Assembly: GCA_021794075.1 (NCBI GenBank)
Contig: JAJYRM010000010.1
Coordinates: 1 to 57,964 of the forward strand
DNA length: 57,964 nt
DNA from: Bacteroidota bacterium
Lineage (GTDB): Bacteria > Bacteroidota > Ignavibacteria > Kryptoniales > JAKASW01
Direction of reading: 5' to 3'
This document shows positions 1 through 57,964 of the stretch, piece by piece; the first letter of the stretch is position 1; every line of letters begins with the position of its first letter. Made by a program: the position numbers and the translations under genes. The notes beneath the pieces were generated by a model, which saw only the letters and a list, made by a program, of their open reading frames with translations, was not told the origin of the DNA and did not search any database.

Positions 1-113
1 TGGAGGACGCGGTGCCTCCGCGGCAGTTCAATGAAATCCTTTGGAGATATATCAAGGGGACGAATATGCCTGCTCCAAGATACTCGATCATATCGAGCAA
101 GGTGGGAGATTGA
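1..113 (+). CDS. C-terminal end of a YncE/alkaline-phosphatase-type phosphoesterase (partial)
   Basis: The third forward frame is open from the window edge to TGA at 111-113, giving 36 residues. The piece contains FNEILWRYIKG followed by MPAPRY. As I recall it, a tail of this shape (N-x-ILW-x-x-KG, then PxP) ends bifunctional YncE-propeller/alkaline-phosphatase-superfamily phosphoesterases. The catalytic part lies outside the window, so the family call rests only on this tail. A hairpin with a T-rich tail about 100 bases downstream fits the end of its transcript. Confidence 0.5.
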   Translation, partial: EDAVPPRQFNEILWRYIKGTNMPAPRYSIISSKVGD

Positions 114-210
114 GTTCGGGATATGCCATGTCGACTGCGCTGGCAGCTGAGTCTTTACTTAAGTCGTGAATCAGCTGCCGCATAAGCCGATGATTGTTCT
201 TCTTAAGGTT

Positions 211-257
211 AAGCCCGTCCATGTTTCAAGACCCTGGGCGGGTTTCTGTTTTGTTTG
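211..257 (+). terminator. Rho-independent terminator
   Basis: Arms AAGCCCGTCC (211-220) and GGGCGGGTTT (236-245) form a 10-bp stem with two G-T pairs around a 15-base loop. A T-rich tail (CTGTTTTGTTTG) follows. It lies downstream of the partial phosphoesterase gene and before the acetyltransferase. Confidence 0.65.
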
Positions 258-325
258 AATCGGTTTCAGACGGCAACGCGGCGGTGCGAGTACGTATCGC
301 CGGAATTATTTAATGGAGCGAAGAG

Positions 326-736
326 GTGATAGAATACACAACAAACCGGGAAATCACAGTTCAACAGTTCAGGAGCCTGCTGGTCGCTTCTACCCTGGGT
401 GAAAGAAGACCTATCGACGACCTTGGGTGCCTCGAGGGGATGTTGGATAACGCGAACCTGATCGCGACCGCCTGGGATGGCGAAAGACTCGTCGGAGTGG
501 CCAGGAGCGTCACGGACTTCTACTATTGCTGTTACCTTTCGGACCTGGCAGTGGATTTCGACTATCAAAAGCAGGGGATAGGAAGACGCCTGATCGCGGA
601 GATTCAGAGGAGATTAGAAAAAAATTGTAAGCTCATTTTGGTCGCCGCACCAGCCGCCAACGACTATTACCGTCACATCGGATTCACGAATAATGAGAGA
701 TGCTGGATACTTAGCGGAGAACAAGCCATTAAATAG
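326..736 (+). CDS. GNAT-family N-acetyltransferase
   Basis: A 136-residue cytoplasmic protein of the size of a single GNAT domain, predicted to move an acetyl group from acetyl-CoA to an amine. The acetyl-CoA-binding motif A is visible as LSDLAVDFDYQKQGIGRRLI (about residues 72-91), with the Q-x-x-G-I-G pyrophosphate loop. The C-terminal DYYRHIGF matches the usual Y-x-x-x-GF end of the domain. The start is GTG at 326 with GGAG at 315-318, seven bases upstream. It stands alone after a terminator, so its substrate cannot be guessed from context. Confidence 0.85.
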   Translation: MIEYTTNREITVQQFRSLLVASTLGERRPIDDLGCLEGMLDNANLIATAWDGERLVGVARSVTDFYYCCYLSDLAVDFDYQKQGIGRRLIAEIQRRLEKNCKLILVAAPAANDYYRHIGFTNNERCWILSGEQAIK

Positions 737-924
737 GCCCGGAGATTGAAAGATAATTTCGTAAAGGTTGCTGTTCGTACAGAATTTGTATAAATTTTTT
801 CCAAGTCAAGGTTCACATTTGTGCCTGAGAAAGGGGCCCCTGACGGATTCCGGCCTTGTACTGATTCCCGGTGGACCTTTTGGGAATAGAAGTTTTCGAA
901 TCGGAAAAAAGTGGTGAGGTGATT

Positions 925-2502
925 ATGAAGAATCTTCTTTTGTCCGCGGCAATGCTATTCCTCATTACATCGGTTACATCCGCGCAATGGACTCAGCAGC
1001 AGTCCAACGTTACTTCGGACCTCTTGGGCGTTTACTTCGTTTCTCCGACCACTGGTTGGGCGGTGGGATTGGGCGGCGTAATCCTGCACACCACTGATAG
1101 CGGAAAAACATGGACGCAATACTCCAGCCCGACGACGTCGGAATTGTCTAAGGTAGCTTTCCTGAACAGCACAACCGGTTGGATAGTCGGGGGAGACCAG
1201 ATTCTCGAGACGACGGACGGTGGCACGAGCTGGCAGTTCAACTCCAATCCTTCGCCTTATGGAGAATACAACTACTCCATCTATTGTGCGAGTCCCAATA
1301 ATCGACCTGAATGCTGGATTGCAGGCGGAAACAGGGCTACAAATTACACCTTCGTACTGAACTCACCCGGTAGCGGAAATTGGACTCTTCAAGTAGCGGG
1401 ATTCGCGGGAAGGCTGGCCGGTGTTTACTTCGACAACGACAGCCTGGGATGGGCGGCTGGTGATAATGGCATCATACTATCGACGGCGAACGGGGGAAGA
1501 TGGTGGAACGAACAGCAGACCGGTATATCCTCGTACCTGGCAGATGTAGGCTTCTTTGCTCCGGGAATTGGAATTTGCGTAGGGGACAGCGGAAGGATAC
1601 TTCGGTCAACCGACGGAGGCGTGCATTGGACGATGGTACAATCGAATCCACCGACGGACATATTCAAGGTCTATATCTCAAACGATTCAGTTGGTTATGT
1701 TGCCGGAGGCCCGTACAGCTCGAGCGGTCCCACCGATTACATTTACAGGACTACGGACGCGGGTAAAACATGGACGAACCAGTTTGTGAATGTACCTGCT
1801 GGCACCATGTTCGAAGACATATGCTTCGTAAATGACTCCGTCGGCTGGGCTGTCGGCCACAACGGGATAATCGTGCATACTACCGATGCCGGGGTTTCAG
1901 CCGTTCCCGCGTCACCAGCCCTATATTCACCGGCCACCCAAGACACTCTCGGATCATCCGACTCGGCGCTTGCCTGGTACGGAGTTACACATTCAACTTC
2001 TTACCGGGTGCAAATCGCTTCGGACAGCTCGTTCGGAAACATAGTCGTTGATTCCTCAGGCATATCGGACACGATGATGGTTGTTCGTCAGATTATCGAC
2101 ACAAAGCTCTCGCCTGAGACAAAATATTTCTGGAGAGTCCAGGCGATCGATGACACACTGTCCGGATCGTTTTCCGCTATATGGTCATTCATTACGCCGG
2201 CTTTGACAGCGGTGAACACGAAACAGGTGGGAATACCTCGGACTTTCGCGCTCAGTCAGAACTACCCCAACCCGTTCAACCCGTCCACGACGATAAAGTA
2301 CAGCATCCCTAAGGCTGAATTTGTGAACCTGACGGTGTATGACGACCTGGGCCAGAGAGTAGCTACTCTTGTTGACCAACAGCAGGGTGCGGGCAACTAT
2401 GAAGTAAGCTTCAATGCGGACCGCTTCGCCAGCGGGGTTTATTTCTATGTTATCAGAGCAGGCGATTACACTGCGACACATAAGATGATGCCGCTGAAGT
2501 GA
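925..2502 (+). CDS. Secreted YCF48-like beta-propeller protein with T9SS sorting domain
   Basis: About 525 residues when started at ATG 925, which gives a clean signal peptide (MKNLLLSAAMLFLITSVTSA, then Q). GTGAGGTG lies just upstream. The open frame also extends to GTG 871, but that would bury the signal peptide. The body repeats G-W-x-V-G ... G-I-I-L-x-T-x-D-G-G-x-x-W units, the signature of YCF48/BNR-type propeller blades. A fibronectin-III-like segment follows (TSYRVQIASD, YFWRVQAID). The last ~85 residues are a typical T9SS type A sorting domain: NYPNPFNPSTTIKYSIP, then LVDQQQGAGNYEV, then ASGVYFY. Predicted to be exported by T9SS to the cell surface or medium. No enzymatic residues recognised. 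Confidence 0.85.
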   Translation: MKNLLLSAAMLFLITSVTSAQWTQQQSNVTSDLLGVYFVSPTTGWAVGLGGVILHTTDSGKTWTQYSSPTTSELSKVAFLNSTTGWIVGGDQILETTDGGTSWQFNSNPSPYGEYNYSIYCASPNNRPECWIAGGNRATNYTFVLNSPGSGNWTLQVAGFAGRLAGVYFDNDSLGWAAGDNGIILSTANGGRWWNEQQTGISSYLADVGFFAPGIGICVGDSGRILRSTDGGVHWTMVQSNPPTDIFKVYISNDSVGYVAGGPYSSSGPTDYIYRTTDAGKTWTNQFVNVPAGTMFEDICFVNDSVGWAVGHNGIIVHTTDAGVSAVPASPALYSPATQDTLGSSDSALAWYGVTHSTSYRVQIASDSSFGNIVVDSSGISDTMMVVRQIIDTKLSPETKYFWRVQAIDDTLSGSFSAIWSFITPALTAVNTKQVGIPRTFALSQNYPNPFNPSTTIKYSIPKAEFVNLTVYDDLGQRVATLVDQQQGAGNYEVSFNADRFASGVYFYVIRAGDYTATHKMMPLK

Positions 2503-2519
2503 GCCATGTTTAAAGTTCT

Positions 2520-3509
2520 TTAGATATTCACCCAGCTTTCCTTGTCGGAGCTTTCGAAAACCGCGTCGATCACCTTCATGTTCGCTATCCCGTCGCTTAT
2601 AGGCGTGGGGACGTCGGTGTCTTTGATTATAGATTCCGCGAAGTGGTCGGCTTGAATTGTGTACTGGTCGCAGATTTCGAATCGTATTTCCTCGATTGAG
2701 CCGCCTCTTTGCAGCCAGATGCTCGTCGGGCGGTCGATGGGGGCATTGAAAGGTATCTCCAGCTCGATCCTCCCTTTCGTGCCCATGATGTTTACTCGTT
2801 GGTATGGCTGGAGCTGCGTCCCGCAGGAGAAAGTTGTGACACCGCTTCCGAAATCAAGCGCGCCAGAAGCGAACCGATCGACCTTCGTGTCTGGATCTCG
2901 CTCAATTCTCCCGAGAACACGATTGGGTTCTCGTCCGAAAACAAACCGTGAGATGGAAACGCAGTAGCAGCCGATGTCTAACATCCCTCCTCCGCCGAAC
3001 TCGATCTTGTTTCTAATGTTCGAGGCATCATCATTATAGTAAGAGTAATGAGCTTGCACCTCTTTTAACTCGCCGATCGCGCCGGTTTCCACGAGTTCCT
3101 TCGCCTTCCGCCATTGCGGGTGGTGGCGATACATGAATGCTTCCATTACTTTGAGATTTGGAAAAACTTTCGACACGTTTTGAAGTCGGCGAGCGTCGAC
3201 GTGGTTGATGCCGATTGGTTTTTCACAAAGTACATGCTTGCCCGCTTCGAGGGCCCTAAGTGTCCAGTCGACATGAAGGTGATTTGGAAGCGGATTGTAG
3301 ATGACATCGATCTCGGGATCTGATATGAGTTCCTCGTATGAGCCGTAAGCCTTCCGGATTCCCAGTTGGGCGGCGAGCTGTTCCGCTCGAACCTTGTCAC
3401 GGGAAGCAATGGCACTTACTTCAGAAAGGCTACTCCTCTGGGTCGCGGGGATTATCGCCCGAGCCGCGAACCTGGATGTGCTGAGTATTCCCCACGCGAG
3501 CTTCTTCAT
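2520..3509 (-). CDS. Gfo/Idh/MocA-family NAD(P)-dependent oxidoreductase
   Basis: A 329-residue cytoplasmic sugar or cyclitol dehydrogenase-type protein. The N-terminal Rossmann region starts MKKLAWGILSTSRFA, a variant of the G-x-G-x-x-A/G loop. AGKHVLCEKPI (about residues 89-99) carries the family EKP motif, whose lysine is a catalytic/cofactor residue. The C-terminal alpha/beta domain includes GGGGMLDIGCYC, the usual GGG-x-x-x-D-x-G-x-H/Y segment. GGAGG sits just before the ATG on the reverse strand. It is convergent with the preceding T9SS gene (17 bases between stops). The substrate is not evident. Confidence 0.9.
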   Translation of the reverse strand: MKKLAWGILSTSRFAARAIIPATQRSSLSEVSAIASRDKVRAEQLAAQLGIRKAYGSYEELISDPEIDVIYNPLPNHLHVDWTLRALEAGKHVLCEKPIGINHVDARRLQNVSKVFPNLKVMEAFMYRHHPQWRKAKELVETGAIGELKEVQAHYSYYNDDASNIRNKIEFGGGGMLDIGCYCVSISRFVFGREPNRVLGRIERDPDTKVDRFASGALDFGSGVTTFSCGTQLQPYQRVNIMGTKGRIELEIPFNAPIDRPTSIWLQRGGSIEEIRFEICDQYTIQADHFAESIIKDTDVPTPISDGIANMKVIDAVFESSDKESWVNI

Positions 3510-3591
3510 TTTGTGATCCTCCGATCAGGTGGTCAAGTCATTTAATCCAGTTATCGTTCCGTTCCAATTTAGTGATTCGAGCTGTCGATCG

Positions 3592-4578
3592 TCATCTTCG
3601 TGTGAATATGTCGCTGATGATCTGGTTGTTTGATATTCCATATTTCAGGGCATACTTCTGTTGGTAACCGGCCCGCGGCAGCCCGTAAATTGCCTCTATC
3701 GTACGAAGGAGGTTAACGTGAGTAACGCCTTTACCTTCAGTGTATTTACCATGCCTTATGTGCGCGCCGGCGAATATGGTGGGGATCCTGTTTCTTATAT
3801 CGCGGTTATTGCTGGCTGGATTCGTGAGTCCGGTGAATTGTGACCAGTCGCTGTTTTCGTCCCATGTTATGACCAGGAGACTGTTGTGAGTCTTCGCCCA
3901 CTCGTAATACTTGCCGAGTTTGTCTCTCAGCCACGCGTCGCCATCCTTCACACGCAGAGAGCGCTTCCCGCTATGCATATCGTCGATCAGGTTTGGGATA
4001 ACAATGGCAACGGTCGGAAGCTTGTTGAAGTCACTGGGAAACTGCCTGAACTGTAAATTGCACGATGTGGCTTCGGTTTTTCCCTGTGGCAGATTTCCAA
4101 AACTAATCCAGGGGACATGTTTCCTGGCGTATTTCCCCGCCCAGGATACGGTGTCGCCGATCGAGGGGAGGCTTTCCGCATAGCCCTTGAATGTATATCC
4201 CGCCTTAATGAGTTGCTCGCCGAGATTTGGAGCCATGAAAGGGTAGTTGTGATTGTTGGACTTCGTCGGTGTCATATCGTGATGTCCGACGTTCTGCGTC
4301 GCGCCGGAGAATATCCAGAAGTAGTTTCCTTCGCTGTTATGCTCATCGGCAAACATTCGTGTCAGGTTAGCGCCCTGTTTTACGAGGACGTTGTTGATGT
4401 AGGGCGCGTCCTTGCTTCCAATCACCCTTGAATAGTATTTGTTCTCTTCGATTACAAGGACTATGTGGGAGTATTTCGGTAGATACGCAGACTTAGGGAT
4501 CCATGTCTTGGTGTGGCGGTTGGCGGAAAATCCGAACGCCATTATCGCGATGAAGATAATCGGCAGCACTTTTTTCAT
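3592..4578 (-). CDS. Secreted phosphoesterase (AcpA-like acid phosphatase / phospholipase C superfamily)
   Basis: 328 residues with an N-terminal signal peptide (MKKVLPIIFIAIMAFGFSA). The protein opens with YSHIVLVIEENKYY, the metal-binding strand of the PF04185-type phosphoesterases, where the two Glu/Asn residues bind metal and the nucleophile. It continues with an H-N-S-E-G-N-Y segment. The C-terminal LLVITWDENSDWSQ and a GKYTEGKGVTHVNLLRTIEAIYGL segment match the family's second metal site and end. Expected to release phosphate from organic esters in the periplasm or outside the cell. AGGAAA precedes the ATG. It is divergent from the glycerol-3-phosphate dehydrogenase gene, with 117 bases between the two starts. 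Confidence 0.8.
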   Translation of the reverse strand: MKKVLPIIFIAIMAFGFSANRHTKTWIPKSAYLPKYSHIVLVIEENKYYSRVIGSKDAPYINNVLVKQGANLTRMFADEHNSEGNYFWIFSGATQNVGHHDMTPTKSNNHNYPFMAPNLGEQLIKAGYTFKGYAESLPSIGDTVSWAGKYARKHVPWISFGNLPQGKTEATSCNLQFRQFPSDFNKLPTVAIVIPNLIDDMHSGKRSLRVKDGDAWLRDKLGKYYEWAKTHNSLLVITWDENSDWSQFTGLTNPASNNRDIRNRIPTIFAGAHIRHGKYTEGKGVTHVNLLRTIEAIYGLPRAGYQQKYALKYGISNNQIISDIFTRR

Positions 4579-4695
4579 GACATTTCCTGTTATGTTTATG
4601 TTCTTGTCTGAAAAATAATGAAGAATATCGATTGTTTATGCAAATTAAATAATGGTTAACACTCGAGTCTTAGACCGCTGACGAAAGGGAGGATT

Positions 4696-6255
4696 ATGAC
4701 GCGTGAAGATATAATGGCAAGGATCGAATCTGAGCGTAAAAGGTGGGACATCGTGGTTATTGGCGGAGGCGCGACCGGGCTGGGCACTGCCGTCGAGTCG
4801 GCTTCGAGAGGATATAGAACTCTCTTGCTTGAACAACACGATTTCGCCAAAGGGACATCGAGCCGAAGTACAAAACTCGTTCATGGCGGAGTCAGGTACC
4901 TCCAGCAGGGGAACATCTCATTGGTGACCGAAGCGCTTAGGGAGCGGGGCCTGCTGAAACAAAACGCTCCGCACCTGGTTTTGAACAGGTCGTTTGTCGT
5001 TCCTAACTATGACTGGTGGCACGGTCCGCTGTATGGGGTTGGGCTGAAGGTTTACGATCTTCTCGCTGGAAAACTCGGGCTTGGTCCGTCGAAATTCATC
5101 TCGAGGGAAGAAACAATCGAACGAATTCCGAACGTGGAACCAGATGGATTGCGCGGCGGCGTCATATACCACGACGGACAATTCGACGACTCGCGCCTCG
5201 CGGTAAATCTCGCGCAGACAGTACACGAGTTGGGTGGATTGGCGGTGAACTACATGGCCGTGACCGCGCTGCTGAAATCGGGTGGAATGATAAGCGGCGT
5301 CGTTGCTGTGGACCGCGAAACTGAGAGGGAGTACGAGATAAGCGCGCGGGTCGTCGTGAATGCAACGGGTGTATTTGCCGACCAGATCCGCAGGTTTGAC
5401 GAGCCAAGGGTTTCCAGGATATTGGCCATCAGCCAGGGGGTCCACATCGTTCTTGGTAAAGAGTTTCTGCCGGGAGACTCGGCGATCATGGTTCCTCAGA
5501 CTGAGGACGGCAGAGTGCTTTTTGCCGTGCCGTGGCATAACTGTGTTCTGGTTGGGACCACGGACACACCTGTGCGGAGCGCTTTTCTGGAACCAAAGCC
5601 GCTCGAGGAAGAGGTGGAGTTCATACTTCGCCATGCGGCGAAATACATGGCGAAGGACCCGACGCGTGCGGATGTGAAAAGCGTGTATGCCGGGCTGCGT
5701 CCGCTCGCGAGAAGCGACCGAAAGAAGAAGACTTCTGAGATCTCACGGGACCACGTGCTTGTCGTATCCGATTCCGGGCTTGTTACAATTACGGGTGGTA
5801 AATGGACCACTTACAGAAAAATGGGACAGGATGCCGTCGACCAGGCGACGCTCGTCGCCGGACTGGATGAACGCCCGAGCACTACGGAAAGCTTGCGGAT
5901 TCATGGGGGTACCGCGGACTTGGAAAGGGATGATAATCTGAATGTCTACGGTTCCGATTCGGAGCTGATTGAAAGACTGATTTCTGAAAGGCCATACTTC
6001 GGCGAGCTCATACACCCCGCGCTGCCATATTTGAAAGGGGAAGTCATTTGGCATGTGCGCCAAGAGATGGCGAGAAATGTCGAGGATGTTCTGGCCCGAA
6101 GAACGCGCGCCCTCCTCCTCAATGCAAAGGCAAGTATTGAAATGGCTCCGGTCGTCGCGAAGCTGATGGCAGAGGAGCTGGGACGTGGAAAGGATTGGGA
6201 GGCGGGCCAGCTTTCAGCGTATGCGAAGCTTGCCTGCAATTACATGCTCGACTGA
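4696..6255 (+). CDS. glpD: FAD-dependent glycerol-3-phosphate dehydrogenase
   Basis: 519 residues, the usual GlpD size. It oxidises sn-glycerol-3-phosphate to dihydroxyacetone phosphate at the membrane and passes electrons to quinone. The N-terminal dinucleotide-binding motif is DIVVIGGGATGLG (about residues 18-30). It is followed by LLLEQHDFAKGTSSRST and KLVHGGVRYL, both highly characteristic of GlpD. The C-terminal DAO_C-type helical domain (HVRQEMARNVEDVLARRTR) is complete. The ATG at 4696 has GGGAGG only three bases upstream. The internal ATG at 4714 would give a more normal spacing and still keep the whole FAD fold, so the exact start is uncertain. No glpK or glpF lies nearby. Confidence 0.93.
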   Translation: MTREDIMARIESERKRWDIVVIGGGATGLGTAVESASRGYRTLLLEQHDFAKGTSSRSTKLVHGGVRYLQQGNISLVTEALRERGLLKQNAPHLVLNRSFVVPNYDWWHGPLYGVGLKVYDLLAGKLGLGPSKFISREETIERIPNVEPDGLRGGVIYHDGQFDDSRLAVNLAQTVHELGGLAVNYMAVTALLKSGGMISGVVAVDRETEREYEISARVVVNATGVFADQIRRFDEPRVSRILAISQGVHIVLGKEFLPGDSAIMVPQTEDGRVLFAVPWHNCVLVGTTDTPVRSAFLEPKPLEEEVEFILRHAAKYMAKDPTRADVKSVYAGLRPLARSDRKKKTSEISRDHVLVVSDSGLVTITGGKWTTYRKMGQDAVDQATLVAGLDERPSTTESLRIHGGTADLERDDNLNVYGSDSELIERLISERPYFGELIHPALPYLKGEVIWHVRQEMARNVEDVLARRTRALLLNAKASIEMAPVVAKLMAEELGRGKDWEAGQLSAYAKLACNYMLD

Positions 6256-6296
6256 GCCGGCGAATGGTGGGGCAAGTATCTTACCTTTGCGCTACA

Positions 6297-6524
6297 TCAT
6301 CTCTCCGTCGATTTTCGCAGTTTTGCGTTTGCGAGATCGTCGTCGCAGGTCATAACGAATTCCCCCTGTATGCCGGTTGAAGTGATGTAGCGTTTGAGAA
6401 GTGACGCAGGGATTTGTATGGTGAAACCGTCGGGAAGCTGTACCCTGACCTGACGGATCGTGCCGCGATAGTATTCCAGACATTTGTCCGACGAGATATC
6501 GAGATGGAACTTGTAGCTCTTCAT
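6297..6524 (-). CDS. DUF2835-family small protein
   Basis: 75 residues starting at the ATG at 6524 (MKSYKFHLDIS). The open frame extends upstream to 6674, but the conserved family starts here. YYRGTIRQVRVQLPDG, then IPASLLKRYIT, then GIQGEFVMTCD reproduce the DUF2835 pattern (F-x-L-x-I-S ... Y-Y-x-G ... R-x-P-A-x-x-L-R-x-F-V-T ... G-I-x-G-x-F). CGGAG lies about 11 bases upstream. The function of the family is unknown. It is convergent with glpD, with 41 bases between stops. Confidence 0.8.
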   Translation of the reverse strand: MKSYKFHLDISSDKCLEYYRGTIRQVRVQLPDGFTIQIPASLLKRYITSTGIQGEFVMTCDDDLANAKLRKSTER

Positions 6525-6698
6525 GATCGGTCGACTCCGAAAATATGTTTTGATCATAAGATAAGAAAAGGGAGTGGTTGAAGCATATTGGAAATGATTC
6601 ATGAATAGGGTAATGTTATGAAAATCCGGAGTGGCATCCGGAGTAATGAGTGAGACGTGATCCCAGAACAGCAAAGAAAAGTCGTGAGGAGATAGCTA

Positions 6699-8141
6699 AT
6701 GAGTAAACCTGATAAAACGAAGCAATGCCTGAGGCAAAGAGTTCTTGTGATGGTTGTCCTGGCAACCGCCATGTTTTGCGCCAGTCCGTCGTTCGGACAG
6801 AGACTATCGTCTCCTGAATCGCTTGAAATCGGAGTGGACTCTGCCGCTGTTCAGGTTCTACGGGAAACAGGGACGCCGGGCGCCTCTCTTGCGGTTGTGA
6901 AACATGGTCGCATCGTGTACGCCCGGGCGTACGGTTACGCCAGGCTCGACCCGATGACTCCCGCAAAACCCTCCATGCGCTACGCGATCGGATCCATCAG
7001 CAAGCAGTTCACCGCGTCTTGCGTACTCCTTCTTCAACAGCAGGGTAAACTTTCGCTGAACGATCACATAGGAAGGTGGTTTCCCGAGCTAACGGAGGCG
7101 AACGAGGTGACTCTTCGAGAAGTTCTATCCCACACCTCAGGCTATCAGGACTTCTGGCCGCAGGATTATGTCCCACCGATGATGCTAAAACCGATAGAAC
7201 CAATGGAAATATTGGACCGGTGGGCAAAGAAGCCTCTCGATTTCGCGCCGGGGACTCGTTGGCAATACAGCAATACAAACTACGTCCTTGCCGGTCAGAT
7301 CGTGGAAAAGATTACGCACGAATCTTTTTACAAATTTCTTCATGATAACATTCTGAAGCCGCTTGATCTTTCGAGCGCGGTAAATTTTGACGTGGGAAAG
7401 ATGACCGAGGCTGACGCAGCGGGTTACACCGAGTATGGGCTGGGACCTCTTAGACCGGCGCCGAGCGAAGGGTCCGGATGGATGGCGGGAGCCGGCGAGC
7501 TGGCGATGACAGCGAGTGATCTCGCGAGATGGGATATCTCGATAATTGATGAGAGTCTGCTGAAGCACGAGTCTTACAGACAGCTCGAGACCGAAATTCT
7601 CCTGAAGAATGGAGTTGGAACTCGCTACGGTTTGGGGGTGCAGGTTGGTTTGATGGATGGCCATCGGATGTTGTCTCATAGCGGCGAGGTGTCGGGGTTC
7701 ACAGCTTTCAACGCCGTGTTTCCTGACGACAGCGCTGGCGTCGTTGTCCTTACAAATCAGGATGCTTCTTCGGCCGCTGGCTCGATCGGGATGAGGATAG
7801 CGAAGCTGCTTTTCAAAACGCAGGACGCCGAGACGGCCTCCAGAACCGAGCAAGCGCGACTCATTTTCGATGGTCTGCAAAAAGGGGAGATCGAACGCTC
7901 TCTCTTCACTTCAGACGCGAACGCGTATTTCAGCAAGGAGGCCTTGAAGGATTTTGAATCGGGACTGGCGCCGCTTGGCAAACCGAAGGAGTTTGTCCAG
8001 ACAGGAGAGTCGAAACGCGGAGGCATGATCGAACGCTCTTTCCGTGTAGTATTTCCCGATCGTAAACTGAAAGTCTGGACTTACCAGATGCCTGACGGTA
8101 AACTTGAGCAGTACCAGGTCGCGCCAATCTACTCAAACTAG
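6699..8141 (+). CDS. Secreted serine hydrolase (class C beta-lactamase/DD-peptidase family)
   Basis: 480 residues with a signal peptide ending ASPSFGQ (about residue 34). The S-x-x-K catalytic tetrad is SISK in YAIGSISKQFTAS (about residues 103-106). The Y-x-N motif is YSN in WQYSNTNYVLAG, and the third motif is HSGEVSGF. This is the PF00144 architecture shared by class C beta-lactamases, esterases and D-aminopeptidases, so substrate cannot be named. A ~100-residue C-terminal extension follows the catalytic domain. GAGGAGA lies upstream of the ATG. It stands alone between a convergent gene and a long spacer. Confidence 0.85.
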   Translation: MSKPDKTKQCLRQRVLVMVVLATAMFCASPSFGQRLSSPESLEIGVDSAAVQVLRETGTPGASLAVVKHGRIVYARAYGYARLDPMTPAKPSMRYAIGSISKQFTASCVLLLQQQGKLSLNDHIGRWFPELTEANEVTLREVLSHTSGYQDFWPQDYVPPMMLKPIEPMEILDRWAKKPLDFAPGTRWQYSNTNYVLAGQIVEKITHESFYKFLHDNILKPLDLSSAVNFDVGKMTEADAAGYTEYGLGPLRPAPSEGSGWMAGAGELAMTASDLARWDISIIDESLLKHESYRQLETEILLKNGVGTRYGLGVQVGLMDGHRMLSHSGEVSGFTAFNAVFPDDSAGVVVLTNQDASSAAGSIGMRIAKLLFKTQDAETASRTEQARLIFDGLQKGEIERSLFTSDANAYFSKEALKDFESGLAPLGKPKEFVQTGESKRGGMIERSFRVVFPDRKLKVWTYQMPDGKLEQYQVAPIYSN

Positions 8142-8696
8142 ATCCGGGAAGGTCTACTAAAAACACATAGCGGCATTTTGACGAAGATACGCGATAAGCT
8201 ATGGGGCAAGTTGTGAAATGCCATTCAGCGCATGCTAACCTTGCACCATCTCAAAGCTGATAGCAGACTCGGAACAGCTGTGAAACGAATTAAGATATAC
8301 ATGCGCTGAGAACAATACCTTTGGTAATGCGAATATTACGAATCGAATACTCGCTGGCGATTCTTTTCCCAAGAACTATGAATGCGATTGGTGTTAGAGC
8401 TCGGAATCCATCCGATTTGTTCGACATTGTTTATTAGATATCGAATGAATAGCTTTTACCCAGAATGAAACCAGAAGCACGATTGAATTGGGATGAATGT
8501 CCGGAAATTCCTGAAATTCACCTGGGTATCAGCAATCAGATGAAAATCATTGCCATATCTTCAAAAGCCGCTAGTCGCTGGTTTGCCGCTGTAAGTCAAT
8601 CTTTTCTGAGGGCCGAATAGTAAATCTCCTTGTTACGTTGTTTCTATTTTAATATTTAAATGGCGAGTCAATTAAACGCGCGCAAACAAGGAGATT
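8142..8696. other. 555-base spacer, no convincing gene
   Basis: Only ORFs of fewer than 20 codons without ribosome-binding sites are present. The last ~80 bases before the TonB receptor are AT-rich (CTATTTTAATATTTAAAT around 8644-8661) and probably hold its promoter. I saw no clear terminator or repeat. Confidence 0.5.
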
Positions 8697-11075
8697 ATGA
8701 TTTTTTCCCGTTTGAGCAGGCGGATCGGACCAATCGCTTTACTCATCGGCTTGTTCTCGCTGCAAGCGAGGGCACAATCTAACCTGATACCCGTAAGAGG
8801 TCATGTCTATGATTACGCCACGGGGTCGCCGCTTTATGGGGTGAATGTTCTTATTGAAAAGTCATCGAACGGCACCGTAACGGATAGTCTCGGCAACTTC
8901 GTCGTTTATCTGAAACCGGGGATATACAAGGTTGGCTTTGACTACGTTGGGTACAAGGCGAAGTCGTTGGAAATCCACGTCGACCACGAAGTCAAACCAT
9001 CTGTGTTTGATGTCCCTCTTGTGCAGAGCGCCTACAGAGCTAATGAAGTTATCGTGAAGGCTGATCGCTTCACAACATCGCCAAGCATTTACATGGTGAA
9101 GGAGAAAGACCTAAAGTACGTGCCGAATTTATTTTCGGATGTACTGAGGAGCGTGACTATACTTCCCGGTGTCAGCTCGAACAATGAATTGACGAGCACC
9201 TATAATGTCAACGGACAAAATTTCAACGACAATCTCATTTACCTAGACGGGTTCGAGATTTACCAGCCGTATCTCGCGCAGAAGGGGATACAAGAGAGCG
9301 AGTCGGTTATAAACGAGCATATGGTGAGGGACTTTAAATTCTATAACGCCGCTTTCCCGGTTCAATACGGCGATAAGATGTCTTCCGTTCTCGAAGTCAA
9401 TTACAGAACCAATGAAGATTCTGCTCTCGGGGGGGAATTGAACGCGGGCCTACTGAATACCGGCATAACTCTCCATGACCGAATAGGAAGGCTAAACTGG
9501 ATAGCTGGCTTTCGTTATGCGTACCCGACTTCGTTTACCGGAGTACTACAGACGAAGGGAAGTTATGTCCCCCGGTACAGCGATTTTCAAATCTTCGGGT
9601 CGTACACTCTACCGAGTAAAATTCGGATGGATCTTCTATTCATAACGGCAAAAAACAGTTTCAATCTCACCCCGCAGGACTGGACGGGCAATTACCAATA
9701 TGGATCCTGGTACAACTTTCAGCAAATCTACCTCCAGTTCAACGGTGGGAATAACTACTCCTATAGCTCGAACCTTCTCGGCCTCAGATTGACATCTCCT
9801 CTCGGTTCGCATTCGAGTCTATCTACGTCGCTGGGCCTTTATTCGGACAGGGAAGCGTACAACGAGAATCTCACATCCAGCGTGTATTATGTTCCAGACG
9901 CGTACAATCCGCAGGTAATGAGTTTCCTCGAGTCGGGCTACAATTACGCGGACAATTCTCTTTTGATGAACCGAGTCGAGTTGAAGGCGGACTATGTTTC
10001 GAATTACGGAACTCACAAAACCATGGCCGGCATTTCCGTGAAGTCTTCAGGGATGAACAATACGCTTGATGAGCTGACTTCATACACCGGGTTGAGCGGT
10101 CCCCCTCAGTTGGCGGCGTCGAAACAGAATTTCGTTTTCAATTCCGTCTCTTCCTACTTGAGCGAGGAAGTCGAATTGACGCGCGACTTTACGGCGAATG
10201 TGGGAGTCAGGGCTCTGAAGGATTATTTCAACGATCAATTCCTCGTCTCACCCCGTGCGAGCGCGTTGTTTCAACCAAACGCGGAAAACTCGATAAGCGC
10301 CGGGTGGGGGTATTACTACCAGCCCCCTTCTTTCTACGAGACCAGAGACAAAAGTCCGGCTGTCGCGAGGAGTCTCAAGGCGCAAAGGGCCATCCACTAC
10401 GTCCTGAGATATCAGAACACTCTCCGCGATAACACGAACCTGATGGCGGAGGTGTTTTACGAAAAACTAAGCAGCTTGATACCATACTCTCTCACAAATC
10501 AGTTACAGCTGACGTACGGCGATTCGAACAACTACGAAGGGTATGCCTATGGTTTGGACCTTGAGTACGAAGGAAAGCTCGCCGAGGGCTTGGACACTTA
10601 CATCGGGTACGACTATCTGAACGCCCAGCAAAGAAATATCGCCCCGGGATCGGCGTATCAAAGGAGCCTTCTCGATCAGACCAATACGATACAAATATTC
10701 CTGCAGGACGCCATGAAGCAGTTGCGCAACTCGGAAGCACATGTGCGACTCCTTTTCGGTACCGGTTACCTGTACCATCCCATGACCGATGCGCCTGGAA
10801 CTTCTCCAACGAATAACCCACAGATGGTGACCGATTACAGTCAGGTACAGGCCTATCCATGGTACTACAGGGTAGATATGGGATTGACGTATAAGTTCGC
10901 GCTTGCCAGGGGGACCAACCTTATACTGACCGCAGACGTGTTCAACGTGTTCGATAATCGTAACGTCGTCTCGTATTCATGGTACTTCATACCTCAGGAA
11001 AGTCCTCAGCCCGTTCCCATACCTGACCTCCTTTCGACGCGGTACTTCAATATTGGAGCGCGCGTCGATTTCTGA
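8697..11075 (+). CDS. TonB-dependent outer-membrane receptor with carboxypeptidase-regulatory domain
   Basis: 792 residues. A signal peptide (IALLIGLFSLQARAQ) is followed by a carboxypeptidase-regulatory-like domain: VRGHVYDYATGSPLYGVNV, then TVTDSLGNFVV, then GYKAKSL. The plug domain starts near YVPNLFSDVLRSVTILPGV and includes YNVNGQNFNDNLIYLDGF. The rest is a beta-barrel with alternating aromatic strands ending in a terminal aromatic (NIGARVDF). It is expected to import a ligand across the outer membrane using TonB energy. AAGGAGA precedes the ATG closely. The GH18 and esterase-like genes downstream suggest a glycan ligand, but no SusD-like lipoprotein accompanies it. Confidence 0.85.
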   Translation: MIFSRLSRRIGPIALLIGLFSLQARAQSNLIPVRGHVYDYATGSPLYGVNVLIEKSSNGTVTDSLGNFVVYLKPGIYKVGFDYVGYKAKSLEIHVDHEVKPSVFDVPLVQSAYRANEVIVKADRFTTSPSIYMVKEKDLKYVPNLFSDVLRSVTILPGVSSNNELTSTYNVNGQNFNDNLIYLDGFEIYQPYLAQKGIQESESVINEHMVRDFKFYNAAFPVQYGDKMSSVLEVNYRTNEDSALGGELNAGLLNTGITLHDRIGRLNWIAGFRYAYPTSFTGVLQTKGSYVPRYSDFQIFGSYTLPSKIRMDLLFITAKNSFNLTPQDWTGNYQYGSWYNFQQIYLQFNGGNNYSYSSNLLGLRLTSPLGSHSSLSTSLGLYSDREAYNENLTSSVYYVPDAYNPQVMSFLESGYNYADNSLLMNRVELKADYVSNYGTHKTMAGISVKSSGMNNTLDELTSYTGLSGPPQLAASKQNFVFNSVSSYLSEEVELTRDFTANVGVRALKDYFNDQFLVSPRASALFQPNAENSISAGWGYYYQPPSFYETRDKSPAVARSLKAQRAIHYVLRYQNTLRDNTNLMAEVFYEKLSSLIPYSLTNQLQLTYGDSNNYEGYAYGLDLEYEGKLAEGLDTYIGYDYLNAQQRNIAPGSAYQRSLLDQTNTIQIFLQDAMKQLRNSEAHVRLLFGTGYLYHPMTDAPGTSPTNNPQMVTDYSQVQAYPWYYRVDMGLTYKFALARGTNLILTADVFNVFDNRNVVSYSWYFIPQESPQPVPIPDLLSTRYFNIGARVDF

Positions 11076-11207
11076 CGACGGCATTTAAGAGGGGACTGCG
11101 TGTGGGCCGGACAGCCGCAATTCATTGCTCCCTTCGCCGCAACTTCTTGTGAAAGCGCCTCCCGCGTGATAGATTGTTGTCAACTTAATAATCAATCTGG
11201 AGTTGTC

Positions 11208-12344
11208 ATGCGGAGCGTTATTGCGGTGTCTCTATTGAGTGTCTTCCTCGCGTCGTGCGCGAGTACACCGGAGTTGACAGGGAAAGCTGAGTCAAAGGAA
11301 TGCATTGTGGGCTACCTGTTTCAGGGTGACAGCCTCGTCAATCCTGATTCACTCCACCTCGGAATGGTTACTGACCTGATGTACGCGTTCGCTAACATCA
11401 AGGGAGACACCATCACAGAAGGTTTCAAGAACGACGCCGAGAATTTCAGGATACTAGATGACGCCAGACGAAAGTACCCGAACCTCAAGATCCTCATTTC
11501 AGTCGGCGGCTGGGAGTGGTCCGGAGGGTTTTCAAATATGTGTCTGACGAGCGAAAGCAGGGGGAAGTTTATCGGAAGCGCCGTCAGGTTCATTCAGAAG
11601 TACAACCTGGATGGCATCGATATCGATTGGGAATATCCCGGTTTGCCCGGGGCGGGTAACGTCCATCGGCCAGAAGACAGGCGGAATTTCACGGACTTAC
11701 TCGGAGAGTTGCGAATGGCGCTCGACTCGCTAGGTATGAAAAACGGCCGGCATTATCTCATTACTATTGCGGCGGGCGCGTTTGAAAATTACCTGAAACA
11801 TACAGACCTGGCTGAGGATGTGCACTATCTGGATTTCATTAACCTCATGACCTATGAGATGAGTTCGCCTGCCGGCGACTCGCTCACCGGGCACAACGCG
11901 CCTCTCTTTGCTAACCCTCGCGACCCGCGTTCCAATTCCGACGATAAAGCTGTGGAGGAGTTCATCGCCGCCGGGGTTCCTCCTTCGAAGATCGTGCTCG
12001 GAGTCCCTTTCTATGGTCATGCCTGGCATGTCGACTCGACCGCATTCAACGGTTTGTACGAGCCCGGCGGGCCGACCCGAAACCCAATCAACGCGTCTTA
12101 CAATAATCTGGTTAGCAATTACATAAACAAGAACGGCTATGTCCGCTACTGGGACTCGACTTCCTGCGTGCCGTACCTTTTTAACAAGAGCGACAGCATC
12201 TTCATTTCCTATGATGATCCGCAATCCCTTCGCGACAAATGTCTGTTTCTTCAGGCCCGCGGGCTCAGAGGGGTAATGTTCTGGTCTTTCAAGTCGGACT
12301 ATAGATCGACTTTGCTGCGTGCACTCCATGATGAGCTGAAGTGA
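11208..12344 (+). CDS. GH18-family glycoside hydrolase lipoprotein (chitinase-like)
   Basis: About 378 residues from ATG 11208. The frame is open back to GTG 11100, but only the 11208 start gives a signal peptide with a lipobox (VFLASC, cysteine at about residue 17), and TGGAG lies upstream. The GH18 active-site strand is DGIDIDWEYPG (D-x-x-D-x-D-x-E), with E142 as the predicted acid in substrate-assisted catalysis. ILISVGGWEW is the second conserved GH18 strand, and FINLMTYEM and GVMFWSFKSD mark the last ones. Expected to act on chitin or other beta-1,4-GlcNAc-containing glycans while anchored to a membrane. It follows the TonB receptor and may share its transcript. Confidence 0.88.
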   Translation: MRSVIAVSLLSVFLASCASTPELTGKAESKECIVGYLFQGDSLVNPDSLHLGMVTDLMYAFANIKGDTITEGFKNDAENFRILDDARRKYPNLKILISVGGWEWSGGFSNMCLTSESRGKFIGSAVRFIQKYNLDGIDIDWEYPGLPGAGNVHRPEDRRNFTDLLGELRMALDSLGMKNGRHYLITIAAGAFENYLKHTDLAEDVHYLDFINLMTYEMSSPAGDSLTGHNAPLFANPRDPRSNSDDKAVEEFIAAGVPPSKIVLGVPFYGHAWHVDSTAFNGLYEPGGPTRNPINASYNNLVSNYINKNGYVRYWDSTSCVPYLFNKSDSIFISYDDPQSLRDKCLFLQARGLRGVMFWSFKSDYRSTLLRALHDELK

Positions 12345-12638
12345 AAGCGTCCGCCTCCATTCAGGAATCGCGGGGGGTAGAAACAAAACAGTAGAAGGCA
12401 CGGAGATATTTGTAATTGTAGAATGCCCAGAAAGTGATTCTGTGCTCGCCGCGTAAACCGCCTTTACCACAAGCTTGCTCAGGAAATGAGAAGTCGGCTG
12501 TCTCTTTCCATGTCGTTGACTTCTTAAGGCCGGACCGATTAATCATGTTAAAATTGCTAATGCCCGTCGTCTTAGCTAATTTTACACTACCGCGGCGGAT
12601 GGGGCGTGCTGGCGCGAACGACGGAGTTTAAAGAAAAT

Positions 12639-14723
12639 ATGGATAAGAGCCGTATGAGAAAGAATTACCAGTCGCCCTGTGTGGGAACCACAGCGGGAGT
12701 TTTACTATCCATCCTTTTGTTATTCTCAGTGTCAGGAGCCAAGGCGGCCCCTAAAAGCGTCCTTGTTATGCCGTCCCTCTTCTCCGATAACATGGTACTC
12801 CAGCAAAAGTCCGTAGTACCCGTGTGGGGTAAAGGCGAGCCTGGTCAAAAGATATATGTAGCAGGGAGCTGGGGGGCGGAAGCCAAGACTGCGGTTCGCT
12901 TGGACAGCTCATGGGAGGTGCGCCTCCGGACTGTGAAAGCCGGCGGGCCCTATGTCCTGAACGTTACCGCAGGCGATTCCACGATAAGGTATACGAATGT
13001 GATGCTCGGCGAGGTTTGGGTTTGCTCGGGGCAGTCCAACATGCAGATGCCGCTGGCGGGTTGGCCCCCATTATTTCCCCTGAACAATGCCTCGGAAGAA
13101 ATCAGGAAGGCTGAATACCCCGACATCAGACTTTTCACAGCTTCCCCGAAATACGCTGTCACTCCGCAATCCGATTGCTCAGGTTCCTGGACGGAATGTA
13201 CTCCGAAAACCGCGGCTGAATTCAGCGCGGTCGGATATTTTTTCGGTAGAAAGCTCTACAGCGAGTTGCATGTCCCTATCGGACTGATATGGTCCGTGTG
13301 GGGAGGTACGGAAATACAACCGTGGATCGGCGCGAAGTACCTGTCGAGGATGGCGTCGTACAAAGACAAAGTTGAAACGATCGAGAACTCCAGCGGATTG
13401 ATATCGGCGCGAATGAAATGGATATACTCTCATCCGGTAGTTGACGTGGCCTCGAAAGCTCCACAGGAGAGGTGGAAAGGGCTTGACTTCGACGACATCC
13501 GTTGTCCGGAGGTAAATTACAATGATTCGCTCTGGAGGAGCGTGAAGCTTCCGGATTACTGGATCTACAATTACGAAAATCGCGACGGCCGTTTCATCGG
13601 CGCCGTCTGGTTCAGGAAAAAGGTAAACATACCGAAGAGCTGGCTGGACTCAACACTCGTGTTGGATCTCGGGCCGATTGGCGGAATGGATGAGACATGG
13701 GTCAATGGAACAAAAGTCGGCGGGATACTTGAGCGGGGTTACGATGCGTCCCCAAGAGTTTACGATATCCCTGGAAGTGTCGTGGATGATACGATATTAA
13801 CTGTCGCGATCAGGGTGCCTCTCATAAGTTCATGGGGAGGAATTTGGGGTAATAACGTGCCGATGGAGGTGCATCCTCAATTCGACTCCACACAAACCGT
13901 CTCTCTGTCTGGCGCATGGAAGTTCATGCCAGTCGCTCAGTATTTGCACGGGAAATATTATGTCTTCAGTCCCGACGGGGAGATATATTCCCGTCCGAAA
14001 CTTCCTTTTGCATACAGCGAGAACACTCCCACGGTTCTCTACAATGGCATGATAGCGCCATTGATTCCATACCGCATCAGGGGAGTCATATGGTATCAGG
14101 GGGAGTCGAATACAAACGAACCTTACGATTACAAGAATTTGTTTCCTCTCATGATTAAAGATTGGAGAGCCGCATGGGGAGAAGGTGACTTCCCATTTTA
14201 CTGGGTGCAGATAGCCCCTTATCACTATGGCAAAGAGGCTAACTCTGAGGTGATACGAAACGCGCAGCGCGAGACGCTTTCGTTGCCTCACACCGGGATG
14301 GCGGTGACGCTTGACATCGGCACTCCGGGACGAATTCATCCGCCCGATAAACAGGACGTGGGGTTGCGCTTGGCGCTCTGGGCGTTGGCGAAACAGTATG
14401 GAGAAAATGTAGTCTATTCCGGTCCACTTTACCGCTCGATGAAAGTCCGTGGAGACAAGGTGATGGTCTCTTTCAGTCATGCGAGCGGAGGACTTGTCTT
14501 CAAGCCACTCGATGGAGATTCTAACTTCATCATCGCGGGGAAAGATAGTGTTTTCGTCGTTGGTAAAGTGAAAGTCGAGGGGAGAACACTTGTAGTCTAC
14601 AGTCCGCGTGTGAAGCATCCTATCGCGGTGAGGTACGCCTGGGGAAACGCTCAAGAGGCCACGCTATTCAACAAAGCGGGTCTCCCGGCTTCGACATTTA
14701 AAACAGACCATTGGCGTAGATAA
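12639..14723 (+). CDS. Secreted sialate O-acetylesterase-like (SGNH) protein with inserted jelly-roll domain
   Basis: About 694 residues from ATG 12639 (ACGGAG upstream). ATG 12654 is also possible, and both keep the signal peptide (VLLSILLLFSVSGAKAA). SGNH-type motifs are present: EVWVCSGQSNMQMPL with the catalytic serine in G-Q-S-N-M, VIWYQGESN, and a C-terminal RIHPPDKQDVG supplying the Asp/His pair. Between the first and second blocks lies a ~190-residue galactose-binding-like insertion (AVWFRKKVNIPKSW, then LDLGPIGGMDETWVNGTKVG). This is the usual layout of the SIAE family in glycan-degrading Bacteroidota. It would remove O-acetyl groups from glycans. The true substrate could be an acetylated plant polysaccharide rather than sialic acid. 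Confidence 0.87.
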   Translation: MDKSRMRKNYQSPCVGTTAGVLLSILLLFSVSGAKAAPKSVLVMPSLFSDNMVLQQKSVVPVWGKGEPGQKIYVAGSWGAEAKTAVRLDSSWEVRLRTVKAGGPYVLNVTAGDSTIRYTNVMLGEVWVCSGQSNMQMPLAGWPPLFPLNNASEEIRKAEYPDIRLFTASPKYAVTPQSDCSGSWTECTPKTAAEFSAVGYFFGRKLYSELHVPIGLIWSVWGGTEIQPWIGAKYLSRMASYKDKVETIENSSGLISARMKWIYSHPVVDVASKAPQERWKGLDFDDIRCPEVNYNDSLWRSVKLPDYWIYNYENRDGRFIGAVWFRKKVNIPKSWLDSTLVLDLGPIGGMDETWVNGTKVGGILERGYDASPRVYDIPGSVVDDTILTVAIRVPLISSWGGIWGNNVPMEVHPQFDSTQTVSLSGAWKFMPVAQYLHGKYYVFSPDGEIYSRPKLPFAYSENTPTVLYNGMIAPLIPYRIRGVIWYQGESNTNEPYDYKNLFPLMIKDWRAAWGEGDFPFYWVQIAPYHYGKEANSEVIRNAQRETLSLPHTGMAVTLDIGTPGRIHPPDKQDVGLRLALWALAKQYGENVVYSGPLYRSMKVRGDKVMVSFSHASGGLVFKPLDGDSNFIIAGKDSVFVVGKVKVEGRTLVVYSPRVKHPIAVRYAWGNAQEATLFNKAGLPASTFKTDHWRR

Positions 14724-15290
14724 AGTCATAATCGGGATGTTCTGAAGAACTGAATGCCCATTTGATGAACGCAAAATCTGCCCCAAAAGAACGGCCGGTA
14801 GCGGCTTTTCTCCTTTTCTCTTTCGCTTGAGCATAATGGCCTCCTCGATTAGTGATCTCTATGAAGTGCCGAGGCAAATACCGGCCAAAATGTAGGGAAC
14901 TGACTCCTGTACTGCTACATCCTTGAAGGTCGAAAGACTTCATCACCTGCCGGTGGGTGTAGCGCGGCTTTCTATGCCTGGAGGAAAGAAGATGCTGTTG
15001 AGTCAAAAAAAGGTTGCTGATTCTTGATTTGGGGCTTGACAAGAAGTGTGTTGTATTTTATCTTTGTATACAAGGTATACATGGTATACGCATGGGCTGA
15101 AGGGTTGGATTAAGGATGCTCACTACTGTGGCGAATGTGGAAGTAAATCTTGGCGCGACTGAGGGAGAACCGGACGAAAACACAGGAGATATCCGGAAAA
15201 AATTTGTCGACTTATTTTGAAATGCTGCTGGCTGCGTATCTAGATCAAGATTCATAATAGATTCAATTGAAAAAGTAACAGGAGGGTAAA
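14724..15290. other. 567-base spacer ahead of the pectin-region genes
   Basis: No ORF here looks coding. It contains a sigma-70-like promoter with a triple GTATAC element (15036-15089, listed separately). An untranslated leader of about 220 bases then runs to the AGGAGG ribosome-binding site of the gene at 15291. Confidence 0.6.
15036..15089 (+). promoter_or_regulatory. Sigma-70-like promoter with three 9-base-phased GTATAC operator-like repeats
   Basis: TTGACA at 15036-15041 and TATCTT at 15059-15064 are separated by exactly 17 bases. Immediately downstream, GTATAC occurs at 15066, 15075 and 15084, one copy every 9 bases, so the expected transcription start near 15071 is covered. Each GTATAC is itself a palindrome. 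A repressor bound here would block initiation. The only transcription factor encoded in this gene group is the GntR-LacI protein at 22471, a natural candidate. Confidence 0.5.
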
Positions 15291-17891
15291 ATGAAAAGAA
15301 GACTACTAGTCGTTATGTTTGCGGCGACAGCGTTTCTATTCTCTTCCCGGTTCTCATACGCCCAGGAACCGACACCTGTGGTCGGTGACTACGGATCCGT
15401 GGCCTCCGGGAATTGGAGTTCCTTGTCCACATGGAAGCAGTGGGATGGCACTGGCTGGAATACCACGCCGACAGGTGGTCCGGGCTCGAGTAAGCAGGTC
15501 TTCATTTTGACGGGCACGTCAGTGACGTACGACGTCTCTTCACAAAACTGTAAGAATCTTATCGTCGAGTCTGGAGCGACTTTCAAAACGGACAGCACAC
15601 TTCCGTGCCCGCCGAGCTCGCTCATGCCGTTAAAAGTAAACGGTCCCATAGTTTGGGTTGACGGAAACTTGGGAAGTGGTCCGAAGGACGCATTAGTTTT
15701 GGAGACAAAATACGGTACTGGCGCGATTACGCTGGAGGGAAATGGGATTGTGAACCTGGCTCAGGTCAGACCCAACTCCGGTCAGAGTGGTACTTTGGAG
15801 TTTGTGTTTGCAATGAATGCTAATATCAACTACGCTGGAATTGACAGCACAGGGGGAGCGGGCATATACACGCAGAGGGGAAGCCAGACAAGCTCGACGA
15901 TCACGATAAACGCGGGAGATACTGTGAACTTCGCGGCGAACAGTAACTTCATGATTAACGCAACCGCGGGTCTTAACGGTACGATGAACACTACTCTCAA
16001 CGTCAACGGCGTTTTGAATGATTCCGGTACGGTTGTTCTCGCGGACAGCGAAGCGGCCACTGCAGCACTTAACATTGGCGGCACAGGCAAGCTGATAATC
16101 CGCGGAAGCAGTCTGGTGGACAGTCTAAATGGCGCGAACATCGCGACCATCACTGTAGATGGAGTTTACGAGCACGCGATGAATGGCGGGAAGCTTCCCA
16201 CTGCCAAATGGAACACTGGATCGACCTGTCTGGTGACTGGCTCAACCACTCTGGGGCCGACGAATGCCAATCAGAATTTCTACAATCTAACCGTGGATTG
16301 TCCCTCTCTGATGTTGCCGTCTTATCCATGTCACTTCGACATGTCAAGCAACACCATAGCCGGAAATCTGAGATTCGTTGACACGGACAGCAGCTACTTT
16401 GCTCTCACAGGATACGAAGTGCAGGGTAGTCCGAAGACTATAACGGTCAATGGTAACTTCGAAATTGACAGTACGAACGCTTTGGTTGCAGTCGATGATT
16501 ACGGCAGTACGCATCCGATCGAAACCGTGAAGCTCATCGTTCATGGGAACGTCTCGGTAAAGGGGTCGCTAGGTCTTACTGTAGGAAGCGCTCGTAATCT
16601 AATAGATTTGGTCATTCATGGTAACTTAAATCTTCAGAGCGGTGCCGCGTTTTATTCACATTCAAAGACACAGGATTCGTTGTTCTTCGCGGGAACGGGA
16701 GCCCAGACGTACACTGCAGGTGCCTTGTCGAACGGTAATTGGATAAACACTCTCGTTCAGAGCGGGAGCATTCTGGATATGGGCAGCAGCGCTTTTCAAG
16801 GAAGCAGCAGCTCGTTTACGGTGGAAGCGGGTGGAACTCTTAAGACGGCAGATACACTTGGCTTGGATGGAAATATAAGGGCTGGAGCCGGAAAGAGCCT
16901 AAGCAATGCGGCCTCTTTCGAGTACAATGGCGCCGCGCCTCAGGTCACAGGATCGCTTCTGCCGGATACCATATCGAGTTTGACGATCAATAATGCTTCG
17001 GGTGTTCTTCTCAGTCATTCTGTAGAGGCAACTGGCGCCCTTGCAATGACCAATGGAGTTCTGCTTCTTGACACGAACAGCGTCGTGGCGAAGTCCGTGA
17101 CGGGCGGATCGTCAGCCAGCTACCTTTCCACCGATTCGGCGCTTGCCACGCTTACTATTCCGTCCGTGGGCCAAACTCAGGTAATATTCCCGATTGGCAC
17201 TTCTTCCGGCTATGCGCCGGTTTGGGTTACAAGTCCCACTACTCCGGACGGCTTCACCGTCTCAGTGAAACCTGACACGAACCGGACTACTAATGGGTTG
17301 GGAAGAGTCAACGTAAAGTGGGACATTGTCAAATCTCATTATTCCGGCTCCACATTTGATCTTCAATTCGGATGGATGGCGTCGGAAGAAGATTCTGTCT
17401 TCGCTCACAACCGATCGAGCTACGCGACGATATATCTCGTGACCGACACGTCTGTCACAGAGCAAGGCACTGGCGCTTATGCCACGCAATTTACGAGCCA
17501 ACCTTACACCGTGTCCCGCTCAGGAATCACAGCGGAAATCAATAGCGGTACAAGCTCCTACGGATCTACGTTTGTGGTTGGTCATTTCACTACTACCGCC
17601 ATACAAGAACAGCAGGGTGTCCCTGCCGTATTCAAGTTGTCGCAAAACTATCCTAATCCATTCAATCCGACAACGCGAATAGAATTCTCTGTCGCGAAAA
17701 AAGGGCAGACATCGCTGATAGTTTATAACATACTTGGGCAGGAAGTTGTTACATTATTTTCGGCCGATGCGCAGCCGGGCAGGATGTACGGCGTTACATT
17801 CAACGGGGGCGAGTTCGCGTCGGGAGTCTACTTCAGCGTCCTCCAGAACAATGGGCAGCGTCAGATACAGAAGATGGTTTTGATGAAGTAG
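15291..17891 (+). CDS. Large secreted T9SS protein with G8-like N-terminus
   Basis: 866 residues with a signal peptide (VVMFAATAFLFSSRFSYAQ). The N-terminus GNWSSLSTWKQWDG ... VFILTGTSVTYD resembles the G8-type opening common in extracellular FCB proteins. A long stretch of beta-rich repeats (N-x-T-V-N-G-x-L, G-T-L-x-x-A/S) follows, probably a right-handed beta-helix. The last ~85 residues are a T9SS sorting domain (LSQNYPNPFNPTTRIEFSV, then LGQEVVTL, then FASGVYFSVLQ). No catalytic residues recognised. It is led by AGGAGG, has its own promoter and operator-like region and is closed by a strong terminator, so it may be a single-gene transcript. Confidence 0.8.
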   Translation: MKRRLLVVMFAATAFLFSSRFSYAQEPTPVVGDYGSVASGNWSSLSTWKQWDGTGWNTTPTGGPGSSKQVFILTGTSVTYDVSSQNCKNLIVESGATFKTDSTLPCPPSSLMPLKVNGPIVWVDGNLGSGPKDALVLETKYGTGAITLEGNGIVNLAQVRPNSGQSGTLEFVFAMNANINYAGIDSTGGAGIYTQRGSQTSSTITINAGDTVNFAANSNFMINATAGLNGTMNTTLNVNGVLNDSGTVVLADSEAATAALNIGGTGKLIIRGSSLVDSLNGANIATITVDGVYEHAMNGGKLPTAKWNTGSTCLVTGSTTLGPTNANQNFYNLTVDCPSLMLPSYPCHFDMSSNTIAGNLRFVDTDSSYFALTGYEVQGSPKTITVNGNFEIDSTNALVAVDDYGSTHPIETVKLIVHGNVSVKGSLGLTVGSARNLIDLVIHGNLNLQSGAAFYSHSKTQDSLFFAGTGAQTYTAGALSNGNWINTLVQSGSILDMGSSAFQGSSSSFTVEAGGTLKTADTLGLDGNIRAGAGKSLSNAASFEYNGAAPQVTGSLLPDTISSLTINNASGVLLSHSVEATGALAMTNGVLLLDTNSVVAKSVTGGSSASYLSTDSALATLTIPSVGQTQVIFPIGTSSGYAPVWVTSPTTPDGFTVSVKPDTNRTTNGLGRVNVKWDIVKSHYSGSTFDLQFGWMASEEDSVFAHNRSSYATIYLVTDTSVTEQGTGAYATQFTSQPYTVSRSGITAEINSGTSSYGSTFVVGHFTTTAIQEQQGVPAVFKLSQNYPNPFNPTTRIEFSVAKKGQTSLIVYNILGQEVVTLFSADAQPGRMYGVTFNGGEFASGVYFSVLQNNGQRQIQKMVLMK

Positions 17892-17906
17892 GTCGATTCC
17901 TCCTCA

Positions 17907-17938
17907 CAGAGGGCGGGGAGCTCCTTGCCCGCCCTCTG
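17907..17938 (+). terminator. Strong hairpin terminator after the T9SS gene
   Basis: CAGAGGGCGGG (17907-17917) and CCCGCCCTCTG (17928-17938) are perfectly complementary over 11 bases with a 10-base loop. The following sequence (CTTATAAGATCTCAAGTTTTAT) has only a scattered T-tract, so it may act as a weak terminator or RNA-stabilising hairpin. Confidence 0.65.
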
Positions 17939-17994
17939 CTTATAAGATCTCAAGTTTTATACGCACAATTGTCATTGATGGGAAAAAGAATCGT

Positions 17995-20853
17995 ATGCGA
18001 AGAATGGCAGTACCCGGACAGGTCTTTGGATCATCGGTCATATTGTTCCGCTCAACAGTTCGTGGCGGATTCTTTGTCGAAGTCATCTGTTCATTCTTGT
18101 TCCTCGCCGGAAGCGCATTCGCGCAGTCTGCGTCGGTGTACGGAAGGATCACGGATGCTTCAGACGGCTCGGCGATATGGGGCGCGAACATACTCGTGAA
18201 GGGGACTTCGCAGGGAACTATCTCGAATGAAGACGGCAGGTATTCAATCTCTCAGTTGAAACCGGGCGAGATTGAACTGGTCTTCAGGTATATCGGCTAC
18301 GAAAGCCGGAAGGTAAGCATCAACCTTTCTCCTGGTGAAAAACAGCTTATCGATGTGAAGCTGAGTCCGCAGGCTGTAAAGGGAAAAGAAGTTGTCGTCA
18401 CCGCTCAGCTCAGGGGACAGAACGCTGCGATAAACCAGCAGGTCAACTCCAACACGATAGTGAACATCGTTTCGGCGGACAAGCTGCAATCCCTTCCAGA
18501 CAACAACATCGCGGAATCTCTTGGGCGGCTCCCCGGTATTTCGGTAGTAATGGACCAGGGGGAGGGAAGCATGGTGAACATCCGGGGGTTGGCTCCGCAG
18601 TTCAACACCATTACAATTAATGGAGTCGCGATCCCGGCAACCAATGCGGATAACAGGTCAGTCGATCTGAGCATGGTGTCATCTGATATACTTGGAGGCG
18701 TTGAGGTGTTCAAGGTGCCCACGCCGAACCAGGACGGAAATGCGCTCGGTGGCACGGTCGATCTTATCACGAAACAAGCTCCCAATGGAGCGCATTTTGA
18801 CATGCGACTCCAGGGAGGTTACGGCAATTTCAGGAAAGACTTCGGGCGCCGGAAGATCGACTTGAGTGGAAGCGACCGTTTCTTCAACAACAAGCTCGGC
18901 ATCCTGGCGTCTTTGTCACTCGAACGAAGTTCCAGAGGTTCCAACCAGCTGAACGCGGACTACATCGGCGGGACCAGTTCCACGCCGAACATCGAAATTG
19001 CCGATCTCAACTTGACGTATTATCCGGAGAATCTCAACCGTTACAACGCCGGGCTGGACTTCGACTATAATCTCGATCACGGTTCGATCAAGTTCACAAA
19101 CTTTTTCAGCGACGCGCAAAAGATCAAACTCGCGGAACGAAAGAGATACCGGGTGGATGCCTTCAGGGTCGAATATGATCTGAAGCATTCGAAAACCGTG
19201 ACCAGCCTTTATAGCTCGAGCCTGGGCGGAAACTACAATTTCGGAATCGTCTCATTAGATGCGCTGGCGGCTTACGCGCTTACCCTGCAGAGCACTCCGT
19301 GGTCGAAGTACGCAAGATTCGAGGAGGTGGGCGCTTTCAAGAATGGACTCGTCGTCACACAGGGGCCTCAGGTCATTCCGCAATACGCTGATAACAATAT
19401 CAGTCAGACTTTCTTTCAATACGGCACTTTCACAAGCGGGCAGATTAACGAGCACAATTCGACCGGCAAGCTGGACGCGAAAATGCCGTTCGACCTTGGC
19501 GCAAACGTTTCCGGGTTCCTTCAGGGCGGAGTCAAGTATACCGGCAAGGTGCGAACTAACAACGCGACCGCGACTCAAACGGCGTTTGGCGTTATCGACA
19601 CGATTGGGCAAATCAACCCCGGGATGTGGACAATGTACGGAGACCATATTCAGATGTCGAATTTCATTGAGCCCGGAATTTCTATACAGAATTTCCTGAA
19701 CGGCAGCTACGAGTTCGGTCCGGTTTTAAACCCGACTTCACTCGATAATTTTTATAATCAGTATCAATCGTGGTACACTCTCAATCGCTTCAACGAGCTC
19801 AATAATTACACGGCCGCCGAAAACACCTACGCAGGATATGTCATGGCGAAGGTAAACATCATGAAGAATCTCATGATACTTCCCGGATTCAGATATGAAC
19901 TCTCCGACAACAAGTACACCGGATATTTTGGGAGACTGACGGGAGATCTTGGTCAGATGGGAGCTATAACCGATACAGTCGGTCATCAGGTATACGGCGA
20001 CTTCCTTCCGATGGTCAATCTGAGGTATCAGATCATCGGCAACCTCGACGTAAGGCTCGCATACACACACACGCTGTCGAGACCGGACTACTTCAATCTG
20101 GTTCCCTACCAGGACATCGATCAAACCAACCTTATAATCGATGAGGGAAATCCAAACCTCAAACACATGACAGCTCATAATTATGACGCGCAAATATCTT
20201 GGTTCAATAATTACGGACTCTTTACGCTCGGCGGTTTCTACAAGGACCTATATAATATCGATTACCTATCGACATTCAGAGTGTTCCAGGGTCAGTTCGC
20301 GGGCTACACCGTAACGCAACCCGTTAACAGCCCGAATGGAAACGTGTATGGAATTGAGTTTGACGCGCAGAGTAATTTCGTTTTCTTACCGAGCCCATTT
20401 AACGGAATCATAGTTGACGTGAATTTTACGCGTCTCCATTCAGAGACATATTACCCATACTTTGAGATAGGGCCGAGAAGTCCGAATCCTCCGTATACCC
20501 CGCTGATAATAAACACTTTTAGAAGGGGGAGGCTGCCAGGGCAGGCCGACTGGACTTATAATGTGACTCTCGGTTATGAAAAAGAGGGATTCTCAGGAAG
20601 GATATCTGTCTTTTATCAGGGAAGCATGCTGCAGACGGTCGGCGCGATTAGCGCCCTCGACGGTTATTCTTCTCCTTTCACGACGATGGACTTGTCGGCA
20701 TCGCAGAGAGTTTGGAAAAACATTAGCATCTATGTGAACGCCACGAACATTTTAAACAGGACCGAAGGCTCATACATGGGAGCGACCGTGTTTCCGACCA
20801 GCGAACAGTTCTACGGCTGGACACTGGATATCGGCTTCAGGTATAGAATCTGA
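17995..20853 (+). CDS. TonB-dependent receptor (Xanthomonas/Caulobacter-type) with carboxypeptidase-regulatory domain
   Basis: Up to 952 residues. Hydrophobic signal region FFVEVICSFLFLAGSAFAQ is followed by a carboxypeptidase-regulatory domain (VYGRITDASDGSAIWGANI, then GYESRKV). The plug begins LQSLPDNNIAESLGRLPGI and continues VNIRGLAPQFNTITINGV and GNALGGTVDLITKQAP. This pattern is typical of the TonB receptors with an extended plug found in Caulobacter and Xanthomonas carbohydrate loci. The barrel ends YGWTLDIGFRYRI. The start is uncertain: neither ATG 17995 nor ATG 18004 has a good ribosome-binding site. It sits between two secreted T9SS proteins and upstream of GH28/GH2 genes, so a pectin-derived oligosaccharide is the likely ligand. 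No SusD is adjacent. Confidence 0.87.
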   Translation: MRRMAVPGQVFGSSVILFRSTVRGGFFVEVICSFLFLAGSAFAQSASVYGRITDASDGSAIWGANILVKGTSQGTISNEDGRYSISQLKPGEIELVFRYIGYESRKVSINLSPGEKQLIDVKLSPQAVKGKEVVVTAQLRGQNAAINQQVNSNTIVNIVSADKLQSLPDNNIAESLGRLPGISVVMDQGEGSMVNIRGLAPQFNTITINGVAIPATNADNRSVDLSMVSSDILGGVEVFKVPTPNQDGNALGGTVDLITKQAPNGAHFDMRLQGGYGNFRKDFGRRKIDLSGSDRFFNNKLGILASLSLERSSRGSNQLNADYIGGTSSTPNIEIADLNLTYYPENLNRYNAGLDFDYNLDHGSIKFTNFFSDAQKIKLAERKRYRVDAFRVEYDLKHSKTVTSLYSSSLGGNYNFGIVSLDALAAYALTLQSTPWSKYARFEEVGAFKNGLVVTQGPQVIPQYADNNISQTFFQYGTFTSGQINEHNSTGKLDAKMPFDLGANVSGFLQGGVKYTGKVRTNNATATQTAFGVIDTIGQINPGMWTMYGDHIQMSNFIEPGISIQNFLNGSYEFGPVLNPTSLDNFYNQYQSWYTLNRFNELNNYTAAENTYAGYVMAKVNIMKNLMILPGFRYELSDNKYTGYFGRLTGDLGQMGAITDTVGHQVYGDFLPMVNLRYQIIGNLDVRLAYTHTLSRPDYFNLVPYQDIDQTNLIIDEGNPNLKHMTAHNYDAQISWFNNYGLFTLGGFYKDLYNIDYLSTFRVFQGQFAGYTVTQPVNSPNGNVYGIEFDAQSNFVFLPSPFNGIIVDVNFTRLHSETYYPYFEIGPRSPNPPYTPLIINTFRRGRLPGQADWTYNVTLGYEKEGFSGRISVFYQGSMLQTVGAISALDGYSSPFTTMDLSASQRVWKNISIYVNATNILNRTEGSYMGATVFPTSEQFYGWTLDIGFRYRI

Positions 20854-20902
20854 GAATGAACTAAAGACCCGAACTCGGACTTCAGTTATTGGAGGTTTAG
20901 AC

Positions 20903-22396
20903 ATGAAAATGAAGAGAGCATTAATGTATCTGTCAATCGCGCTGGCAATTCCTCTCTCTGCAGGCTACGGTCAGAGAATTGTTCAGGTGCCCGCTGGATT
21001 CGGCACGATCCAATCGGTAATTCTTGGCGATACGACGAGCACTGGCGCACGGGTAGATACCAACACCGTTTACGTTCTCCATACGGACAGCCTTTATATA
21101 CTCGACGGAAGTTTCGAGCCAACATTCCAGGTCATAATGGAGTCAGACGGTAAGCCTGGGGCTATGCCGCACATTATACTCGGGGTACCGTCTGGCGGCA
21201 CTGTCCCAGATCAGGCGATCAGGCCCCACGCTAATTTCTACGCGAAGGGGATCTGGTTTTCGGCAGAGGCCGAGCTGAACTCCGGCGAAGGTACGAGAGT
21301 CTTCAGGTTTCAGGAGAATGGGATAAAGATCAGTCTCGACAGCTGCATAATTAGCGATGCAAGCCAGGCTGGGTTCCGGCTCGACACCGAGAATGATGTG
21401 TTAGTCGTTAAGAAATGCATTATAAGAGACATTGGCGTCGTCAATGGGACGGGCAACGGTCGCGCGTTCGACACTCGTGGCAATCACGTCGATTCATTGA
21501 TCGTTACAAACTGTACAATCTATAATCTCGCCAGCAGGGTTGTGAGACAGGGAGGTGGAAGCATCGATTATGTCTATTTTGACCACAATACCGTAGACAA
21601 CCTTGGCCAGGGAGGTTTCGATCTTACGCAGATCGGTTATCTTTATTTCGCAAGCAACATCATAAGGAATCCAGAATTTCTCGGCAACACAGACTCAACT
21701 TCAAGTATCATCCAGTATTCGATGGAGGACAGCGCCTCCACCCCTCCGATCTTTCGGAACAACAACATCTTCACGGATACCGCGCTCGTGAACGCGTTCC
21801 CGAAGACATCGACGCTGACGATTTACCTTCCACTGAATTTCGACTCGACCTCATCGTACTATATAAGAGCATCTGGCGACTCCGCGACAAACATCGATGA
21901 GCTTGTGAACTTCACAAAGGGGCCGAAGTCTCCGGTGGACGTCATGCTGAACTATTATTCGTCCAGCTCTTCCACGCCTCTTCCGCTGGACACCGTGGAT
22001 GAAGCCAATTTCGATTTCAGCTATTCGCATGGCTACAAGTCGTACAGCGCTGCACTTGAGGGAAAACCGCTCGGTTCACTTGTCTGGTTTGGGCTGCCTA
22101 CCGCAATTCAATCTAACCGACTGCAGCAGCCTGTCGGTTACGAGTTATCGCAGAACTATCCGAACCCCTTTAATCCAACTACGAGAATTGAATATTCGGT
22201 TCCTAAGAGCGGCTATGTATCCTTCAAAGTATATAATGTTCTGGGAGAACTTGTGGCGTCACTGGCTTCGGGATATCTCACGGCAGGCGTTCACGAGGCT
22301 GTATTCGACGGGCGTAACTTGGCCAGCGGTGTCTATTTTTACATGCTGCGAGCCGGTGATTATTCCGTCGCCAGGAAGATGGTACTCCTAAAATAG
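20903..22396 (+). CDS. Secreted right-handed beta-helix protein with T9SS sorting domain
   Basis: 497 residues preceded by GGAGG. Signal peptide ends near SAGYGQR. The central part has beta-helix-type repeats (ISLDSCIISDAS, VVKKCIIRDIG, LIVTNCTIYNLA, YVYFDHNTVDNLG, YLYFASNIIRNP), as in pectate-lyase-fold and DUF4957/DUF5123-type proteins linked to pectin loci. It ends with a T9SS sorting domain (LSQNYPNPFNPTTRIEYSVP, then LASGVYFYMLRAG). I cannot point to catalytic Asp/Lys/Arg residues of a true pectate lyase, so it may bind pectin rather than cut it. It lies 49 bases after the TonB receptor gene and probably shares its transcript. Confidence 0.78.
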   Translation: MKMKRALMYLSIALAIPLSAGYGQRIVQVPAGFGTIQSVILGDTTSTGARVDTNTVYVLHTDSLYILDGSFEPTFQVIMESDGKPGAMPHIILGVPSGGTVPDQAIRPHANFYAKGIWFSAEAELNSGEGTRVFRFQENGIKISLDSCIISDASQAGFRLDTENDVLVVKKCIIRDIGVVNGTGNGRAFDTRGNHVDSLIVTNCTIYNLASRVVRQGGGSIDYVYFDHNTVDNLGQGGFDLTQIGYLYFASNIIRNPEFLGNTDSTSSIIQYSMEDSASTPPIFRNNNIFTDTALVNAFPKTSTLTIYLPLNFDSTSSYYIRASGDSATNIDELVNFTKGPKSPVDVMLNYYSSSSSTPLPLDTVDEANFDFSYSHGYKSYSAALEGKPLGSLVWFGLPTAIQSNRLQQPVGYELSQNYPNPFNPTTRIEYSVPKSGYVSFKVYNVLGELVASLASGYLTAGVHEAVFDGRNLASGVYFYMLRAGDYSVARKMVLLK

Positions 22397-22470
22397 TATT
22401 ATCATTAGTTGTTATTATAATGAAGATGTAAGTGAGATGTGTCCAGTCGCTGTTCAATTTGAAGGTGAAT

Positions 22471-23625
22471 ATGAAGAAGAACATTAACCTTTCCGATCCC
22501 AGTCCGCTTTATTCGCAGGTCGAAAAGGGGATACAACGGAAAATAAAAGAAGGGACTCTCAAACCGGGAGAGTGTATCGGGTCTTACAGCGAGCTGAGCA
22601 AGGAGTATTCAGTAAGCACTATAACGGTGAGGAAGGCGGTTGCAAACCTGATAAACAGAGGGATTGTCTTCACCAGGGCCGGTAAAGGAATGTACGTCGC
22701 GGAACCCGGAAAGGAGAGACTCGATCTCTCTAAACACAAGTCTATCGGTCTTGTTCTTCAGGACCTCGGGCACCCGTACTTCTCTCTCGTAGTGCAGGGC
22801 ATAGAAGAAAGAGCTTATGAGCTCGGATACAACGTGCTAATTTCCAATTCTTCGAACAAGATCGAGAAAGAGGAGAGTCAAATAGAGCATTTTAGAAATA
22901 TTGGCGTCGACGGGATGGTCATTGCTTCTCTCTCTTTGCAGTACAAGGCTACCGATCAGATTCGGAAGCTCCATGAAGAAGGATTCCCGTACGTGATGGT
23001 GTCCTACATACATGATCCTGAATACTGGTACGCTGGTACGAATCAGGAGCTAGGAGGCTATCTCGCGGCCCGGCATCTCATTAAGACGGGTTACAAAACT
23101 ATCGGGTACCTTCATGCCGGACGGGATAACTTGCTAAGCGAGATCAGAAAGAACGGCTACTACAGAGCTTTGACAGAATTCGAAATTCCCTACGATTCCA
23201 AATTTGTTTTCTACCTCGATGAAGGAAATCCTACCGCGATATCGGACAGGTATGCTCTTGGATACTCGTTCGGAAAGAGATGGAAAAGCACAGAGCATAA
23301 GCCGGCCGCCCTTTTTGTCTACAGCGATCTGGTTGCGCTCGGTCTTGAAAAGGCTCTTATTGAGGAAGGAGTATCCGTCCCCGACGATGTCGCGATAGTC
23401 GGGTTTGATGATATTGTTATGGCATCCTACGCGAATATTCCGCTTACGACGATCCGCCAGCCGGCGCAAAAGATAGGCCGGATCTCCGTGGACGTGATCC
23501 AAAAAAGGCTCGACGGAACGGACGTAGGAAACCGAAGCATTCTTAATCCTACCCTCGTTGTAAGAGAATCGTGCGGTGCCTCGAAGAAAAATCCTACGCT
23601 CGTCAAACAGACCCTGGGGGATTGA
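22471..23625 (+). CDS. GntR-type transcription regulator with LacI-like sugar-binding domain
   Basis: About 384 residues from ATG 22471 (GAAGGTG just upstream). The frame is open to GTG 22432, but the family starts at MKKN. Residues ~10-77 are a GntR winged helix (LYSQVEKGIQRKIKEGTLKPG, with HTH around SELSKEYSVSTITVRKAV). The rest is a LacI/periplasmic-binding-type ligand domain: SIGLVLQDLGHPYFSLVVQGIE, DGMVIASLSL, VPDDVAIVGFDDI, LTTIRQPAQKIG. This is the AraR architecture, in which sugar binding releases DNA. The neighbouring pectin-degradation genes make a uronate- or galactose-type inducer plausible. The triple GTATAC element at 15066-15089 is a candidate target. Confidence 0.9.
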   Translation: MKKNINLSDPSPLYSQVEKGIQRKIKEGTLKPGECIGSYSELSKEYSVSTITVRKAVANLINRGIVFTRAGKGMYVAEPGKERLDLSKHKSIGLVLQDLGHPYFSLVVQGIEERAYELGYNVLISNSSNKIEKEESQIEHFRNIGVDGMVIASLSLQYKATDQIRKLHEEGFPYVMVSYIHDPEYWYAGTNQELGGYLAARHLIKTGYKTIGYLHAGRDNLLSEIRKNGYYRALTEFEIPYDSKFVFYLDEGNPTAISDRYALGYSFGKRWKSTEHKPAALFVYSDLVALGLEKALIEEGVSVPDDVAIVGFDDIVMASYANIPLTTIRQPAQKIGRISVDVIQKRLDGTDVGNRSILNPTLVVRESCGASKKNPTLVKQTLGD

Positions 23626-23670
23626 TTACGCGGCGAAATAAAATGTATGCTATTTGTCCAAGGGGGAAAG

Positions 23671-25464
23671 ATGCTGTATCCAGTTTCCAATCTGTTCAGA
23701 GATGTCATGGAAGTCGGCCCATTCTGGAAATTTATTACCGACAAGCATGATGAGGGAGAACAAAAAAAATGGACGGGAGGGTTTGAGAGTGATGTCGAAA
23801 TAGCGGTACCGGGAAGCTGGAACGAGCAGCTCGAAGAAATAGGTCTCCTCCATTACGTCGGCGCTGCGTGGTATTCCAAAATGGTTTTTCTCCCACATTC
23901 CTTTGCGGGGAAGCGTGTCTGGCTCAGGATTGGCTCGGCGGATTTTTCTTGTAAGGTCTGGGTGAATGGAACTCTTGCAGGTGAGGGCGAATTTGGATTC
24001 TTGCCGAACGATTTTGAGATTACTTCGCTTGCCAGGCCTGGCGAGAAGATGCTGGTCGTCGTGAGGGTAAGCAACGAATTGTCCGACGATTCCATACCTC
24101 AGGGGATAACCGCGTCCGATTACACTGCCGAAAATAGAATTCGCGAAGAAACTAATCCGCCTGCCCGGTTTGACTTCTCCCCGTTCGGAGGCATCCATCG
24201 GCCCGTCGTTATCTACTCTACTCCCGCCACTTTTGCGAACAATATCCGCGTGAATACATCGCTGTTCGATGGCTCCACGGGAAAGATCAAGGTTTTCGTT
24301 GAGATAGAGGGAAATGATTCTGTGGAAATGGTCGCCCGGCTGGACGACAACAAAGGGAGGGCAATACCTTTTTCCATAACACGTTTAAGTGCCGGTTCTC
24401 TGGAACTAACCGTCCCGAATTGCCGGTTTTGGTCGGACAAAGATCCGTACCTTTACGACCTAACCGTCAGCCTAATCAGAAATGGCGCGAGTGTGGACGA
24501 ATATGCCCTGCAGGTTGGCGTGAGGGAGGTCAGAATCGAGGGGAACAGTCTTCTGTTGAATGGACACGAAATCTTTCTCAGGGGGTTTGGGAAACACGAG
24601 GATTTTGCTGTCGTCGGGAGGGGGCTCGTCCCTCCACTTGTCGTAAAAGATTTCCAAATGATGAAATGGATCAACTCGAATTCGTTCCGAACTTCCCATT
24701 ACCCCTACTCGGAAGAAGTGCTGTTATACGCGGACCGAGCTGGAATACTCGTGATTTCCGAGGCGCCCGCTGTGAGTCTCGATCTCGGCCGGGCTGGCAA
24801 TTCCATGAAGGAAAATCACAAAAAGTTCATCAGGAGGATGATAGAAAGAGATTATAACCATCCGAGCGTTATCGTCTGGTCTCTGGGAAACGAGCCGAAC
24901 ATTATCGGTTCGGAAGGGTACTATGATGGAACGGGAAAGAATTATTGGAAGGAGGTTTTCGAAACCGCCAGAGAGCTCGACAGCACTCGACCTGTAACCG
25001 TACCGAACTGCTCAAGAGCGGGAATCGACGACCCGGTTTTCGAGTTCTCGGATATACTCTCGATAAACAGGTATTACGGTTGGTATGAGTATCCCGGAAA
25101 TCTCGATCTCGCGATAGAAAAGCTTGCGGATGAGATGAGCGCGATACACAAGAGATATAACAAGCCGGTGCTTGTGACTGAATTCGGAGCTGACAGCCTT
25201 GTTGGCTCGCATTCAATGTCCTGCCAAATGTTCACGGAGGAATATCAGGCGGAACTCATCGAACGATATGTAAGGCATGTGGAATCCACCACGTATGCCA
25301 TAGGCGAGATGGTATGGAACTTCGCTGATTTCAGGACCCCGCAGCATTTCAGAAGAGTTGTACTGAATCTGAAGGGGGTTTTTACTAGGTCGCGCGAGCC
25401 CAAGCTCGCGGCGTTCAGATTGAAGGAGCTTTGGGGACGAAAGAAGAACGGCGACATAAAATAA
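23671..25464 (+). CDS. Cytoplasmic GH2-family glycoside hydrolase (beta-glucuronidase/galactosidase type)
   Basis: About 597 residues from ATG 23671, which has AGGGGGA five bases upstream. ATG 23647 is in frame but lacks one. Domain order is GH2 sugar-binding jelly roll (LHYVGAAWYSKMVFLP, SCKVWVNGTLAGEGEFGF), immunoglobulin-like middle domain (FWSDKDPYLYDLTV), then TIM barrel (EIFLRGFGKHEDF, NSFRTSHYPYSEE). The acid/base is E408 in VWSLGNEPN and the nucleophile is E504 in VLVTEFGAD. No signal peptide, so it acts on imported oligosaccharides. It is followed at once by a sodium:solute symporter, which fits uptake and then cleavage. The H-E-D-F-A-V-V-G-R-G segment resembles beta-glucuronidases, but galactosidase activity cannot be excluded. 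Confidence 0.88.
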   Translation: MLYPVSNLFRDVMEVGPFWKFITDKHDEGEQKKWTGGFESDVEIAVPGSWNEQLEEIGLLHYVGAAWYSKMVFLPHSFAGKRVWLRIGSADFSCKVWVNGTLAGEGEFGFLPNDFEITSLARPGEKMLVVVRVSNELSDDSIPQGITASDYTAENRIREETNPPARFDFSPFGGIHRPVVIYSTPATFANNIRVNTSLFDGSTGKIKVFVEIEGNDSVEMVARLDDNKGRAIPFSITRLSAGSLELTVPNCRFWSDKDPYLYDLTVSLIRNGASVDEYALQVGVREVRIEGNSLLLNGHEIFLRGFGKHEDFAVVGRGLVPPLVVKDFQMMKWINSNSFRTSHYPYSEEVLLYADRAGILVISEAPAVSLDLGRAGNSMKENHKKFIRRMIERDYNHPSVIVWSLGNEPNIIGSEGYYDGTGKNYWKEVFETARELDSTRPVTVPNCSRAGIDDPVFEFSDILSINRYYGWYEYPGNLDLAIEKLADEMSAIHKRYNKPVLVTEFGADSLVGSHSMSCQMFTEEYQAELIERYVRHVESTTYAIGEMVWNFADFRTPQHFRRVVLNLKGVFTRSREPKLAAFRLKELWGRKKNGDIK

Positions 25465-25499
25465 CGGCCGGTTGGTCGGCAAGACAAGGATAAACTAAC

Positions 25500-27200
25500 A
25501 TGTTTCTCGGACTGGCGTACGAAGACTGGATGGTCGTGTTCGGTTATGTCGTCATGATTGTTATCCTTGGGTGGTGGTTCAAGCGGAAAGTGAAGACAGG
25601 CGGCGACTACTTCATGGCCGGGCGAAAAGGGAACAAGATCATGATGATCGCCAATGCGCTCGGTGCCGGAACACATACGGATCAGGCCATTGTCGTGGCA
25701 GGCGCGACGTACAAGATTGGCCTCGCGGGAATATGGTATCAGTGGGTTTATCTTTTCGTGACTCCTTTCTTCTGGCTCCTCACCCCGATTTACAGGAGGA
25801 TGAGGTACGTGACCACGGCAGATTTTTACGAGGAACGTTACGGGGCGAAACTTGCCGTGGCTTATGTAGGAATGGGGATGCTTTATTTCGCAATGGACCT
25901 AGGACTTATCCTTAAAGGCACAGGAACAGCTATCGAGGCGATCAGCAACGGACAAATGCCGGCCGCCGCGATTATTATTTTCATCGCGTTCTTCTTTCTC
26001 GCCTACAGCGTTCTTGGCGGACTGGTTTCGGCGCTGTTCATGAATTTACTTCAGGGGATCTTCATACTGATCTTGTCTTTCCTGCTGATACCCTTCGCGA
26101 TAGAAGCCGGTGGCGGGTTGTCGGCAATCAAGGCCAAACTCCCGTCATATATGTTCAGCTTCGTTGCGCCGCACGAGGTTACGCTGTTCTTCATAATCAT
26201 GATAGTCATAAACGGCCTCATAGGCATAGTAACTCAACCGCACAGCATGGTGATCTCCAGCTCCGGGAAAACTGAAAAGAGCTGCCGTATGGGATGGACT
26301 TATGGGACTTTCACGAAACGTATCGCGACTCTGGGCTGGGCATTTGTAGGGGTCTTTGCCGCGGCTCTGTTTCCGGGACTATCTGAGGCTCACAGGGAAC
26401 TGGCATTCGGAGTCGCAGTAAAAAATTTGCTCCCGACAGGGTTGGTCGGCTTGATGGTTGCCGCTATGACCGCGGCAGTCTTGCCGGTGTGCCATAATTA
26501 TATGGTATCTGGTTCCGCGCTGTTCACACGCAACGTTTACAAGAGATTTATCAAGCCGGAATTATCGAATGATAAGGAACTCCACGTGGCGAGGATAGCC
26601 TCCGTTTTCATAGTGCTCGCAGGTGTGGTTATCGCTCTTACGATCCCGACAGTAGTAAAGGGATTGATACTCCAGATGTTCCTGACATCATATTTCGGCA
26701 TTTCGTTCTATCTCGGGATAATGTGGAGAAGAGCGAACCGTGGCGGCGTTTGGGCGAGCGTCGCAGTAGCGTTCCTAACCAATTTATTGGTTGGGCCGTA
26801 TCTTCCCTTCGGCTTGAATCTCGGGGTCCCTTATCAGATCGCCTTCTTCCTTCCGGCAGGTTTTCTGGCGATGATTGTCTTCAGCAGAGTTACAAGGCCT
26901 GAACCAAAGGAGAAGCTGGACGCAATAGATGCCTTGCTGCACACCCCAGTCGGAGAGGAGTTCAGGCTCCGCGAGAAGGGGATAGAAGTAATGTATGAAG
27001 GCTCTTCCAAAGCTGAAGAGGAGATCACGGATGTGTCGCTCGAAGAGCGCGGGCATTCATTGTTGCTCGTCGACCTTCTTTCGTTAAGGAAGAAGTTCTC
27101 GTTCAAGAAATACAGAGTAGACCTCGAAGGGTTTGGTGTGGCGCTCCTGTTCGTACTGGCAATCTTTGCCGTCGGACTTCTCACGGCCGCCATCGCTTGA
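25500..27200 (+). CDS. Sodium:solute symporter (SSS family), probable sugar/uronate transporter
   Basis: 566 residues with about 13-14 hydrophobic segments and AAGGA upstream. The N-terminus DYFMAGRKGNKIMMIANALGAGT matches the SSS signature in which the first helices carry substrate- and sodium-binding residues. VTTADFYEERYGAKLA is the usual F-x-x-x-R-Y-G segment after helix 2. A cytoplasmic loop of ~100 residues (DALLHTPVGEEFRLREKGIE) separates the last helices. It lies 35 bases after the GH2 gene and before secreted GH28 genes, so it likely brings pectin- or glucuronide-derived sugars across the inner membrane. Confidence 0.9.
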   Translation: MFLGLAYEDWMVVFGYVVMIVILGWWFKRKVKTGGDYFMAGRKGNKIMMIANALGAGTHTDQAIVVAGATYKIGLAGIWYQWVYLFVTPFFWLLTPIYRRMRYVTTADFYEERYGAKLAVAYVGMGMLYFAMDLGLILKGTGTAIEAISNGQMPAAAIIIFIAFFFLAYSVLGGLVSALFMNLLQGIFILILSFLLIPFAIEAGGGLSAIKAKLPSYMFSFVAPHEVTLFFIIMIVINGLIGIVTQPHSMVISSSGKTEKSCRMGWTYGTFTKRIATLGWAFVGVFAAALFPGLSEAHRELAFGVAVKNLLPTGLVGLMVAAMTAAVLPVCHNYMVSGSALFTRNVYKRFIKPELSNDKELHVARIASVFIVLAGVVIALTIPTVVKGLILQMFLTSYFGISFYLGIMWRRANRGGVWASVAVAFLTNLLVGPYLPFGLNLGVPYQIAFFLPAGFLAMIVFSRVTRPEPKEKLDAIDALLHTPVGEEFRLREKGIEVMYEGSSKAEEEITDVSLEERGHSLLLVDLLSLRKKFSFKKYRVDLEGFGVALLFVLAIFAVGLLTAAIA

Positions 27201-27251
27201 CGCGAAGGTGCTCTACCATCGACCTGCTTTAGAATTAACTTGGAGATTCCA

Positions 27252-28499
27252 ATGAAGACGTTTGCTAGCGTTATGATTATTGTTCTAATGGCCACTTCGG
27301 GGCACACGGCCATCGCCGGAAGCGGAGAAGGCACGAAAGAAAAGGTCATGGAACAGATAGAGAAGCTCGCGGACTATTGCTCCACGACACTTCTCGATAA
27401 TAAGGGAGAATCGAAGTGCGATTACAATATCACGCTCGGCAAATGGTTACCTTATGAGCCCGCCTGGCATACCGGTCAGATAATCAACGCGCTAGTCAAA
27501 ACTTATAAACTGACTGGCGACGAAAAATATCTAGCATACGCAAAGAAAGCTGCCGACTGGTGGTGCGGCCTGAAAATCACAAACAATCCAAAACTTGACG
27601 GCCTTGTCATGGGGGTGCACGGCGATTATGTCGGAGACTACATCGTATTCTCGACGATCTCAGACGGTACCCCGGGGCTCTTTAGACTGTACAGAGCAAC
27701 AAAAATTGGAAAGTACGCGGAAGTCCCAACCGACGCCGGCAGGTGGCTACTTGAGCACATGTATGTCCCCGAGGAGGGGGTATTCTACGATGCCATTAAC
27801 GCGAAGACGGGGGAGGTGATGAAACAACACAGTCCATTCTGGCCGAATAAAAAGCATCAGACACTCTTTGACGTAGCGCGGCCTAACAACGAAGGCTCAC
27901 TTTTCCTCGATATGTACAAATACACCGGCAACGAGAAATACAAAGAAGTCTTTCTGTCGATATGCAACAGCCTTGTAGAGAAGCAAGGCCCTCAAGGACT
28001 TTGGATGAGATTCACGCCGAACAATCTCGCTGACAGCACGTTCCATCCGCGTTTCAACCTGTGGTACGCGGAGTCGCTGCTAAACGGTTACGACATCACG
28101 CATGACAGAAAATACCTTGAAGCCGCGGTAAAGACCCTGAAGACCTATCAGGACGCACAGCAGAAAGACGGAACAATCTATTACAAGAACTATCTCAACG
28201 GGATGTTCGACAATAACTCTGTAGCGGGCTCGGCCGTTGCTTTCGCCGGAATTCTCTGGATAAGGCTGGTCAAATACGGAGTTGGTTCTCAATTCAAACA
28301 CAGCATCGAGCTCTCATACAAGTGGATCTCAAAGAATCACTTCGCGTATGATCACCCCGACGCCAATCTGGCTGGCGCGGTGATGGATATTACCCAAAAA
28401 GACAAAGATGGTAAATTCATGATAACTGAAAGAGATCTCGGGTCAACCTTCGGTCTGAGATTCCTGATCGATTACTACAAATACAAGTATGAACGTTAA
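27252..28499 (+). CDS. Secreted (alpha/alpha) toroid protein, probable carbohydrate-active enzyme of unknown specificity
   Basis: About 415 residues from ATG 27252 (TTGGAG just upstream; the in-frame TTG 27240 is part of that site). Signal peptide SVMIIVLMATSGHTAIAG. The body repeats paired helices: WHTGQIINALVKTYKLTGDEKYLAYAKKAADWW, spread over several segments, then LFRLYRATKIGKYAEV, LFLDMYKYTGNEKYKEVF and RKYLEAAVKTLKTYQD. This helical-hairpin periodicity is that of (alpha/alpha)6 barrels used by GH88/GH105 hydrolases, epimerases and several polysaccharide lyases. I do not see the GH105 active-site signature, so I leave it unassigned. Its place between a symporter and two GH28 genes suggests work on pectin fragments in the periplasm. 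Confidence 0.65.
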   Translation: MKTFASVMIIVLMATSGHTAIAGSGEGTKEKVMEQIEKLADYCSTTLLDNKGESKCDYNITLGKWLPYEPAWHTGQIINALVKTYKLTGDEKYLAYAKKAADWWCGLKITNNPKLDGLVMGVHGDYVGDYIVFSTISDGTPGLFRLYRATKIGKYAEVPTDAGRWLLEHMYVPEEGVFYDAINAKTGEVMKQHSPFWPNKKHQTLFDVARPNNEGSLFLDMYKYTGNEKYKEVFLSICNSLVEKQGPQGLWMRFTPNNLADSTFHPRFNLWYAESLLNGYDITHDRKYLEAAVKTLKTYQDAQQKDGTIYYKNYLNGMFDNNSVAGSAVAFAGILWIRLVKYGVGSQFKHSIELSYKWISKNHFAYDHPDANLAGAVMDITQKDKDGKFMITERDLGSTFGLRFLIDYYKYKYER

Positions 28500-28563
28500 G
28501 CACTCCGATGATGGAAATAAATAAACTGCGTGCTTTGGTCTTTCAAATCGGAGAAGTATTGGA

Positions 28564-30156
28564 ATGAAATATCTCGCCTTTCTATTGATCTTGTCGATTC
28601 CCGTTGTCCTGTTTGGTCGCACCGGGGGGTGTTTTAGCGTCACCGAGTTTGGGGCGGCCGGCGATGGAGTCACGATGAATACCGTGTCGATTCAGTCGGC
28701 AATTGACGAATGTTCAAAGAGCGGTGGAACTGTCTATTTCCCGGCCGGCAAGTATCTGACAGGATCTTTATACTTGAGAAGTGACGTCACGATTTATCTT
28801 GAGAACGGCGCGACGATTTTTGGAAGCGGTAAGCTTACCGACTACAAGGCGCATTTCCCCCGCGTGAAGTCGCTGAACGACGCTTTTCTTAAATACAGCT
28901 TGTTCTATGCGGAAGGGGAGAAGAACATTTCAATCGAGGGGCACGGCGTGATCGACGGACAGGGGCAACTCTTCAAAGTCACGACCAGGAAGAAACCTGA
29001 AAGATACATGAACAGGCCGTTCATAATACGGTTTGTTCGTTGCAGCAATGTCAGAGTAGAAGGGGTCTCTCTGAGAAATTCAGCGATGTGGATGCAGCAG
29101 TATCTCGCCTGCGATGGGCTTACGGTGAGGGATATAGATGTGTTCAACCATGTAAACCAAAACAATGACATGATCGACATAGATGGCTGCAGGAACGTGG
29201 TCGTCGAAGGCTGCAGGGGTGATACAGACGACGATGGAATCGTTCTCAAAAGCACGTCGAAATATCCGGATGAGAACATCTCGATAACGAATTGTATTGT
29301 AAGTAGCCATTGCAATGCCATCAAGCTCGGAACGGAATCCGTCGCGGGATTCAAGAACATTTGCATCTCTAACATCGTCATAAAACCTTCGATCGTGAAG
29401 CAAGTTATCTTCGGCTACCCGGAGGGGACAAGCGGAATCACGCTCGCCGAGGTGGACGGTGGCACTCTTGAAAACGTCAACATATCCGGCATCGTGATGG
29501 ATGGGCCCCGCGTCCCTATCTTCCTAAGGCTTGGAGACATGCACAGGCAATACGACACAACGGAGTCGCAGCCGGAGGTGGGCAATTTCAATAACGTGAG
29601 CATTTCGAACCTGGTGGCTTTAAACGTGGGGTCCGTGGGATGCTCGATAACAGGACTTCCCGGACATCCAATCGAAGGCATATCGCTAAGCAATATACGA
29701 ATATCATTCGCGGGTGGAATTGAGAATGGAATCGCGAGCGAGTCGCCGCGAGAGCTCAGCGCACACTATCCGGAAAGCACGATGTGGGGCACTCTTCCCG
29801 CTTATGGTTTCTTTCTGTGGCACGCGCGAGACATCACCTTGAACAATATCGAGCTGAATTTCATGCACAAGGACTCACGTCCTGCCGTGTATGCTGACGA
29901 TGTAGCGGGACTGACGGTTCTTGGACTGAAGGCTGATGTGTCCGCAAATGCTGACGGCTTCATGTCTCTCGGGAATGTCCGTAACGCGCTGATACACGGC
30001 TGCCAACCTCTGGAAGAGACAACGAACTTCATTCGCTTCACAGGCAAGGTAAGTGGCGTCGATTTGATAGGGAATGACTTGCGGCTGATCACGAATGTGT
30101 ATGCTCCCGATACGATTGAAGGCGTGCGGACCGAAGCCAACCTGGTGGGAAGATAA
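28564..30156 (+). CDS. Secreted GH28-family polygalacturonase-like glycosidase
   Basis: 530 residues; signal peptide MKYLAFLLILSIPVVLFG; GGAGAAG upstream. The N-terminal EFGAAGDGVTMNTVSIQSAIDECSKSGG segment (split here for length) and VYFPAGKYLTGSLYL are the standard GH28 opening. The beta-helix carries the acidic residues as NNDMIDIDG and GDTDDDGIVLKS, corresponding to the N-T-D and D-D motifs. The region equivalent to the fungal G-H-G reads HCNAIKLGTES, so the histidine is missing there, as in many bacterial exo-type GH28 enzymes I recall. Predicted to hydrolyse galacturonosyl or rhamnogalacturonan linkages in the periplasm or outside. It is in line with the gene at 30167, ten bases downstream. 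Confidence 0.87.
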   Translation: MKYLAFLLILSIPVVLFGRTGGCFSVTEFGAAGDGVTMNTVSIQSAIDECSKSGGTVYFPAGKYLTGSLYLRSDVTIYLENGATIFGSGKLTDYKAHFPRVKSLNDAFLKYSLFYAEGEKNISIEGHGVIDGQGQLFKVTTRKKPERYMNRPFIIRFVRCSNVRVEGVSLRNSAMWMQQYLACDGLTVRDIDVFNHVNQNNDMIDIDGCRNVVVEGCRGDTDDDGIVLKSTSKYPDENISITNCIVSSHCNAIKLGTESVAGFKNICISNIVIKPSIVKQVIFGYPEGTSGITLAEVDGGTLENVNISGIVMDGPRVPIFLRLGDMHRQYDTTESQPEVGNFNNVSISNLVALNVGSVGCSITGLPGHPIEGISLSNIRISFAGGIENGIASESPRELSAHYPESTMWGTLPAYGFFLWHARDITLNNIELNFMHKDSRPAVYADDVAGLTVLGLKADVSANADGFMSLGNVRNALIHGCQPLEETTNFIRFTGKVSGVDLIGNDLRLITNVYAPDTIEGVRTEANLVGR

Positions 30157-30166
30157 AGGTCTCGAT

Positions 30167-31660
30167 ATGCGGAATACCAAGAGCCTCCTTGAGCGCTGCG
30201 GCCGCACGATACATTTATCCTTGGCGGCCACCGTGCTCCTATTTTTGACAGGCTTAAATGAGCCACGAGCCGCAGTCGGCATCGCCCCGCTAAGTCTGAA
30301 TGTAACCCAATTTGGCGCGGTCGGAAATGGAAGGACCCTTTGCACTTCCGCGATGCAGGCGGCGATTGATTCATGTTCAAAATCGGGTGGAGGAACTGTA
30401 GTTGTTCCACCCGGAACTTACGTCACAGGATCATTAGCGCTCGGGAAGGGCGTCAAACTATACCTTGAAAAGGGTGCGATCCTTCTTGGAAGTAGTAATA
30501 TGTCCGATTGGTCTTTGGGAGTCCTGATACTTGCTCAGGATGCGGACAGCGTCGGAGTGAACGGAGACGGTATCATCGACGGGAACGGTAGGACTTTCTG
30601 GGACCACGGCAGCCGCCCCTTCGTCAGGCCAAACGGTCTCTTAAGATTCGAGAAATGTACCGGCGTCTCGATCCGCGAGATTCATCTGATCAATTCCCCG
30701 AAGTTCACGGTCTATCTTGATGGTTGCTCACATGTTCAAATCGAGGGGATTCAGATTAAGAATTCGCTCGACTCGCCGAACACCGACGGTGTCGATGTCG
30801 CAAACAGCTCCAATGTCCTCATCACTGGATGTTACATGGAAACAGGGGACGACGCCGTGTGTCTGAAATCCAGCAGACGTGGATCGGTTGTCGCCCATGT
30901 CGTGGTCAGAAATTGTCGTCTCGTTACCGACGATACGGCGCTAAAGCTTGGCACCGGCTCCAAAGGAACGATCTCCGACTGTACCTTCACCGATATTGAA
31001 ATTCCTGAAGCCACAAACGGCATAGGCCTGTTCATGAAAGATGGCGGGGCGTTCGAGAGAATAGAATTTTCAGACATTAGCATGATGTCCACTGCCAGGC
31101 CCCTGAAGCAATATTTCCCGCGAAACGGTGGAGCTGCGTATTGGCTTGAGGTCCTGAAAAAGAGAGAAGACTTTCCGATCTTTGTCGATAGCGAGTCAAG
31201 AAGCCCTAACTCTTCGGTCGGCACAATTCGAAACATCGCCTTTCGAAATCTTGAAATCCGAACGTCAGATGGTAATTGCCTCCTTGAAGGAAGGAAAGAG
31301 CGGTCCCTCGTCGGAATAACCATGAGCGACATACGAATGATCGTCGAGAGGGAGAAGAGTTACGTCGGAAGAACCAAACCGCGCGGAACTCGGACCCTCC
31401 GGGAGAAGTCTTCAAATGATTACGCTTCTGTTCCCTCATATTTCACTTTCGCTTACGTCGAGGGCCTAAGACTTAGGAACCTAGTGGTAGAAGTCTCGCG
31501 TGAGGCCGGTTCTTTTCCAATGTACGGTGTCTGGGGCAACTCTGTTAATGGGGCTTCCGTTGATTCCGTGAAGATAATAAGTCGACATGAAGTGAAAGGC
31601 CGTCCAGTCATTAAGTTCACCAGAAGCAAGAATGTCGCAATCGACGGACGCGCGCTGTGA
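30167..31660 (+). CDS. Second GH28-family polygalacturonase-like glycosidase
   Basis: About 497 residues from ATG 30167, 10 bases after the previous stop (AAAGGT upstream). The longer frame from 30095 would overlap the first GH28 and is unlikely. The N-terminus LSLAATVLLFLTGL is a signal region. FGAVGNGRTLCTSAMQAAID, then VVPPGTYVTGSLAL and LYLEKGAILLGS mark GH28. Acidic motifs are SPNTDGVDV (N-T-D) and GDDAVCLKSS (D-D), with DTALKLGTGS in place of the G-H-G segment. The two tandem GH28 genes differ clearly in sequence, which suggests complementary linkage preferences on one pectic polymer. Confidence 0.86.
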   Translation: MRNTKSLLERCGRTIHLSLAATVLLFLTGLNEPRAAVGIAPLSLNVTQFGAVGNGRTLCTSAMQAAIDSCSKSGGGTVVVPPGTYVTGSLALGKGVKLYLEKGAILLGSSNMSDWSLGVLILAQDADSVGVNGDGIIDGNGRTFWDHGSRPFVRPNGLLRFEKCTGVSIREIHLINSPKFTVYLDGCSHVQIEGIQIKNSLDSPNTDGVDVANSSNVLITGCYMETGDDAVCLKSSRRGSVVAHVVVRNCRLVTDDTALKLGTGSKGTISDCTFTDIEIPEATNGIGLFMKDGGAFERIEFSDISMMSTARPLKQYFPRNGGAAYWLEVLKKREDFPIFVDSESRSPNSSVGTIRNIAFRNLEIRTSDGNCLLEGRKERSLVGITMSDIRMIVEREKSYVGRTKPRGTRTLREKSSNDYASVPSYFTFAYVEGLRLRNLVVEVSREAGSFPMYGVWGNSVNGASVDSVKIISRHEVKGRPVIKFTRSKNVAIDGRAL

Positions 31661-31883
31661 TGCCCGATGTAGTCGGGTCGTAGCATTTCAAGCCTTTGCG
31701 TTCGTAAAGATTCTTGACGGACTTACTCTCCCTTCTTGCTAATTGATCCATCTCCCTCTATCGTCCTTCGTGCTTCGCGTGGGAAAACGCGCTATGACCG
31801 GTACGATTTAAACCGGATAAGGCGTCGACTCACCGTTTTCGACTCGACGGAAAGGGAGCTGGCAAATCGATTTCTGTCGACGA

Positions 31884-33821
31884 ATGATTATCGCTGAAAG
31901 CAAACATACGGGGATCTATGTCAAACTCACTGGCATTTTGCCTTGGAGGTCCGCACCCGCATTTGATTTCCTTCTAAATTTGTCGATCGGATTCATCACG
32001 TTTGGACACCTTTGTTATTCCGGCGGAAAACGCCTTCGCTCAGGAGAATTGGCCGACGCCTTACGTGGTACTGTACGATTGCAATACATCGGCAGCTTTC
32101 ACAAGTACGGTCCGCGAAAACGACCTGTTCGCCTCCGCGTCGAAATTTATCCTTAGCGATATCCTAGCAGATTCCACAAGCCGGGGGGCTTATTCTCGGT
32201 GGGGTTCGCCGACACGGGCTCGGTGGACATGTCATTTCTCAACAGATCGTTACCTCTTCCCGATACAGGCAAGCCGTCCGGTCAGAACTATCATTTTATC
32301 GTGTCGAGCAAGATCGCTGGCTATGCGCTTCCGGTATCGGTGCTCGACCGCGCTACCTATACTCATGTCGTTGACGGCAACGCCGCGTGCGTTTCCATTA
32401 CATCCGGCAACATCGCCACGGTATGTCTCGCGGCAGTAGGCAAGATTCTCCCGCTGCCGGAAAAGATACGCGACTACTGGAAATCGCTGAAGGCCGCGAA
32501 TACATCACTTGTCATCAACCCGCAGATCGATGTTGTCCCCGCATCGCTCAAGCTGAGTCCATGCGGATCGACGACCATCACCATTACCGTGACCGACTGC
32601 GACTGTCTGCCACTCGGTGGAAGGGCGCTCGCGATGGAGGCCACGGCCGGAACGCCTGCAACTTCAATTGCGATCACGGACGATCACAGGAAGGCGACCC
32701 TGACCTTCACGGCAGACGAGTCGAAAAGGCATGAAGTTGTCACGGCCTGGCTGCATGACGCCGTAACTGTCGAGTACGACACGTCGACGTACAGCGGTCA
32801 GTCTACGCTGGTCATCGGCGAAGAGGCGGCTGCGGACTTATGGGTGCTCGACTTCGACATGCGAAAATCGAGGAGAGGTTACAATGATGAGATTGACGGC
32901 AACTCGGACGGGACGGAGTGGACTCAGAAGAACACTTTCTGGACACAGCACGCGCGTGGCAAGATCTTCGCCACGCCGAACGGTGACGACAACAGGGAGT
33001 TCAATGTCATCGATACGACGAGGAGCGTGTCCGGACTGTATCAATGGCGCCAGTTTGCGAAGCGCACATACACCGACCTGACGCCGGGCGCTTGTCCTGT
33101 CACAACGTTCTAGATGAGCGGCACGACGCAGAACTTTGTGGCCGTGTCCGATGAGGAAACTAAAGGCGAATCGAGCTTCGAGTATACTGTCGATCATTCG
33201 ACAGATTTGTTCGACGCGGAGGTGCCGTTCACTCAAGCTTCAAACTATGCGTACGTTTGGCCGATGACCGGCCATAGGGTCAATGATGATGGTGTCTCGG
33301 AGTCTTCGAGCCAGTCGATGCGCATGAAGTGGATAAGCACATTCGGGGAAGTGGGGGCGTCGGCGCTTTTCCAGACGCCAGGCTTTTCGATAGTTCCGCT
33401 CTACTCGGACATTACGCTGCTAGGCTATTCGATTTATATTAGCCACTCATCGTCTGGATATCTCTCCGACCTGACATGCTATTATTCGCGAGACGAGTGC
33501 GTTGCCACATTGAAGCCGTTTTCCGCAGTGACGGCGGTGAAGGAGAATCCTCTGCCGCTGAAGTTTTTACGCGGGTAGAACTATTCGAATCCGTTTGATC
33601 CGGTGACATCGATTAGTTATCAGATGTCGGCGGCCGGCAGGGTGACTTTGAAAGTTCATGATATTCTTGGGAGGGACGTAGCGACGCTGGTAAACGAAGT
33701 TCAGAATCCCGGGAAGTATGAAGTGGATTTTGAAGGGAGCAGGCTGCCAAGCGGCGTTTACTTCTATCGGCTGACGGCAGGGAGGTTTACCGAAGTGAAG
33801 AAGCTGATGCTTATCAAGTAG
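31884..33821 (+). pseudogene. Decayed secreted T9SS protein gene (two frameshifts, two in-frame TAG)
   Basis: Four consecutive pieces read as one secreted protein. A hydrophobic segment (FLLNLSIGFITFG, codons in the frame of 31884) shifts near 32009-32013 into a frame giving IPAENAFAQENWP, a signal-peptide end. That frame shifts again at a run of six G (32183-32188); seven G would restore it. The next frame runs through an Ig-like stretch (LKLSPCGSTTITITVTDCDC) to TAG at 33111-33113, continues in the same frame to TAG at 33576-33578, then completes a T9SS sorting domain (NYSNPFDPVTS, SGVYFYRLTAG) up to 33821. Both TAGs fall where Gln is expected or tolerated (the family has Q-N-Y-P-N-P-F-N-P), so CAG to TAG changes are likely. 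The spacer 31661-31883 holds nothing recognisable. Sequencing error could explain the G-run shift but not all lesions. Confidence 0.75.
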
Positions 33822-33923
33822 AGGATCTGACGCCTTCTTTTCTTGGCCCCCCTCAGGTGCACTGTCACCATTCGACTCCGTCCAGATTTCATCGGGACTC
33901 GTCGAGGGTGACGTGTGCTTTTT

Positions 33924-36584
33924 TTACCTGACCGTTAGTGTACCCCTCAATCTAATGTCCTTGGACGAAGCGCCGATCATAATGTGAAATTCGCCCGGCT
34001 CAACGACCCGTTTTAGGTGTCCGTTGATCATTGACAGCAAGTCTGGTGTAATCTTGAACTCGACCTCTTTTGTTTCGCCTGCTTTGATGTGAATACGCTT
34101 GAAGCCTTTTAGGGCAATGACGGGGACGGCTACTGAAGTGTATAACTCATGTATATAAAGCTGAGGCACTTCATCGCCGTCGACCTTACCGGCGTTGGTA
34201 ATCTTGAAACGGGCGACTACATCTTGATTAGCCTTAATCACTTTCTTGCTAAGAGTAAGGTCGCTATAAACGAACTTCGTGTAGCTCAGCCCGTAGCCGA
34301 ACGGGAATAACGGCTCACCGGTAAGGTTCACGTAACTGTTTCCTCTGCCGGTAGGCAAATGGTCGTAGTAAAGGGGGAGCTGCCCCTCGAATGCCGGGAA
34401 CGTGATCGGGAGTCTCCCTGCAGGATTGTAATCGCCGAACAAAACGTTCGCGACCGCTGCTCCGCCAAGCTCTCCGGGATACCATACATCGATTATTCCC
34501 GGAACTTTGTCAATCCAATGTTCCATGGTGATGGCGCTTCCGCCGACGAGGATAACCACCGTAGGCACCCCGGTCGCCGCGACTGCTTTTATCTCCTCTT
34601 CCTGGTGGCCCGGAAGACTCAATTTGGCTCTGTCGCGGAATTCTCCTTCCTCTATTCCTACAGTTACTATGGCGGCATCGCTCTTCCTGGCAAGGGCGAC
34701 TGCCTGGTCTATCATTTGGCGCCAGTCGTCCTTAACGCCCGCGTTCCAGATGAGCTCGCAGCGCACATCTCCATCCGTCGTGTAGAACTGGATCCTTATG
34801 TCGTACTCTTTTCCATTTTGGAACTCATACTCGACAGTCGACCTGCCGAATGATTTTTGAATCCAGTCGTTAATGACCAGGCTGTCGTTTATAAAAAGCC
34901 GATAGCCGTCATTTCCTTCGATTCCAATCTTGACTTTCCCGTTCTCAGGTCCGATGATTTTTCCATTCCACTCCACTGAATACCAATCGCGATCGAGTTT
35001 TGCTTCGTTCGGCGAAAACAGCGTCCATCTGAAATCCACAGACTTGTCTACTTGTGTGAATGCTGGCTCTCCAAGAAATTGCGGATTGCTAAAATATTTG
35101 CCGAGCAACCCTTTTTCAATTTTCCCCTTATAAATGCACGATAGATTTTCACTTGGGACGGGAACATACTTGACACTTTCACGGCCGCAACCGGGAGCAT
35201 AATTCACGTCGGCTTTGGTTTCGTCCTTTATCCCGTCAAGTAAATTGACAACGTTCCCTGGCGGCCGGCTGTAACCGCCAAGCCTTCCTTCCACAGCATC
35301 CGGCCCGATAACCGCAATGGTCTTCAAATTCTTACTCAATGGAAGAATGTTATTTTGATTCTTAAGGAGTACTATCGATTCTTCGGCAGCCTTTTCTGCC
35401 AATTGACGGTGCGCGGGACTATCGTTCAGCTCCGCCGCTCTCTCAGGGGTCACATAAGGATGATCGAACAGGCCCAGCTCGAATTTCGCCGTCAAGACCC
35501 TTCTGACCGCGTTATTCAGCACTGATTCTTTGATCAATCCATCCTTGACAGCTTTATAGAACATCGGGAACTGGGAATACGAAGTTTGAAGCAATACGTC
35601 CAGTCCTGCGTTCAAAGCCTTCTCGGTGGCGACGGCATAATTGGGCGCGGTGAAATGCAAGTCGGTGGCGCCGGGGACCGCTCCGGCGTCGGATACGACA
35701 TAGCCTTTAAATCCCCAGTCTTTTCTCAACACCGTGGTTAGAAGCCAGCTGTTCGCGGAACAAGGGATGCCGTCAAAGGAATTATAAGACGCCATTATGG
35801 AATTAGCGTGGCCCTCTTGAATCGATGCTTTAAATGCGGGAAAGTAAATCTCATCCATCAGCCTCTTGCTAAAGTTTATCGGGTAACTGTCTCTCCCACC
35901 CGCGCCGAAATTTGCGACGAAATGTTTCGGGGTGGCAACGACACCAAGCTTCTCAAACTGGGATACGAACGCGACCGCCATTTGGGATGTCAGGAAGGGA
36001 TCCTCTCCGTATGTCTCTTCGGTTCTGCCCCATCTTACGTCACGGGCAATATTGATCACGGGAGAGAAAACCTGCCTGATGCCTCTCGACCTGGTCTCTG
36101 AAGCGATCGCGTGTGCGACCTGTTTCATCAGTGGGACGTCGAATGTCGCGGCGAGTCCGATTGCTTCGGGGAAGGCGGTTGCACCGGGCCTTATCAATCC
36201 ATGGAGCGCTTCGTCAAAAGGAATGATGGGGATCCCCAGCCGCGTGTCGTCGATGAAATATTTTTGAACGGCATTTATTTCTTCCGCCTCCGATTCCGCG
36301 GTCCCGGAATTGCTGTAGTTGAACATTTGTCCGGCGGCATTGTCTGACTTTGCCTGCGTACCGAACTGCAAGCCGAACACTCCCTCCTTGTATTTATTCA
36401 GTCCTCCATTAAGGTCGGCGGGGATCATGAAGAGCTGCCAGAATTTCTCCTTCAGAGTCATTCGGGAGAGTAGATCGTCGACTCTTTTGTCTATCGGCAG
36501 CTTGGGGTTTTTATAGAGTGGGGTCTGACAAAACGCGGCTGTTGCAAGGAATCCGAGGAGTAAAGGGAGTACAATTCTTTTCAT
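33924..36584 (-). CDS. Secreted GH3-family beta-glycosidase with inserted PA14 domain
   Basis: 886 residues with signal peptide MKRIVLPLLLGFLATAAFCQ. GH3 N-terminal barrel: VDDLLSRMTLKEKFWQL, VFSPVINIARDVRWGRTEE, YGEDPF, VVATPKHFVANF. The nucleophile Asp is in GYVVSDAGAV (about residue 300). The second domain follows (EESIVLLKNQNNILPLS, VAVIGPDA-like TIAVIGPDAVEGRLGG). A PA14 insertion (LLGKYFSNPQFLGEPAF to DGYRLFINDSLVINDW) sits at about residues 475-610. After it come the rest of the second domain and a C-terminal fibronectin-III-like domain (PLFPFGYGLSYTKF). This is the layout of PA14-GH3 beta-glucosidases and xylosidases. It faces the pectin cluster on the opposite strand, so it has its own promoter. 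Confidence 0.9.
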   Translation of the reverse strand: MKRIVLPLLLGFLATAAFCQTPLYKNPKLPIDKRVDDLLSRMTLKEKFWQLFMIPADLNGGLNKYKEGVFGLQFGTQAKSDNAAGQMFNYSNSGTAESEAEEINAVQKYFIDDTRLGIPIIPFDEALHGLIRPGATAFPEAIGLAATFDVPLMKQVAHAIASETRSRGIRQVFSPVINIARDVRWGRTEETYGEDPFLTSQMAVAFVSQFEKLGVVATPKHFVANFGAGGRDSYPINFSKRLMDEIYFPAFKASIQEGHANSIMASYNSFDGIPCSANSWLLTTVLRKDWGFKGYVVSDAGAVPGATDLHFTAPNYAVATEKALNAGLDVLLQTSYSQFPMFYKAVKDGLIKESVLNNAVRRVLTAKFELGLFDHPYVTPERAAELNDSPAHRQLAEKAAEESIVLLKNQNNILPLSKNLKTIAVIGPDAVEGRLGGYSRPPGNVVNLLDGIKDETKADVNYAPGCGRESVKYVPVPSENLSCIYKGKIEKGLLGKYFSNPQFLGEPAFTQVDKSVDFRWTLFSPNEAKLDRDWYSVEWNGKIIGPENGKVKIGIEGNDGYRLFINDSLVINDWIQKSFGRSTVEYEFQNGKEYDIRIQFYTTDGDVRCELIWNAGVKDDWRQMIDQAVALARKSDAAIVTVGIEEGEFRDRAKLSLPGHQEEEIKAVAATGVPTVVILVGGSAITMEHWIDKVPGIIDVWYPGELGGAAVANVLFGDYNPAGRLPITFPAFEGQLPLYYDHLPTGRGNSYVNLTGEPLFPFGYGLSYTKFVYSDLTLSKKVIKANQDVVARFKITNAGKVDGDEVPQLYIHELYTSVAVPVIALKGFKRIHIKAGETKEVEFKITPDLLSMINGHLKRVVEPGEFHIMIGASSKDIRLRGTLTVR

Positions 36585-37164
36585 GATGTCAAACGCCTCT
36601 TTCTCAGGTTGCTTAAGTGTGAGTCTCTCTAATTACTTTTAGTCCGGCGAGTCGCCTCGTAGCCTCCGCCTGGTTGGTAGATTTGAAGAGGTCCACGGAG
36701 CAAAGTTAGGGAAACATTGCGCGCATATTCGTTACCGATTACCTTCCGACAAGTGGATGGAAGTACCGACTTTGAATTGTTACAGGATCAAGTCGTGCTA
36801 CTGCGTAAGTTAGCGATCCGACCGGGTATTGACAACCCGCCATTTTAATAAAGGCACGCCATAGAGAAGTATATACTCTCGCCCGCCAAAATGGATGAAA
36901 GGGGCTTCGGGTTCGGCCCTGGGAGGCAAAAATCGGTTCAAATAATGGCCGCTTTGAAGGAGCGTGCGCCAAAATTCTCTAAATGGGCTTGAAGGCTCAT
37001 TGTGAGGAGCTTCACTAATACTGAATCATGTGTTGTATAGATTTGCCGTTGTGATTGGAACATGTAGAAATAGTCCGTCATTGACAAAATTGTTGTGGGC
37101 GTCCGAGTCGCGCATTTTGGGAATTAACGGAGGGCTACGAACCCAACAAAATGGACGCATTGTC
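36585..37164. other. 580-base spacer upstream of GH3 and of two small genes
   Basis: Divergent regulatory space. It must hold the promoter of the GH3 gene on the reverse strand and that of the small genes on the forward strand. Open frames here (for example 36739-36972 on the minus strand) lack ribosome-binding sites and family resemblance. TTGACA at 36829-36834 has no suitable -10 partner. A GGAGGG at 37127-37132 is too far from the next ATG to serve it. Confidence 0.45.
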
Positions 37165-37371
37165 ATGAGCGAAAAAGAAAAATTTCAAATCGAGGCGCTG
37201 AAGATTATCATCAGCTATCATAGCGGTCACTTGCTGAAGGCTGAAGAAATGTCGGAGGTCGTAAAACAAATGGTGGCTGACGCTGAAGCGGCAATGGAAG
37301 TGCGAATCATGAAAGAGGATGATTGCTTCGATGGATGGCTTGACCGGCAGGCTTCTGACAGATCAATGTAG
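37165..37371 (+). CDS. Small hypothetical helical protein
   Basis: 68 residues from ATG 37165 (MSEKEKFQIEALKIIISYHS). The frame is open much further upstream, but that part has no amphipathic pattern and no start. The product is charged and almost entirely helix-forming, with LLKAEEMSEVVKQMVADAE as a strong amphipathic helix and no membrane segment. The ribosome-binding site is weak. It is followed 59 bases later by another small gene with a good one. I do not recognise the family, and coding status is moderately supported only. Confidence 0.45.
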   Translation: MSEKEKFQIEALKIIISYHSGHLLKAEEMSEVVKQMVADAEAAMEVRIMKEDDCFDGWLDRQASDRSM

Positions 37372-37430
37372 TGAATAATATGTGAGTTCGTTCTGTCGAA
37401 CTTAAAATCCGGAATAACTTGGAGGAATGT

Positions 37431-37715
37431 ATGTCAGGGAGAGCGTACAATCTGAAGGCGGAAATTTTAACGGTGGACGCCGAAAAGATCAAGGTTGCAT
37501 TGACTGATTTCCTGGGGGCGAAGGCGATCATTGAGACCGCATGGGGATTCGTCGTAAGGGCTACTCTGGAGGGGGAGAATGCCGCTGATCTAAACAGCAG
37601 ATTTCTATCAGCCCTTCGGCGAATATCCAAGGTGACATCCTTGCGGTCAGAATGGTCGAATAATGGTGTGACCGAGAGCTTCTTCGACTATGTGCCGAGA
37701 GGTAAGAGGCCTTGA
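37431..37715 (+). CDS. Small hypothetical protein, possible alpha/beta fold
   Basis: 94 residues from ATG 37431, with an excellent TTGGAGGA ribosome-binding site at 37419-37426. Alternating strands and helices (AYNLKAEILTVDAEKIKVAL, ETAWGFVVRATLEGENAADLN, ALRRISKVTSLRSEW) suggest a compact ferredoxin-like alpha/beta fold. No cofactor motif, signal peptide or membrane segment. Family unknown to me. It lies directly upstream of the first copy of the ~210-base repeat and the peptide cassette, but nothing shows that it belongs to that system. Confidence 0.6.
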   Translation: MSGRAYNLKAEILTVDAEKIKVALTDFLGAKAIIETAWGFVVRATLEGENAADLNSRFLSALRRISKVTSLRSEWSNNGVTESFFDYVPRGKRP

Positions 37716-38161
37716 TACCAGAGTCAACTGTCCCACTCGGCTGATTCCCACCGAAGCATCCTAAGCGTATTAGGGTAGGAGGGATTTCTTAATATTCCTC
37801 CGCAATTGGCCGATCATAACGTGTGGCAAAGAGTCATCGACTTCAGCGGAACGACATTCGATCCATGACCGTCGTTATTGAATTCTGAATGGGGAAACAC
37901 ATGGACAAAATTGACTGGGTAGTCTGAAATGTTTCTGGTCGGATAGGATGCGAATTAACATTCCGCGAAAATGGAGTCTTCGAAATCGATAATTGAAGCG
38001 CCGCTCTCTGAGTGCCTCGGCCACAAGGGAAACCGCGCTGAAAACCTGAACCGTCGCAAGAGCGGTAGATCGACTGACTCCATGTTGCTGCGTCTTGATG
38101 GTTGGTAAATCCCCTTCGTCCTGAGCAAGCGCTTTGTAAGTTTCAACGGATGGTTTTCAAA
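37716..38161. other. Spacer before repeat copy A
   Basis: No convincing gene. Short inverted repeats (CCTAA/TTAGG near 37770, GGAGG/CCTCC around 37778-37801) could end the upstream small-gene transcript but lack T-tracts. A short forward frame starting at ATG 38150 runs into the repeat and ends at TAG 38249-38251 (33 codons). Confidence 0.4.
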
Positions 38162-38390
38162 GGTAGCAGTGGTTATTACGAACTTACCCACCCTAATAGG
38201 TACAACATAATCATAGCCGCTGTTATTGTGGGAGCAAATAGCTTGGATTAGATTGGCCAACGTAATCAACGGGCGTGCGTTGGCGATATGGATATAGGAG
38301 TTTAACATGGTCGTCGAAATGTCAAGGGAGCCGTAGGTTGTGCGTCGCCGTATCTCTACGAATGTGCCCCCTCATTCGATATTAATCCAC
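38162..38390 (+). repeat. Diverged direct repeat, copy A, with conserved 9-bp hairpin
   Basis: Aligns without gaps to 47321-47444 at a constant offset of 9159 bases over 38162-38285. By hand count 63 of 76 positions match over 38210-38285. Weaker similarity continues for about 100 bases to a shared AATCCAC end. GCCAACGTA (38256-38264) pairs with TGCGTTGGC (38276-38284) around an 11-base loop. The other copy keeps the stem with one A-T to G-T change. In the forward frame before TAG 38249 the translated ends match (AAVIVGANSLD here, AAVIVVANSSD there), mostly with synonymous differences. It could be a structured RNA, a short peptide gene or the scar of a small element. It lies about 35 bases before the short gene at 38423. 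Confidence 0.6.
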
Positions 38391-38422
38391 TATGAATAGC
38401 CTTTTATACCAAAGGTACAGCA

Positions 38423-38602
38423 GTGCCGCGTGAAGCATTAGAAATTCCGTTGAACAAAGGAATTCTAACGCTATTGGCGCCGTCTGGCAATATGGGGAAT
38501 TCGGAGGAGACAGCGATTAAATATCTTTTTAATGGGCAAGCTGCCATGGCGGATCAGATACATTCGGAATATCTACAAGCGAAAGGAGGTGAAAAGGAAT
38601 GA
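38423..38602 (+). CDS. Short ORF translationally coupled to the repeat-peptide gene
   Basis: 59 residues from GTG 38423 (AAAGG at 38411-38415), with ATG 38492 as a shorter alternative of 36 residues. The stop TGA (38600-38602) overlaps the start of the next gene as ATGA (ATG 38599), a classic translational-coupling arrangement. Its last codons double as the strong AAGGAGGTG ribosome-binding site of that gene. The product is PREALEIPLNKGILTLLAPS followed by a mostly helical acidic tail (ETAIKYLFNGQAAMADQIHS). No family recognised. If real, it would be a small partner or chaperone of the downstream peptide. It could also be a regulatory leader ORF. Confidence 0.45.
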   Translation: MPREALEIPLNKGILTLLAPSGNMGNSEETAIKYLFNGQAAMADQIHSEYLQAKGGEKE

Positions 38603-38814
38603 AGTTCATGAATCTTGAACTGGAGAAACTCGAGCAACGTATTGCTCCTGGTATGGTGTACTGCTGCTGTGACTGCGGCGGAACAAACCAAGGGACAGCG
38701 GGGCACAGCAAGGCATCAAAGGCCAGCAAAGCCAGCAAGGCCAGTAAGGCCAGCAAGGCGAGCCACGCTTCGAATGGCTGTGGTACAAGCACGCACGGCT
38801 CAAAAGGCGGGTGA
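38599..38814 (+). CDS. Candidate RiPP-like precursor: LEKLEQRIAPG leader, Cys cluster, Lys-Ala-Ser repeats
   Basis: 71 residues, with a near-perfect ribosome-binding site (AAGGAGGTGA at 38583-38592, six bases before ATG). The N-terminus MKFMNLELEKLEQRIAPGM is leader-like. I recall similar LE-x-LE-x-RIAPG starts in small secreted peptides of other phyla but cannot confirm this here. A Cys-rich block follows (YCCCDCGGTNQG), then six perfect K-A-S triplets plus H-A-S, then NGCGTSTHGSKGG. The codons of the KAS units vary (GCA TCA, GCC AGC, GCC AGT, GCG AGC), which points to selection on the peptide. The next gene encodes a PqqD/RRE-protease-adaptor fusion, a natural partner for leader recognition, cleavage and export. 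A hairpin after it may limit read-through. Confidence 0.75.
   Translation: MKFMNLELEKLEQRIAPGMVYCCCDCGGTNQGTAGHSKASKASKASKASKASKASHASNGCGTSTHGSKGG
38710..38763 (+). repeat. Six tandem 9-base repeats encoding Lys-Ala-Ser
   Basis: Consensus AAGGCCAGC repeated six times in frame within the peptide gene, followed by a degenerate seventh unit (CACGCTTCG, His-Ala-Ser). Copies differ at third positions and by TCA/AGC/AGT serine codons. The array is therefore old or under protein-level selection rather than a fresh slippage product. Confidence 0.9.
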
Positions 38815-38837
38815 CCTTGTGATCTAGAGAGCCATAG

Positions 38838-38875
38838 AGGCCGGGCGCCATAGCCTTGTTTTTGGTACCCGGCTT
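38838..38875 (+). terminator. Possible attenuator hairpin between peptide gene and export gene
   Basis: AGGCCGGG (38838-38845) can pair with CCCGGCTT (38868-38875), one G-T pair included, around a 22-base loop that itself contains TTGTTTTTGG. TTT follows shortly. It is weak as a terminator. Partial termination here would give more peptide than processing protein, as is common for precursor-peptide operons. Confidence 0.3.
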
Positions 38876-38993
38876 TAGATTCCAATGTCGCCAGACTTAT
38901 ACAGAGCCGAAGAGTTATAAGAGTCTTTTGCCGATATTCCGCGGTCATCATCGTCATTCAGAAGTGTAAGCAGGTTTCTATTGAGATTGAAAT

Positions 38994-41480
38994 ATGTCAA
39001 GCAGTCTACCCAAAATCAGGACCGATTTAATATTCACCGAACGGGTAACTTCCGACGGCGTGTCCTTTGTAATCAAGGATCCCCTAAATGACCATTACTT
39101 CCATTTCGGCGAAGCGGAGCGTTTCATCTTGCAGCAGCTCGATGGAGAGACAAACCTAGATGTGGTACGCGCCAGAGCGGAGAAAAAGTTTGATTCCGCG
39201 CTTCCATATGAGACATTAAAAGCGTTCCTCGGAAATTGCAAAACATCTGGTCTGCTCGATACGGGCGAACAGAAAACAAAAAAATCAAAACGACGGTTAG
39301 ACGGTAACTTACTCTACCTTAGGTTCAAACTCTATGACCCTGATGATTTGCTGACCCGGTTGGTGCCCAGGATCGGGTTCTTCTTTACTTCATATTTTAT
39401 GTTCCTGTCGTTTGCCTCTATCGCAATCGCTACCTGTGTGTTGATTACGAACTGGAGCGTGTTTGTGCATGCTCTGTTGGAGCTACGATACGGGGCGATT
39501 CCAGTCCTGCTCGCCGTATCCTTCTTCGTAGTATCTCTACACGAGCTAGCCCATGGGTTAACCTGTAAGCGTTTTGGTGGGAGTGTTCATGAGATCGGCT
39601 TCATGCTGATATACGCGCAGCCCTGCCTCTACTGCAACGTCAGCGATGCGTGGCTGTTCCCCGAAAAGAAGAAGCGGCTTTGGGTCGGCTTCGCAGGTCC
39701 TTATTTTGAACTGTTCATCTGGTCGGTCGCCACACTCGCCTGGCAAGTTACCGTCTTCACATCATGGATCAACTACGTATCGCTAATAATTATGGCAAGC
39801 TCAGGTCTTAAGACCCTCGTCAACTTCAACCCCTTCATCAAATACGATGGCTACTACCTCCTTAGCGATTTCCTGGAGATTCCAAATTTGAGAAGAAGAG
39901 CCTTTCGTTATGTGGGTATGCAGCTGGAGAGACTGGTTGGGAGGAAGCCGCCGCTCACGAAAGAGCTTACCAAGCGAGAGCGACTCATATATCTTGTTTA
40001 CGGCACAATCTCATTCGCCGCTTCTTTTGCCCTCATTCTCGTCCTTATAGGATCAATTGGTGGATACATAGCCAAAGGCACCAGCGGGCTGGTCGGGGCT
40101 CTCTTCGCCGTGGCTATATCAGCATCATGGGTTCAAAGAAGAATGAACAGACTTTTCGGAATCGAGCATATGTTCAAAAAGAAACCGAAAGAAACTGCCG
40201 TCGAGGCTGTCGTGGGACAGTCGCCGCAATCCAGACCTACTTCGGTCGAGTCGACAGGGAATCAACCTGGATCAGAAAATAATCGGACTGAATCGATCCC
40301 AGTGCCAACGGGTGACACCGTGTCGGCGAACAAGACGCAGTCTGGTCGGAACAATGGGAACAATAAAGTGCCTGGTCATGACGGCGGATCGGATCAACTC
40401 AAGAAGAAGGTCCTATGGAAGAAACGATGCGTGTATGTCGCGGTCCTTGGCGCGTTAGGTGTATACCTGTTCTTCGGAAAGGCTCAGAAAAGCGTGACAG
40501 GCCCGTTCGATATAATTCCTACACAGAATGCCAGCGTTCGCACGACAATTGCGGGGATCGTAAAAGAAGTCGACGTGCATGAAGGGCAATTCGTGCAGGT
40601 GGGAGATACGATTGCGAAGCTATCGGATGAGACAAATTCGACGGACCTGAAAAGGATCGAGTATCAGATTTCGCAGAACAAGGCCAAGCTCCTTCTCTTG
40701 AAGAGCGGACCTACTCTGCAGCAGATCAAGCTAGCGCAGACAGATGTTGATAAGGCGCAGGTGCAGGTACACTACTCGGGGCTCAAAGCGGAAATGTCCA
40801 GGAAACTGTATGAAAAAAACATCATTTCTAAAGGGGAGATTGACGACGCGGAAGGAGCTTACGCGCTGGCCCAGCGCGATCTCGAGTCCTCGAAGGCAAA
40901 GCTGGCGGTTCTCCTGCAAGGACCACGTCCGCAGGAGATAGAGGCAAGTCAGGCCGAGATCGCCAGTCTTGAAGCCCAACAAGAATTCCTTTCGACACAG
41001 ATAAAGGAAGCGTCTGTGGTGACTCCGGCAAGCGGCATCATCGCAACGCCGGAGATACAGCTGAGAGAAATGGCGGGGCAAGCGGTCACTAAGGGGGCGC
41101 TGATCGTTAAAGTTTTCGACTTTAGAAAGGTTATTGTGGAAATAGTAGTGTCTGAGGATGACATCGGCGAAGTAAGAGTGGGCCAGAAGGTAGTTCTAAA
41201 GGCTCGGGCTTATCCCAATAAGACCTTCAGCGGCGTCGTCGAGGCGATAGCAATTGCTGCGGAGGGTATAGAATCGTCTACGAGTGCTGGCCAGCCCGCC
41301 AGATCGTCGAAGGCGGCGAACACTTTCATTGTGGCAACAGAGATCGAGAATAGCTCCTTGCTCTTGAAGGCTGGGATGGGCGGCGAAGCGAGAATCTTAT
41401 GCAGAAGAGCCAGGGTACTGAATGTGTTGATAGATCCGCTAGTCCATACTTTGAAGACTCAATTCTGGACATTGTTCTAA
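38994..41480 (+). CDS. PqqD/RRE-like + M50 metalloprotease + HlyD adaptor fusion protein
   Basis: 828 residues in three modules. Residues ~1-95 are a PqqD-like winged helix (YFHFGEAERFILQQLDGETNLDVV split here; ends KTSGLLD), the fold that binds RiPP leader peptides. Residues ~120-390 are a membrane M50 site-2-protease-type domain with HELAH (183-187) and the second zinc motif NFNPFIKYDGYY (277-288, Asp285). About six membrane helices are visible. After a Ser/Asn-rich linker (~400-460) and one more membrane helix comes an HlyD/MFP adaptor: lipoyl half IAGIVKEVDVHEGQFVQVGD, a long coiled-coil hairpin and a second half ending KAGMGGEARI. It should recognise, possibly cut, and pass a small peptide outward. 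No ABC ATPase or TolC is in the window. The start ATG has a weak ribosome-binding site. Confidence 0.88.
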   Translation: MSSSLPKIRTDLIFTERVTSDGVSFVIKDPLNDHYFHFGEAERFILQQLDGETNLDVVRARAEKKFDSALPYETLKAFLGNCKTSGLLDTGEQKTKKSKRRLDGNLLYLRFKLYDPDDLLTRLVPRIGFFFTSYFMFLSFASIAIATCVLITNWSVFVHALLELRYGAIPVLLAVSFFVVSLHELAHGLTCKRFGGSVHEIGFMLIYAQPCLYCNVSDAWLFPEKKKRLWVGFAGPYFELFIWSVATLAWQVTVFTSWINYVSLIIMASSGLKTLVNFNPFIKYDGYYLLSDFLEIPNLRRRAFRYVGMQLERLVGRKPPLTKELTKRERLIYLVYGTISFAASFALILVLIGSIGGYIAKGTSGLVGALFAVAISASWVQRRMNRLFGIEHMFKKKPKETAVEAVVGQSPQSRPTSVESTGNQPGSENNRTESIPVPTGDTVSANKTQSGRNNGNNKVPGHDGGSDQLKKKVLWKKRCVYVAVLGALGVYLFFGKAQKSVTGPFDIIPTQNASVRTTIAGIVKEVDVHEGQFVQVGDTIAKLSDETNSTDLKRIEYQISQNKAKLLLLKSGPTLQQIKLAQTDVDKAQVQVHYSGLKAEMSRKLYEKNIISKGEIDDAEGAYALAQRDLESSKAKLAVLLQGPRPQEIEASQAEIASLEAQQEFLSTQIKEASVVTPASGIIATPEIQLREMAGQAVTKGALIVKVFDFRKVIVEIVVSEDDIGEVRVGQKVVLKARAYPNKTFSGVVEAIAIAAEGIESSTSAGQPARSSKAANTFIVATEIENSSLLLKAGMGGEARILCRRARVLNVLIDPLVHTLKTQFWTLF

Positions 41481-41491
41481 GGAGACAAAAC

Positions 41492-42511
41492 ATGCCTACA
41501 CTATTCGACGTTTGTGATTCAGAAACAAATGTGATGTCGGAAAATGGCTCCCGGGGACATTCGCCGTTTACCGAGGCGAGATCAACTAGAAGCTCTCCTC
41601 AGGGATTCACCGACAAATGCCTTTACTTGACCGGACGCCCTACGCTGCGAGACTTTCTTCACTATGTCAAGAGCCACTCCGCAAATCCGGAAGACGAGGG
41701 CCTATTGACCGACCAATGGAGGTCGGCCCGCGAAATTGTCCTTACCCTTGAGAAGACGGAAGCGGGACTCGCGGACAATCCGAATATTGTTCGGATTGAA
41801 TTGAAATCGGAATACGAAGAACTTCTTACCAATTTTGTAAAAGACCCGCTAGTGCAGCATGGGTTCAATACCGTACCGACAGAAATCGCGTTTGTTGAAC
41901 TGGACTCGATGGTTGTTTACCAGAAGCATATCGATCTTAGTTACGTTGAACAACTCGAAAGAAAATTAGGGGAGTCGCCGAGTTGGGAAAAAGTTTTCCT
42001 GACCTGCTTCCCCCTTGAGCATCCTGTACCGCCTGTCACATGGTCACGCGTCCATGGTGGGAGCTATGTATTTGTGTCGCCATCGAATGATATCCGCTTT
42101 TTAGGCGCGATGCAGCTGCAACCTGGAAACATAAAGGACATTCCACCGCCAGGGAATATGGTAGGAGTAGTTGGGATAGCCGTCGGATTCGGATCGAATT
42201 TCCTTAACGCGATTCAGGTTGAGAACCGGCTTATACTCAACAACGGCAGCCACCGTGCTTACGCGCTCCGCAAACTTGGAATTGCCCGCGTCCCTTGCAT
42301 TGTGCAGCATGTCCACTCGCGCGATGAATTGGATGCCGTTGCGGACTCGGAGGTCATGCGCGATCCGGAGTATTTGTTGCACAATCCGCGGCCTTCAATG
42401 CTAAGGGACTATTTCAATCCTGAACTATACAAAGTCATGCAGGTCAAGAGGCGGCTGTATCAAGTAACGGTGAAGTTTGACGTCGAACAGAATTACATGC
42501 CGGCGCTTTGA
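41492..42511 (+). CDS. ParB-like-fold protein of unknown function, linked to the peptide cassette
   Basis: About 339 residues from ATG 41492, seven bases after AAGGAG, which overlaps the end of the preceding gene. The gap is only 11 bases, so the two are almost surely co-transcribed. The frame is open upstream to 41399, but that part overlaps the fusion gene. Around residues 244-272 is NRLILNNGSHRAYALRKLGI followed by ARVPCIV. This is the G-x-H-R-x-x-A-x-x-x-L-G pattern of the ParB/sulfiredoxin fold, a fold used by DNA-binding CTPases, nucleases and ATP/ADP-dependent serine kinases. The ~200-residue N-terminal part (TGRPTLRDFLHYVK, KVFLTCFPLEHP) is unknown to me. No signal peptide. A role in modifying the Ser-rich peptide is a guess. 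Confidence 0.6.
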   Translation: MPTLFDVCDSETNVMSENGSRGHSPFTEARSTRSSPQGFTDKCLYLTGRPTLRDFLHYVKSHSANPEDEGLLTDQWRSAREIVLTLEKTEAGLADNPNIVRIELKSEYEELLTNFVKDPLVQHGFNTVPTEIAFVELDSMVVYQKHIDLSYVEQLERKLGESPSWEKVFLTCFPLEHPVPPVTWSRVHGGSYVFVSPSNDIRFLGAMQLQPGNIKDIPPPGNMVGVVGIAVGFGSNFLNAIQVENRLILNNGSHRAYALRKLGIARVPCIVQHVHSRDELDAVADSEVMRDPEYLLHNPRPSMLRDYFNPELYKVMQVKRRLYQVTVKFDVEQNYMPAL

Positions 42512-42674
42512 GCTGGTCGAGAGGGAGAATATGAAACCATTACGAGAGGTCGGCTTGATTTGGAGCTAATGGACGGTGCCGGCAAGCGCGCAACCGCTCT
42601 CTTCGCCACCTGATTTACCTAAGGTCGTTCGTCGCGGCCCTTCTTAGAAGACATTCGAAGGCTTAAAATACACC

Positions 42675-44252
42675 ATGTACACAATTGAAACTCCGCGCCG
42701 ATTTTCAGAATCCATATTCTGGCGATTGATGGTCGACTACTACCGCCGGCAAGGCATCAAAGCCTGGAGCAACGGCGAGGTGCCGTTCCGCATCTCAAGT
42801 AATCCTTACATTGCAAACGCATACGCGGAGATAATCACCGGATATCTGCGAGATGTATCTAATGTCGATGATTCCGTCCGCTCCGTGACCATCATCGAGC
42901 TCGGTGCTGGCTCCGGACAGTTCGGCTATTTGTTGGCGCGAGCTCTTGTTGAGAGGACAATTGCAAACGCCGCGTATAAGGGCCCTTCCTTCAAGTATCT
43001 CATGACGGATGTCGCGGACAGCAACGTGTCCGAGTGGGCGAAGAATCCGCGGCTGAGATTTTTGGTGGAACAGGGTATAATGGAGTTTGCCGTTTTGGAT
43101 GTTGCCGATCCTTATTCGGCTATGATCGCTGTCTCACGAAGGTCGCTAGAACAGTTCAACTCTGGAAATCCGGTAGTAGTGATTGCCAATTACGTCCTTG
43201 ACGTGCTGGTCCATGATGCTTTCTCTGTACGAGATGGCAAACTGAATGAGGTACGGATCGGCGTAGAAATCGGAAAGAAGATGCCGGAGATTATTGGAAG
43301 CAAAGAAGTGTTCGAGTCTTTAGCATTCAACAGGACAGCAACTCCGGTAAAGTTCCCTTATTACAATGAGCCAGATCTAGATTCCGTTCTGAAAAGCTAT
43401 TCGACTACTCTTAGGTCTGCTACTTTCCTTTTTCCTGTTTCAGCCCTTCGATTCATGGAGAAGGTGGGCCAAATGAGCGGTGGACGTATGCTGATGATTG
43501 TCAGCGACAAGGCATATATCAGGACAGATCAGTTGGAAGGACAAAACGGCTTGAACTTGGCCGTGACAGGTTCCTTCTCGGCGATCATCAATCTCGACGC
43601 CGTGGCTAGATGGATTGGGGAACACGGAGGGGTTGTCAAAGTCCCCGACTCTGCCAGCTCGCATTTCGACACTTACGCATTTCTTCTTAGGCATACAGGG
43701 GATTTTGTGAATCTTTCGGACGCTTTCTCGCGAGCTGTTGACGACCTTGGCCCCGCGTCATACTGGGCCGTTGCGGAAAACGTGATGCATCATACCGGGG
43801 GATTCACGCTAAGGGCACTCCTCGGGTTCTTGAAATTATCGTGTTACGATCCTTACTTGGTGATGGCGATGAAGGAAAGTCTCCTCCAGGCTGCCAATGA
43901 GGCAGACGTCGAAGGGGGAGAACGACTTTATTCTGCGTTGTCGAAAGTGTGGGGGAATTATTATCCCATGGGCGGCAACCGCGCGCGGCGAGATGTCGCG
44001 TTTCTCCTGGGGAGACTCTTCCGGCGTCTCAGAAAACCCGAAAGATCTCTCGAATGTTTTCGTGCCTCCATGGAGGAATTCGGAGCACATTGCTCAGTCC
44101 TGCGCAATATCGGTATCTGCTATGAAGAACTCGGAGAAAAGGAAGAGGCACTCTCTTATTACAGAGAAGCGTCACGGCTTCGTCCTGATCTGCCTGCGGA
44201 AGAGGGGATTACCAGATTGAGTCAAGTCGACGAAATAGTTGCGAGTCGATGA
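42675..44252 (+). CDS. MidA-like SAM-dependent methyltransferase fused to TPR region
   Basis: 525 residues. The SAM-binding motif I is VTIIELGAGSGQFGYLLARA (about residues 73-92), and a motif IV-like segment VVVIANYVLDVLVHDAF (about 175-191) follows. The V-I-A-N-Y/E-x-x-D-x-L-V/P spacing is that of the MidA/NDUFAF7 (DUF185) arginine methyltransferases, though overall similarity is low. The last ~150 residues are helical repeats. RRLRKPERSLECFRASMEEFG and SVLRNIGICYEELGEKEEAL (34-residue period, then YYREASRLRPDLP) are TPR units for protein binding. It starts at ATG 42675, 163 bases after the ParB-like gene, with a distant GAAGG, so the two may or may not share a transcript. A possible peptide- or protein-modifying enzyme of the cassette. 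Confidence 0.65.
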   Translation: MYTIETPRRFSESIFWRLMVDYYRRQGIKAWSNGEVPFRISSNPYIANAYAEIITGYLRDVSNVDDSVRSVTIIELGAGSGQFGYLLARALVERTIANAAYKGPSFKYLMTDVADSNVSEWAKNPRLRFLVEQGIMEFAVLDVADPYSAMIAVSRRSLEQFNSGNPVVVIANYVLDVLVHDAFSVRDGKLNEVRIGVEIGKKMPEIIGSKEVFESLAFNRTATPVKFPYYNEPDLDSVLKSYSTTLRSATFLFPVSALRFMEKVGQMSGGRMLMIVSDKAYIRTDQLEGQNGLNLAVTGSFSAIINLDAVARWIGEHGGVVKVPDSASSHFDTYAFLLRHTGDFVNLSDAFSRAVDDLGPASYWAVAENVMHHTGGFTLRALLGFLKLSCYDPYLVMAMKESLLQAANEADVEGGERLYSALSKVWGNYYPMGGNRARRDVAFLLGRLFRRLRKPERSLECFRASMEEFGAHCSVLRNIGICYEELGEKEEALSYYREASRLRPDLPAEEGITRLSQVDEIVASR

Positions 44253-44793
44253 ACTTGCTTCCGTTTCTGTAATCACTTTAAAGAAGCCCGAGTTAGATCT
44301 TGTGTCTGATATGTCTGATGGGTATGAATGCCGAGGATATTCTTCTATCCGCTCGTGTCTCCGTCCTCGCGATCCGGCGGCGATGTCTACCCACTCGATG
44401 CTAAGACAGCCGGGTCCCTCCATCGAAGTGTCACAGTCTGCTGCGTCATCAAATTCAACGCGTTGCTTTCGTGTCGTTAGAATCATTAGTGCCGATCAGC
44501 ATACCGTTGCTGAGTAGTGATCTGCGTCCGCGGCGGTGACTAGTGCCGGAGATTGCCGTTGTGGGTAACCCGCGTTAGGATGCCCGTGATAGTCACGGTG
44601 CCTATCTGGCAGGGATGCAATCGCCGGGCTGCAGCGAGTTAGAATTTTACCAGCCGGTAGGTTGCATTGAATCTAACAAGTCATTATTTTCCTGCGTCAG
44701 TGGGAAGAAGTCTCTGAGCCATATCCTGTCTACTCTCTCTTGAGGCGTATTGCAGGGACGCACGTCGTTTTGCGAAAGACAAGGAGGCGAAGC
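44253..44793. other. 541-base spacer, no convincing gene
   Basis: Frames of up to about 100 codons exist on both strands but lack ribosome-binding sites and protein-like patterns. A short inverted repeat CCGTGA/TCACGG lies at 44584-44598. It probably holds the promoter of the DUF3078 gene. Confidence 0.4.
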
Positions 44794-45672
44794 TTGAAAA
44801 AGGCCCTAATTTCGATCGCAGTGGCGGTTTTTGTCCCTATTTGTGCCAGGGGAGATGCCGCATCCGAAGATGCCAAGACATCAAAACCAAAAAATGATTC
44901 CATGAATGTCTGGATCCCGACCATGGTTACTGCTTTGAATGTGAGCCAAATTGCGTTCAGCAATTGGACCCAAGGCGGGTCGAATGCTCTCGCTTGGACT
45001 GCGACGGCCAATATCGGGTACAACTACAGGAGCTTAACGTGGGGCTTACAGAATCATCTTCGTGCCTCATACGGAAGAAACAAAATCGGAAGTCAGAGTT
45101 CCATTGTCACCGACAATAGTTTTCTCCTCGACAACGTCCTGACTTATAGTCTTGGCTGGGCGACTAATCCGTTTTTTAGCAATACTATTATCACAACCAT
45201 AGCCGAAGGCTATTCTTACGCTTCCAGCGTACCAATTCCTATCGCGAACTTTTTCGACCCCGGCTACGTGACTCAAAGCCTGGGTTTCGGTTATTCGAAG
45301 ACTGATAATTTCTCCACACGGCTTGGGTTGGCTGTACAGGAAGTGTTCACGAACAGGTACCGCCAGTATACTGACAATCCAGGCACGACAAACAAGGTGG
45401 AGGCTTTCAAATTCGAAACCGGGCTCGAATCTGTCACGCGCGGTCAACTCCAGATTGCAGACAACTTACTTCTGACAACGGGCCTCCGACTGTTCACCAG
45501 ATTCAAAGATCTCAGTGTATGGGACGTAAGGTGGGAAAACCTTGTAGTGGCCAAAGTGAATTCCTTCATTAATGTAAATCTTGTTTATGACGTCGTGTAT
45601 CAGAAGGATCAATCGCTTACAACGCAAATGAAAGAGGGTCTGCAGGTCGGCGTGACATACACGCTATTCTAG
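44794..45672 (+). CDS. DUF3078-type outer-membrane beta-barrel protein
   Basis: About 292 residues if started at TTG 44794, which has a perfect AAGGAGG at 44781-44787, six bases upstream, and gives the signal peptide KKALISIAVAVFVPICARG. The frame is open to 44740, but only TTG codons are available there. Near the mature N-terminus is ALNVSQIAFSNWTQGGSNAL. This N-W-x-x-G-G-x-N/S-x-L block is the hallmark of DUF3078. The rest is made of alternating strands (LTWGLQNHLRASYGR, NVNLVYDVVYQKD) ending in a terminal Phe, as in outer-membrane barrels. Function unknown. It stands between the peptide cassette and mscL. Confidence 0.8.
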   Translation: MKKALISIAVAVFVPICARGDAASEDAKTSKPKNDSMNVWIPTMVTALNVSQIAFSNWTQGGSNALAWTATANIGYNYRSLTWGLQNHLRASYGRNKIGSQSSIVTDNSFLLDNVLTYSLGWATNPFFSNTIITTIAEGYSYASSVPIPIANFFDPGYVTQSLGFGYSKTDNFSTRLGLAVQEVFTNRYRQYTDNPGTTNKVEAFKFETGLESVTRGQLQIADNLLLTTGLRLFTRFKDLSVWDVRWENLVVAKVNSFINVNLVYDVVYQKDQSLTTQMKEGLQVGVTYTLF

Positions 45673-45722
45673 CCTGTACTCTTCTTGATTAATGTAATTG
45701 TATGAAGCTAAGAGGGGCACGT

Positions 45723-46157
45723 ATGAAAATTGTAGATGAATTCAAAGAATTTGCGATGAGAGGGAGTCTCGTAGACATGGCTGTGGGCATAGTTATCGGT
45801 GCCGCGTTTGGATCGCTAGTCAGATCGCTGGTTGACAATGTTATTATGCCGCCATTTGGAAGAATACTCGGTGGAATGGATTTCAGTGAACTGTTTATCA
45901 ATCTCTCGCCCGGCTCTTATGGCTCGTTGGCGGCCGCGAAAGCTGCTGGAGCAGCGACAATCAACTACGGTCTTTTTCTCAATAGCGTCATTTCTTTTCT
46001 TATCATTTCATGGGCGCTTTTTATTGTTGTGAAATTCATGAACAAGTTCAAGCGTGAAAAGCCTGCGCCAGAACCAGATACAAAAATATGCCCGCAATGT
46101 CAGTCCTCTATCAAGTTGAAAGCGGTTCGTTGTCCCTATTGCACATCTGCCCTGTAA
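45723..46157 (+). CDS. mscL: Large-conductance mechanosensitive channel with C-terminal zinc ribbon
   Basis: About 144 residues from ATG 45723 (AGAGGGG upstream; ATG 45702 is in frame but less likely). The N-terminus DEFKEFAMRGSLVDMAVGIV carries the MscL amphipathic helix and first membrane helix with its pore glycines. The second membrane helix is LFLNSVISFLIISWALFIVV (near residue 90). It opens under membrane tension to release solutes during osmotic downshock. The C-terminal tail adds a C-P-x-C ... C-P-x-C treble (CPQCQSSI, then RCPYC), a zinc-ribbon extension absent in the E. coli protein but seen in some other lineages. It lies 50 bases after the DUF3078 gene. Confidence 0.93.
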   Translation: MKIVDEFKEFAMRGSLVDMAVGIVIGAAFGSLVRSLVDNVIMPPFGRILGGMDFSELFINLSPGSYGSLAAAKAAGAATINYGLFLNSVISFLIISWALFIVVKFMNKFKREKPAPEPDTKICPQCQSSIKLKAVRCPYCTSAL

Positions 46158-46692
46158 CAGTATTGGGATAAGGGCGAAGAGTAGACCGATTCGCATGCTT
46201 GTTAGACCGAGCCTGAACCTTCGGCGTTGACTCTAGAATTACCTGCCTTGGAACGCCGTTCAGTTTAGCTACATCATTGTCGCACGAAATGCTTTGAATT
46301 CTCGATTTAGAGGTGCCTTGAGTGTCAAGTTGAGACCCTCACAACGAGCAACGCGCGTTGTGCCGGAATTCATTCAGAATGAATCTGGCACCCCGTGATG
46401 TTTACAGCTTGTAGCAAACGTTGCTATGGCGCCGTGTGAAAGTGTAGGTTATCTTTTTTCAATTCGCCCCAAGATATTTGAATTGGATGTGAACAAGCTA
46501 CACCGACAGATGTCAGGAGTTTTGTGTGCGCAACTGCTCTATAGAATAAGAACTTTCCCTCCGACGCGTGAACGCGCGCCGAGATTAATATGCTTGAAGT
46601 CCTACCATCCACTTGCGCTTGTATGTTCGTTCGTATTCGTTGTGAAAGACTTTTGGAAAACTGATAGCAAGGCACCGAAGGAGGATTTGGCA
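46158..46692. other. 535-base spacer with palindromes, upstream of the response regulator
   Basis: The open frame that precedes the response regulator in phase (from 46426) is not protein-like and lacks a ribosome-binding site. The notable content is two adjacent palindromes at 46349-46390 (listed separately), about 300 bases upstream of the start. Confidence 0.45.
46349..46390. promoter_or_regulatory. Pair of palindromes: 12-base CAACGCGCGTTG and a 30-base imperfect hairpin
   Basis: CAACGCGCGTTG (46349-46360) is a perfect palindrome. Directly next to it TGCCGG-A-ATTCATTC (46361-46375) pairs with GAATGAAT-CTGGCA (46377-46390), leaving one bulged A, one central A and one G-T pair. No T-tract follows, so an operator or RNA-hairpin role is more likely than a terminator. 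Confidence 0.4.
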
Positions 46693-47325
46693 ATGGCGAA
46701 AGTGATTATTGTGAATGCGTTTCCGGTCCTGCGTAAGGGCGTAAAAGATATCCTGTCAGAGAATGAGAATGTGTCTGTTGTCCTTGAATCTGTCGAGGAA
46801 TCTGAGGTCAGACGCACCATCTTGAAAGAGAAGGTCGATCTTGTGGTGATGGACCTTGAAATACCGGGGAACGACGGGCTGGGAATGTTGAGAATGATCA
46901 AGACTACTGATCCGGCAGTTCCAGTCCTTGTGTTGACAGCGCTCCCTGAGGAACTTTATGGGGTGGCTGCATTCAAGCACGGCGCAGACGCTTATCTCTC
47001 GAATGAATCTGGCACAGAGGAACTCATCCTTGCTGTCCAAAAGCTGATGGGTGGCAGGAGATACATCACTCCACATTTGGCGGAGCGGCTCGCTGAATTT
47101 GTCGAGAACGGAGGACAAAACCTGCCGCATGAACGACTCACGAAAAGAGAGTTCCAAGTAATGCTAATGCTCGGAAGGGGAATGAGCATCAACGACATAT
47201 CCGAGGAATTGTGTCTGAGCTATTGGACCGTAGCAACCTACAAGCGGCGGACACTTACCAAGATGGGCCTTGATTCAGTTGCTCAACTGATGCGGTATGT
47301 CTTAACGGAAGGAATGATGAAGTAA
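46693..47325 (+). CDS. LuxR/NarL-type response regulator with degenerate receiver site
   Basis: 210 residues from ATG 46693, eight bases after AAGGAGG (46678-46684). The long upstream extension of the frame is not coding. The receiver domain (1-~120) keeps Asp54 in DLVVMDLEIPGNDG. But the usual acidic pair is Asn8-Ala9 (VIIVNAFPVLRKGV), and the conserved Lys is replaced (ADAYLSNES). Phosphorylation by the usual Mg-dependent route is therefore doubtful. The C-terminal LuxR HTH is intact: LTKREFQVMLMLGRGMSIND, then LCLSYWTVATYKRRTLTKMG. No partner kinase is adjacent. It lies between mscL and repeat copy B, upstream of the polysaccharide locus it may control. Confidence 0.85.
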   Translation: MAKVIIVNAFPVLRKGVKDILSENENVSVVLESVEESEVRRTILKEKVDLVVMDLEIPGNDGLGMLRMIKTTDPAVPVLVLTALPEELYGVAAFKHGADAYLSNESGTEELILAVQKLMGGRRYITPHLAERLAEFVENGGQNLPHERLTKREFQVMLMLGRGMSINDISEELCLSYWTVATYKRRTLTKMGLDSVAQLMRYVLTEGMMK

Positions 47326-47550
47326 CAACAGTTACTACAAACTAGTCCCACCAAATAGCCTCACAAGAATCACAGCCGCAGTTATTGTGGTAGCTAACAG
47401 CAGCGATTAGATTAGCCAGCGTAGTTGACGGGCGTGCGTTGGCGTTAGGGAGCTTGAAGCCTAAGTTGGTCCTCGAAGTCTTGAGGGACCGGAAATCACA
47501 CGTCGGAAGATACTGCCGCCGTTGAATTTCCGAACCTGATACCAATCCAC
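47321..47550 (+). repeat. Diverged direct repeat, copy B, with conserved 9-bp hairpin
   Basis: The partner of 38162-38390. GCCAGCGTA (47415-47423) pairs with TGCGTTGGC (47435-47443). The A-to-G difference from copy A keeps pairing as G-T. The forward frame ending at TAG 47408-47410 encodes AAVIVVANSSD but has no start codon of its own, because it is preceded by stops inside the end of the response-regulator gene. This argues against a functional peptide here. The copy lies immediately after that gene and about 75 bases before the start of the Wzc-like gene, so it forms most of the untranslated leader region there. Confidence 0.6.
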
Positions 47551-47626
47551 TGCACTAAGGTCATTGTGGAGACGCTGTAACTGCGTTGCGTCAAGTAATA
47601 ATTATTGCTTCATCCAGGGAGGTTGT

Positions 47627-50035
47627 ATGGTATCGAATGACCATACTTGGAACAGTAGCGGAACGAGCGACAAAAGTGTGAGTCGCCGCAGGGTCGTCTC
47701 TCGCCAGGAGAACTTTGAAGATTGGTCCTTCCAGAATATTCTTCGCAAACTTTACGCTCATAAACTGGCTGCGTCGCTCGCATTCTCCATCGTTGTCCTA
47801 GCATCTGCCGCGTATACTCTGAACCAGGAACCGATGTATGAAGCATCAGTAGAGATTTTGATTACGAAGAGCAGATCGGGATCGCAAGGGGGGATGGATG
47901 GGCTGAATGATTACATGCAGCCGAGTGGTTCAGACGAACGGAGAATTTCTGACGAATTGGCGATCATGCGGACTGACAATTTGAGGAACCGTATGGTCCA
48001 GTTTCTTTTCGACAATCCTATTTTGAAATCAGAGACAGGAAGTGACACGCTGAATATACTTCTCCCCTCCAAGGCGGACAGAGCGGAAGGCATTGGACCA
48101 TTCGCGACAAAAGGTGAGGTGGCGGGGCGATTATCCAGTGCCGTCAAATTTACCAACCAGCCGAATTCAGATATTATCGACATCTCTGTGCGGAGCCGAT
48201 CTTCAGAAGAGGCGGCCATGATAGCAAACGCTTACGCGCGAGAGTACTACAATCTGAATGTCAGTTCCAGCCGAGCTATCGCGAGGAACGTTGGAAGCTT
48301 TCTTAGAAACCAGCTCTATGGCGCTCAGACATCCTTAACAGCGGCTGAGGATAGCCTTAGAGCCTATATGCAGTCTCAGCGAATCGTTTCGCTGGATCAG
48401 GAGTCGAACGTGCTTATCAGCGCTATGAGCACGATGGAAGCTCAGAGGGACGACGTTGTCGTAGAAGTGAAGACTCACGAGAACCTTCTAGAAGTGTATC
48501 GTAGTCAGCTGAAGAGCGTCGAACGCTCCTTTTCGTCGCACGTTTCCGACGCACTCGATCCCTACATCGCTCTACTGCAGCAGCAGATCGCGCAACTACA
48601 AGTGAATAGAGATGTGGCCATCGCCCAAAATCCAGCGGCAGCAAATCGCAGCATTTACGATCAGGCTGTGGCGCAGGCCGATTCCCAGATAGCAAGTCTG
48701 CAAAGGAAGCTGAAAGAAAAGACCACCGAATTTATAAACTCGAGGGTCATAGGGACCACTCCCTCGCAACAGGGGCAGAATGGCCGCAGCGCTGGCAGCT
48801 CCGACCCGACGGGATACTACACGGATCTTAGGTTGAAAGTCCTGCAGACGGAGATAGATCTGAGTTCTGAGCGGGCCCAGCAGGAAGCACTAGACAGAAT
48901 ACTTTCCCAATATGACAGAAAATTTTCAAGAATTCCTAGCCAGTACATAAGACTTGCTCAGCTCGAGCGGACGCAACAAAGCCGTTCGAAATTATTTCTG
49001 ATGATTCAGGATAATTTTCAGCAGGCACAGATTGCCGAACAGTCGCAGTTCGGTAACGTACAGATCATCGATCCCGCGTCGCCTCCCGGTTGGCCGGTGA
49101 GCCCACGAGTTCAAGTTAATATTACTGTTGCTGTCCTTTTGGGTCTCGGACTTGCCATAGTTGTGGCGTTCGTTTTGGATCGCCTCGATGGCTCCGTCAA
49201 AGCGCCCGAAGACCTGGAGAAAAAGGGGTTCAAGATCCTCTCTGTGATTCCGATGATCCCGCAGGCGAATGTGACCAGTGGCAAATCGGAAATCGAAAGG
49301 TCAGTGCTCGTTACCGGTCGGAAGGTACCCCTCAGGCTTGTGACTATCCATTCTCCGCTCGATTCCACTTCTGAGACTTATCGCTCTTTACGGACAGTGA
49401 TTCAGTATTCCAGGAGCGTCGGGAAGGTAAGATCGCTGCTTGTGGTCAGCGCGCTCCCGCAAGAGGGAAAATCTACCACTGTCGTGAATCTGTCCGTCGC
49501 TTTTGCTCACGCGGGAATGAAAACGTTGATGCTCGACGCCGACCTGCGAGGTCCTATACTCCATAAGTTGTGGAACGTTCAAGAGAGGCCGGGGCTGATC
49601 GATTTCCTGAGAGATAAGGCACCACTTGATGCGGTAATCAAAGGAACGAGCGTTGAAAATCTCTTTGTCCTTCCCGCAGGCTCGATCTCCTCGAACCCGT
49701 CTGAAATTCTTGGGTCCGACGCAATGAAGTCTTCGATGGAGATACTAAAGCAGAATTTTGACATGGTGATGATTGATTCGCCTCCCGTTCTTGCCGTAAC
49801 GGACGCTGCGGTACTGTCCCAGCTCGCTGATGCGGTACTGTTCGTAACCTCGGCGAAGAGTACGAAGCTCGATTTGGTCGATAAAGGTTCTGAAGCCCTC
49901 AGGCAGGTCGACGCAAACGTGATTGGCTACGTGCTCAACGAGTTCGACTACAGGAAGGCTTACGGCACATACTACAACCATCGATACTACTCTCAATATC
50001 ACAAAAGAAAAGAGCCAGGTAAGGGGAATGTATGA
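47627..50035 (+). CDS. Wzc-like polysaccharide co-polymerase and BY-type tyrosine kinase
   Basis: About 802 residues from ATG 47627 (GGGAGG at 47617-47622). A first membrane helix (LAASLAFSIVVLASAAYTL) is followed by a Wzz-type periplasmic domain with long coiled coils and a GNVQIIDPASPP segment. A second membrane helix (VNITVAVLLGLGLAIVVAFV) leads to the cytoplasmic kinase: Walker A LPQEGKSTTVV, Walker A' MLDADLRGP, Walker B MVMIDSPPVLAV. The C-terminal tail has seven tyrosines within about 22 residues (DYRKAYGTYYNHRYYSQY), the autophosphorylation cluster of BY kinases. It controls export and chain length of exo- or capsular polysaccharide and heads the sugar-nucleotide genes that follow. 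Confidence 0.93.
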   Translation: MVSNDHTWNSSGTSDKSVSRRRVVSRQENFEDWSFQNILRKLYAHKLAASLAFSIVVLASAAYTLNQEPMYEASVEILITKSRSGSQGGMDGLNDYMQPSGSDERRISDELAIMRTDNLRNRMVQFLFDNPILKSETGSDTLNILLPSKADRAEGIGPFATKGEVAGRLSSAVKFTNQPNSDIIDISVRSRSSEEAAMIANAYAREYYNLNVSSSRAIARNVGSFLRNQLYGAQTSLTAAEDSLRAYMQSQRIVSLDQESNVLISAMSTMEAQRDDVVVEVKTHENLLEVYRSQLKSVERSFSSHVSDALDPYIALLQQQIAQLQVNRDVAIAQNPAAANRSIYDQAVAQADSQIASLQRKLKEKTTEFINSRVIGTTPSQQGQNGRSAGSSDPTGYYTDLRLKVLQTEIDLSSERAQQEALDRILSQYDRKFSRIPSQYIRLAQLERTQQSRSKLFLMIQDNFQQAQIAEQSQFGNVQIIDPASPPGWPVSPRVQVNITVAVLLGLGLAIVVAFVLDRLDGSVKAPEDLEKKGFKILSVIPMIPQANVTSGKSEIERSVLVTGRKVPLRLVTIHSPLDSTSETYRSLRTVIQYSRSVGKVRSLLVVSALPQEGKSTTVVNLSVAFAHAGMKTLMLDADLRGPILHKLWNVQERPGLIDFLRDKAPLDAVIKGTSVENLFVLPAGSISSNPSEILGSDAMKSSMEILKQNFDMVMIDSPPVLAVTDAAVLSQLADAVLFVTSAKSTKLDLVDKGSEALRQVDANVIGYVLNEFDYRKAYGTYYNHRYYSQYHKRKEPGKGNV

Positions 50036-50551
50036 TTGTCCTTGAAGTACCGGCGTGTCTCGCTCGCTTTAGCGCCGAAGGATTCTTTGGCGTTGGTTAG
50101 CTATAGAAGGTTTCCGTAAGAGCTTGACACTAAAATCGAATTCAGAAGTGAGAATTCTCAACACTTGTGATTACTCCATAACAGATGCCCCATTGAGGGG
50201 ATCTTCGTACAAAGCTGCAAGGTAACAGGCCTCCTGCGGCGGCCGCGGCAGTGAGTTGAGCATCGGCAGGGAGGATAGACAAAATGGCTGACCCATTCAT
50301 GCTCGAATGGGACTGAGATGGCGAAGCTGTGAAAAGCCACTTGAGGTTTGAGCTTACCATTGAACAAAAACCGAAAGCGGTGACTAGGATGCGAAGAGAT
50401 ATGAAGATTGAAGGCAATGGACATGTGGCGGGAGGGAGAACTGCGAAGGGGGGACCCGAGTGGCAAGGGAGGAACGAGTATGGTGGCAGATTATGGGGTG
50501 TCTATTTATTCACAAATCGTTTCAATCCAACAAAAATGAATCGAGCCTTTT
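50036..50551. other. 516-base spacer, no convincing gene
   Basis: A short frame at 50329-50574 overlaps the next gene and does not look like protein. GGCG/CGCC arms around 50053-50082 could form a small hairpin after the kinase gene. Promoter elements were not clear. Confidence 0.4.
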
Positions 50552-51832
50552 ATGAACTTGAAAGAGAAAATTGAAGGTAAGAAAGCCGAGATCGGTGTAA
50601 TAGGACTCGGATACGTTGGTCTGCCGCTGATAATCGAGTTTGTGAAAGCGGGTTACAAAGTGACGGGATTCGATATTGACGAGCAGAAGGTTGCTTCACT
50701 TGTCGAAGGCAAAAGCTACATAAGGCACATAAGCTGTGAAGCGATCCGAGGAATTCTTCCGGGGTTCGAGCCGACTACTGATTTCTCGAAGCTTTCCGGT
50801 ATGGATGCCATCATCATATGTGTCCCTACACCGCTCGACAAGAACCGAGAACCGGACATGACTTATGTGTTCGACACGGCAAGGACCGTCTCTAAATATC
50901 TTCGCAAGGGACAGCTGATATCGCTCGAGTCGACAACCTATCCGGGGACAACAGATGGTGATATCCGGCGAATATTGGAAGAGACAGGACTCAAGGCAGG
51001 AACCGATTTCTATCTGGCCTTCTCTCCGGAAAGGGAAGATCCGAACAACAAGGACTATCACACAAGCACAATACCAAAGGTAGTGGGCGGTATAAATCCG
51101 GGCTCTTTGGAGGTGGCAAAAGCGCTTTATGACCGCATTGTGGAGAGAACCGTGCCTGTGTCGTGCACGCGAGTTGCTGAGGCGACGAAAATTCTCGAAA
51201 ATACTTTTCGCGCCGTAAACATAGCCCTTGTCAATGAGCTCAAAATGACATTCATGAAAATGGGAATCGACATTTGGGAAGTGATCGAAGCGGCAAAGAC
51301 GAAGCCGTTCGGTTTTATGCCTTTTTATCCCGGCCCGGGACTCGGCGGACATTGTATCCCGATTGACCCGTTCTACCTTACCTGGAAGGCGCGCGAATAC
51401 GGAGTAGCCACGAGATTCATTGAGCTAGCAGGAGAAATAAATGCTTCGATGCCCGATTTCGTCGTGCAACGTGTTATGGACGCATTGAACACGACAGGCA
51501 AACCTCTAAAAGGCGCTAGGATCCTCATACTTGGGCTCGCCTATAAGGCAAACGTCGACGATTACCGCGAGTCACCAACATTCCAATTAATGGAGAAACT
51601 TGAAGAGAAGGGCGCTGAAGTCAGCTACAACGATCCATATATACCCGTCATCGGGATGACGAGGGAGCACGCAAAATTTGGCGGGAAGAAGTCCGTCGGT
51701 ATCACAGATGATTATGACGTGATACTGATTGCGACTGCCCACGACGATTACAGGTCAATAGACTTTTCGCGCCTGAACTGCACGCTGGTTGACACGCGAA
51801 ATTTGTTGAACGGCAAGGCTATCAAAGCTTAA
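50552..51832 (+). CDS. wbpA: UDP-N-acetylglucosamine 6-dehydrogenase (WbpA-type)
   Basis: 426 residues. NAD-binding IGVIGLGYVGLPLIIEFVKA (about residues 16-35). FSPEREDPNNKDYHTS and KVVGGINP are characteristic of the UDP-HexNAc dehydrogenases that make N-acetylhexosaminuronic acids. The catalytic cysteine is in GPGLGGHCIPIDPFYL. The C-terminal domain carries LGLAYKANVDDYRESPTF. It oxidises C6 of UDP-GlcNAc to the acid with two NAD+. ATG 50552 has no clear ribosome-binding site. With the next three genes it forms a complete WbpA/B/D/E set, which is why I prefer WbpA over other family members. Confidence 0.85.
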   Translation: MNLKEKIEGKKAEIGVIGLGYVGLPLIIEFVKAGYKVTGFDIDEQKVASLVEGKSYIRHISCEAIRGILPGFEPTTDFSKLSGMDAIIICVPTPLDKNREPDMTYVFDTARTVSKYLRKGQLISLESTTYPGTTDGDIRRILEETGLKAGTDFYLAFSPEREDPNNKDYHTSTIPKVVGGINPGSLEVAKALYDRIVERTVPVSCTRVAEATKILENTFRAVNIALVNELKMTFMKMGIDIWEVIEAAKTKPFGFMPFYPGPGLGGHCIPIDPFYLTWKAREYGVATRFIELAGEINASMPDFVVQRVMDALNTTGKPLKGARILILGLAYKANVDDYRESPTFQLMEKLEEKGAEVSYNDPYIPVIGMTREHAKFGGKKSVGITDDYDVILIATAHDDYRSIDFSRLNCTLVDTRNLLNGKAIKA

Positions 51833-51864
51833 AGATCTAATTAAGAAGTGAGCGGTTCTGACTA

Positions 51865-52884
51865 ATGGAAACCATCAAGGAATTGGGACTGGCGATTGTC
51901 GGGTGTGGTCGCTGGGGAATGAACCACGTGAAGACAGCGAGCGCCTTGTTTGGTGGGAATCTTGTCATGGTTGCTGACATGAACCCTGCCGCTGCCGAGA
52001 CCGTGAAAAAGATATCGACGGACATCGAGTTCACTCCGGATCTGGAAAAAGTCGCCGCCGATGAAAGGATCAACGCGGTTATTGTGGCGACTCCGGCGGA
52101 AACTCACTACGCCGTGACAAAGAAGTTGCTCCAGGCCGGCAAGAATGTATTGGTCGAGAAGCCTCTGACTATACTTTCGATACAGGCACAGGCGCTGGTG
52201 GATTTTGCGGAAGTAAGGCACCTTAAACTCATGGTCGGACACGTACTCTTGTACCACCCCGCTGTGCGGAAGTTGAAAGAGCTACTGAAAAGCGGGAAAG
52301 TGGGAAAGTTACAATACGTCTATAGCAACAGGCTTAACTTCGGGACCGTGCGGTCTGAAGAAAACATCCTTTGGAGCTTTGCTCCGCATGATATATCGAT
52401 TATACAGATGTTGACCGGGTCGAACCCAATCTGGGTCGGCGCGTGGGGGGCTTCGTTCCTGCAGCCTCATATTGAAGATTCCACCGTCACATGCCTTTCG
52501 TACCCGAGTAACGTAAACGCGCACATATTCGTAAGTTGGCTTCATCCCTTCAAGGAACAGCGGCTGGTGGTCATAGGAGATAATGGCATGATAGTTTTTG
52601 AGGACAACCTGCCGAAAGATAAACTAAAATTTTACCCGAAGCACTTTGCGGCGAACCACGGCACGATCGAGAAATTTGATGGCGAATACGAGATCATACC
52701 GCATGAAGAAGGGCAGCCGCTTGAAGAGGAGCAGCGCCACTTTGCTGAATGCGTCATGTTCGACCGCAGGCCGTTGACAGATGGGAAACATGCGCTTGAA
52801 GTACTCGCAATCTTGGAAAAAGCCGAAAGGAGTGTCAGAGAAAATGGAGTTAAGATCGCTCAACGTGAATTTTTATGTCAATGA
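51865..52884 (+). CDS. wbpB: Gfo/Idh/MocA oxidoreductase, WbpB-type 3-dehydrogenase
   Basis: 339 residues. Rossmann start LGLAIVGCGRWGMNHVKTA and the EKP motif in AGKNVLVEKPLTIL. HDISIIQMLTG is the usual C-terminal-domain histidine-aspartate segment. In the WbpA-WbpB-WbpE-WbpD route this enzyme oxidises C3 of UDP-GlcNAcA to the 3-keto form before transamination. Position between the WbpA-type dehydrogenase (32 bases upstream) and the acetyltransferase (41-base overlap) supports the role. On sequence alone only the general family is certain. Confidence 0.78.
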   Translation: METIKELGLAIVGCGRWGMNHVKTASALFGGNLVMVADMNPAAAETVKKISTDIEFTPDLEKVAADERINAVIVATPAETHYAVTKKLLQAGKNVLVEKPLTILSIQAQALVDFAEVRHLKLMVGHVLLYHPAVRKLKELLKSGKVGKLQYVYSNRLNFGTVRSEENILWSFAPHDISIIQMLTGSNPIWVGAWGASFLQPHIEDSTVTCLSYPSNVNAHIFVSWLHPFKEQRLVVIGDNGMIVFEDNLPKDKLKFYPKHFAANHGTIEKFDGEYEIIPHEEGQPLEEEQRHFAECVMFDRRPLTDGKHALEVLAILEKAERSVRENGVKIAQREFLCQ

Positions 52885-53440
52885 TCACGCGGTTGTTGAC
52901 GAAAATGTCGTGATAGGGGAGGGGACGAAGATCTGGCACTTTTCACATGTGCAGTCGGGAGCCAGGATAGGGAACCATTGTACCATAGGCCAGAACGTTA
53001 ATGTCGCGAACAATGTGACTATTGGAAATTATGTAAAGATTCAAAACAACGTGTCTGTCTACGAAGGTGTTACTCTCGAAGATTACGTCTTCTGCGGGCC
53101 GTCGATGGTCTTCACGAACATACTGGACCCGAGGTCGAAGTATCCGCAGGTCGGAGCGGAGTATTACATCAAGACTCTTGTCAAAGAAGGCGCTTCCCTG
53201 GGTGCGAATTCAACAATCGTTTGCGGGCATACGATCGGTCGCTTTGCCTTTGTCGGCGCCGGCGCGGTCGTGACTAAAGACATTCCTGATTTTGCACTTG
53301 TAGTCGGGAACCCCGCGAGAATAGTTGGATGGTTGAGCGAGGCAGGGAAAAAGCTCAACTTCGATGATAAAGGCATCGCGCGCTGCGTAAATTCGGGACG
53401 TACGTATAAGTATGAAAATGACAGGGTTAGAGAATTGTGA
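52844..53440 (+). CDS. wbpD: Hexapeptide-repeat N-acetyltransferase, WbpD-type
   Basis: About 198 residues from ATG 52844, with AAAGGAG 12 bases upstream; it overlaps the previous gene by 41 bases. The left-handed beta-helix is visible as repeated [IV]-G-x-x-x-x-[IV] units: VVIGEGTKIWHFSHVQSGAR, IGNHCTIGQNVNVANN, VTIGNYVKIQNNVSVYEG. FCGPSMVFTNILDPRS and IVCGHTIGRFAFVGAGAVV complete the fold, and GNPARIVGWL closes it. It would acetylate the 3-amino group of UDP-2-acetamido-3-amino-glucuronate using acetyl-CoA. The length and the I-W-H-F-S-H motif match WbpD-like proteins. Confidence 0.82.
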   Translation: MELRSLNVNFYVNDHAVVDENVVIGEGTKIWHFSHVQSGARIGNHCTIGQNVNVANNVTIGNYVKIQNNVSVYEGVTLEDYVFCGPSMVFTNILDPRSKYPQVGAEYYIKTLVKEGASLGANSTIVCGHTIGRFAFVGAGAVVTKDIPDFALVVGNPARIVGWLSEAGKKLNFDDKGIARCVNSGRTYKYENDRVREL

Positions 53441-53511
53441 ATAAGAATGTGGAAATGTTAATTACCCCTTCTTAGCTGTTTGTCTAACTAAGCATAAGTG
53501 AGAACGCCATC

Positions 53512-54723
53512 ATGAAAGTGCCACTCTTGGATTTGAAAGCTCAGTACGCTTCTATAAAACGTGAAATCGATAACGCATTGATCCGGGCCGCGGAATCCCA
53601 ACATTTTATCCTTGGCCCCGAGGTGGAGAGGCTGGAAAAGAGTCTTGCCGGTCTTCTTGGTTGCAAATACGCGGTAGGTGTCTCGTCAGGCACCGATGCT
53701 CTTCTGATAGCACTGATGGCTCTTGACATAAAGCCCGGAGACGAAGTCATCGTCCCAACGTTCTCGTTCTTTGCCACCGCAGGAGTGGTTGCCAGACTCA
53801 ACGCCATCCCTGTTTTCGCGGACATAGATCCCGTAACATTCAATGTCGATCCAAATGACCTCGAAAGACGAATCTCTCTCAAGACTAAGGTTATCATCCC
53901 GGTTCATCTTTACGGGCAAAGTGCCGACATGGATCCAATAATGGAAATCGCGGCAAAGCATTCGTTGAAAGTCGTGGAAGATGCTGCGCAGGCTATCGGG
54001 GCACAATACCGCGACGGTTGCAGGGTCGGTACCATCGGCGACATCGGCTGCTTTTCTTTCTTCCCCAGCAAGAACCTCGGTGGATTTGGAGACGGCGGAC
54101 TTGTAGTGACGAACAACGACGATTTGGCTGAAAGGCTGCGAATCCTGCGTGTCCACGGCGGAAAACCCAAGTACTATCATAAAGTAATTGGAGGGAATTT
54201 TAGATTGGATGCCATCCAGGCAGCGGTCCTCAATGTGAAGCTTAGATATCTCGACGCATGGTCCGAGAAACGTAGAGAGAACGCGGCTCTTTACAGCGAG
54301 CTCTTCATCCAATCAGGTCTCGCGGAAAAGGAAGGGGTGACGGCCTTCGACAGCCAGAACGTTGTTCTGCTTCCGGAAGCAGTGTATAAGAACGCCGGGT
54401 ACAGAGATTATCATATATATAACCAGTATGTCATCCGGGTGCAGAAGCGCGATGAAATTAGAGAGTATCTTACAAATTCTGGGATTGGAACTGAAATCTA
54501 TTATCCAGTGCCTTTCCATCGCCAGGAGTGTTTTGCTTATTTGAATTGCAGTGATTCGGATTACCCCCATTCGAATTTCGCATCGGAGCATTCCTTGGCA
54601 TTGCCTATATATCCTGAGTTGAGCGCCGAGCAGATAACTTACGTGGTTGAGTGCGTGTCGGATTTTGTTTCAAAAGACAGCGCTGAGGCGACGCAAAGCC
54701 ACAAAGAGGGGATGCTTACCTAG
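53512..54723 (+). CDS. wbpE: DegT/DnrJ/EryC1-family PLP aminotransferase, WbpE-type
   Basis: 403 residues. N-terminal VPLLDLKAQYASIKREID and GPEVERLEKSLAG are typical of sugar aminotransferases. The PLP phosphate site is GVSSGTDALLIAL. VVEDAAQAIGAQYR holds the Asp that contacts the cofactor. The Schiff-base lysine is in CFSFFPSKNLGGFGDGG. The C-terminal TEIYYPVPFHRQECFAYL is standard. Predicted to transfer an amino group from glutamate to C3 of the UDP-3-keto-GlcNAcA made by the WbpB-type enzyme. It follows the acetyltransferase by 71 bases in the same direction. Confidence 0.87.
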   Translation: MKVPLLDLKAQYASIKREIDNALIRAAESQHFILGPEVERLEKSLAGLLGCKYAVGVSSGTDALLIALMALDIKPGDEVIVPTFSFFATAGVVARLNAIPVFADIDPVTFNVDPNDLERRISLKTKVIIPVHLYGQSADMDPIMEIAAKHSLKVVEDAAQAIGAQYRDGCRVGTIGDIGCFSFFPSKNLGGFGDGGLVVTNNDDLAERLRILRVHGGKPKYYHKVIGGNFRLDAIQAAVLNVKLRYLDAWSEKRRENAALYSELFIQSGLAEKEGVTAFDSQNVVLLPEAVYKNAGYRDYHIYNQYVIRVQKRDEIREYLTNSGIGTEIYYPVPFHRQECFAYLNCSDSDYPHSNFASEHSLALPIYPELSAEQITYVVECVSDFVSKDSAEATQSHKEGMLT

Positions 54724-55102
54724 GTATCGTCAGACCTGGGATGGTATCTGCCGTGCTCCACAGTGGATTCACGAAAGCAGGAACTAGCTTACCTACCACT
54801 TCTATTCGGTGCGACCCAACTTTCATGGTAATGCGCCTCTTGTTCTTCCCGATGAAGCCGAATACAAGGTCTCATTCAGATATCCAGAAGTACGATGTTC
54901 CAATGGACTATGTTTGCCGGGTTGGCAAGGGCCAACTCCGCGGAAGATACACTGACAATCGGGTATCGGATTGGTTCCTCTATTGATTTCAATGATTTGT
55001 GCGATCGTCGACAATTAAGGCGTGGAGTGTGAAGTGAAAGGCGCATTCCTGGAAATTCAACTCCGGAATTCATGCGATGGTGGAAAACCGAAGAGGTCTT
55101 AA
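54724..55102. other. 379-base spacer, possibly gene debris
   Basis: The forward frame 54741-54986 and overlapping minus-strand frames show no domain I recognise and no ribosome-binding site. Fragments such as LPDEAEYKVSFRYPEV in another frame hint at a decayed glycan-locus gene, but I cannot support a name. Confidence 0.3.
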
Positions 55103-55894
55103 GTGAAGGTAGTCCTATTCTGCGGTGGTCAGGGCATGAGGATTAGGGAATACTCCGAACGCGTACCCAAACCTCTTATTCCGGTCGGCAATAATACTCC
55201 TATTCTTGTCAACATAATGAAGTACTACGCCCACTTCGGACATACTGATTTCATCCTCGCGCTTGGTTACATGGGGGAAGCGATAAAAGACTACTTCGTG
55301 GACTATAAGGAATACAAGTCGAATAATTTCATCTTGAAGGGGAACACCGGCAACATGGAACTATTGAACACAGATCTCGACGATTGGAAGATCACGTTTG
55401 TCGATACCGGTATTAACTCAAACATCGGCACAAGACTACAATTCGTCAAAGATTTCATAGGAAGCGATAAAATCTTCCTCGCTAGCTACGGCGATTGTCT
55501 TACCGATATTGAACTGAATCCGATTATTGAGCAATTCTCTCGCACCAACATGATCGCATGCTTCCTTGCGTGCAGACCGTTCCAGAGCTATCACATAGTA
55601 GATCTAGATGGAGATAGCAAGATAGTTGACATCTTGCCAATGAGGTCCTCCCACCTCTGGATCAATGGTGGTTTCTTTGTTCTACGCAATGAGATATTCG
55701 ATTACATGGAAGAAGGCGATGAGTTAGTCGAAAAGCCTTTCAAGAGGTTGCTTAAGGAAAAGAGGTTGTCAGCGCATCCATATGAAGGCTTCTGGGCAAG
55801 CATGGATACTTTCAAAGACAAACAGATACTGGATGAGATGTACCTAAAAGGGGACGCCCGCTGGGAAGTGTGGAAGAAGAAGAAAACATGCTGA
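55103..55894 (+). CDS. rfbF: Glucose-1-phosphate cytidylyltransferase
   Basis: 263 residues from GTG 55103 with AAGAGG at 55091-55096. The nucleotide-binding N-terminus is VVLFCGGQGMRIREYSERVP followed by KPLIPVGN (GG-x-G-x-R-x-x-x-x-x-x-x-P-K-P). YKSNNFILKGNTGNMELL, LASYGDCLTDIEL with the metal-binding Asp, and GGFFVLRNEIFDYM are hallmarks of the RfbF/DdhA group rather than of dTDP- or UDP-glucose enzymes. It makes CDP-glucose from CTP and glucose-1-phosphate, the first step to CDP-linked 6-deoxy or dideoxy sugars, and is followed in the same operon by CDP-glucose 4,6-dehydratase. Confidence 0.88.
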   Translation: MKVVLFCGGQGMRIREYSERVPKPLIPVGNNTPILVNIMKYYAHFGHTDFILALGYMGEAIKDYFVDYKEYKSNNFILKGNTGNMELLNTDLDDWKITFVDTGINSNIGTRLQFVKDFIGSDKIFLASYGDCLTDIELNPIIEQFSRTNMIACFLACRPFQSYHIVDLDGDSKIVDILPMRSSHLWINGGFFVLRNEIFDYMEEGDELVEKPFKRLLKEKRLSAHPYEGFWASMDTFKDKQILDEMYLKGDARWEVWKKKKTC

Positions 55895-56535
55895 GCCTGC
55901 GAGTAGCCAATGAGCATCCTAATGTGCTATTCTTGGGAGCTCATTGCGATGACATAGAAATAGGATGTGGAGCGACAATATTGAAGCTCAAGAAGGAACT
56001 CAGGGCTGATTTTTCGGTGAAGTGGATTGTGTTCGCTTCTAATAGCATCAGGGCAAACGAAACGAAGAAGAGTTCTAGCGCTTTTCTGGACGGAGTAAAG
56101 AGCAAAGAAGTTGTAATCCTTGGTCACCGCGATGGATTCCTGCAGGCAAAATGGGAAAAGATAAAAGAATGGTTCGAAGAAGAGAAATCCAGATTTGATC
56201 CGGATATGATATTCACTCACTATCGATACGACTTGCATCAAGACCATCGGTTGATAAACGAGCTAACATGGAATACGTATCGAAATCATCTCATCCTTGA
56301 ATATGAAATCCCTAAGTATGATGGTGATCTGGGACCACCGAATTTCTACGTCCCTGTCGGAGAAGAAATCGTGGATGAAAAGAGCCGGATTATTTTCGAA
56401 TCGTTCCATTCGCAGGACGGGAAAGCGTGGTTCACTCCGGACGCGATAAAGGGTCTTATGAGGGTTCGCGGGTTGGAGACAAACCAGCCTGAACGGTTCG
56501 CAGAAGCTTTTTATGCGAGGAAGGTAGTATTCTGA
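55888..56535 (+). CDS. PIG-L-family deacetylase
   Basis: About 215 residues from ATG 55888, overlapping the previous stop by seven bases (ATGCTGA); GTG 55870 is a longer alternative. The zinc site is LGAHCDDIEIGCGAT (H-x-D-D, normally P-H-x-D-D) plus YDLHQDHRLIN (H-x-x-H). The family removes N-acetyl groups from GlcNAc-type moieties or other amides in the cytoplasm. It is tightly wedged between two CDP-glucose pathway genes (overlaps on both sides, TGATG downstream), so it probably acts on an acylated sugar of the same polymer, perhaps exposing an amine for further modification. Confidence 0.85.
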   Translation: MLSLRVANEHPNVLFLGAHCDDIEIGCGATILKLKKELRADFSVKWIVFASNSIRANETKKSSSAFLDGVKSKEVVILGHRDGFLQAKWEKIKEWFEEEKSRFDPDMIFTHYRYDLHQDHRLINELTWNTYRNHLILEYEIPKYDGDLGPPNFYVPVGEEIVDEKSRIIFESFHSQDGKAWFTPDAIKGLMRVRGLETNQPERFAEAFYARKVVF

Positions 56536-57674
56536 TGTCGGTTGAAGAGAGGGCATCCGTGCGAAAGGGAAAGACTGAAACCAATGAAATTCTCGAAACC
56601 TTCAGAGGAAAGCGCGTATTGGTTACCGGGCATACCGGGTTTAAGGGCTCCTGGCTGTCAATATGGCTGAATGAGTTGGGAGCGGCCGTTGCAGGGTATT
56701 CACTCCCGCCATATACGCCGAAAGACAATTATTTGGTGAGCAAGATAGGCCTGCGGCTCAAGAGTTATGAGGGGGACCTTAGAGATGCGGCGCACCTTCA
56801 GAGAGTGTTTCTGGAATTCAGGCCGGAAATTGTTTTCCATCTTGCCGCTCAAACGAGGGTGATGGATGGATACAATGATCCAAAGTATACGTTTGATGTG
56901 AATATTGGTGGAACGGTAAACTTATTGGAATGCTTCAAGATGTTTGAATTCACTAAAGCGATGGTGGTCGTCACTAGCGATAAATGTTACGACAACAAAG
57001 AGTGGATATGGCCCTATCGTGAGAATGATAGAATTGGGGGATACGACCCATACAGCGCCAGCAAAGGGGCCGTGGAGTTAGTTTGCTCATCGTACAGGGA
57101 CTCTTTTTTCAACCCCTCATGGTATGAGAAGCATGGCAAATGCTTATCGACAGCCCGAGCCGGAAATGTAATCGGAGGAGGAGACTGGACTCCTAATCAG
57201 CTGGTGCCGGATTGCATAAGGGCAATAGAGAACCGTAGAACTATTGAGATAAGAAATCCATTGAGCACGAGACCATGGCAATTTGTGCTCGAGCCTTTGT
57301 GGGGATACCTCAGGCTGGCGGCCGCAATGTGCGCCGATCCAGTGGAATATTCAGGAGCATGGAACTTCGGTCCGAGAATCGAGTCCGTCGTACCGGTGGA
57401 AAAAATCGCGAACCTAATCATCAGAGATTATGGCCGCGGCCAGTGGGAGTACCTGGCGGTAAATGGCGCCATCCACGAAGCACGTTCGCTATCGCTGGAT
57501 TATTCGAAGGCATTCCTCGAGCTCGGCTGGAGGCCGACTCTGACACTCGAGGAGTCGGTTAAAATGACGGTGGATTGGTACACTCATTATTCGAATGGCG
57601 AAGCTGATATGCTTGGATTCTGCTTGGAACAAATACAGGCCTTCCAGAATCAGATAACTTTGAACGGACATTAG
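56535..57674 (+). CDS. rfbG: CDP-glucose 4,6-dehydratase
   Basis: 379 residues; ATG overlaps the previous stop by one base (TGATG). The extended SDR fold starts RVLVTGHTGFKGSWLSIWL (G-x-x-G-x-x-G), a sequence typical of this enzyme. PEIVFHLAAQ, VVTSDKCYDN and the catalytic Y-x-x-x-K in YDPYSASKGAVE follow. RAGNVIGGGDW and NPLSTRPWQFVLEPLWGYL are strongly characteristic of the RfbG/DdhB group. It converts CDP-glucose to CDP-4-keto-6-deoxyglucose and works directly with the cytidylyltransferase two genes upstream. Confidence 0.93.
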   Translation: MSVEERASVRKGKTETNEILETFRGKRVLVTGHTGFKGSWLSIWLNELGAAVAGYSLPPYTPKDNYLVSKIGLRLKSYEGDLRDAAHLQRVFLEFRPEIVFHLAAQTRVMDGYNDPKYTFDVNIGGTVNLLECFKMFEFTKAMVVVTSDKCYDNKEWIWPYRENDRIGGYDPYSASKGAVELVCSSYRDSFFNPSWYEKHGKCLSTARAGNVIGGGDWTPNQLVPDCIRAIENRRTIEIRNPLSTRPWQFVLEPLWGYLRLAAAMCADPVEYSGAWNFGPRIESVVPVEKIANLIIRDYGRGQWEYLAVNGAIHEARSLSLDYSKAFLELGWRPTLTLEESVKMTVDWYTHYSNGEADMLGFCLEQIQAFQNQITLNGH

Positions 57675-57703
57675 TAATAGTCTTCTCAAACGACGAGGCT
57701 GCA

Positions 57704-57964
57704 TTGGACATCGTGGAAAGAAAATTGAAGGGAGTATTTGAGATCCGATTGTGCCCAATTAGAGATGATCGAGGTTTCTTCATGCGCGTCTTGGACGTCA
57801 ACGCGCTCAATGAGCACGGACTCAACAAAATCTGGGTGCAAGAGAATCATTCTTGTAATACGAGGAAAGGGATTGTAAGGGGGCTACACTTCCAGTTCCC
57901 GCCGTTTACTGAAACAAAACTAGTGAGGGCAATCTCCGGGGAAGTGATGGATGTCTTTGAGATC
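57704..57964 (+). CDS. RmlC-like sugar 3,5-epimerase (5' part, cut by window edge)
   Basis: Open from TTG 57704 (GAGG at 57695-57698) or GTG 57713 to the end of the window, giving about 84-87 residues. ERKLKGVFEIRLCPIRDDRG, then FFMRVLD, QENHSCNTRKGIVRGLHFQF and LVRAISGEVMDVF are the cupin strands of dTDP-4-dehydrorhamnose 3,5-epimerase-type proteins. R-G-x-H-F carries the active-site histidine. Coming directly after the CDP-glucose dehydratase, it may epimerise a CDP-4-keto-6-deoxy sugar rather than a dTDP one. The start codon is uncertain. Confidence 0.8.
   Translation, partial: MDIVERKLKGVFEIRLCPIRDDRGFFMRVLDVNALNEHGLNKIWVQENHSCNTRKGIVRGLHFQFPPFTETKLVRAISGEVMDVFEI

Follow-up and report, generated by a model that had tools for sequence, protein, structure and literature searches.

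A probable new variant RiPP-like locus pairs a Ser/Lys-rich peptide with an RRE–M50–HlyD fusion and a ParB-like protein in Bacteroidota

Parts of the locus reported here resemble several described systems. The daptide leader peptidase MpaP (NF041824 daptide_HExxH) joins an RRE to an intramembrane HExxH protease, and its function is RRE-dependent (PMC10036551). The epipeptide proteases YydH/LiaK/EpeP are M50 enzymes that mature a peptide and are thought to aid its export (PMC10885120). SerK and SbnI, enzymes of the ParB fold, act on serine with the help of nucleotides; SerK takes free serine and not serine within a peptide (PMC5120207). In the lasso peptides paeninodin and pseudomycoidin, a dedicated kinase (PadeK and PsmK, respectively) phosphorylates a serine of the RiPP precursor, which sets a precedent (PMC9266682).

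We analyzed a 57,964-nt stretch of a Bacteroidota genome (contig JAJYRM010000010.1; hereafter the window), which carries what is probably a new variant of a RiPP-like locus. Its features, and the peptide homologues in two relatives (G515 and G375), are as follows.

38423..38602, + strand: GTG ORF, 59 aa, overlapping the peptide gene start; no family match
38582..38592, + strand: Shine-Dalgarno AAAGGAGGTGA of the peptide gene, read from the sequence; same in the G515 and G375 homologues
38599..38814, + strand: precursor peptide gene, 71 aa; homologues immediately 5' of the fusion in G515 and G375
38614..38652, + strand: leader motif LELEKLEQRIAPG (residues 6–18), proposed RRE recognition sequence; LExLEx[RK]IAP[GS] kept at three fusion loci and in one orphan
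38653..38811, + strand: core region, a Cys block and then KAS repeats, read from the sequence (repeat 38706–38763)
38840..38873, + strand: RNA stem-loop in the gap between peptide and fusion genes (z = −3.5)
38994..41480, + strand: fusion gene, 828 aa, RRE–M50–HlyD (Pfam, model, Foldseek)
41492..42511, + strand: ParB-like protein gene, 339 aa; syntenic homologue in G515, weak SerK matches
42675..44252, + strand: methyltransferase (Methyltransf_28/MidA-like)–TPR gene (Pfam)
L063 3887–4099, − strand: G515 peptide homologue, immediately 5' of the fusion
L082 10055–10225, − strand: G375 peptide homologue, immediately 5' of the fusion

The peptide, fusion, ParB-like and methyltransferase–TPR genes all lie where the initial annotation had placed them, with the 11 bases (fusion to ParB-like) and 163 bases (ParB-like to methyltransferase) that it gave between them. 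Its start of the locus at 38423 fared less well: the main gene set is real, but this start takes in the 59-aa GTG ORF, which has no family and no convincing relative at any locus compared and is probably not a gene. As had also been noted, the window shows no LanB/C, radical SAM, YcaO or ABC gene next to the peptide. The locus contains no outer-membrane channel gene; a defence-system library gave no match, and promoter and terminator scans gave signals no better than in shuffles.

The fusion protein consists of an RRE/PqqD-like domain (residues 13–84), an M50 intramembrane protease (HELAH 183–187, D285), a polar linker, a transmembrane segment (479–497) and an HlyD adaptor (about 500–760). Pfam, AlphaFold2 and Foldseek together support this composition, which had first been proposed from the sequence. 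HlyD domains matched at the C-terminus (Pfam, E 5e-16), and the RRE and M50 folds were modelled with a pLDDT of 85.5 from a 26-sequence alignment. In Foldseek, the model matched the site-2 protease 3b4r (prob 1.00) and leader-bound lasso B1/PqqD proteins, including TbiB1 with its leader peptide (prob 1.00) and PqqD 5sxy (prob 0.99). H183, E184, H187 and D285 are invariant across the 26 sequences, giving the HExxH motif and distal Asp within a membrane bundle that characterize M50 site-2 proteases. Residues 25–88 of the G515 fusion also match PqqD in Pfam. By topology, Foldseek and the PqqD match, an RRE thus stands alongside a precursor, as in RiPP systems, and the model suggests that it may bind the leader.

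The best named match of the fusion was NF041824 (residues 23–381), at 207 bits, below its curated cut-off of 300. The window protein differs from MpaP in its HlyD adaptor, and the locus has no daptide precursor; the MpaB/C oxidative decarboxylase, MpaD aminotransferase and MpaM methyltransferase had no match among the neighbouring proteins scanned. The YydH/LiaK/EpeP model scored 38 bits, far under its cut-off of 225, and unlike those systems the locus has neither a radical SAM epimerase nor an epipeptide precursor. When GTDB contigs were scanned with the fusion, the only match was a 24%-identical Ruminiclostridium protease; viral contigs gave none.

Fusions of this clade occur in three of 391 genomes of the class, each from a different family, and a motif peptide lies directly 5' in all three; the clade is known from these three members only, all draft genomes. 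The co-occurrence of peptide and fusion suggested by the initial annotation was thereby borne out, no fusion of this clade lacking a small-peptide neighbour. Nor is the peptide widespread without the fusion: a single orphan was seen, in G418 (97%-complete genome), with a Ser-rich core, no fusion and no ParB-like protein. Across 9,631 ORFs at the loci compared, LExLEx[RK]IAP within the first 40 residues of an ORF of ≤150 aa was confined to the three fusion loci, so the motif is no chance find. Other motif matches (L054–L057, L059, L060, L065 and viral contigs L104 and L105) turned out to be antisense frames or segments of large, unrelated proteins and were discarded, and a plasmid search with the peptide leader returned noise.

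The leader is conserved across the relatives and the cores are divergent, low-complexity repeats (KAS; SKSHSS; GYEGQPGNQG). This arrangement, a short precursor with a conserved leader and a variable core, is that of RiPPs, and supports the peptide as a leader–core precursor partnered with the fusion. Its ribosome-binding site is perfect and identical in both relatives, and its KAS units differ in synonymous codons (GCA/GCC/GCG; TCA/AGC/AGT), which indicates conservation of the amino acids and not of the DNA. The Cys block, initially counted as an element of the system, is missing from the relatives' peptides, which makes Cys chemistry an unlikely hallmark of the family. A stem-loop between peptide and fusion genes is also present in G515 (z = −3.0) and, more weakly, in G375 (z = −2.0), and is possibly an attenuator or mRNA stabiliser. 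The peptide's match to HxsA4 (20.6 of 55 bits) arose from its low-complexity core and was rejected; no radical SAM gene of the His-Xaa-Ser (Hxs) system (HxsB/HxsC) matched among the neighbouring proteins scanned.

More distant PqqD–M50 proteins of the phylum also adjoin short peptides, here with [EL]LExR[LFM]E and mostly with radical SAM genes, from which it follows that the protease family already serves leader peptides. At the radical SAM/SPASM loci among them (L035, L046, L049, L083, L086–L088), the motif resembles LExLExRIAPG in place and form, but these loci differ in having a radical SAM enzyme and mostly Cys-containing cores, with no HlyD fusion and no ParB-like protein.

The ParB-like protein is very rare, being found in one of 395 genomes of the phylum. 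Its G515 homologue is syntenic and 53% identical, and homologues 30%–39% identical occur on four alphaproteobacterial plasmids (Rhodobacter, Methylobacterium, Paracoccus, Blastomonas), beside genes for a short peptide, HlyD and a peptidase-ABC protein. We found no published description of these operons. Like the window, they combine a ParB-like gene with a gene for a short peptide rich in Ser and Lys/Arg, which it directly follows on the plasmids, but leaders and exporters differ between the two phyla: the plasmid peptides have an unrelated double-glycine-type leader, MRxLxxxExxxVxGAG, and a peptidase-containing ABC transporter in place of RRE–M50–HlyD. Of the seven places where the protein is known, six have a gene for a short peptide next to it, and these span two phyla. 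A core rich in Ser and Lys/Arg/His is the only other feature common to both types of locus, present in all six ParB-linked peptides and in none of 17 peptides linked to M50 proteases without a ParB-like protein. Because ParB-like presence follows core composition and not leader or exporter, we infer that the protein acts on the core, and judge it somewhat probable that the Ser/Lys-rich core is its substrate. The initial annotation correctly placed this protein after the fusion yet gave it little weight; on comparative grounds it is now the strongest candidate for an enzyme that modifies the peptide, and a candidate new family of peptide-modifying enzymes.

The label "ParB-like" is based on weak matches, and the AlphaFold model, from a two-sequence alignment, has a pLDDT of 32. 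SerK was the only plausible named match of the family (E 0.02–0.8), weakly matching four of six members around a DGHHR/NGSHR motif; the SerK match scored 13.7 of 380 bits, short of the curated cut-off. The family retains NG[SYH]HRA and has about 180 extra N-terminal residues, and the position of the catalytic SerK residue Glu30 holds N, Q or D. Phosphorylation of the core serines in particular seems doubtful. The PadeK and PsmK precedents involve another kinase family, a lasso fold and a single C-terminal Ser.

It is also possible, though on balance unlikely, that the ParB-like protein leaves the core untouched and serves as an immunity protein, regulator or chaperone, the peptide leaving the cell unmodified, in the manner of a class II microcin. 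ParB-fold proteins also include transcription regulators, VirB and others (PMC12704722), the SerK catalytic residue is not conserved, and some alphaproteobacterial loci lack any other enzyme. Weighing against this, eight polar residues are strictly invariant in the family (E136, Q144, C172, D200, R202, N251, H254, R255), no member matches any DNA-binding family, and its occurrence goes with the composition of the core, not with the type of leader or exporter.

We favour, as reasonably likely, a RiPP-like locus in which the leader is bound by the RRE, the core modified by the ParB-like protein, and the peptide cut by the M50 protease and exported. Fold and conservation suggest that the cytoplasmic RRE would bind the N-terminal LExLExRIAPG of the 71-aa precursor. 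The ParB-like protein would then act on the repeat core, most likely by adding a phosphate, or some other group derived from a nucleotide, to the hydroxyls of serines. The M50 protease would free the core from its leader, and the HlyD domain fused to it would tie this release to the periplasm and to a channel in the outer membrane, with no ABC transporter adjacent; EpeP, thought to both cut and export, offers a precedent (PMC10885120). The product would be a short, basic, Ser-rich secreted peptide. That the locus makes, trims and exports a short Ser-/Lys-rich peptide is very probable. Only tentatively do we propose a new RiPP class, in which a ParB-fold enzyme modifies serines of Ser/Lys-repeat cores (for example, by multi-site phosphorylation or nucleotidylation) and is interchangeable between RRE–M50–HlyD/LExLExRIAPG delivery in Bacteroidota and peptidase-ABC/GAG-leader delivery in Alphaproteobacteria.

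A rather unlikely alternative is that the peptide is a small surface or adhesion protein and LExLExRIAPG a sorting signal for RRE–M50–HlyD, as in larger M50–HlyD systems beside giant proteins. Genomes resembling green sulfur bacteria have PqqD–M50–HlyD fusions of 718–720 aa adjoining SecA-like, GAF-HlyD, HlyD, TolC-like and giant repeat proteins; the repeat cores differ strongly between relatives; and G375, which has peptide and fusion and lacks the ParB-like protein, shows no modifying enzyme at its locus. However, those fusions are only about 22%–25% identical to the window fusion and no motif peptide was seen beside them, and a peptide product accords better with the alphaproteobacterial plasmids, where a ParB-like protein neighbours peptide-ABC exporters. 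Giant proteins can carry a similar N-terminal motif, LEPR-XLL. The N-terminus of the Chlorobium-like giant protein seen here lacks it, and the papers searched mention it only in passing, so we leave it as an analogy.

Participation of the methyltransferase–TPR protein, yielding an N-, O- or Arg-methylated peptide, is improbable. The gene lies on the same strand just 3' of the ParB-like gene and its C-terminal TPR could bind peptide, but a search of 23 relatives found no homologue, not even in G515 and G375, which have the same fusion, and a distant relative in Paenibacillus sits outside any such locus. (The G515 contig stops before the relevant position, its negative being a genome-wide search of an 87%-complete assembly.) The protein scored 20.6 bits against Methyltransf_28 in Pfam, below the cut-off of 23.3. 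Since neither it nor the Cys block is conserved with the locus, both were dropped from the system as first drawn, and the methyltransferase–TPR gene probably lies outside it. Finally, open frames can arise from a GC-rich 9-base repeat, but a spurious low-complexity ORF with chance neighbours is for practical purposes refuted by the leader conserved in three families, the perfect ribosome-binding sites, the synonymous codon variation and the restriction of the motif to fusion loci.

If the favoured reading is correct, the ParB fold would also modify peptides, beyond its roles in chromosome segregation, gene regulation and small-molecule serine kinases. The RRE–M50–HlyD fusion would be a one-protein module that recognises, cuts and exports without an adjacent ABC transporter. 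The ParB-like protein would also give genome mining a new marker, pointing to peptides that probably escape the present RiPP search rules, their loci having no LanB/C, radical SAM, YcaO or ATP-grasp gene.

A profile of the RRE–M50 region, run against 391 genomes of the class, recovered three strong members (813, 812, and 404 bits; next match 123 bits), which span three families: the window (f1) and the relatives' genomes G515 (f8) and G375 (f13). In each of the three, the fusion gene is immediately preceded by a co-oriented gene for a short peptide (MKFMNLELEKLEQRIAPG..., MRHLNLELETLEQRIAPG..., MEKDREITLEFEELEEKIAPS...), with the identical ribosome-binding site AAAGGAGGTGA in front of every peptide gene. 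The co-occurrence of LExLExRIAPG peptides with the fusion, which the initial annotation had proposed as a check, holds at three of three fusion loci (n = 3). The partnership is limited by G418, a 97%-complete relative's genome, where the peptide MKHLNLELETLEQRIAPG... occurs without the fusion or the ParB-like protein. This orphan (L062, 9252–9455, minus strand) is an LETLEQRIAPG peptide with a Ser/Lys/His core.

The window genome is a draft (4.53 Mb, 240 contigs), and the type IX sorting tails and DUF3078 protein encoded in the window are both consistent with the phylum Bacteroidota. The four genes are all as initially described:

38599–38814, peptide gene
38994–41480, fusion gene
41492–42511, ParB-like protein gene
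42675–44252, methyltransferase–TPR gene

The ORF at 38423–38602, from which the system had been taken to start, has no convincing relative and is probably not a gene. A stem-loop between the peptide and fusion genes (z = −3.5 in the window, −3.0 in G515, −2.0 in G375) may favor expression of the peptide over that of the enzyme. Perfect Shine–Dalgarno sites precede the peptide genes in the window (38582–38592) and, at equivalent positions, in loci L063 and L082; such sites are generally weak in Bacteroidota, and perfect ones are unusual there. Of the RiPP-like system first proposed, the peptide–fusion partnership is supported; the methyltransferase–TPR protein, absent from 23 relatives and with one plasmid relative (Paenibacillus, 27%) outside any such locus, and the Cys block, whose CCCDC is confined to the window peptide, drop out, and the emphasis shifts to the ParB-like protein.

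Profile libraries placed the M50 protease centrally in the fusion and the HlyD domains C-terminally. Among named models, the N-terminal half matched that of the daptide intramembrane protease best (207 bits, residues 23–381); in daptides, this protein is an RRE-dependent intramembrane peptidase (PMC10036551). In a structural model (26 homologues, mean pLDDT 85.5), residues 13–84 fold into three strands plus three helices, and a membrane bundle comes after them. In Foldseek, the membrane part resembled the site-2 protease of M. jannaschii (prob 1.00), and the N-terminus resembled both PqqD (prob 0.99) and lasso B1 proteins whose structures include their leader peptides (prob 0.98–1.00). The E-values were modest (3e-3 at best), because a chain of two domains served as query. 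H183, E184, H187, and D285 are invariant.

The ParB-like gene lies 3′ of the fusion in the window and in G515 (53% identical), and is not behind the fusion in G375. It is rare, being found in one of 395 genomes of the phylum and two of 52 chosen relatives. Among plasmids, we found homologues in four Alphaproteobacteria (30%–39% identity over at least 85% of the length), every one directly after a short peptide gene and three with HlyD and peptidase-ABC genes directly 3′. In Blastomonas, a 2OG-Fe(II) oxygenase gene and another peptide come after the ParB-like gene, and the next genes, on the opposite strand, encode the exporter. Two GAG-leader peptides flank the ParB-like and oxygenase genes on this plasmid (pBSY18_3, L098, 1334–3698), making a second tailoring step likely there. 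The alphaproteobacterial leader, MR[DE]LxxxExxxVxGAG, is unrelated to the LExLExRIAPG of the window clade; the cores are Ser-, Lys-, and Arg-rich (e.g., SPSCGSGDRKHGSKSKSKHASRSKKHSKSKSKRHG, SSPKPPKKHKNKGSKSKGSKSKGSKSKG...). A seventh homologue (L101, 600–1571, 44%) lies on a 5054-base viral-collection contig that also has a terminase-like gene, with no clear peptide beside it; the inverted repeat shortly before the ParB-like gene points to a chimeric assembly.

Cores of the six ParB-linked peptides contain 19%–50% Ser and 19%–46% Lys/Arg/His, versus 0%–14% and 0%–11% in 17 M50-linked peptides lacking a ParB-like protein (rank test p ∼4e-4 for each), although core borders were set by eye and the sequences are not fully independent, so that this is an association and not proof. 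The association links the ParB-like protein to the core and sets it apart from both leader type and exporter type.

What the protein might do is hinted at by SerK, a weak NCBIfam match for four of six members and the source of three of four PDB matches to the family profile (E 0.4–0.8), with alignments centered on the DGHHR/NGSHR motif. The catalytic Glu30 of SerK is not conserved in the family. SerK uses ADP and acts on free serine, not on serine inside peptides (PMC5120207). That the protein acts like a kinase on Ser of the peptide is therefore only a guess, the most natural one and still rather unlikely; lasso peptides offer a precedent for phosphorylated precursors (PMC9266682). The words peptide and RiPP are absent from the main text of a recent survey of the ParB-CTPase fold (PMC12704722), and a literature search combining ParB, RiPP, and precursor peptide returned nothing on the subject by title and abstract.

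Weaker PqqD–M50 proteins of the phylum (44–127 bits) also adjoin short peptides, whose leader–core boundary lies close to an [EL]LExR[LFM]E motif. Their partners are mostly radical SAM/SPASM maturases, and once a SagD-type YcaO protein (L045, 8494–12741). The window genome has such a RiPP-like locus of its own (L035, contig C209, 5774–11574), encoding a radical SAM/SPASM protein, the peptide MSQDEKKENRNEIKSLNDPLLEELSIEELEKRLELTTPKTCGQYTPASPEEAI, a PqqD–M50 protease, a TPR protein, and an acyltransferase-like protein that ends in a PqqD-like domain; genus-mates carry close copies (L086–L088). Squalene-hopene-cyclase-like proteins, odd partners in radical-SAM-type peptide loci, directly adjoin PqqD–M50 proteases and ELExR peptides in L046 (9709–11934) and L048 (6397–8325). 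Green-sulfur-bacteria-like relatives have RRE–M50–HlyD fusions of another kind (718–720 aa), adjoining SecA-like, GAF–HlyD, HlyD, and TolC-like genes and giant repeat proteins (L037–L040; SecA domain confirmed in L040); this set may represent an undescribed route of secretion that has a SecA of its own. A similar gene set lies on a Pseudohalocynthiibacter plasmid (L099).

Judging by fold and conservation, the RRE domain of the window fusion would bind the leader, and the ParB-like protein, given its co-occurrence with the peptides, would act on the core. The M50 protease, with its active-site residues present, would then cut off the leader, and the HlyD part may carry export. No ABC or outer-membrane partner gene lies beside the fusion; EpeP, an M50 protease proposed to combine cleavage with export, is a precedent (PMC10885120). 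The wider loci mark RRE–M50 as a known kind of peptide-processing module, of which the window clade is a variant. The locus belongs to none of the named RiPP classes tested, and there is an appreciable probability that the ParB-like proteins form a new family of peptide-modifying enzymes.

Follow-up and report, generated by a model that had tools for sequence, protein, structure and literature searches.

The window, as we call the whole 57,964-nucleotide stretch analyzed here, carries a short ORF followed on the same strand by the gene of a large fusion protein and by a third gene, encoding a protein that we call ParB370 (Table 1). The original prediction described the ORF as having six KAS repeats and a near-consensus ribosome-binding site. 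Both are present, with one additional HAS unit after the repeats and a near-perfect Shine-Dalgarno site at the start (AAAGGAGGTGAAAAGGA-ATG). It had also been proposed that synonymous variation among the KAS codons reflects selection at the protein level. At both ends of the array, serine codons switch between TCN and AGY and point to selection acting on the protein, although the units in its middle (AAGGCCAGC) are close copies at the DNA level. Immediately upstream, the stop codon of a 59-codon ORF (38423-38602, +) overlaps the precursor start (ATGA), making translational coupling possible; no homologue of the upstream window ORFs (113, 98 and 59 aa) was found in related loci.

Table 1. Features of the peptide cassette and its downstream flank, in window positions.
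Feature	Position	Strand	Remarks
Precursor ORF	38599-38814	+	71 aa; product MKFMNLELEKLEQRIAPGMVYCCCDCGGTNQGTAGHSKASKASKASKASKASKASHASNGCGTSTHGSKGG
Shine-Dalgarno site AAAGGAGGT	38582..38590	+	ATG begins 8 nt further on; similar sites ahead of most homologues
Conserved precursor leader MKFMNLELEKLEQRIAPG	38599..38652	+	Common to homologues from several phyla
Variable core: CCCDCGG block, KAS/HAS array, Gly/Cys/Ser tail	38653..38811	+	
Six KAS units, then one HAS	38710..38763 (six KAS)	+	Ser codons in order (six KAS, one HAS): TCA/AGC/AGC/AGT/AGC/AGC/TCG
Fusion protein, 828 aa	38994..41480	+	PqqD/RRE-like domain aa 26-88; M50; HlyD adaptor aa ~470-826
ParB370, ParB/Srx/SerK-fold protein	41399..42511	+	Listed start overlaps fusion gene, and the gene may actually begin with the ATG at 41492; conserved third cassette gene
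Methyltransf_28-like SAM methyltransferase, 525 aa, C-terminal TPR	42675..44252	+	Cassette membership uncertain

The leader was looked for in 84,980 species, each represented by a single genome, by scanning for DNA that encodes LExLExRIAPG, and 40 stretches were returned. In 12 of these we found small ORFs with the leader and a repeat core, combining leaders such as MKHLNLELEKLEQRIAPGG with Ser/Lys/His/Gly, Gly/Thr or Asn/Pro repeats, in hosts belonging to Verrucomicrobiota (including Opitutia and Chthoniobacterales), Eisenbacteria, Ignavibacteria and Acidobacteria. The remaining matches lie mostly inside unrelated longer frames. A 1144-aa protein of Oceanospirillum beijerinckii (L038:267-3701, +) has LEELEDRIAPG near its N-terminus, with no fusion gene within the 8 kb examined. 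When whole genomes were searched for the adjoining fusion gene and for ParB370, more precursors came to light, some of them as tandem pairs; counting that of the window, 28 were read. The leader, MK.LNLELEKLEQRIAPG, is near-invariant among them, and the cores are hypervariable, low-complexity repeats of 26-90 aa; in the L158 homologue, GGCCCGTGG occupies the position of the CCCDCGG block. The division into leader and core that had been proposed is thus borne out, as homologues in several phyla keep the leader while their cores differ in length and repeat. The lack of any homologue sharing this segment was to count against the proposal; the leader search and the tracing of neighbouring genes together yielded 27 further precursors. 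Short ribosomal precursors with a conserved leader and a variable core are what is expected of RiPPs in the broad sense.

On sequence grounds, the leader defines a family for which we found no earlier description and which is scattered over at least four bacterial phyla. Literature searches with the leader string, or with PqqD, M50, HlyD and ParB combined, gave nothing, and no description of the peptide-export cassette was found in the family libraries or literature searched. Searching with the whole peptide in the genome contigs of the species set and of its own genus gave nothing significant elsewhere, which we attribute to the uninformative repeat. Within the genus, searches by peptide, leader and pattern returned the window alone, plus insignificant matches; none of 12 congeneric genomes has the leader motif, and the cassette is therefore sporadic.

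In 26 of the 28 cases read, the precursor is followed by the fusion gene; the L048b precursor sits behind its fusion gene, and for the L050 precursor no fusion gene was found in its assembly. Genes follow the order precursor, fusion, ParB370, with gaps mostly of 50-330 nt. Homologous fusions have ~800 aa and are about 34-56% identical to the window fusion over the aligned parts. Their N-terminal ~90 residues match PqqD in eight of nine members tested (best E 6e-7), and solved-structure matches of these N-termini include, weakly, the lasso-peptide protein TfuB1 and PqqD; by profile, a putatively leader-binding (RRE/PqqD-like) domain, as expected of a RiPP locus, is encoded alongside the precursor. 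The M50 part, which carries HELAHG and DG motifs, is an intramembrane metalloprotease; its residues H183, E184, H187, D285 and G286 are invariant among six aligned fusions. It is closest to the daptide and epipeptide proteases, yet falls under both cut-offs. The C-terminus is a HlyD-type adaptor.

In the cassette class to which the window belongs, the fusion gene is followed by ParB370, a protein of ~340 aa without significant Pfam or NCBIfam matches; against the SerK model NF053625 it reached 13.4 bits (E 0.03), below the cut-off of 380, and a profile search against solved structures gave chance matches only. A first model, built on 12 close sequences, had a pLDDT of 39, and 32 diverse sequences raised it to 87.5. 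The resulting AlphaFold model has the sulfiredoxin/ParB/free-serine-kinase fold, the feature shared throughout the Srx/ParB/SerK superfamily. Its best Foldseek matches were 2hwj, PadC, sulfiredoxins and ParB, none with E < 0.02. VIA structural comparison placed sulfiredoxin on top (Z 7.8), then SerK, SbnI, Noc and ParB. The first 31 structural matches (Z 5.0-7.8) all belong to this superfamily or are the unassigned 2hwj, and the first unrelated chain appears at Z 3.2. A single residue, the glutamine Q175, is invariant, and a counterpart of the catalytic Glu30 of SerK is not evident by sequence. We consider ParB370 to be a probable nucleotide-dependent Ser/Thr-modifying enzyme.

Core composition bears on this reading. 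Serine plus threonine make up 31% of the cores in cassettes with ParB370 (n=19) and 13% in those without it (n=7; p=2e-4), a p-value that overstates independence because the ParB370 label changes only three times on the fusion tree (shuffled mean 10), so that the association reflects roughly one evolutionary split and very few events underlie the correlation. Cassettes of a second class have Asn/Gly/Pro/Gln cores (GYEGQPGNQ, GNPGNNNPP) and retain the fusion, with no ParB370 directly after it in four loci with 2.7-7.8 kb of contig remaining; in the fifth locus of this class, L108, the contig ends there. Moreover, ParB370 was detected in one of 387 sampled Verrucomicrobiota genomes, and that genome carries the cassette. 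Among the roles originally offered for the peptide, substrate for serine modification has become the best supported, as a gene of the Srx/ParB/SerK fold accompanies Ser/Thr-rich cores and is missing with Ser/Thr-poor ones. The product itself may act in a matrix or at a surface, bind metal or mineral, or be antimicrobial.

Altogether, what the sequences show is anatomy and association: the leader is conserved, the core is hypervariable, an RRE-M50-HlyD protein is the constant genetic partner, and a third protein has the Srx/ParB/SerK fold. The ORF is very likely the precursor of a leader-guided, RiPP-like exported peptide. In the mechanism that we propose, the PqqD/RRE-like domain would bind the leader, a step that we regard as likely; the M50 domain would remove it by a cut near RIAPG, which is probable; and the HlyD part would pass the core to an outer-membrane channel. 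ParB370 would act on Ser/Thr of the core, in the window those of the KAS array, for which we see an even chance, and its acting as a kinase is a more tentative proposal. The account as a whole, from leader recognition and cleavage to export and Ser/Thr modification, most likely by phosphorylation, is the one that we favour with moderate confidence.

The preference for a kinase over a switch derives mainly from distant homologues of ParB370, which its profile reached in Acidobacteria and which have the segment GSPFFEVAxxRGRWFLRDGYHRAY in common. Pfam weakly suggested VapB for these proteins (best E 0.004), an assignment that was set aside because the fold search gives Srx/ParB. Eight of them, proteins of ~290 aa (L159, L160, L162, L163, L164, L166, L167 and L168, the last at L168:6729-7598, -), were compared for their surroundings, and they occupy one common gene neighbourhood, a cobalamin operon in which the homologue is placed between CobC and PduO. 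Ten neighbours were identified in L168, namely CobU, CobB, CobT, CobS, CobC, PduO, BluB, CobQ, CbiB and CobD. Within one class, such a homologue occurs in about 17 of 220 genomes. CobD consumes L-threonine phosphate. Since no other gene called in the L168 operon would make this compound, we infer that the ParB-like protein is a candidate L-threonine kinase (the PduX role). Nevertheless, the fold alone is no proof of a kinase, as SerK, the functionally nearest kinase, left serine unphosphorylated when it was part of a test peptide (PMC5120207), and CTP was bound by a SerK-like protein (PMC12704722).

In an alternative account, export is likewise leader-guided, but ParB370 is no enzyme acting on the peptide. 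It would instead be a switch dependent on CTP or ATP, a chaperone or a regulator, and the core would leave the cell unmodified, as a low-complexity peptide of a surface, adhesive or matrix kind. CTP switches and SerK-like CTP binders are both found within the fold (PMC12704722), an exopolysaccharide-type cluster follows in the window, and the fusion might serve for nothing but export, given the Ser/Thr-poor cassettes without ParB370 and the divergent fusions near LExLExR proteins, of which some are large. However, ParB370 tracks the Ser/Thr content of the core, and its distant homologues belong to a pathway in which a kinase for an amino-acid hydroxyl group is required; we consider this alternative rather unlikely.

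Two other explanations have far lower probability. Membership in the His-Xaa-Ser (HxsA) radical-SAM system is suggested by NCBIfam HxsA4, the only family match of the peptide (E 6e-4), but the match reaches 20.6 bits where the cut-off is 55, and it covers only the core-facing part of the profile; as no radical-SAM gene (HxsB/HxsC) occurs among the window neighbours scanned (33.9-50 kb), this assignment is very improbable. A chance or decaying repeat ORF next to a transporter gene would agree with the partial DNA-level copying of the KAS units and with the motif missing from the 12 congeners. It is refuted, to a negligible residual probability, by the synteny and the cross-phylum conservation of the leader, which keeps its position ahead of the fusion gene and is accompanied by ribosome-binding sites. 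The 71-aa ORF is genuine, since the same leader in 27 other precursors and the common gene order are not expected of chance.

In five loci with divergent fusions (L100, L102, L103, L104 and L114), there are genes for proteins that bear LExLExR or LExRxLLS close to the N-terminus. In L100 this protein exceeds 900 aa, and in L102, L104 and L114 (about 970-1600, +) paired proteins of ~100-160 aa with METLESRELFAA or VEVLESRELFAA lie near the divergent fusion gene. L103 (1-3932, -; 4062-6083, -; 6095-8377, -) contains a LEPR-XLL protein of >1300 aa, a SecA-like protein, the M50-HlyD fusion and two further HlyD proteins, and looks like a dedicated secretion locus. No LExLExR-type protein was found in six other divergent-fusion loci examined, and six loci with unrelated M50 genes, the sole control, gave one implausible match. 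As a lead, this suggests that LExLExR sequences, including those of LEPR-XLL proteins, may be a general export signal read by the fusion family.

Other genes occur near the cassettes. No homologue of the methyltransferase listed in Table 1 was found in related loci. A FemAB-family transferase directly follows ParB370 in L085 (10507-12331, +), L095 and L097, in L085 and L095 with a ~220-aa protein after it, and these may be further tailoring enzymes. Subtilase-like genes lie near the cassette in L085, L092, L095, L099 and L112, two of the five having Peptidase_S8 and a subtilase prodomain by Pfam. The FemAB genes (three loci) and subtilase-like genes (five loci) were left out of the cassette as insufficiently conserved. 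The genome of the window also encodes a second M50 protein of about 450 aa (G000:C209:5975-6622; L008/L013), with relatives in four congeners, which belongs to a different system without the RIAPG leader.

For LExLExR signals, and perhaps for LEPR-XLL among them, the cassette offers concrete candidates for the roles of reader, protease and exporter. The ParB/Srx/SerK fold is familiar from chromosome segregation, sulfiredoxin repair and free-serine kinases; modification of the core by such a protein would be a new use of it, and in the Acidobacterial cobalamin operons examined, a member of the same family would be a candidate L-threonine kinase. In a bolder picture, which we regard as speculative and improbable as a whole, these peptides would form a new leader-guided class whose Lys/His/Ser-repeat core is phosphorylated at many serines by a kinase of the ParB/sulfiredoxin fold and then exported by a single protein that combines RRE, protease and adaptor. 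What is secreted would be a zwitterionic phosphopeptide similar to the silaffin-type peptides that bind minerals or metals, and large LEPR-XLL surface proteins would depend on the same LExLExR signal and exporter family. Cores of the SKSHKSHSSGSKGSGSK type presumably resemble silaffins, which may serve as a lead.

Compared with known systems, HxsA His-Xaa-Ser peptides are likewise small and have a three-residue repeat containing serine, but the window peptide does not reach the model cut-off and has no radical-SAM genes among the neighbours scanned. LEPR-XLL proteins (NF012209) have an N-terminal LExLExR signal, as the window peptide does; the L103 protein, which differs in its size and in having RILLS instead of RIAPG, matches that model, whereas the window peptide does not. 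SerK, SbnI and sulfiredoxin have the fold of ParB370 and a G-x-H-R motif that we take to correspond to its conserved segment NNGSHRAYAL, but SerK and SbnI act on free serine, and sequence similarity to ParB370 is below significance, with the SerK Glu30 not evident. The daptide (NF041824) and YydH/LiaK epipeptide (NF058609) systems likewise pair an M50 membrane metalloprotease with a small precursor, and the window fusion matches both profiles below their cut-offs (207 of 300 and 38 of 225 bits, respectively); it differs in that its M50 part is fused to an RRE-like domain and a HlyD adaptor. Finally, PqqD/RRE-dependent RiPP systems also have a leader-core precursor adjoining a protein with a PqqD-like domain, but in the window this domain forms one protein with a protease and an exporter, not with a modifying enzyme, and the putative modifier has a ParB/Srx fold.
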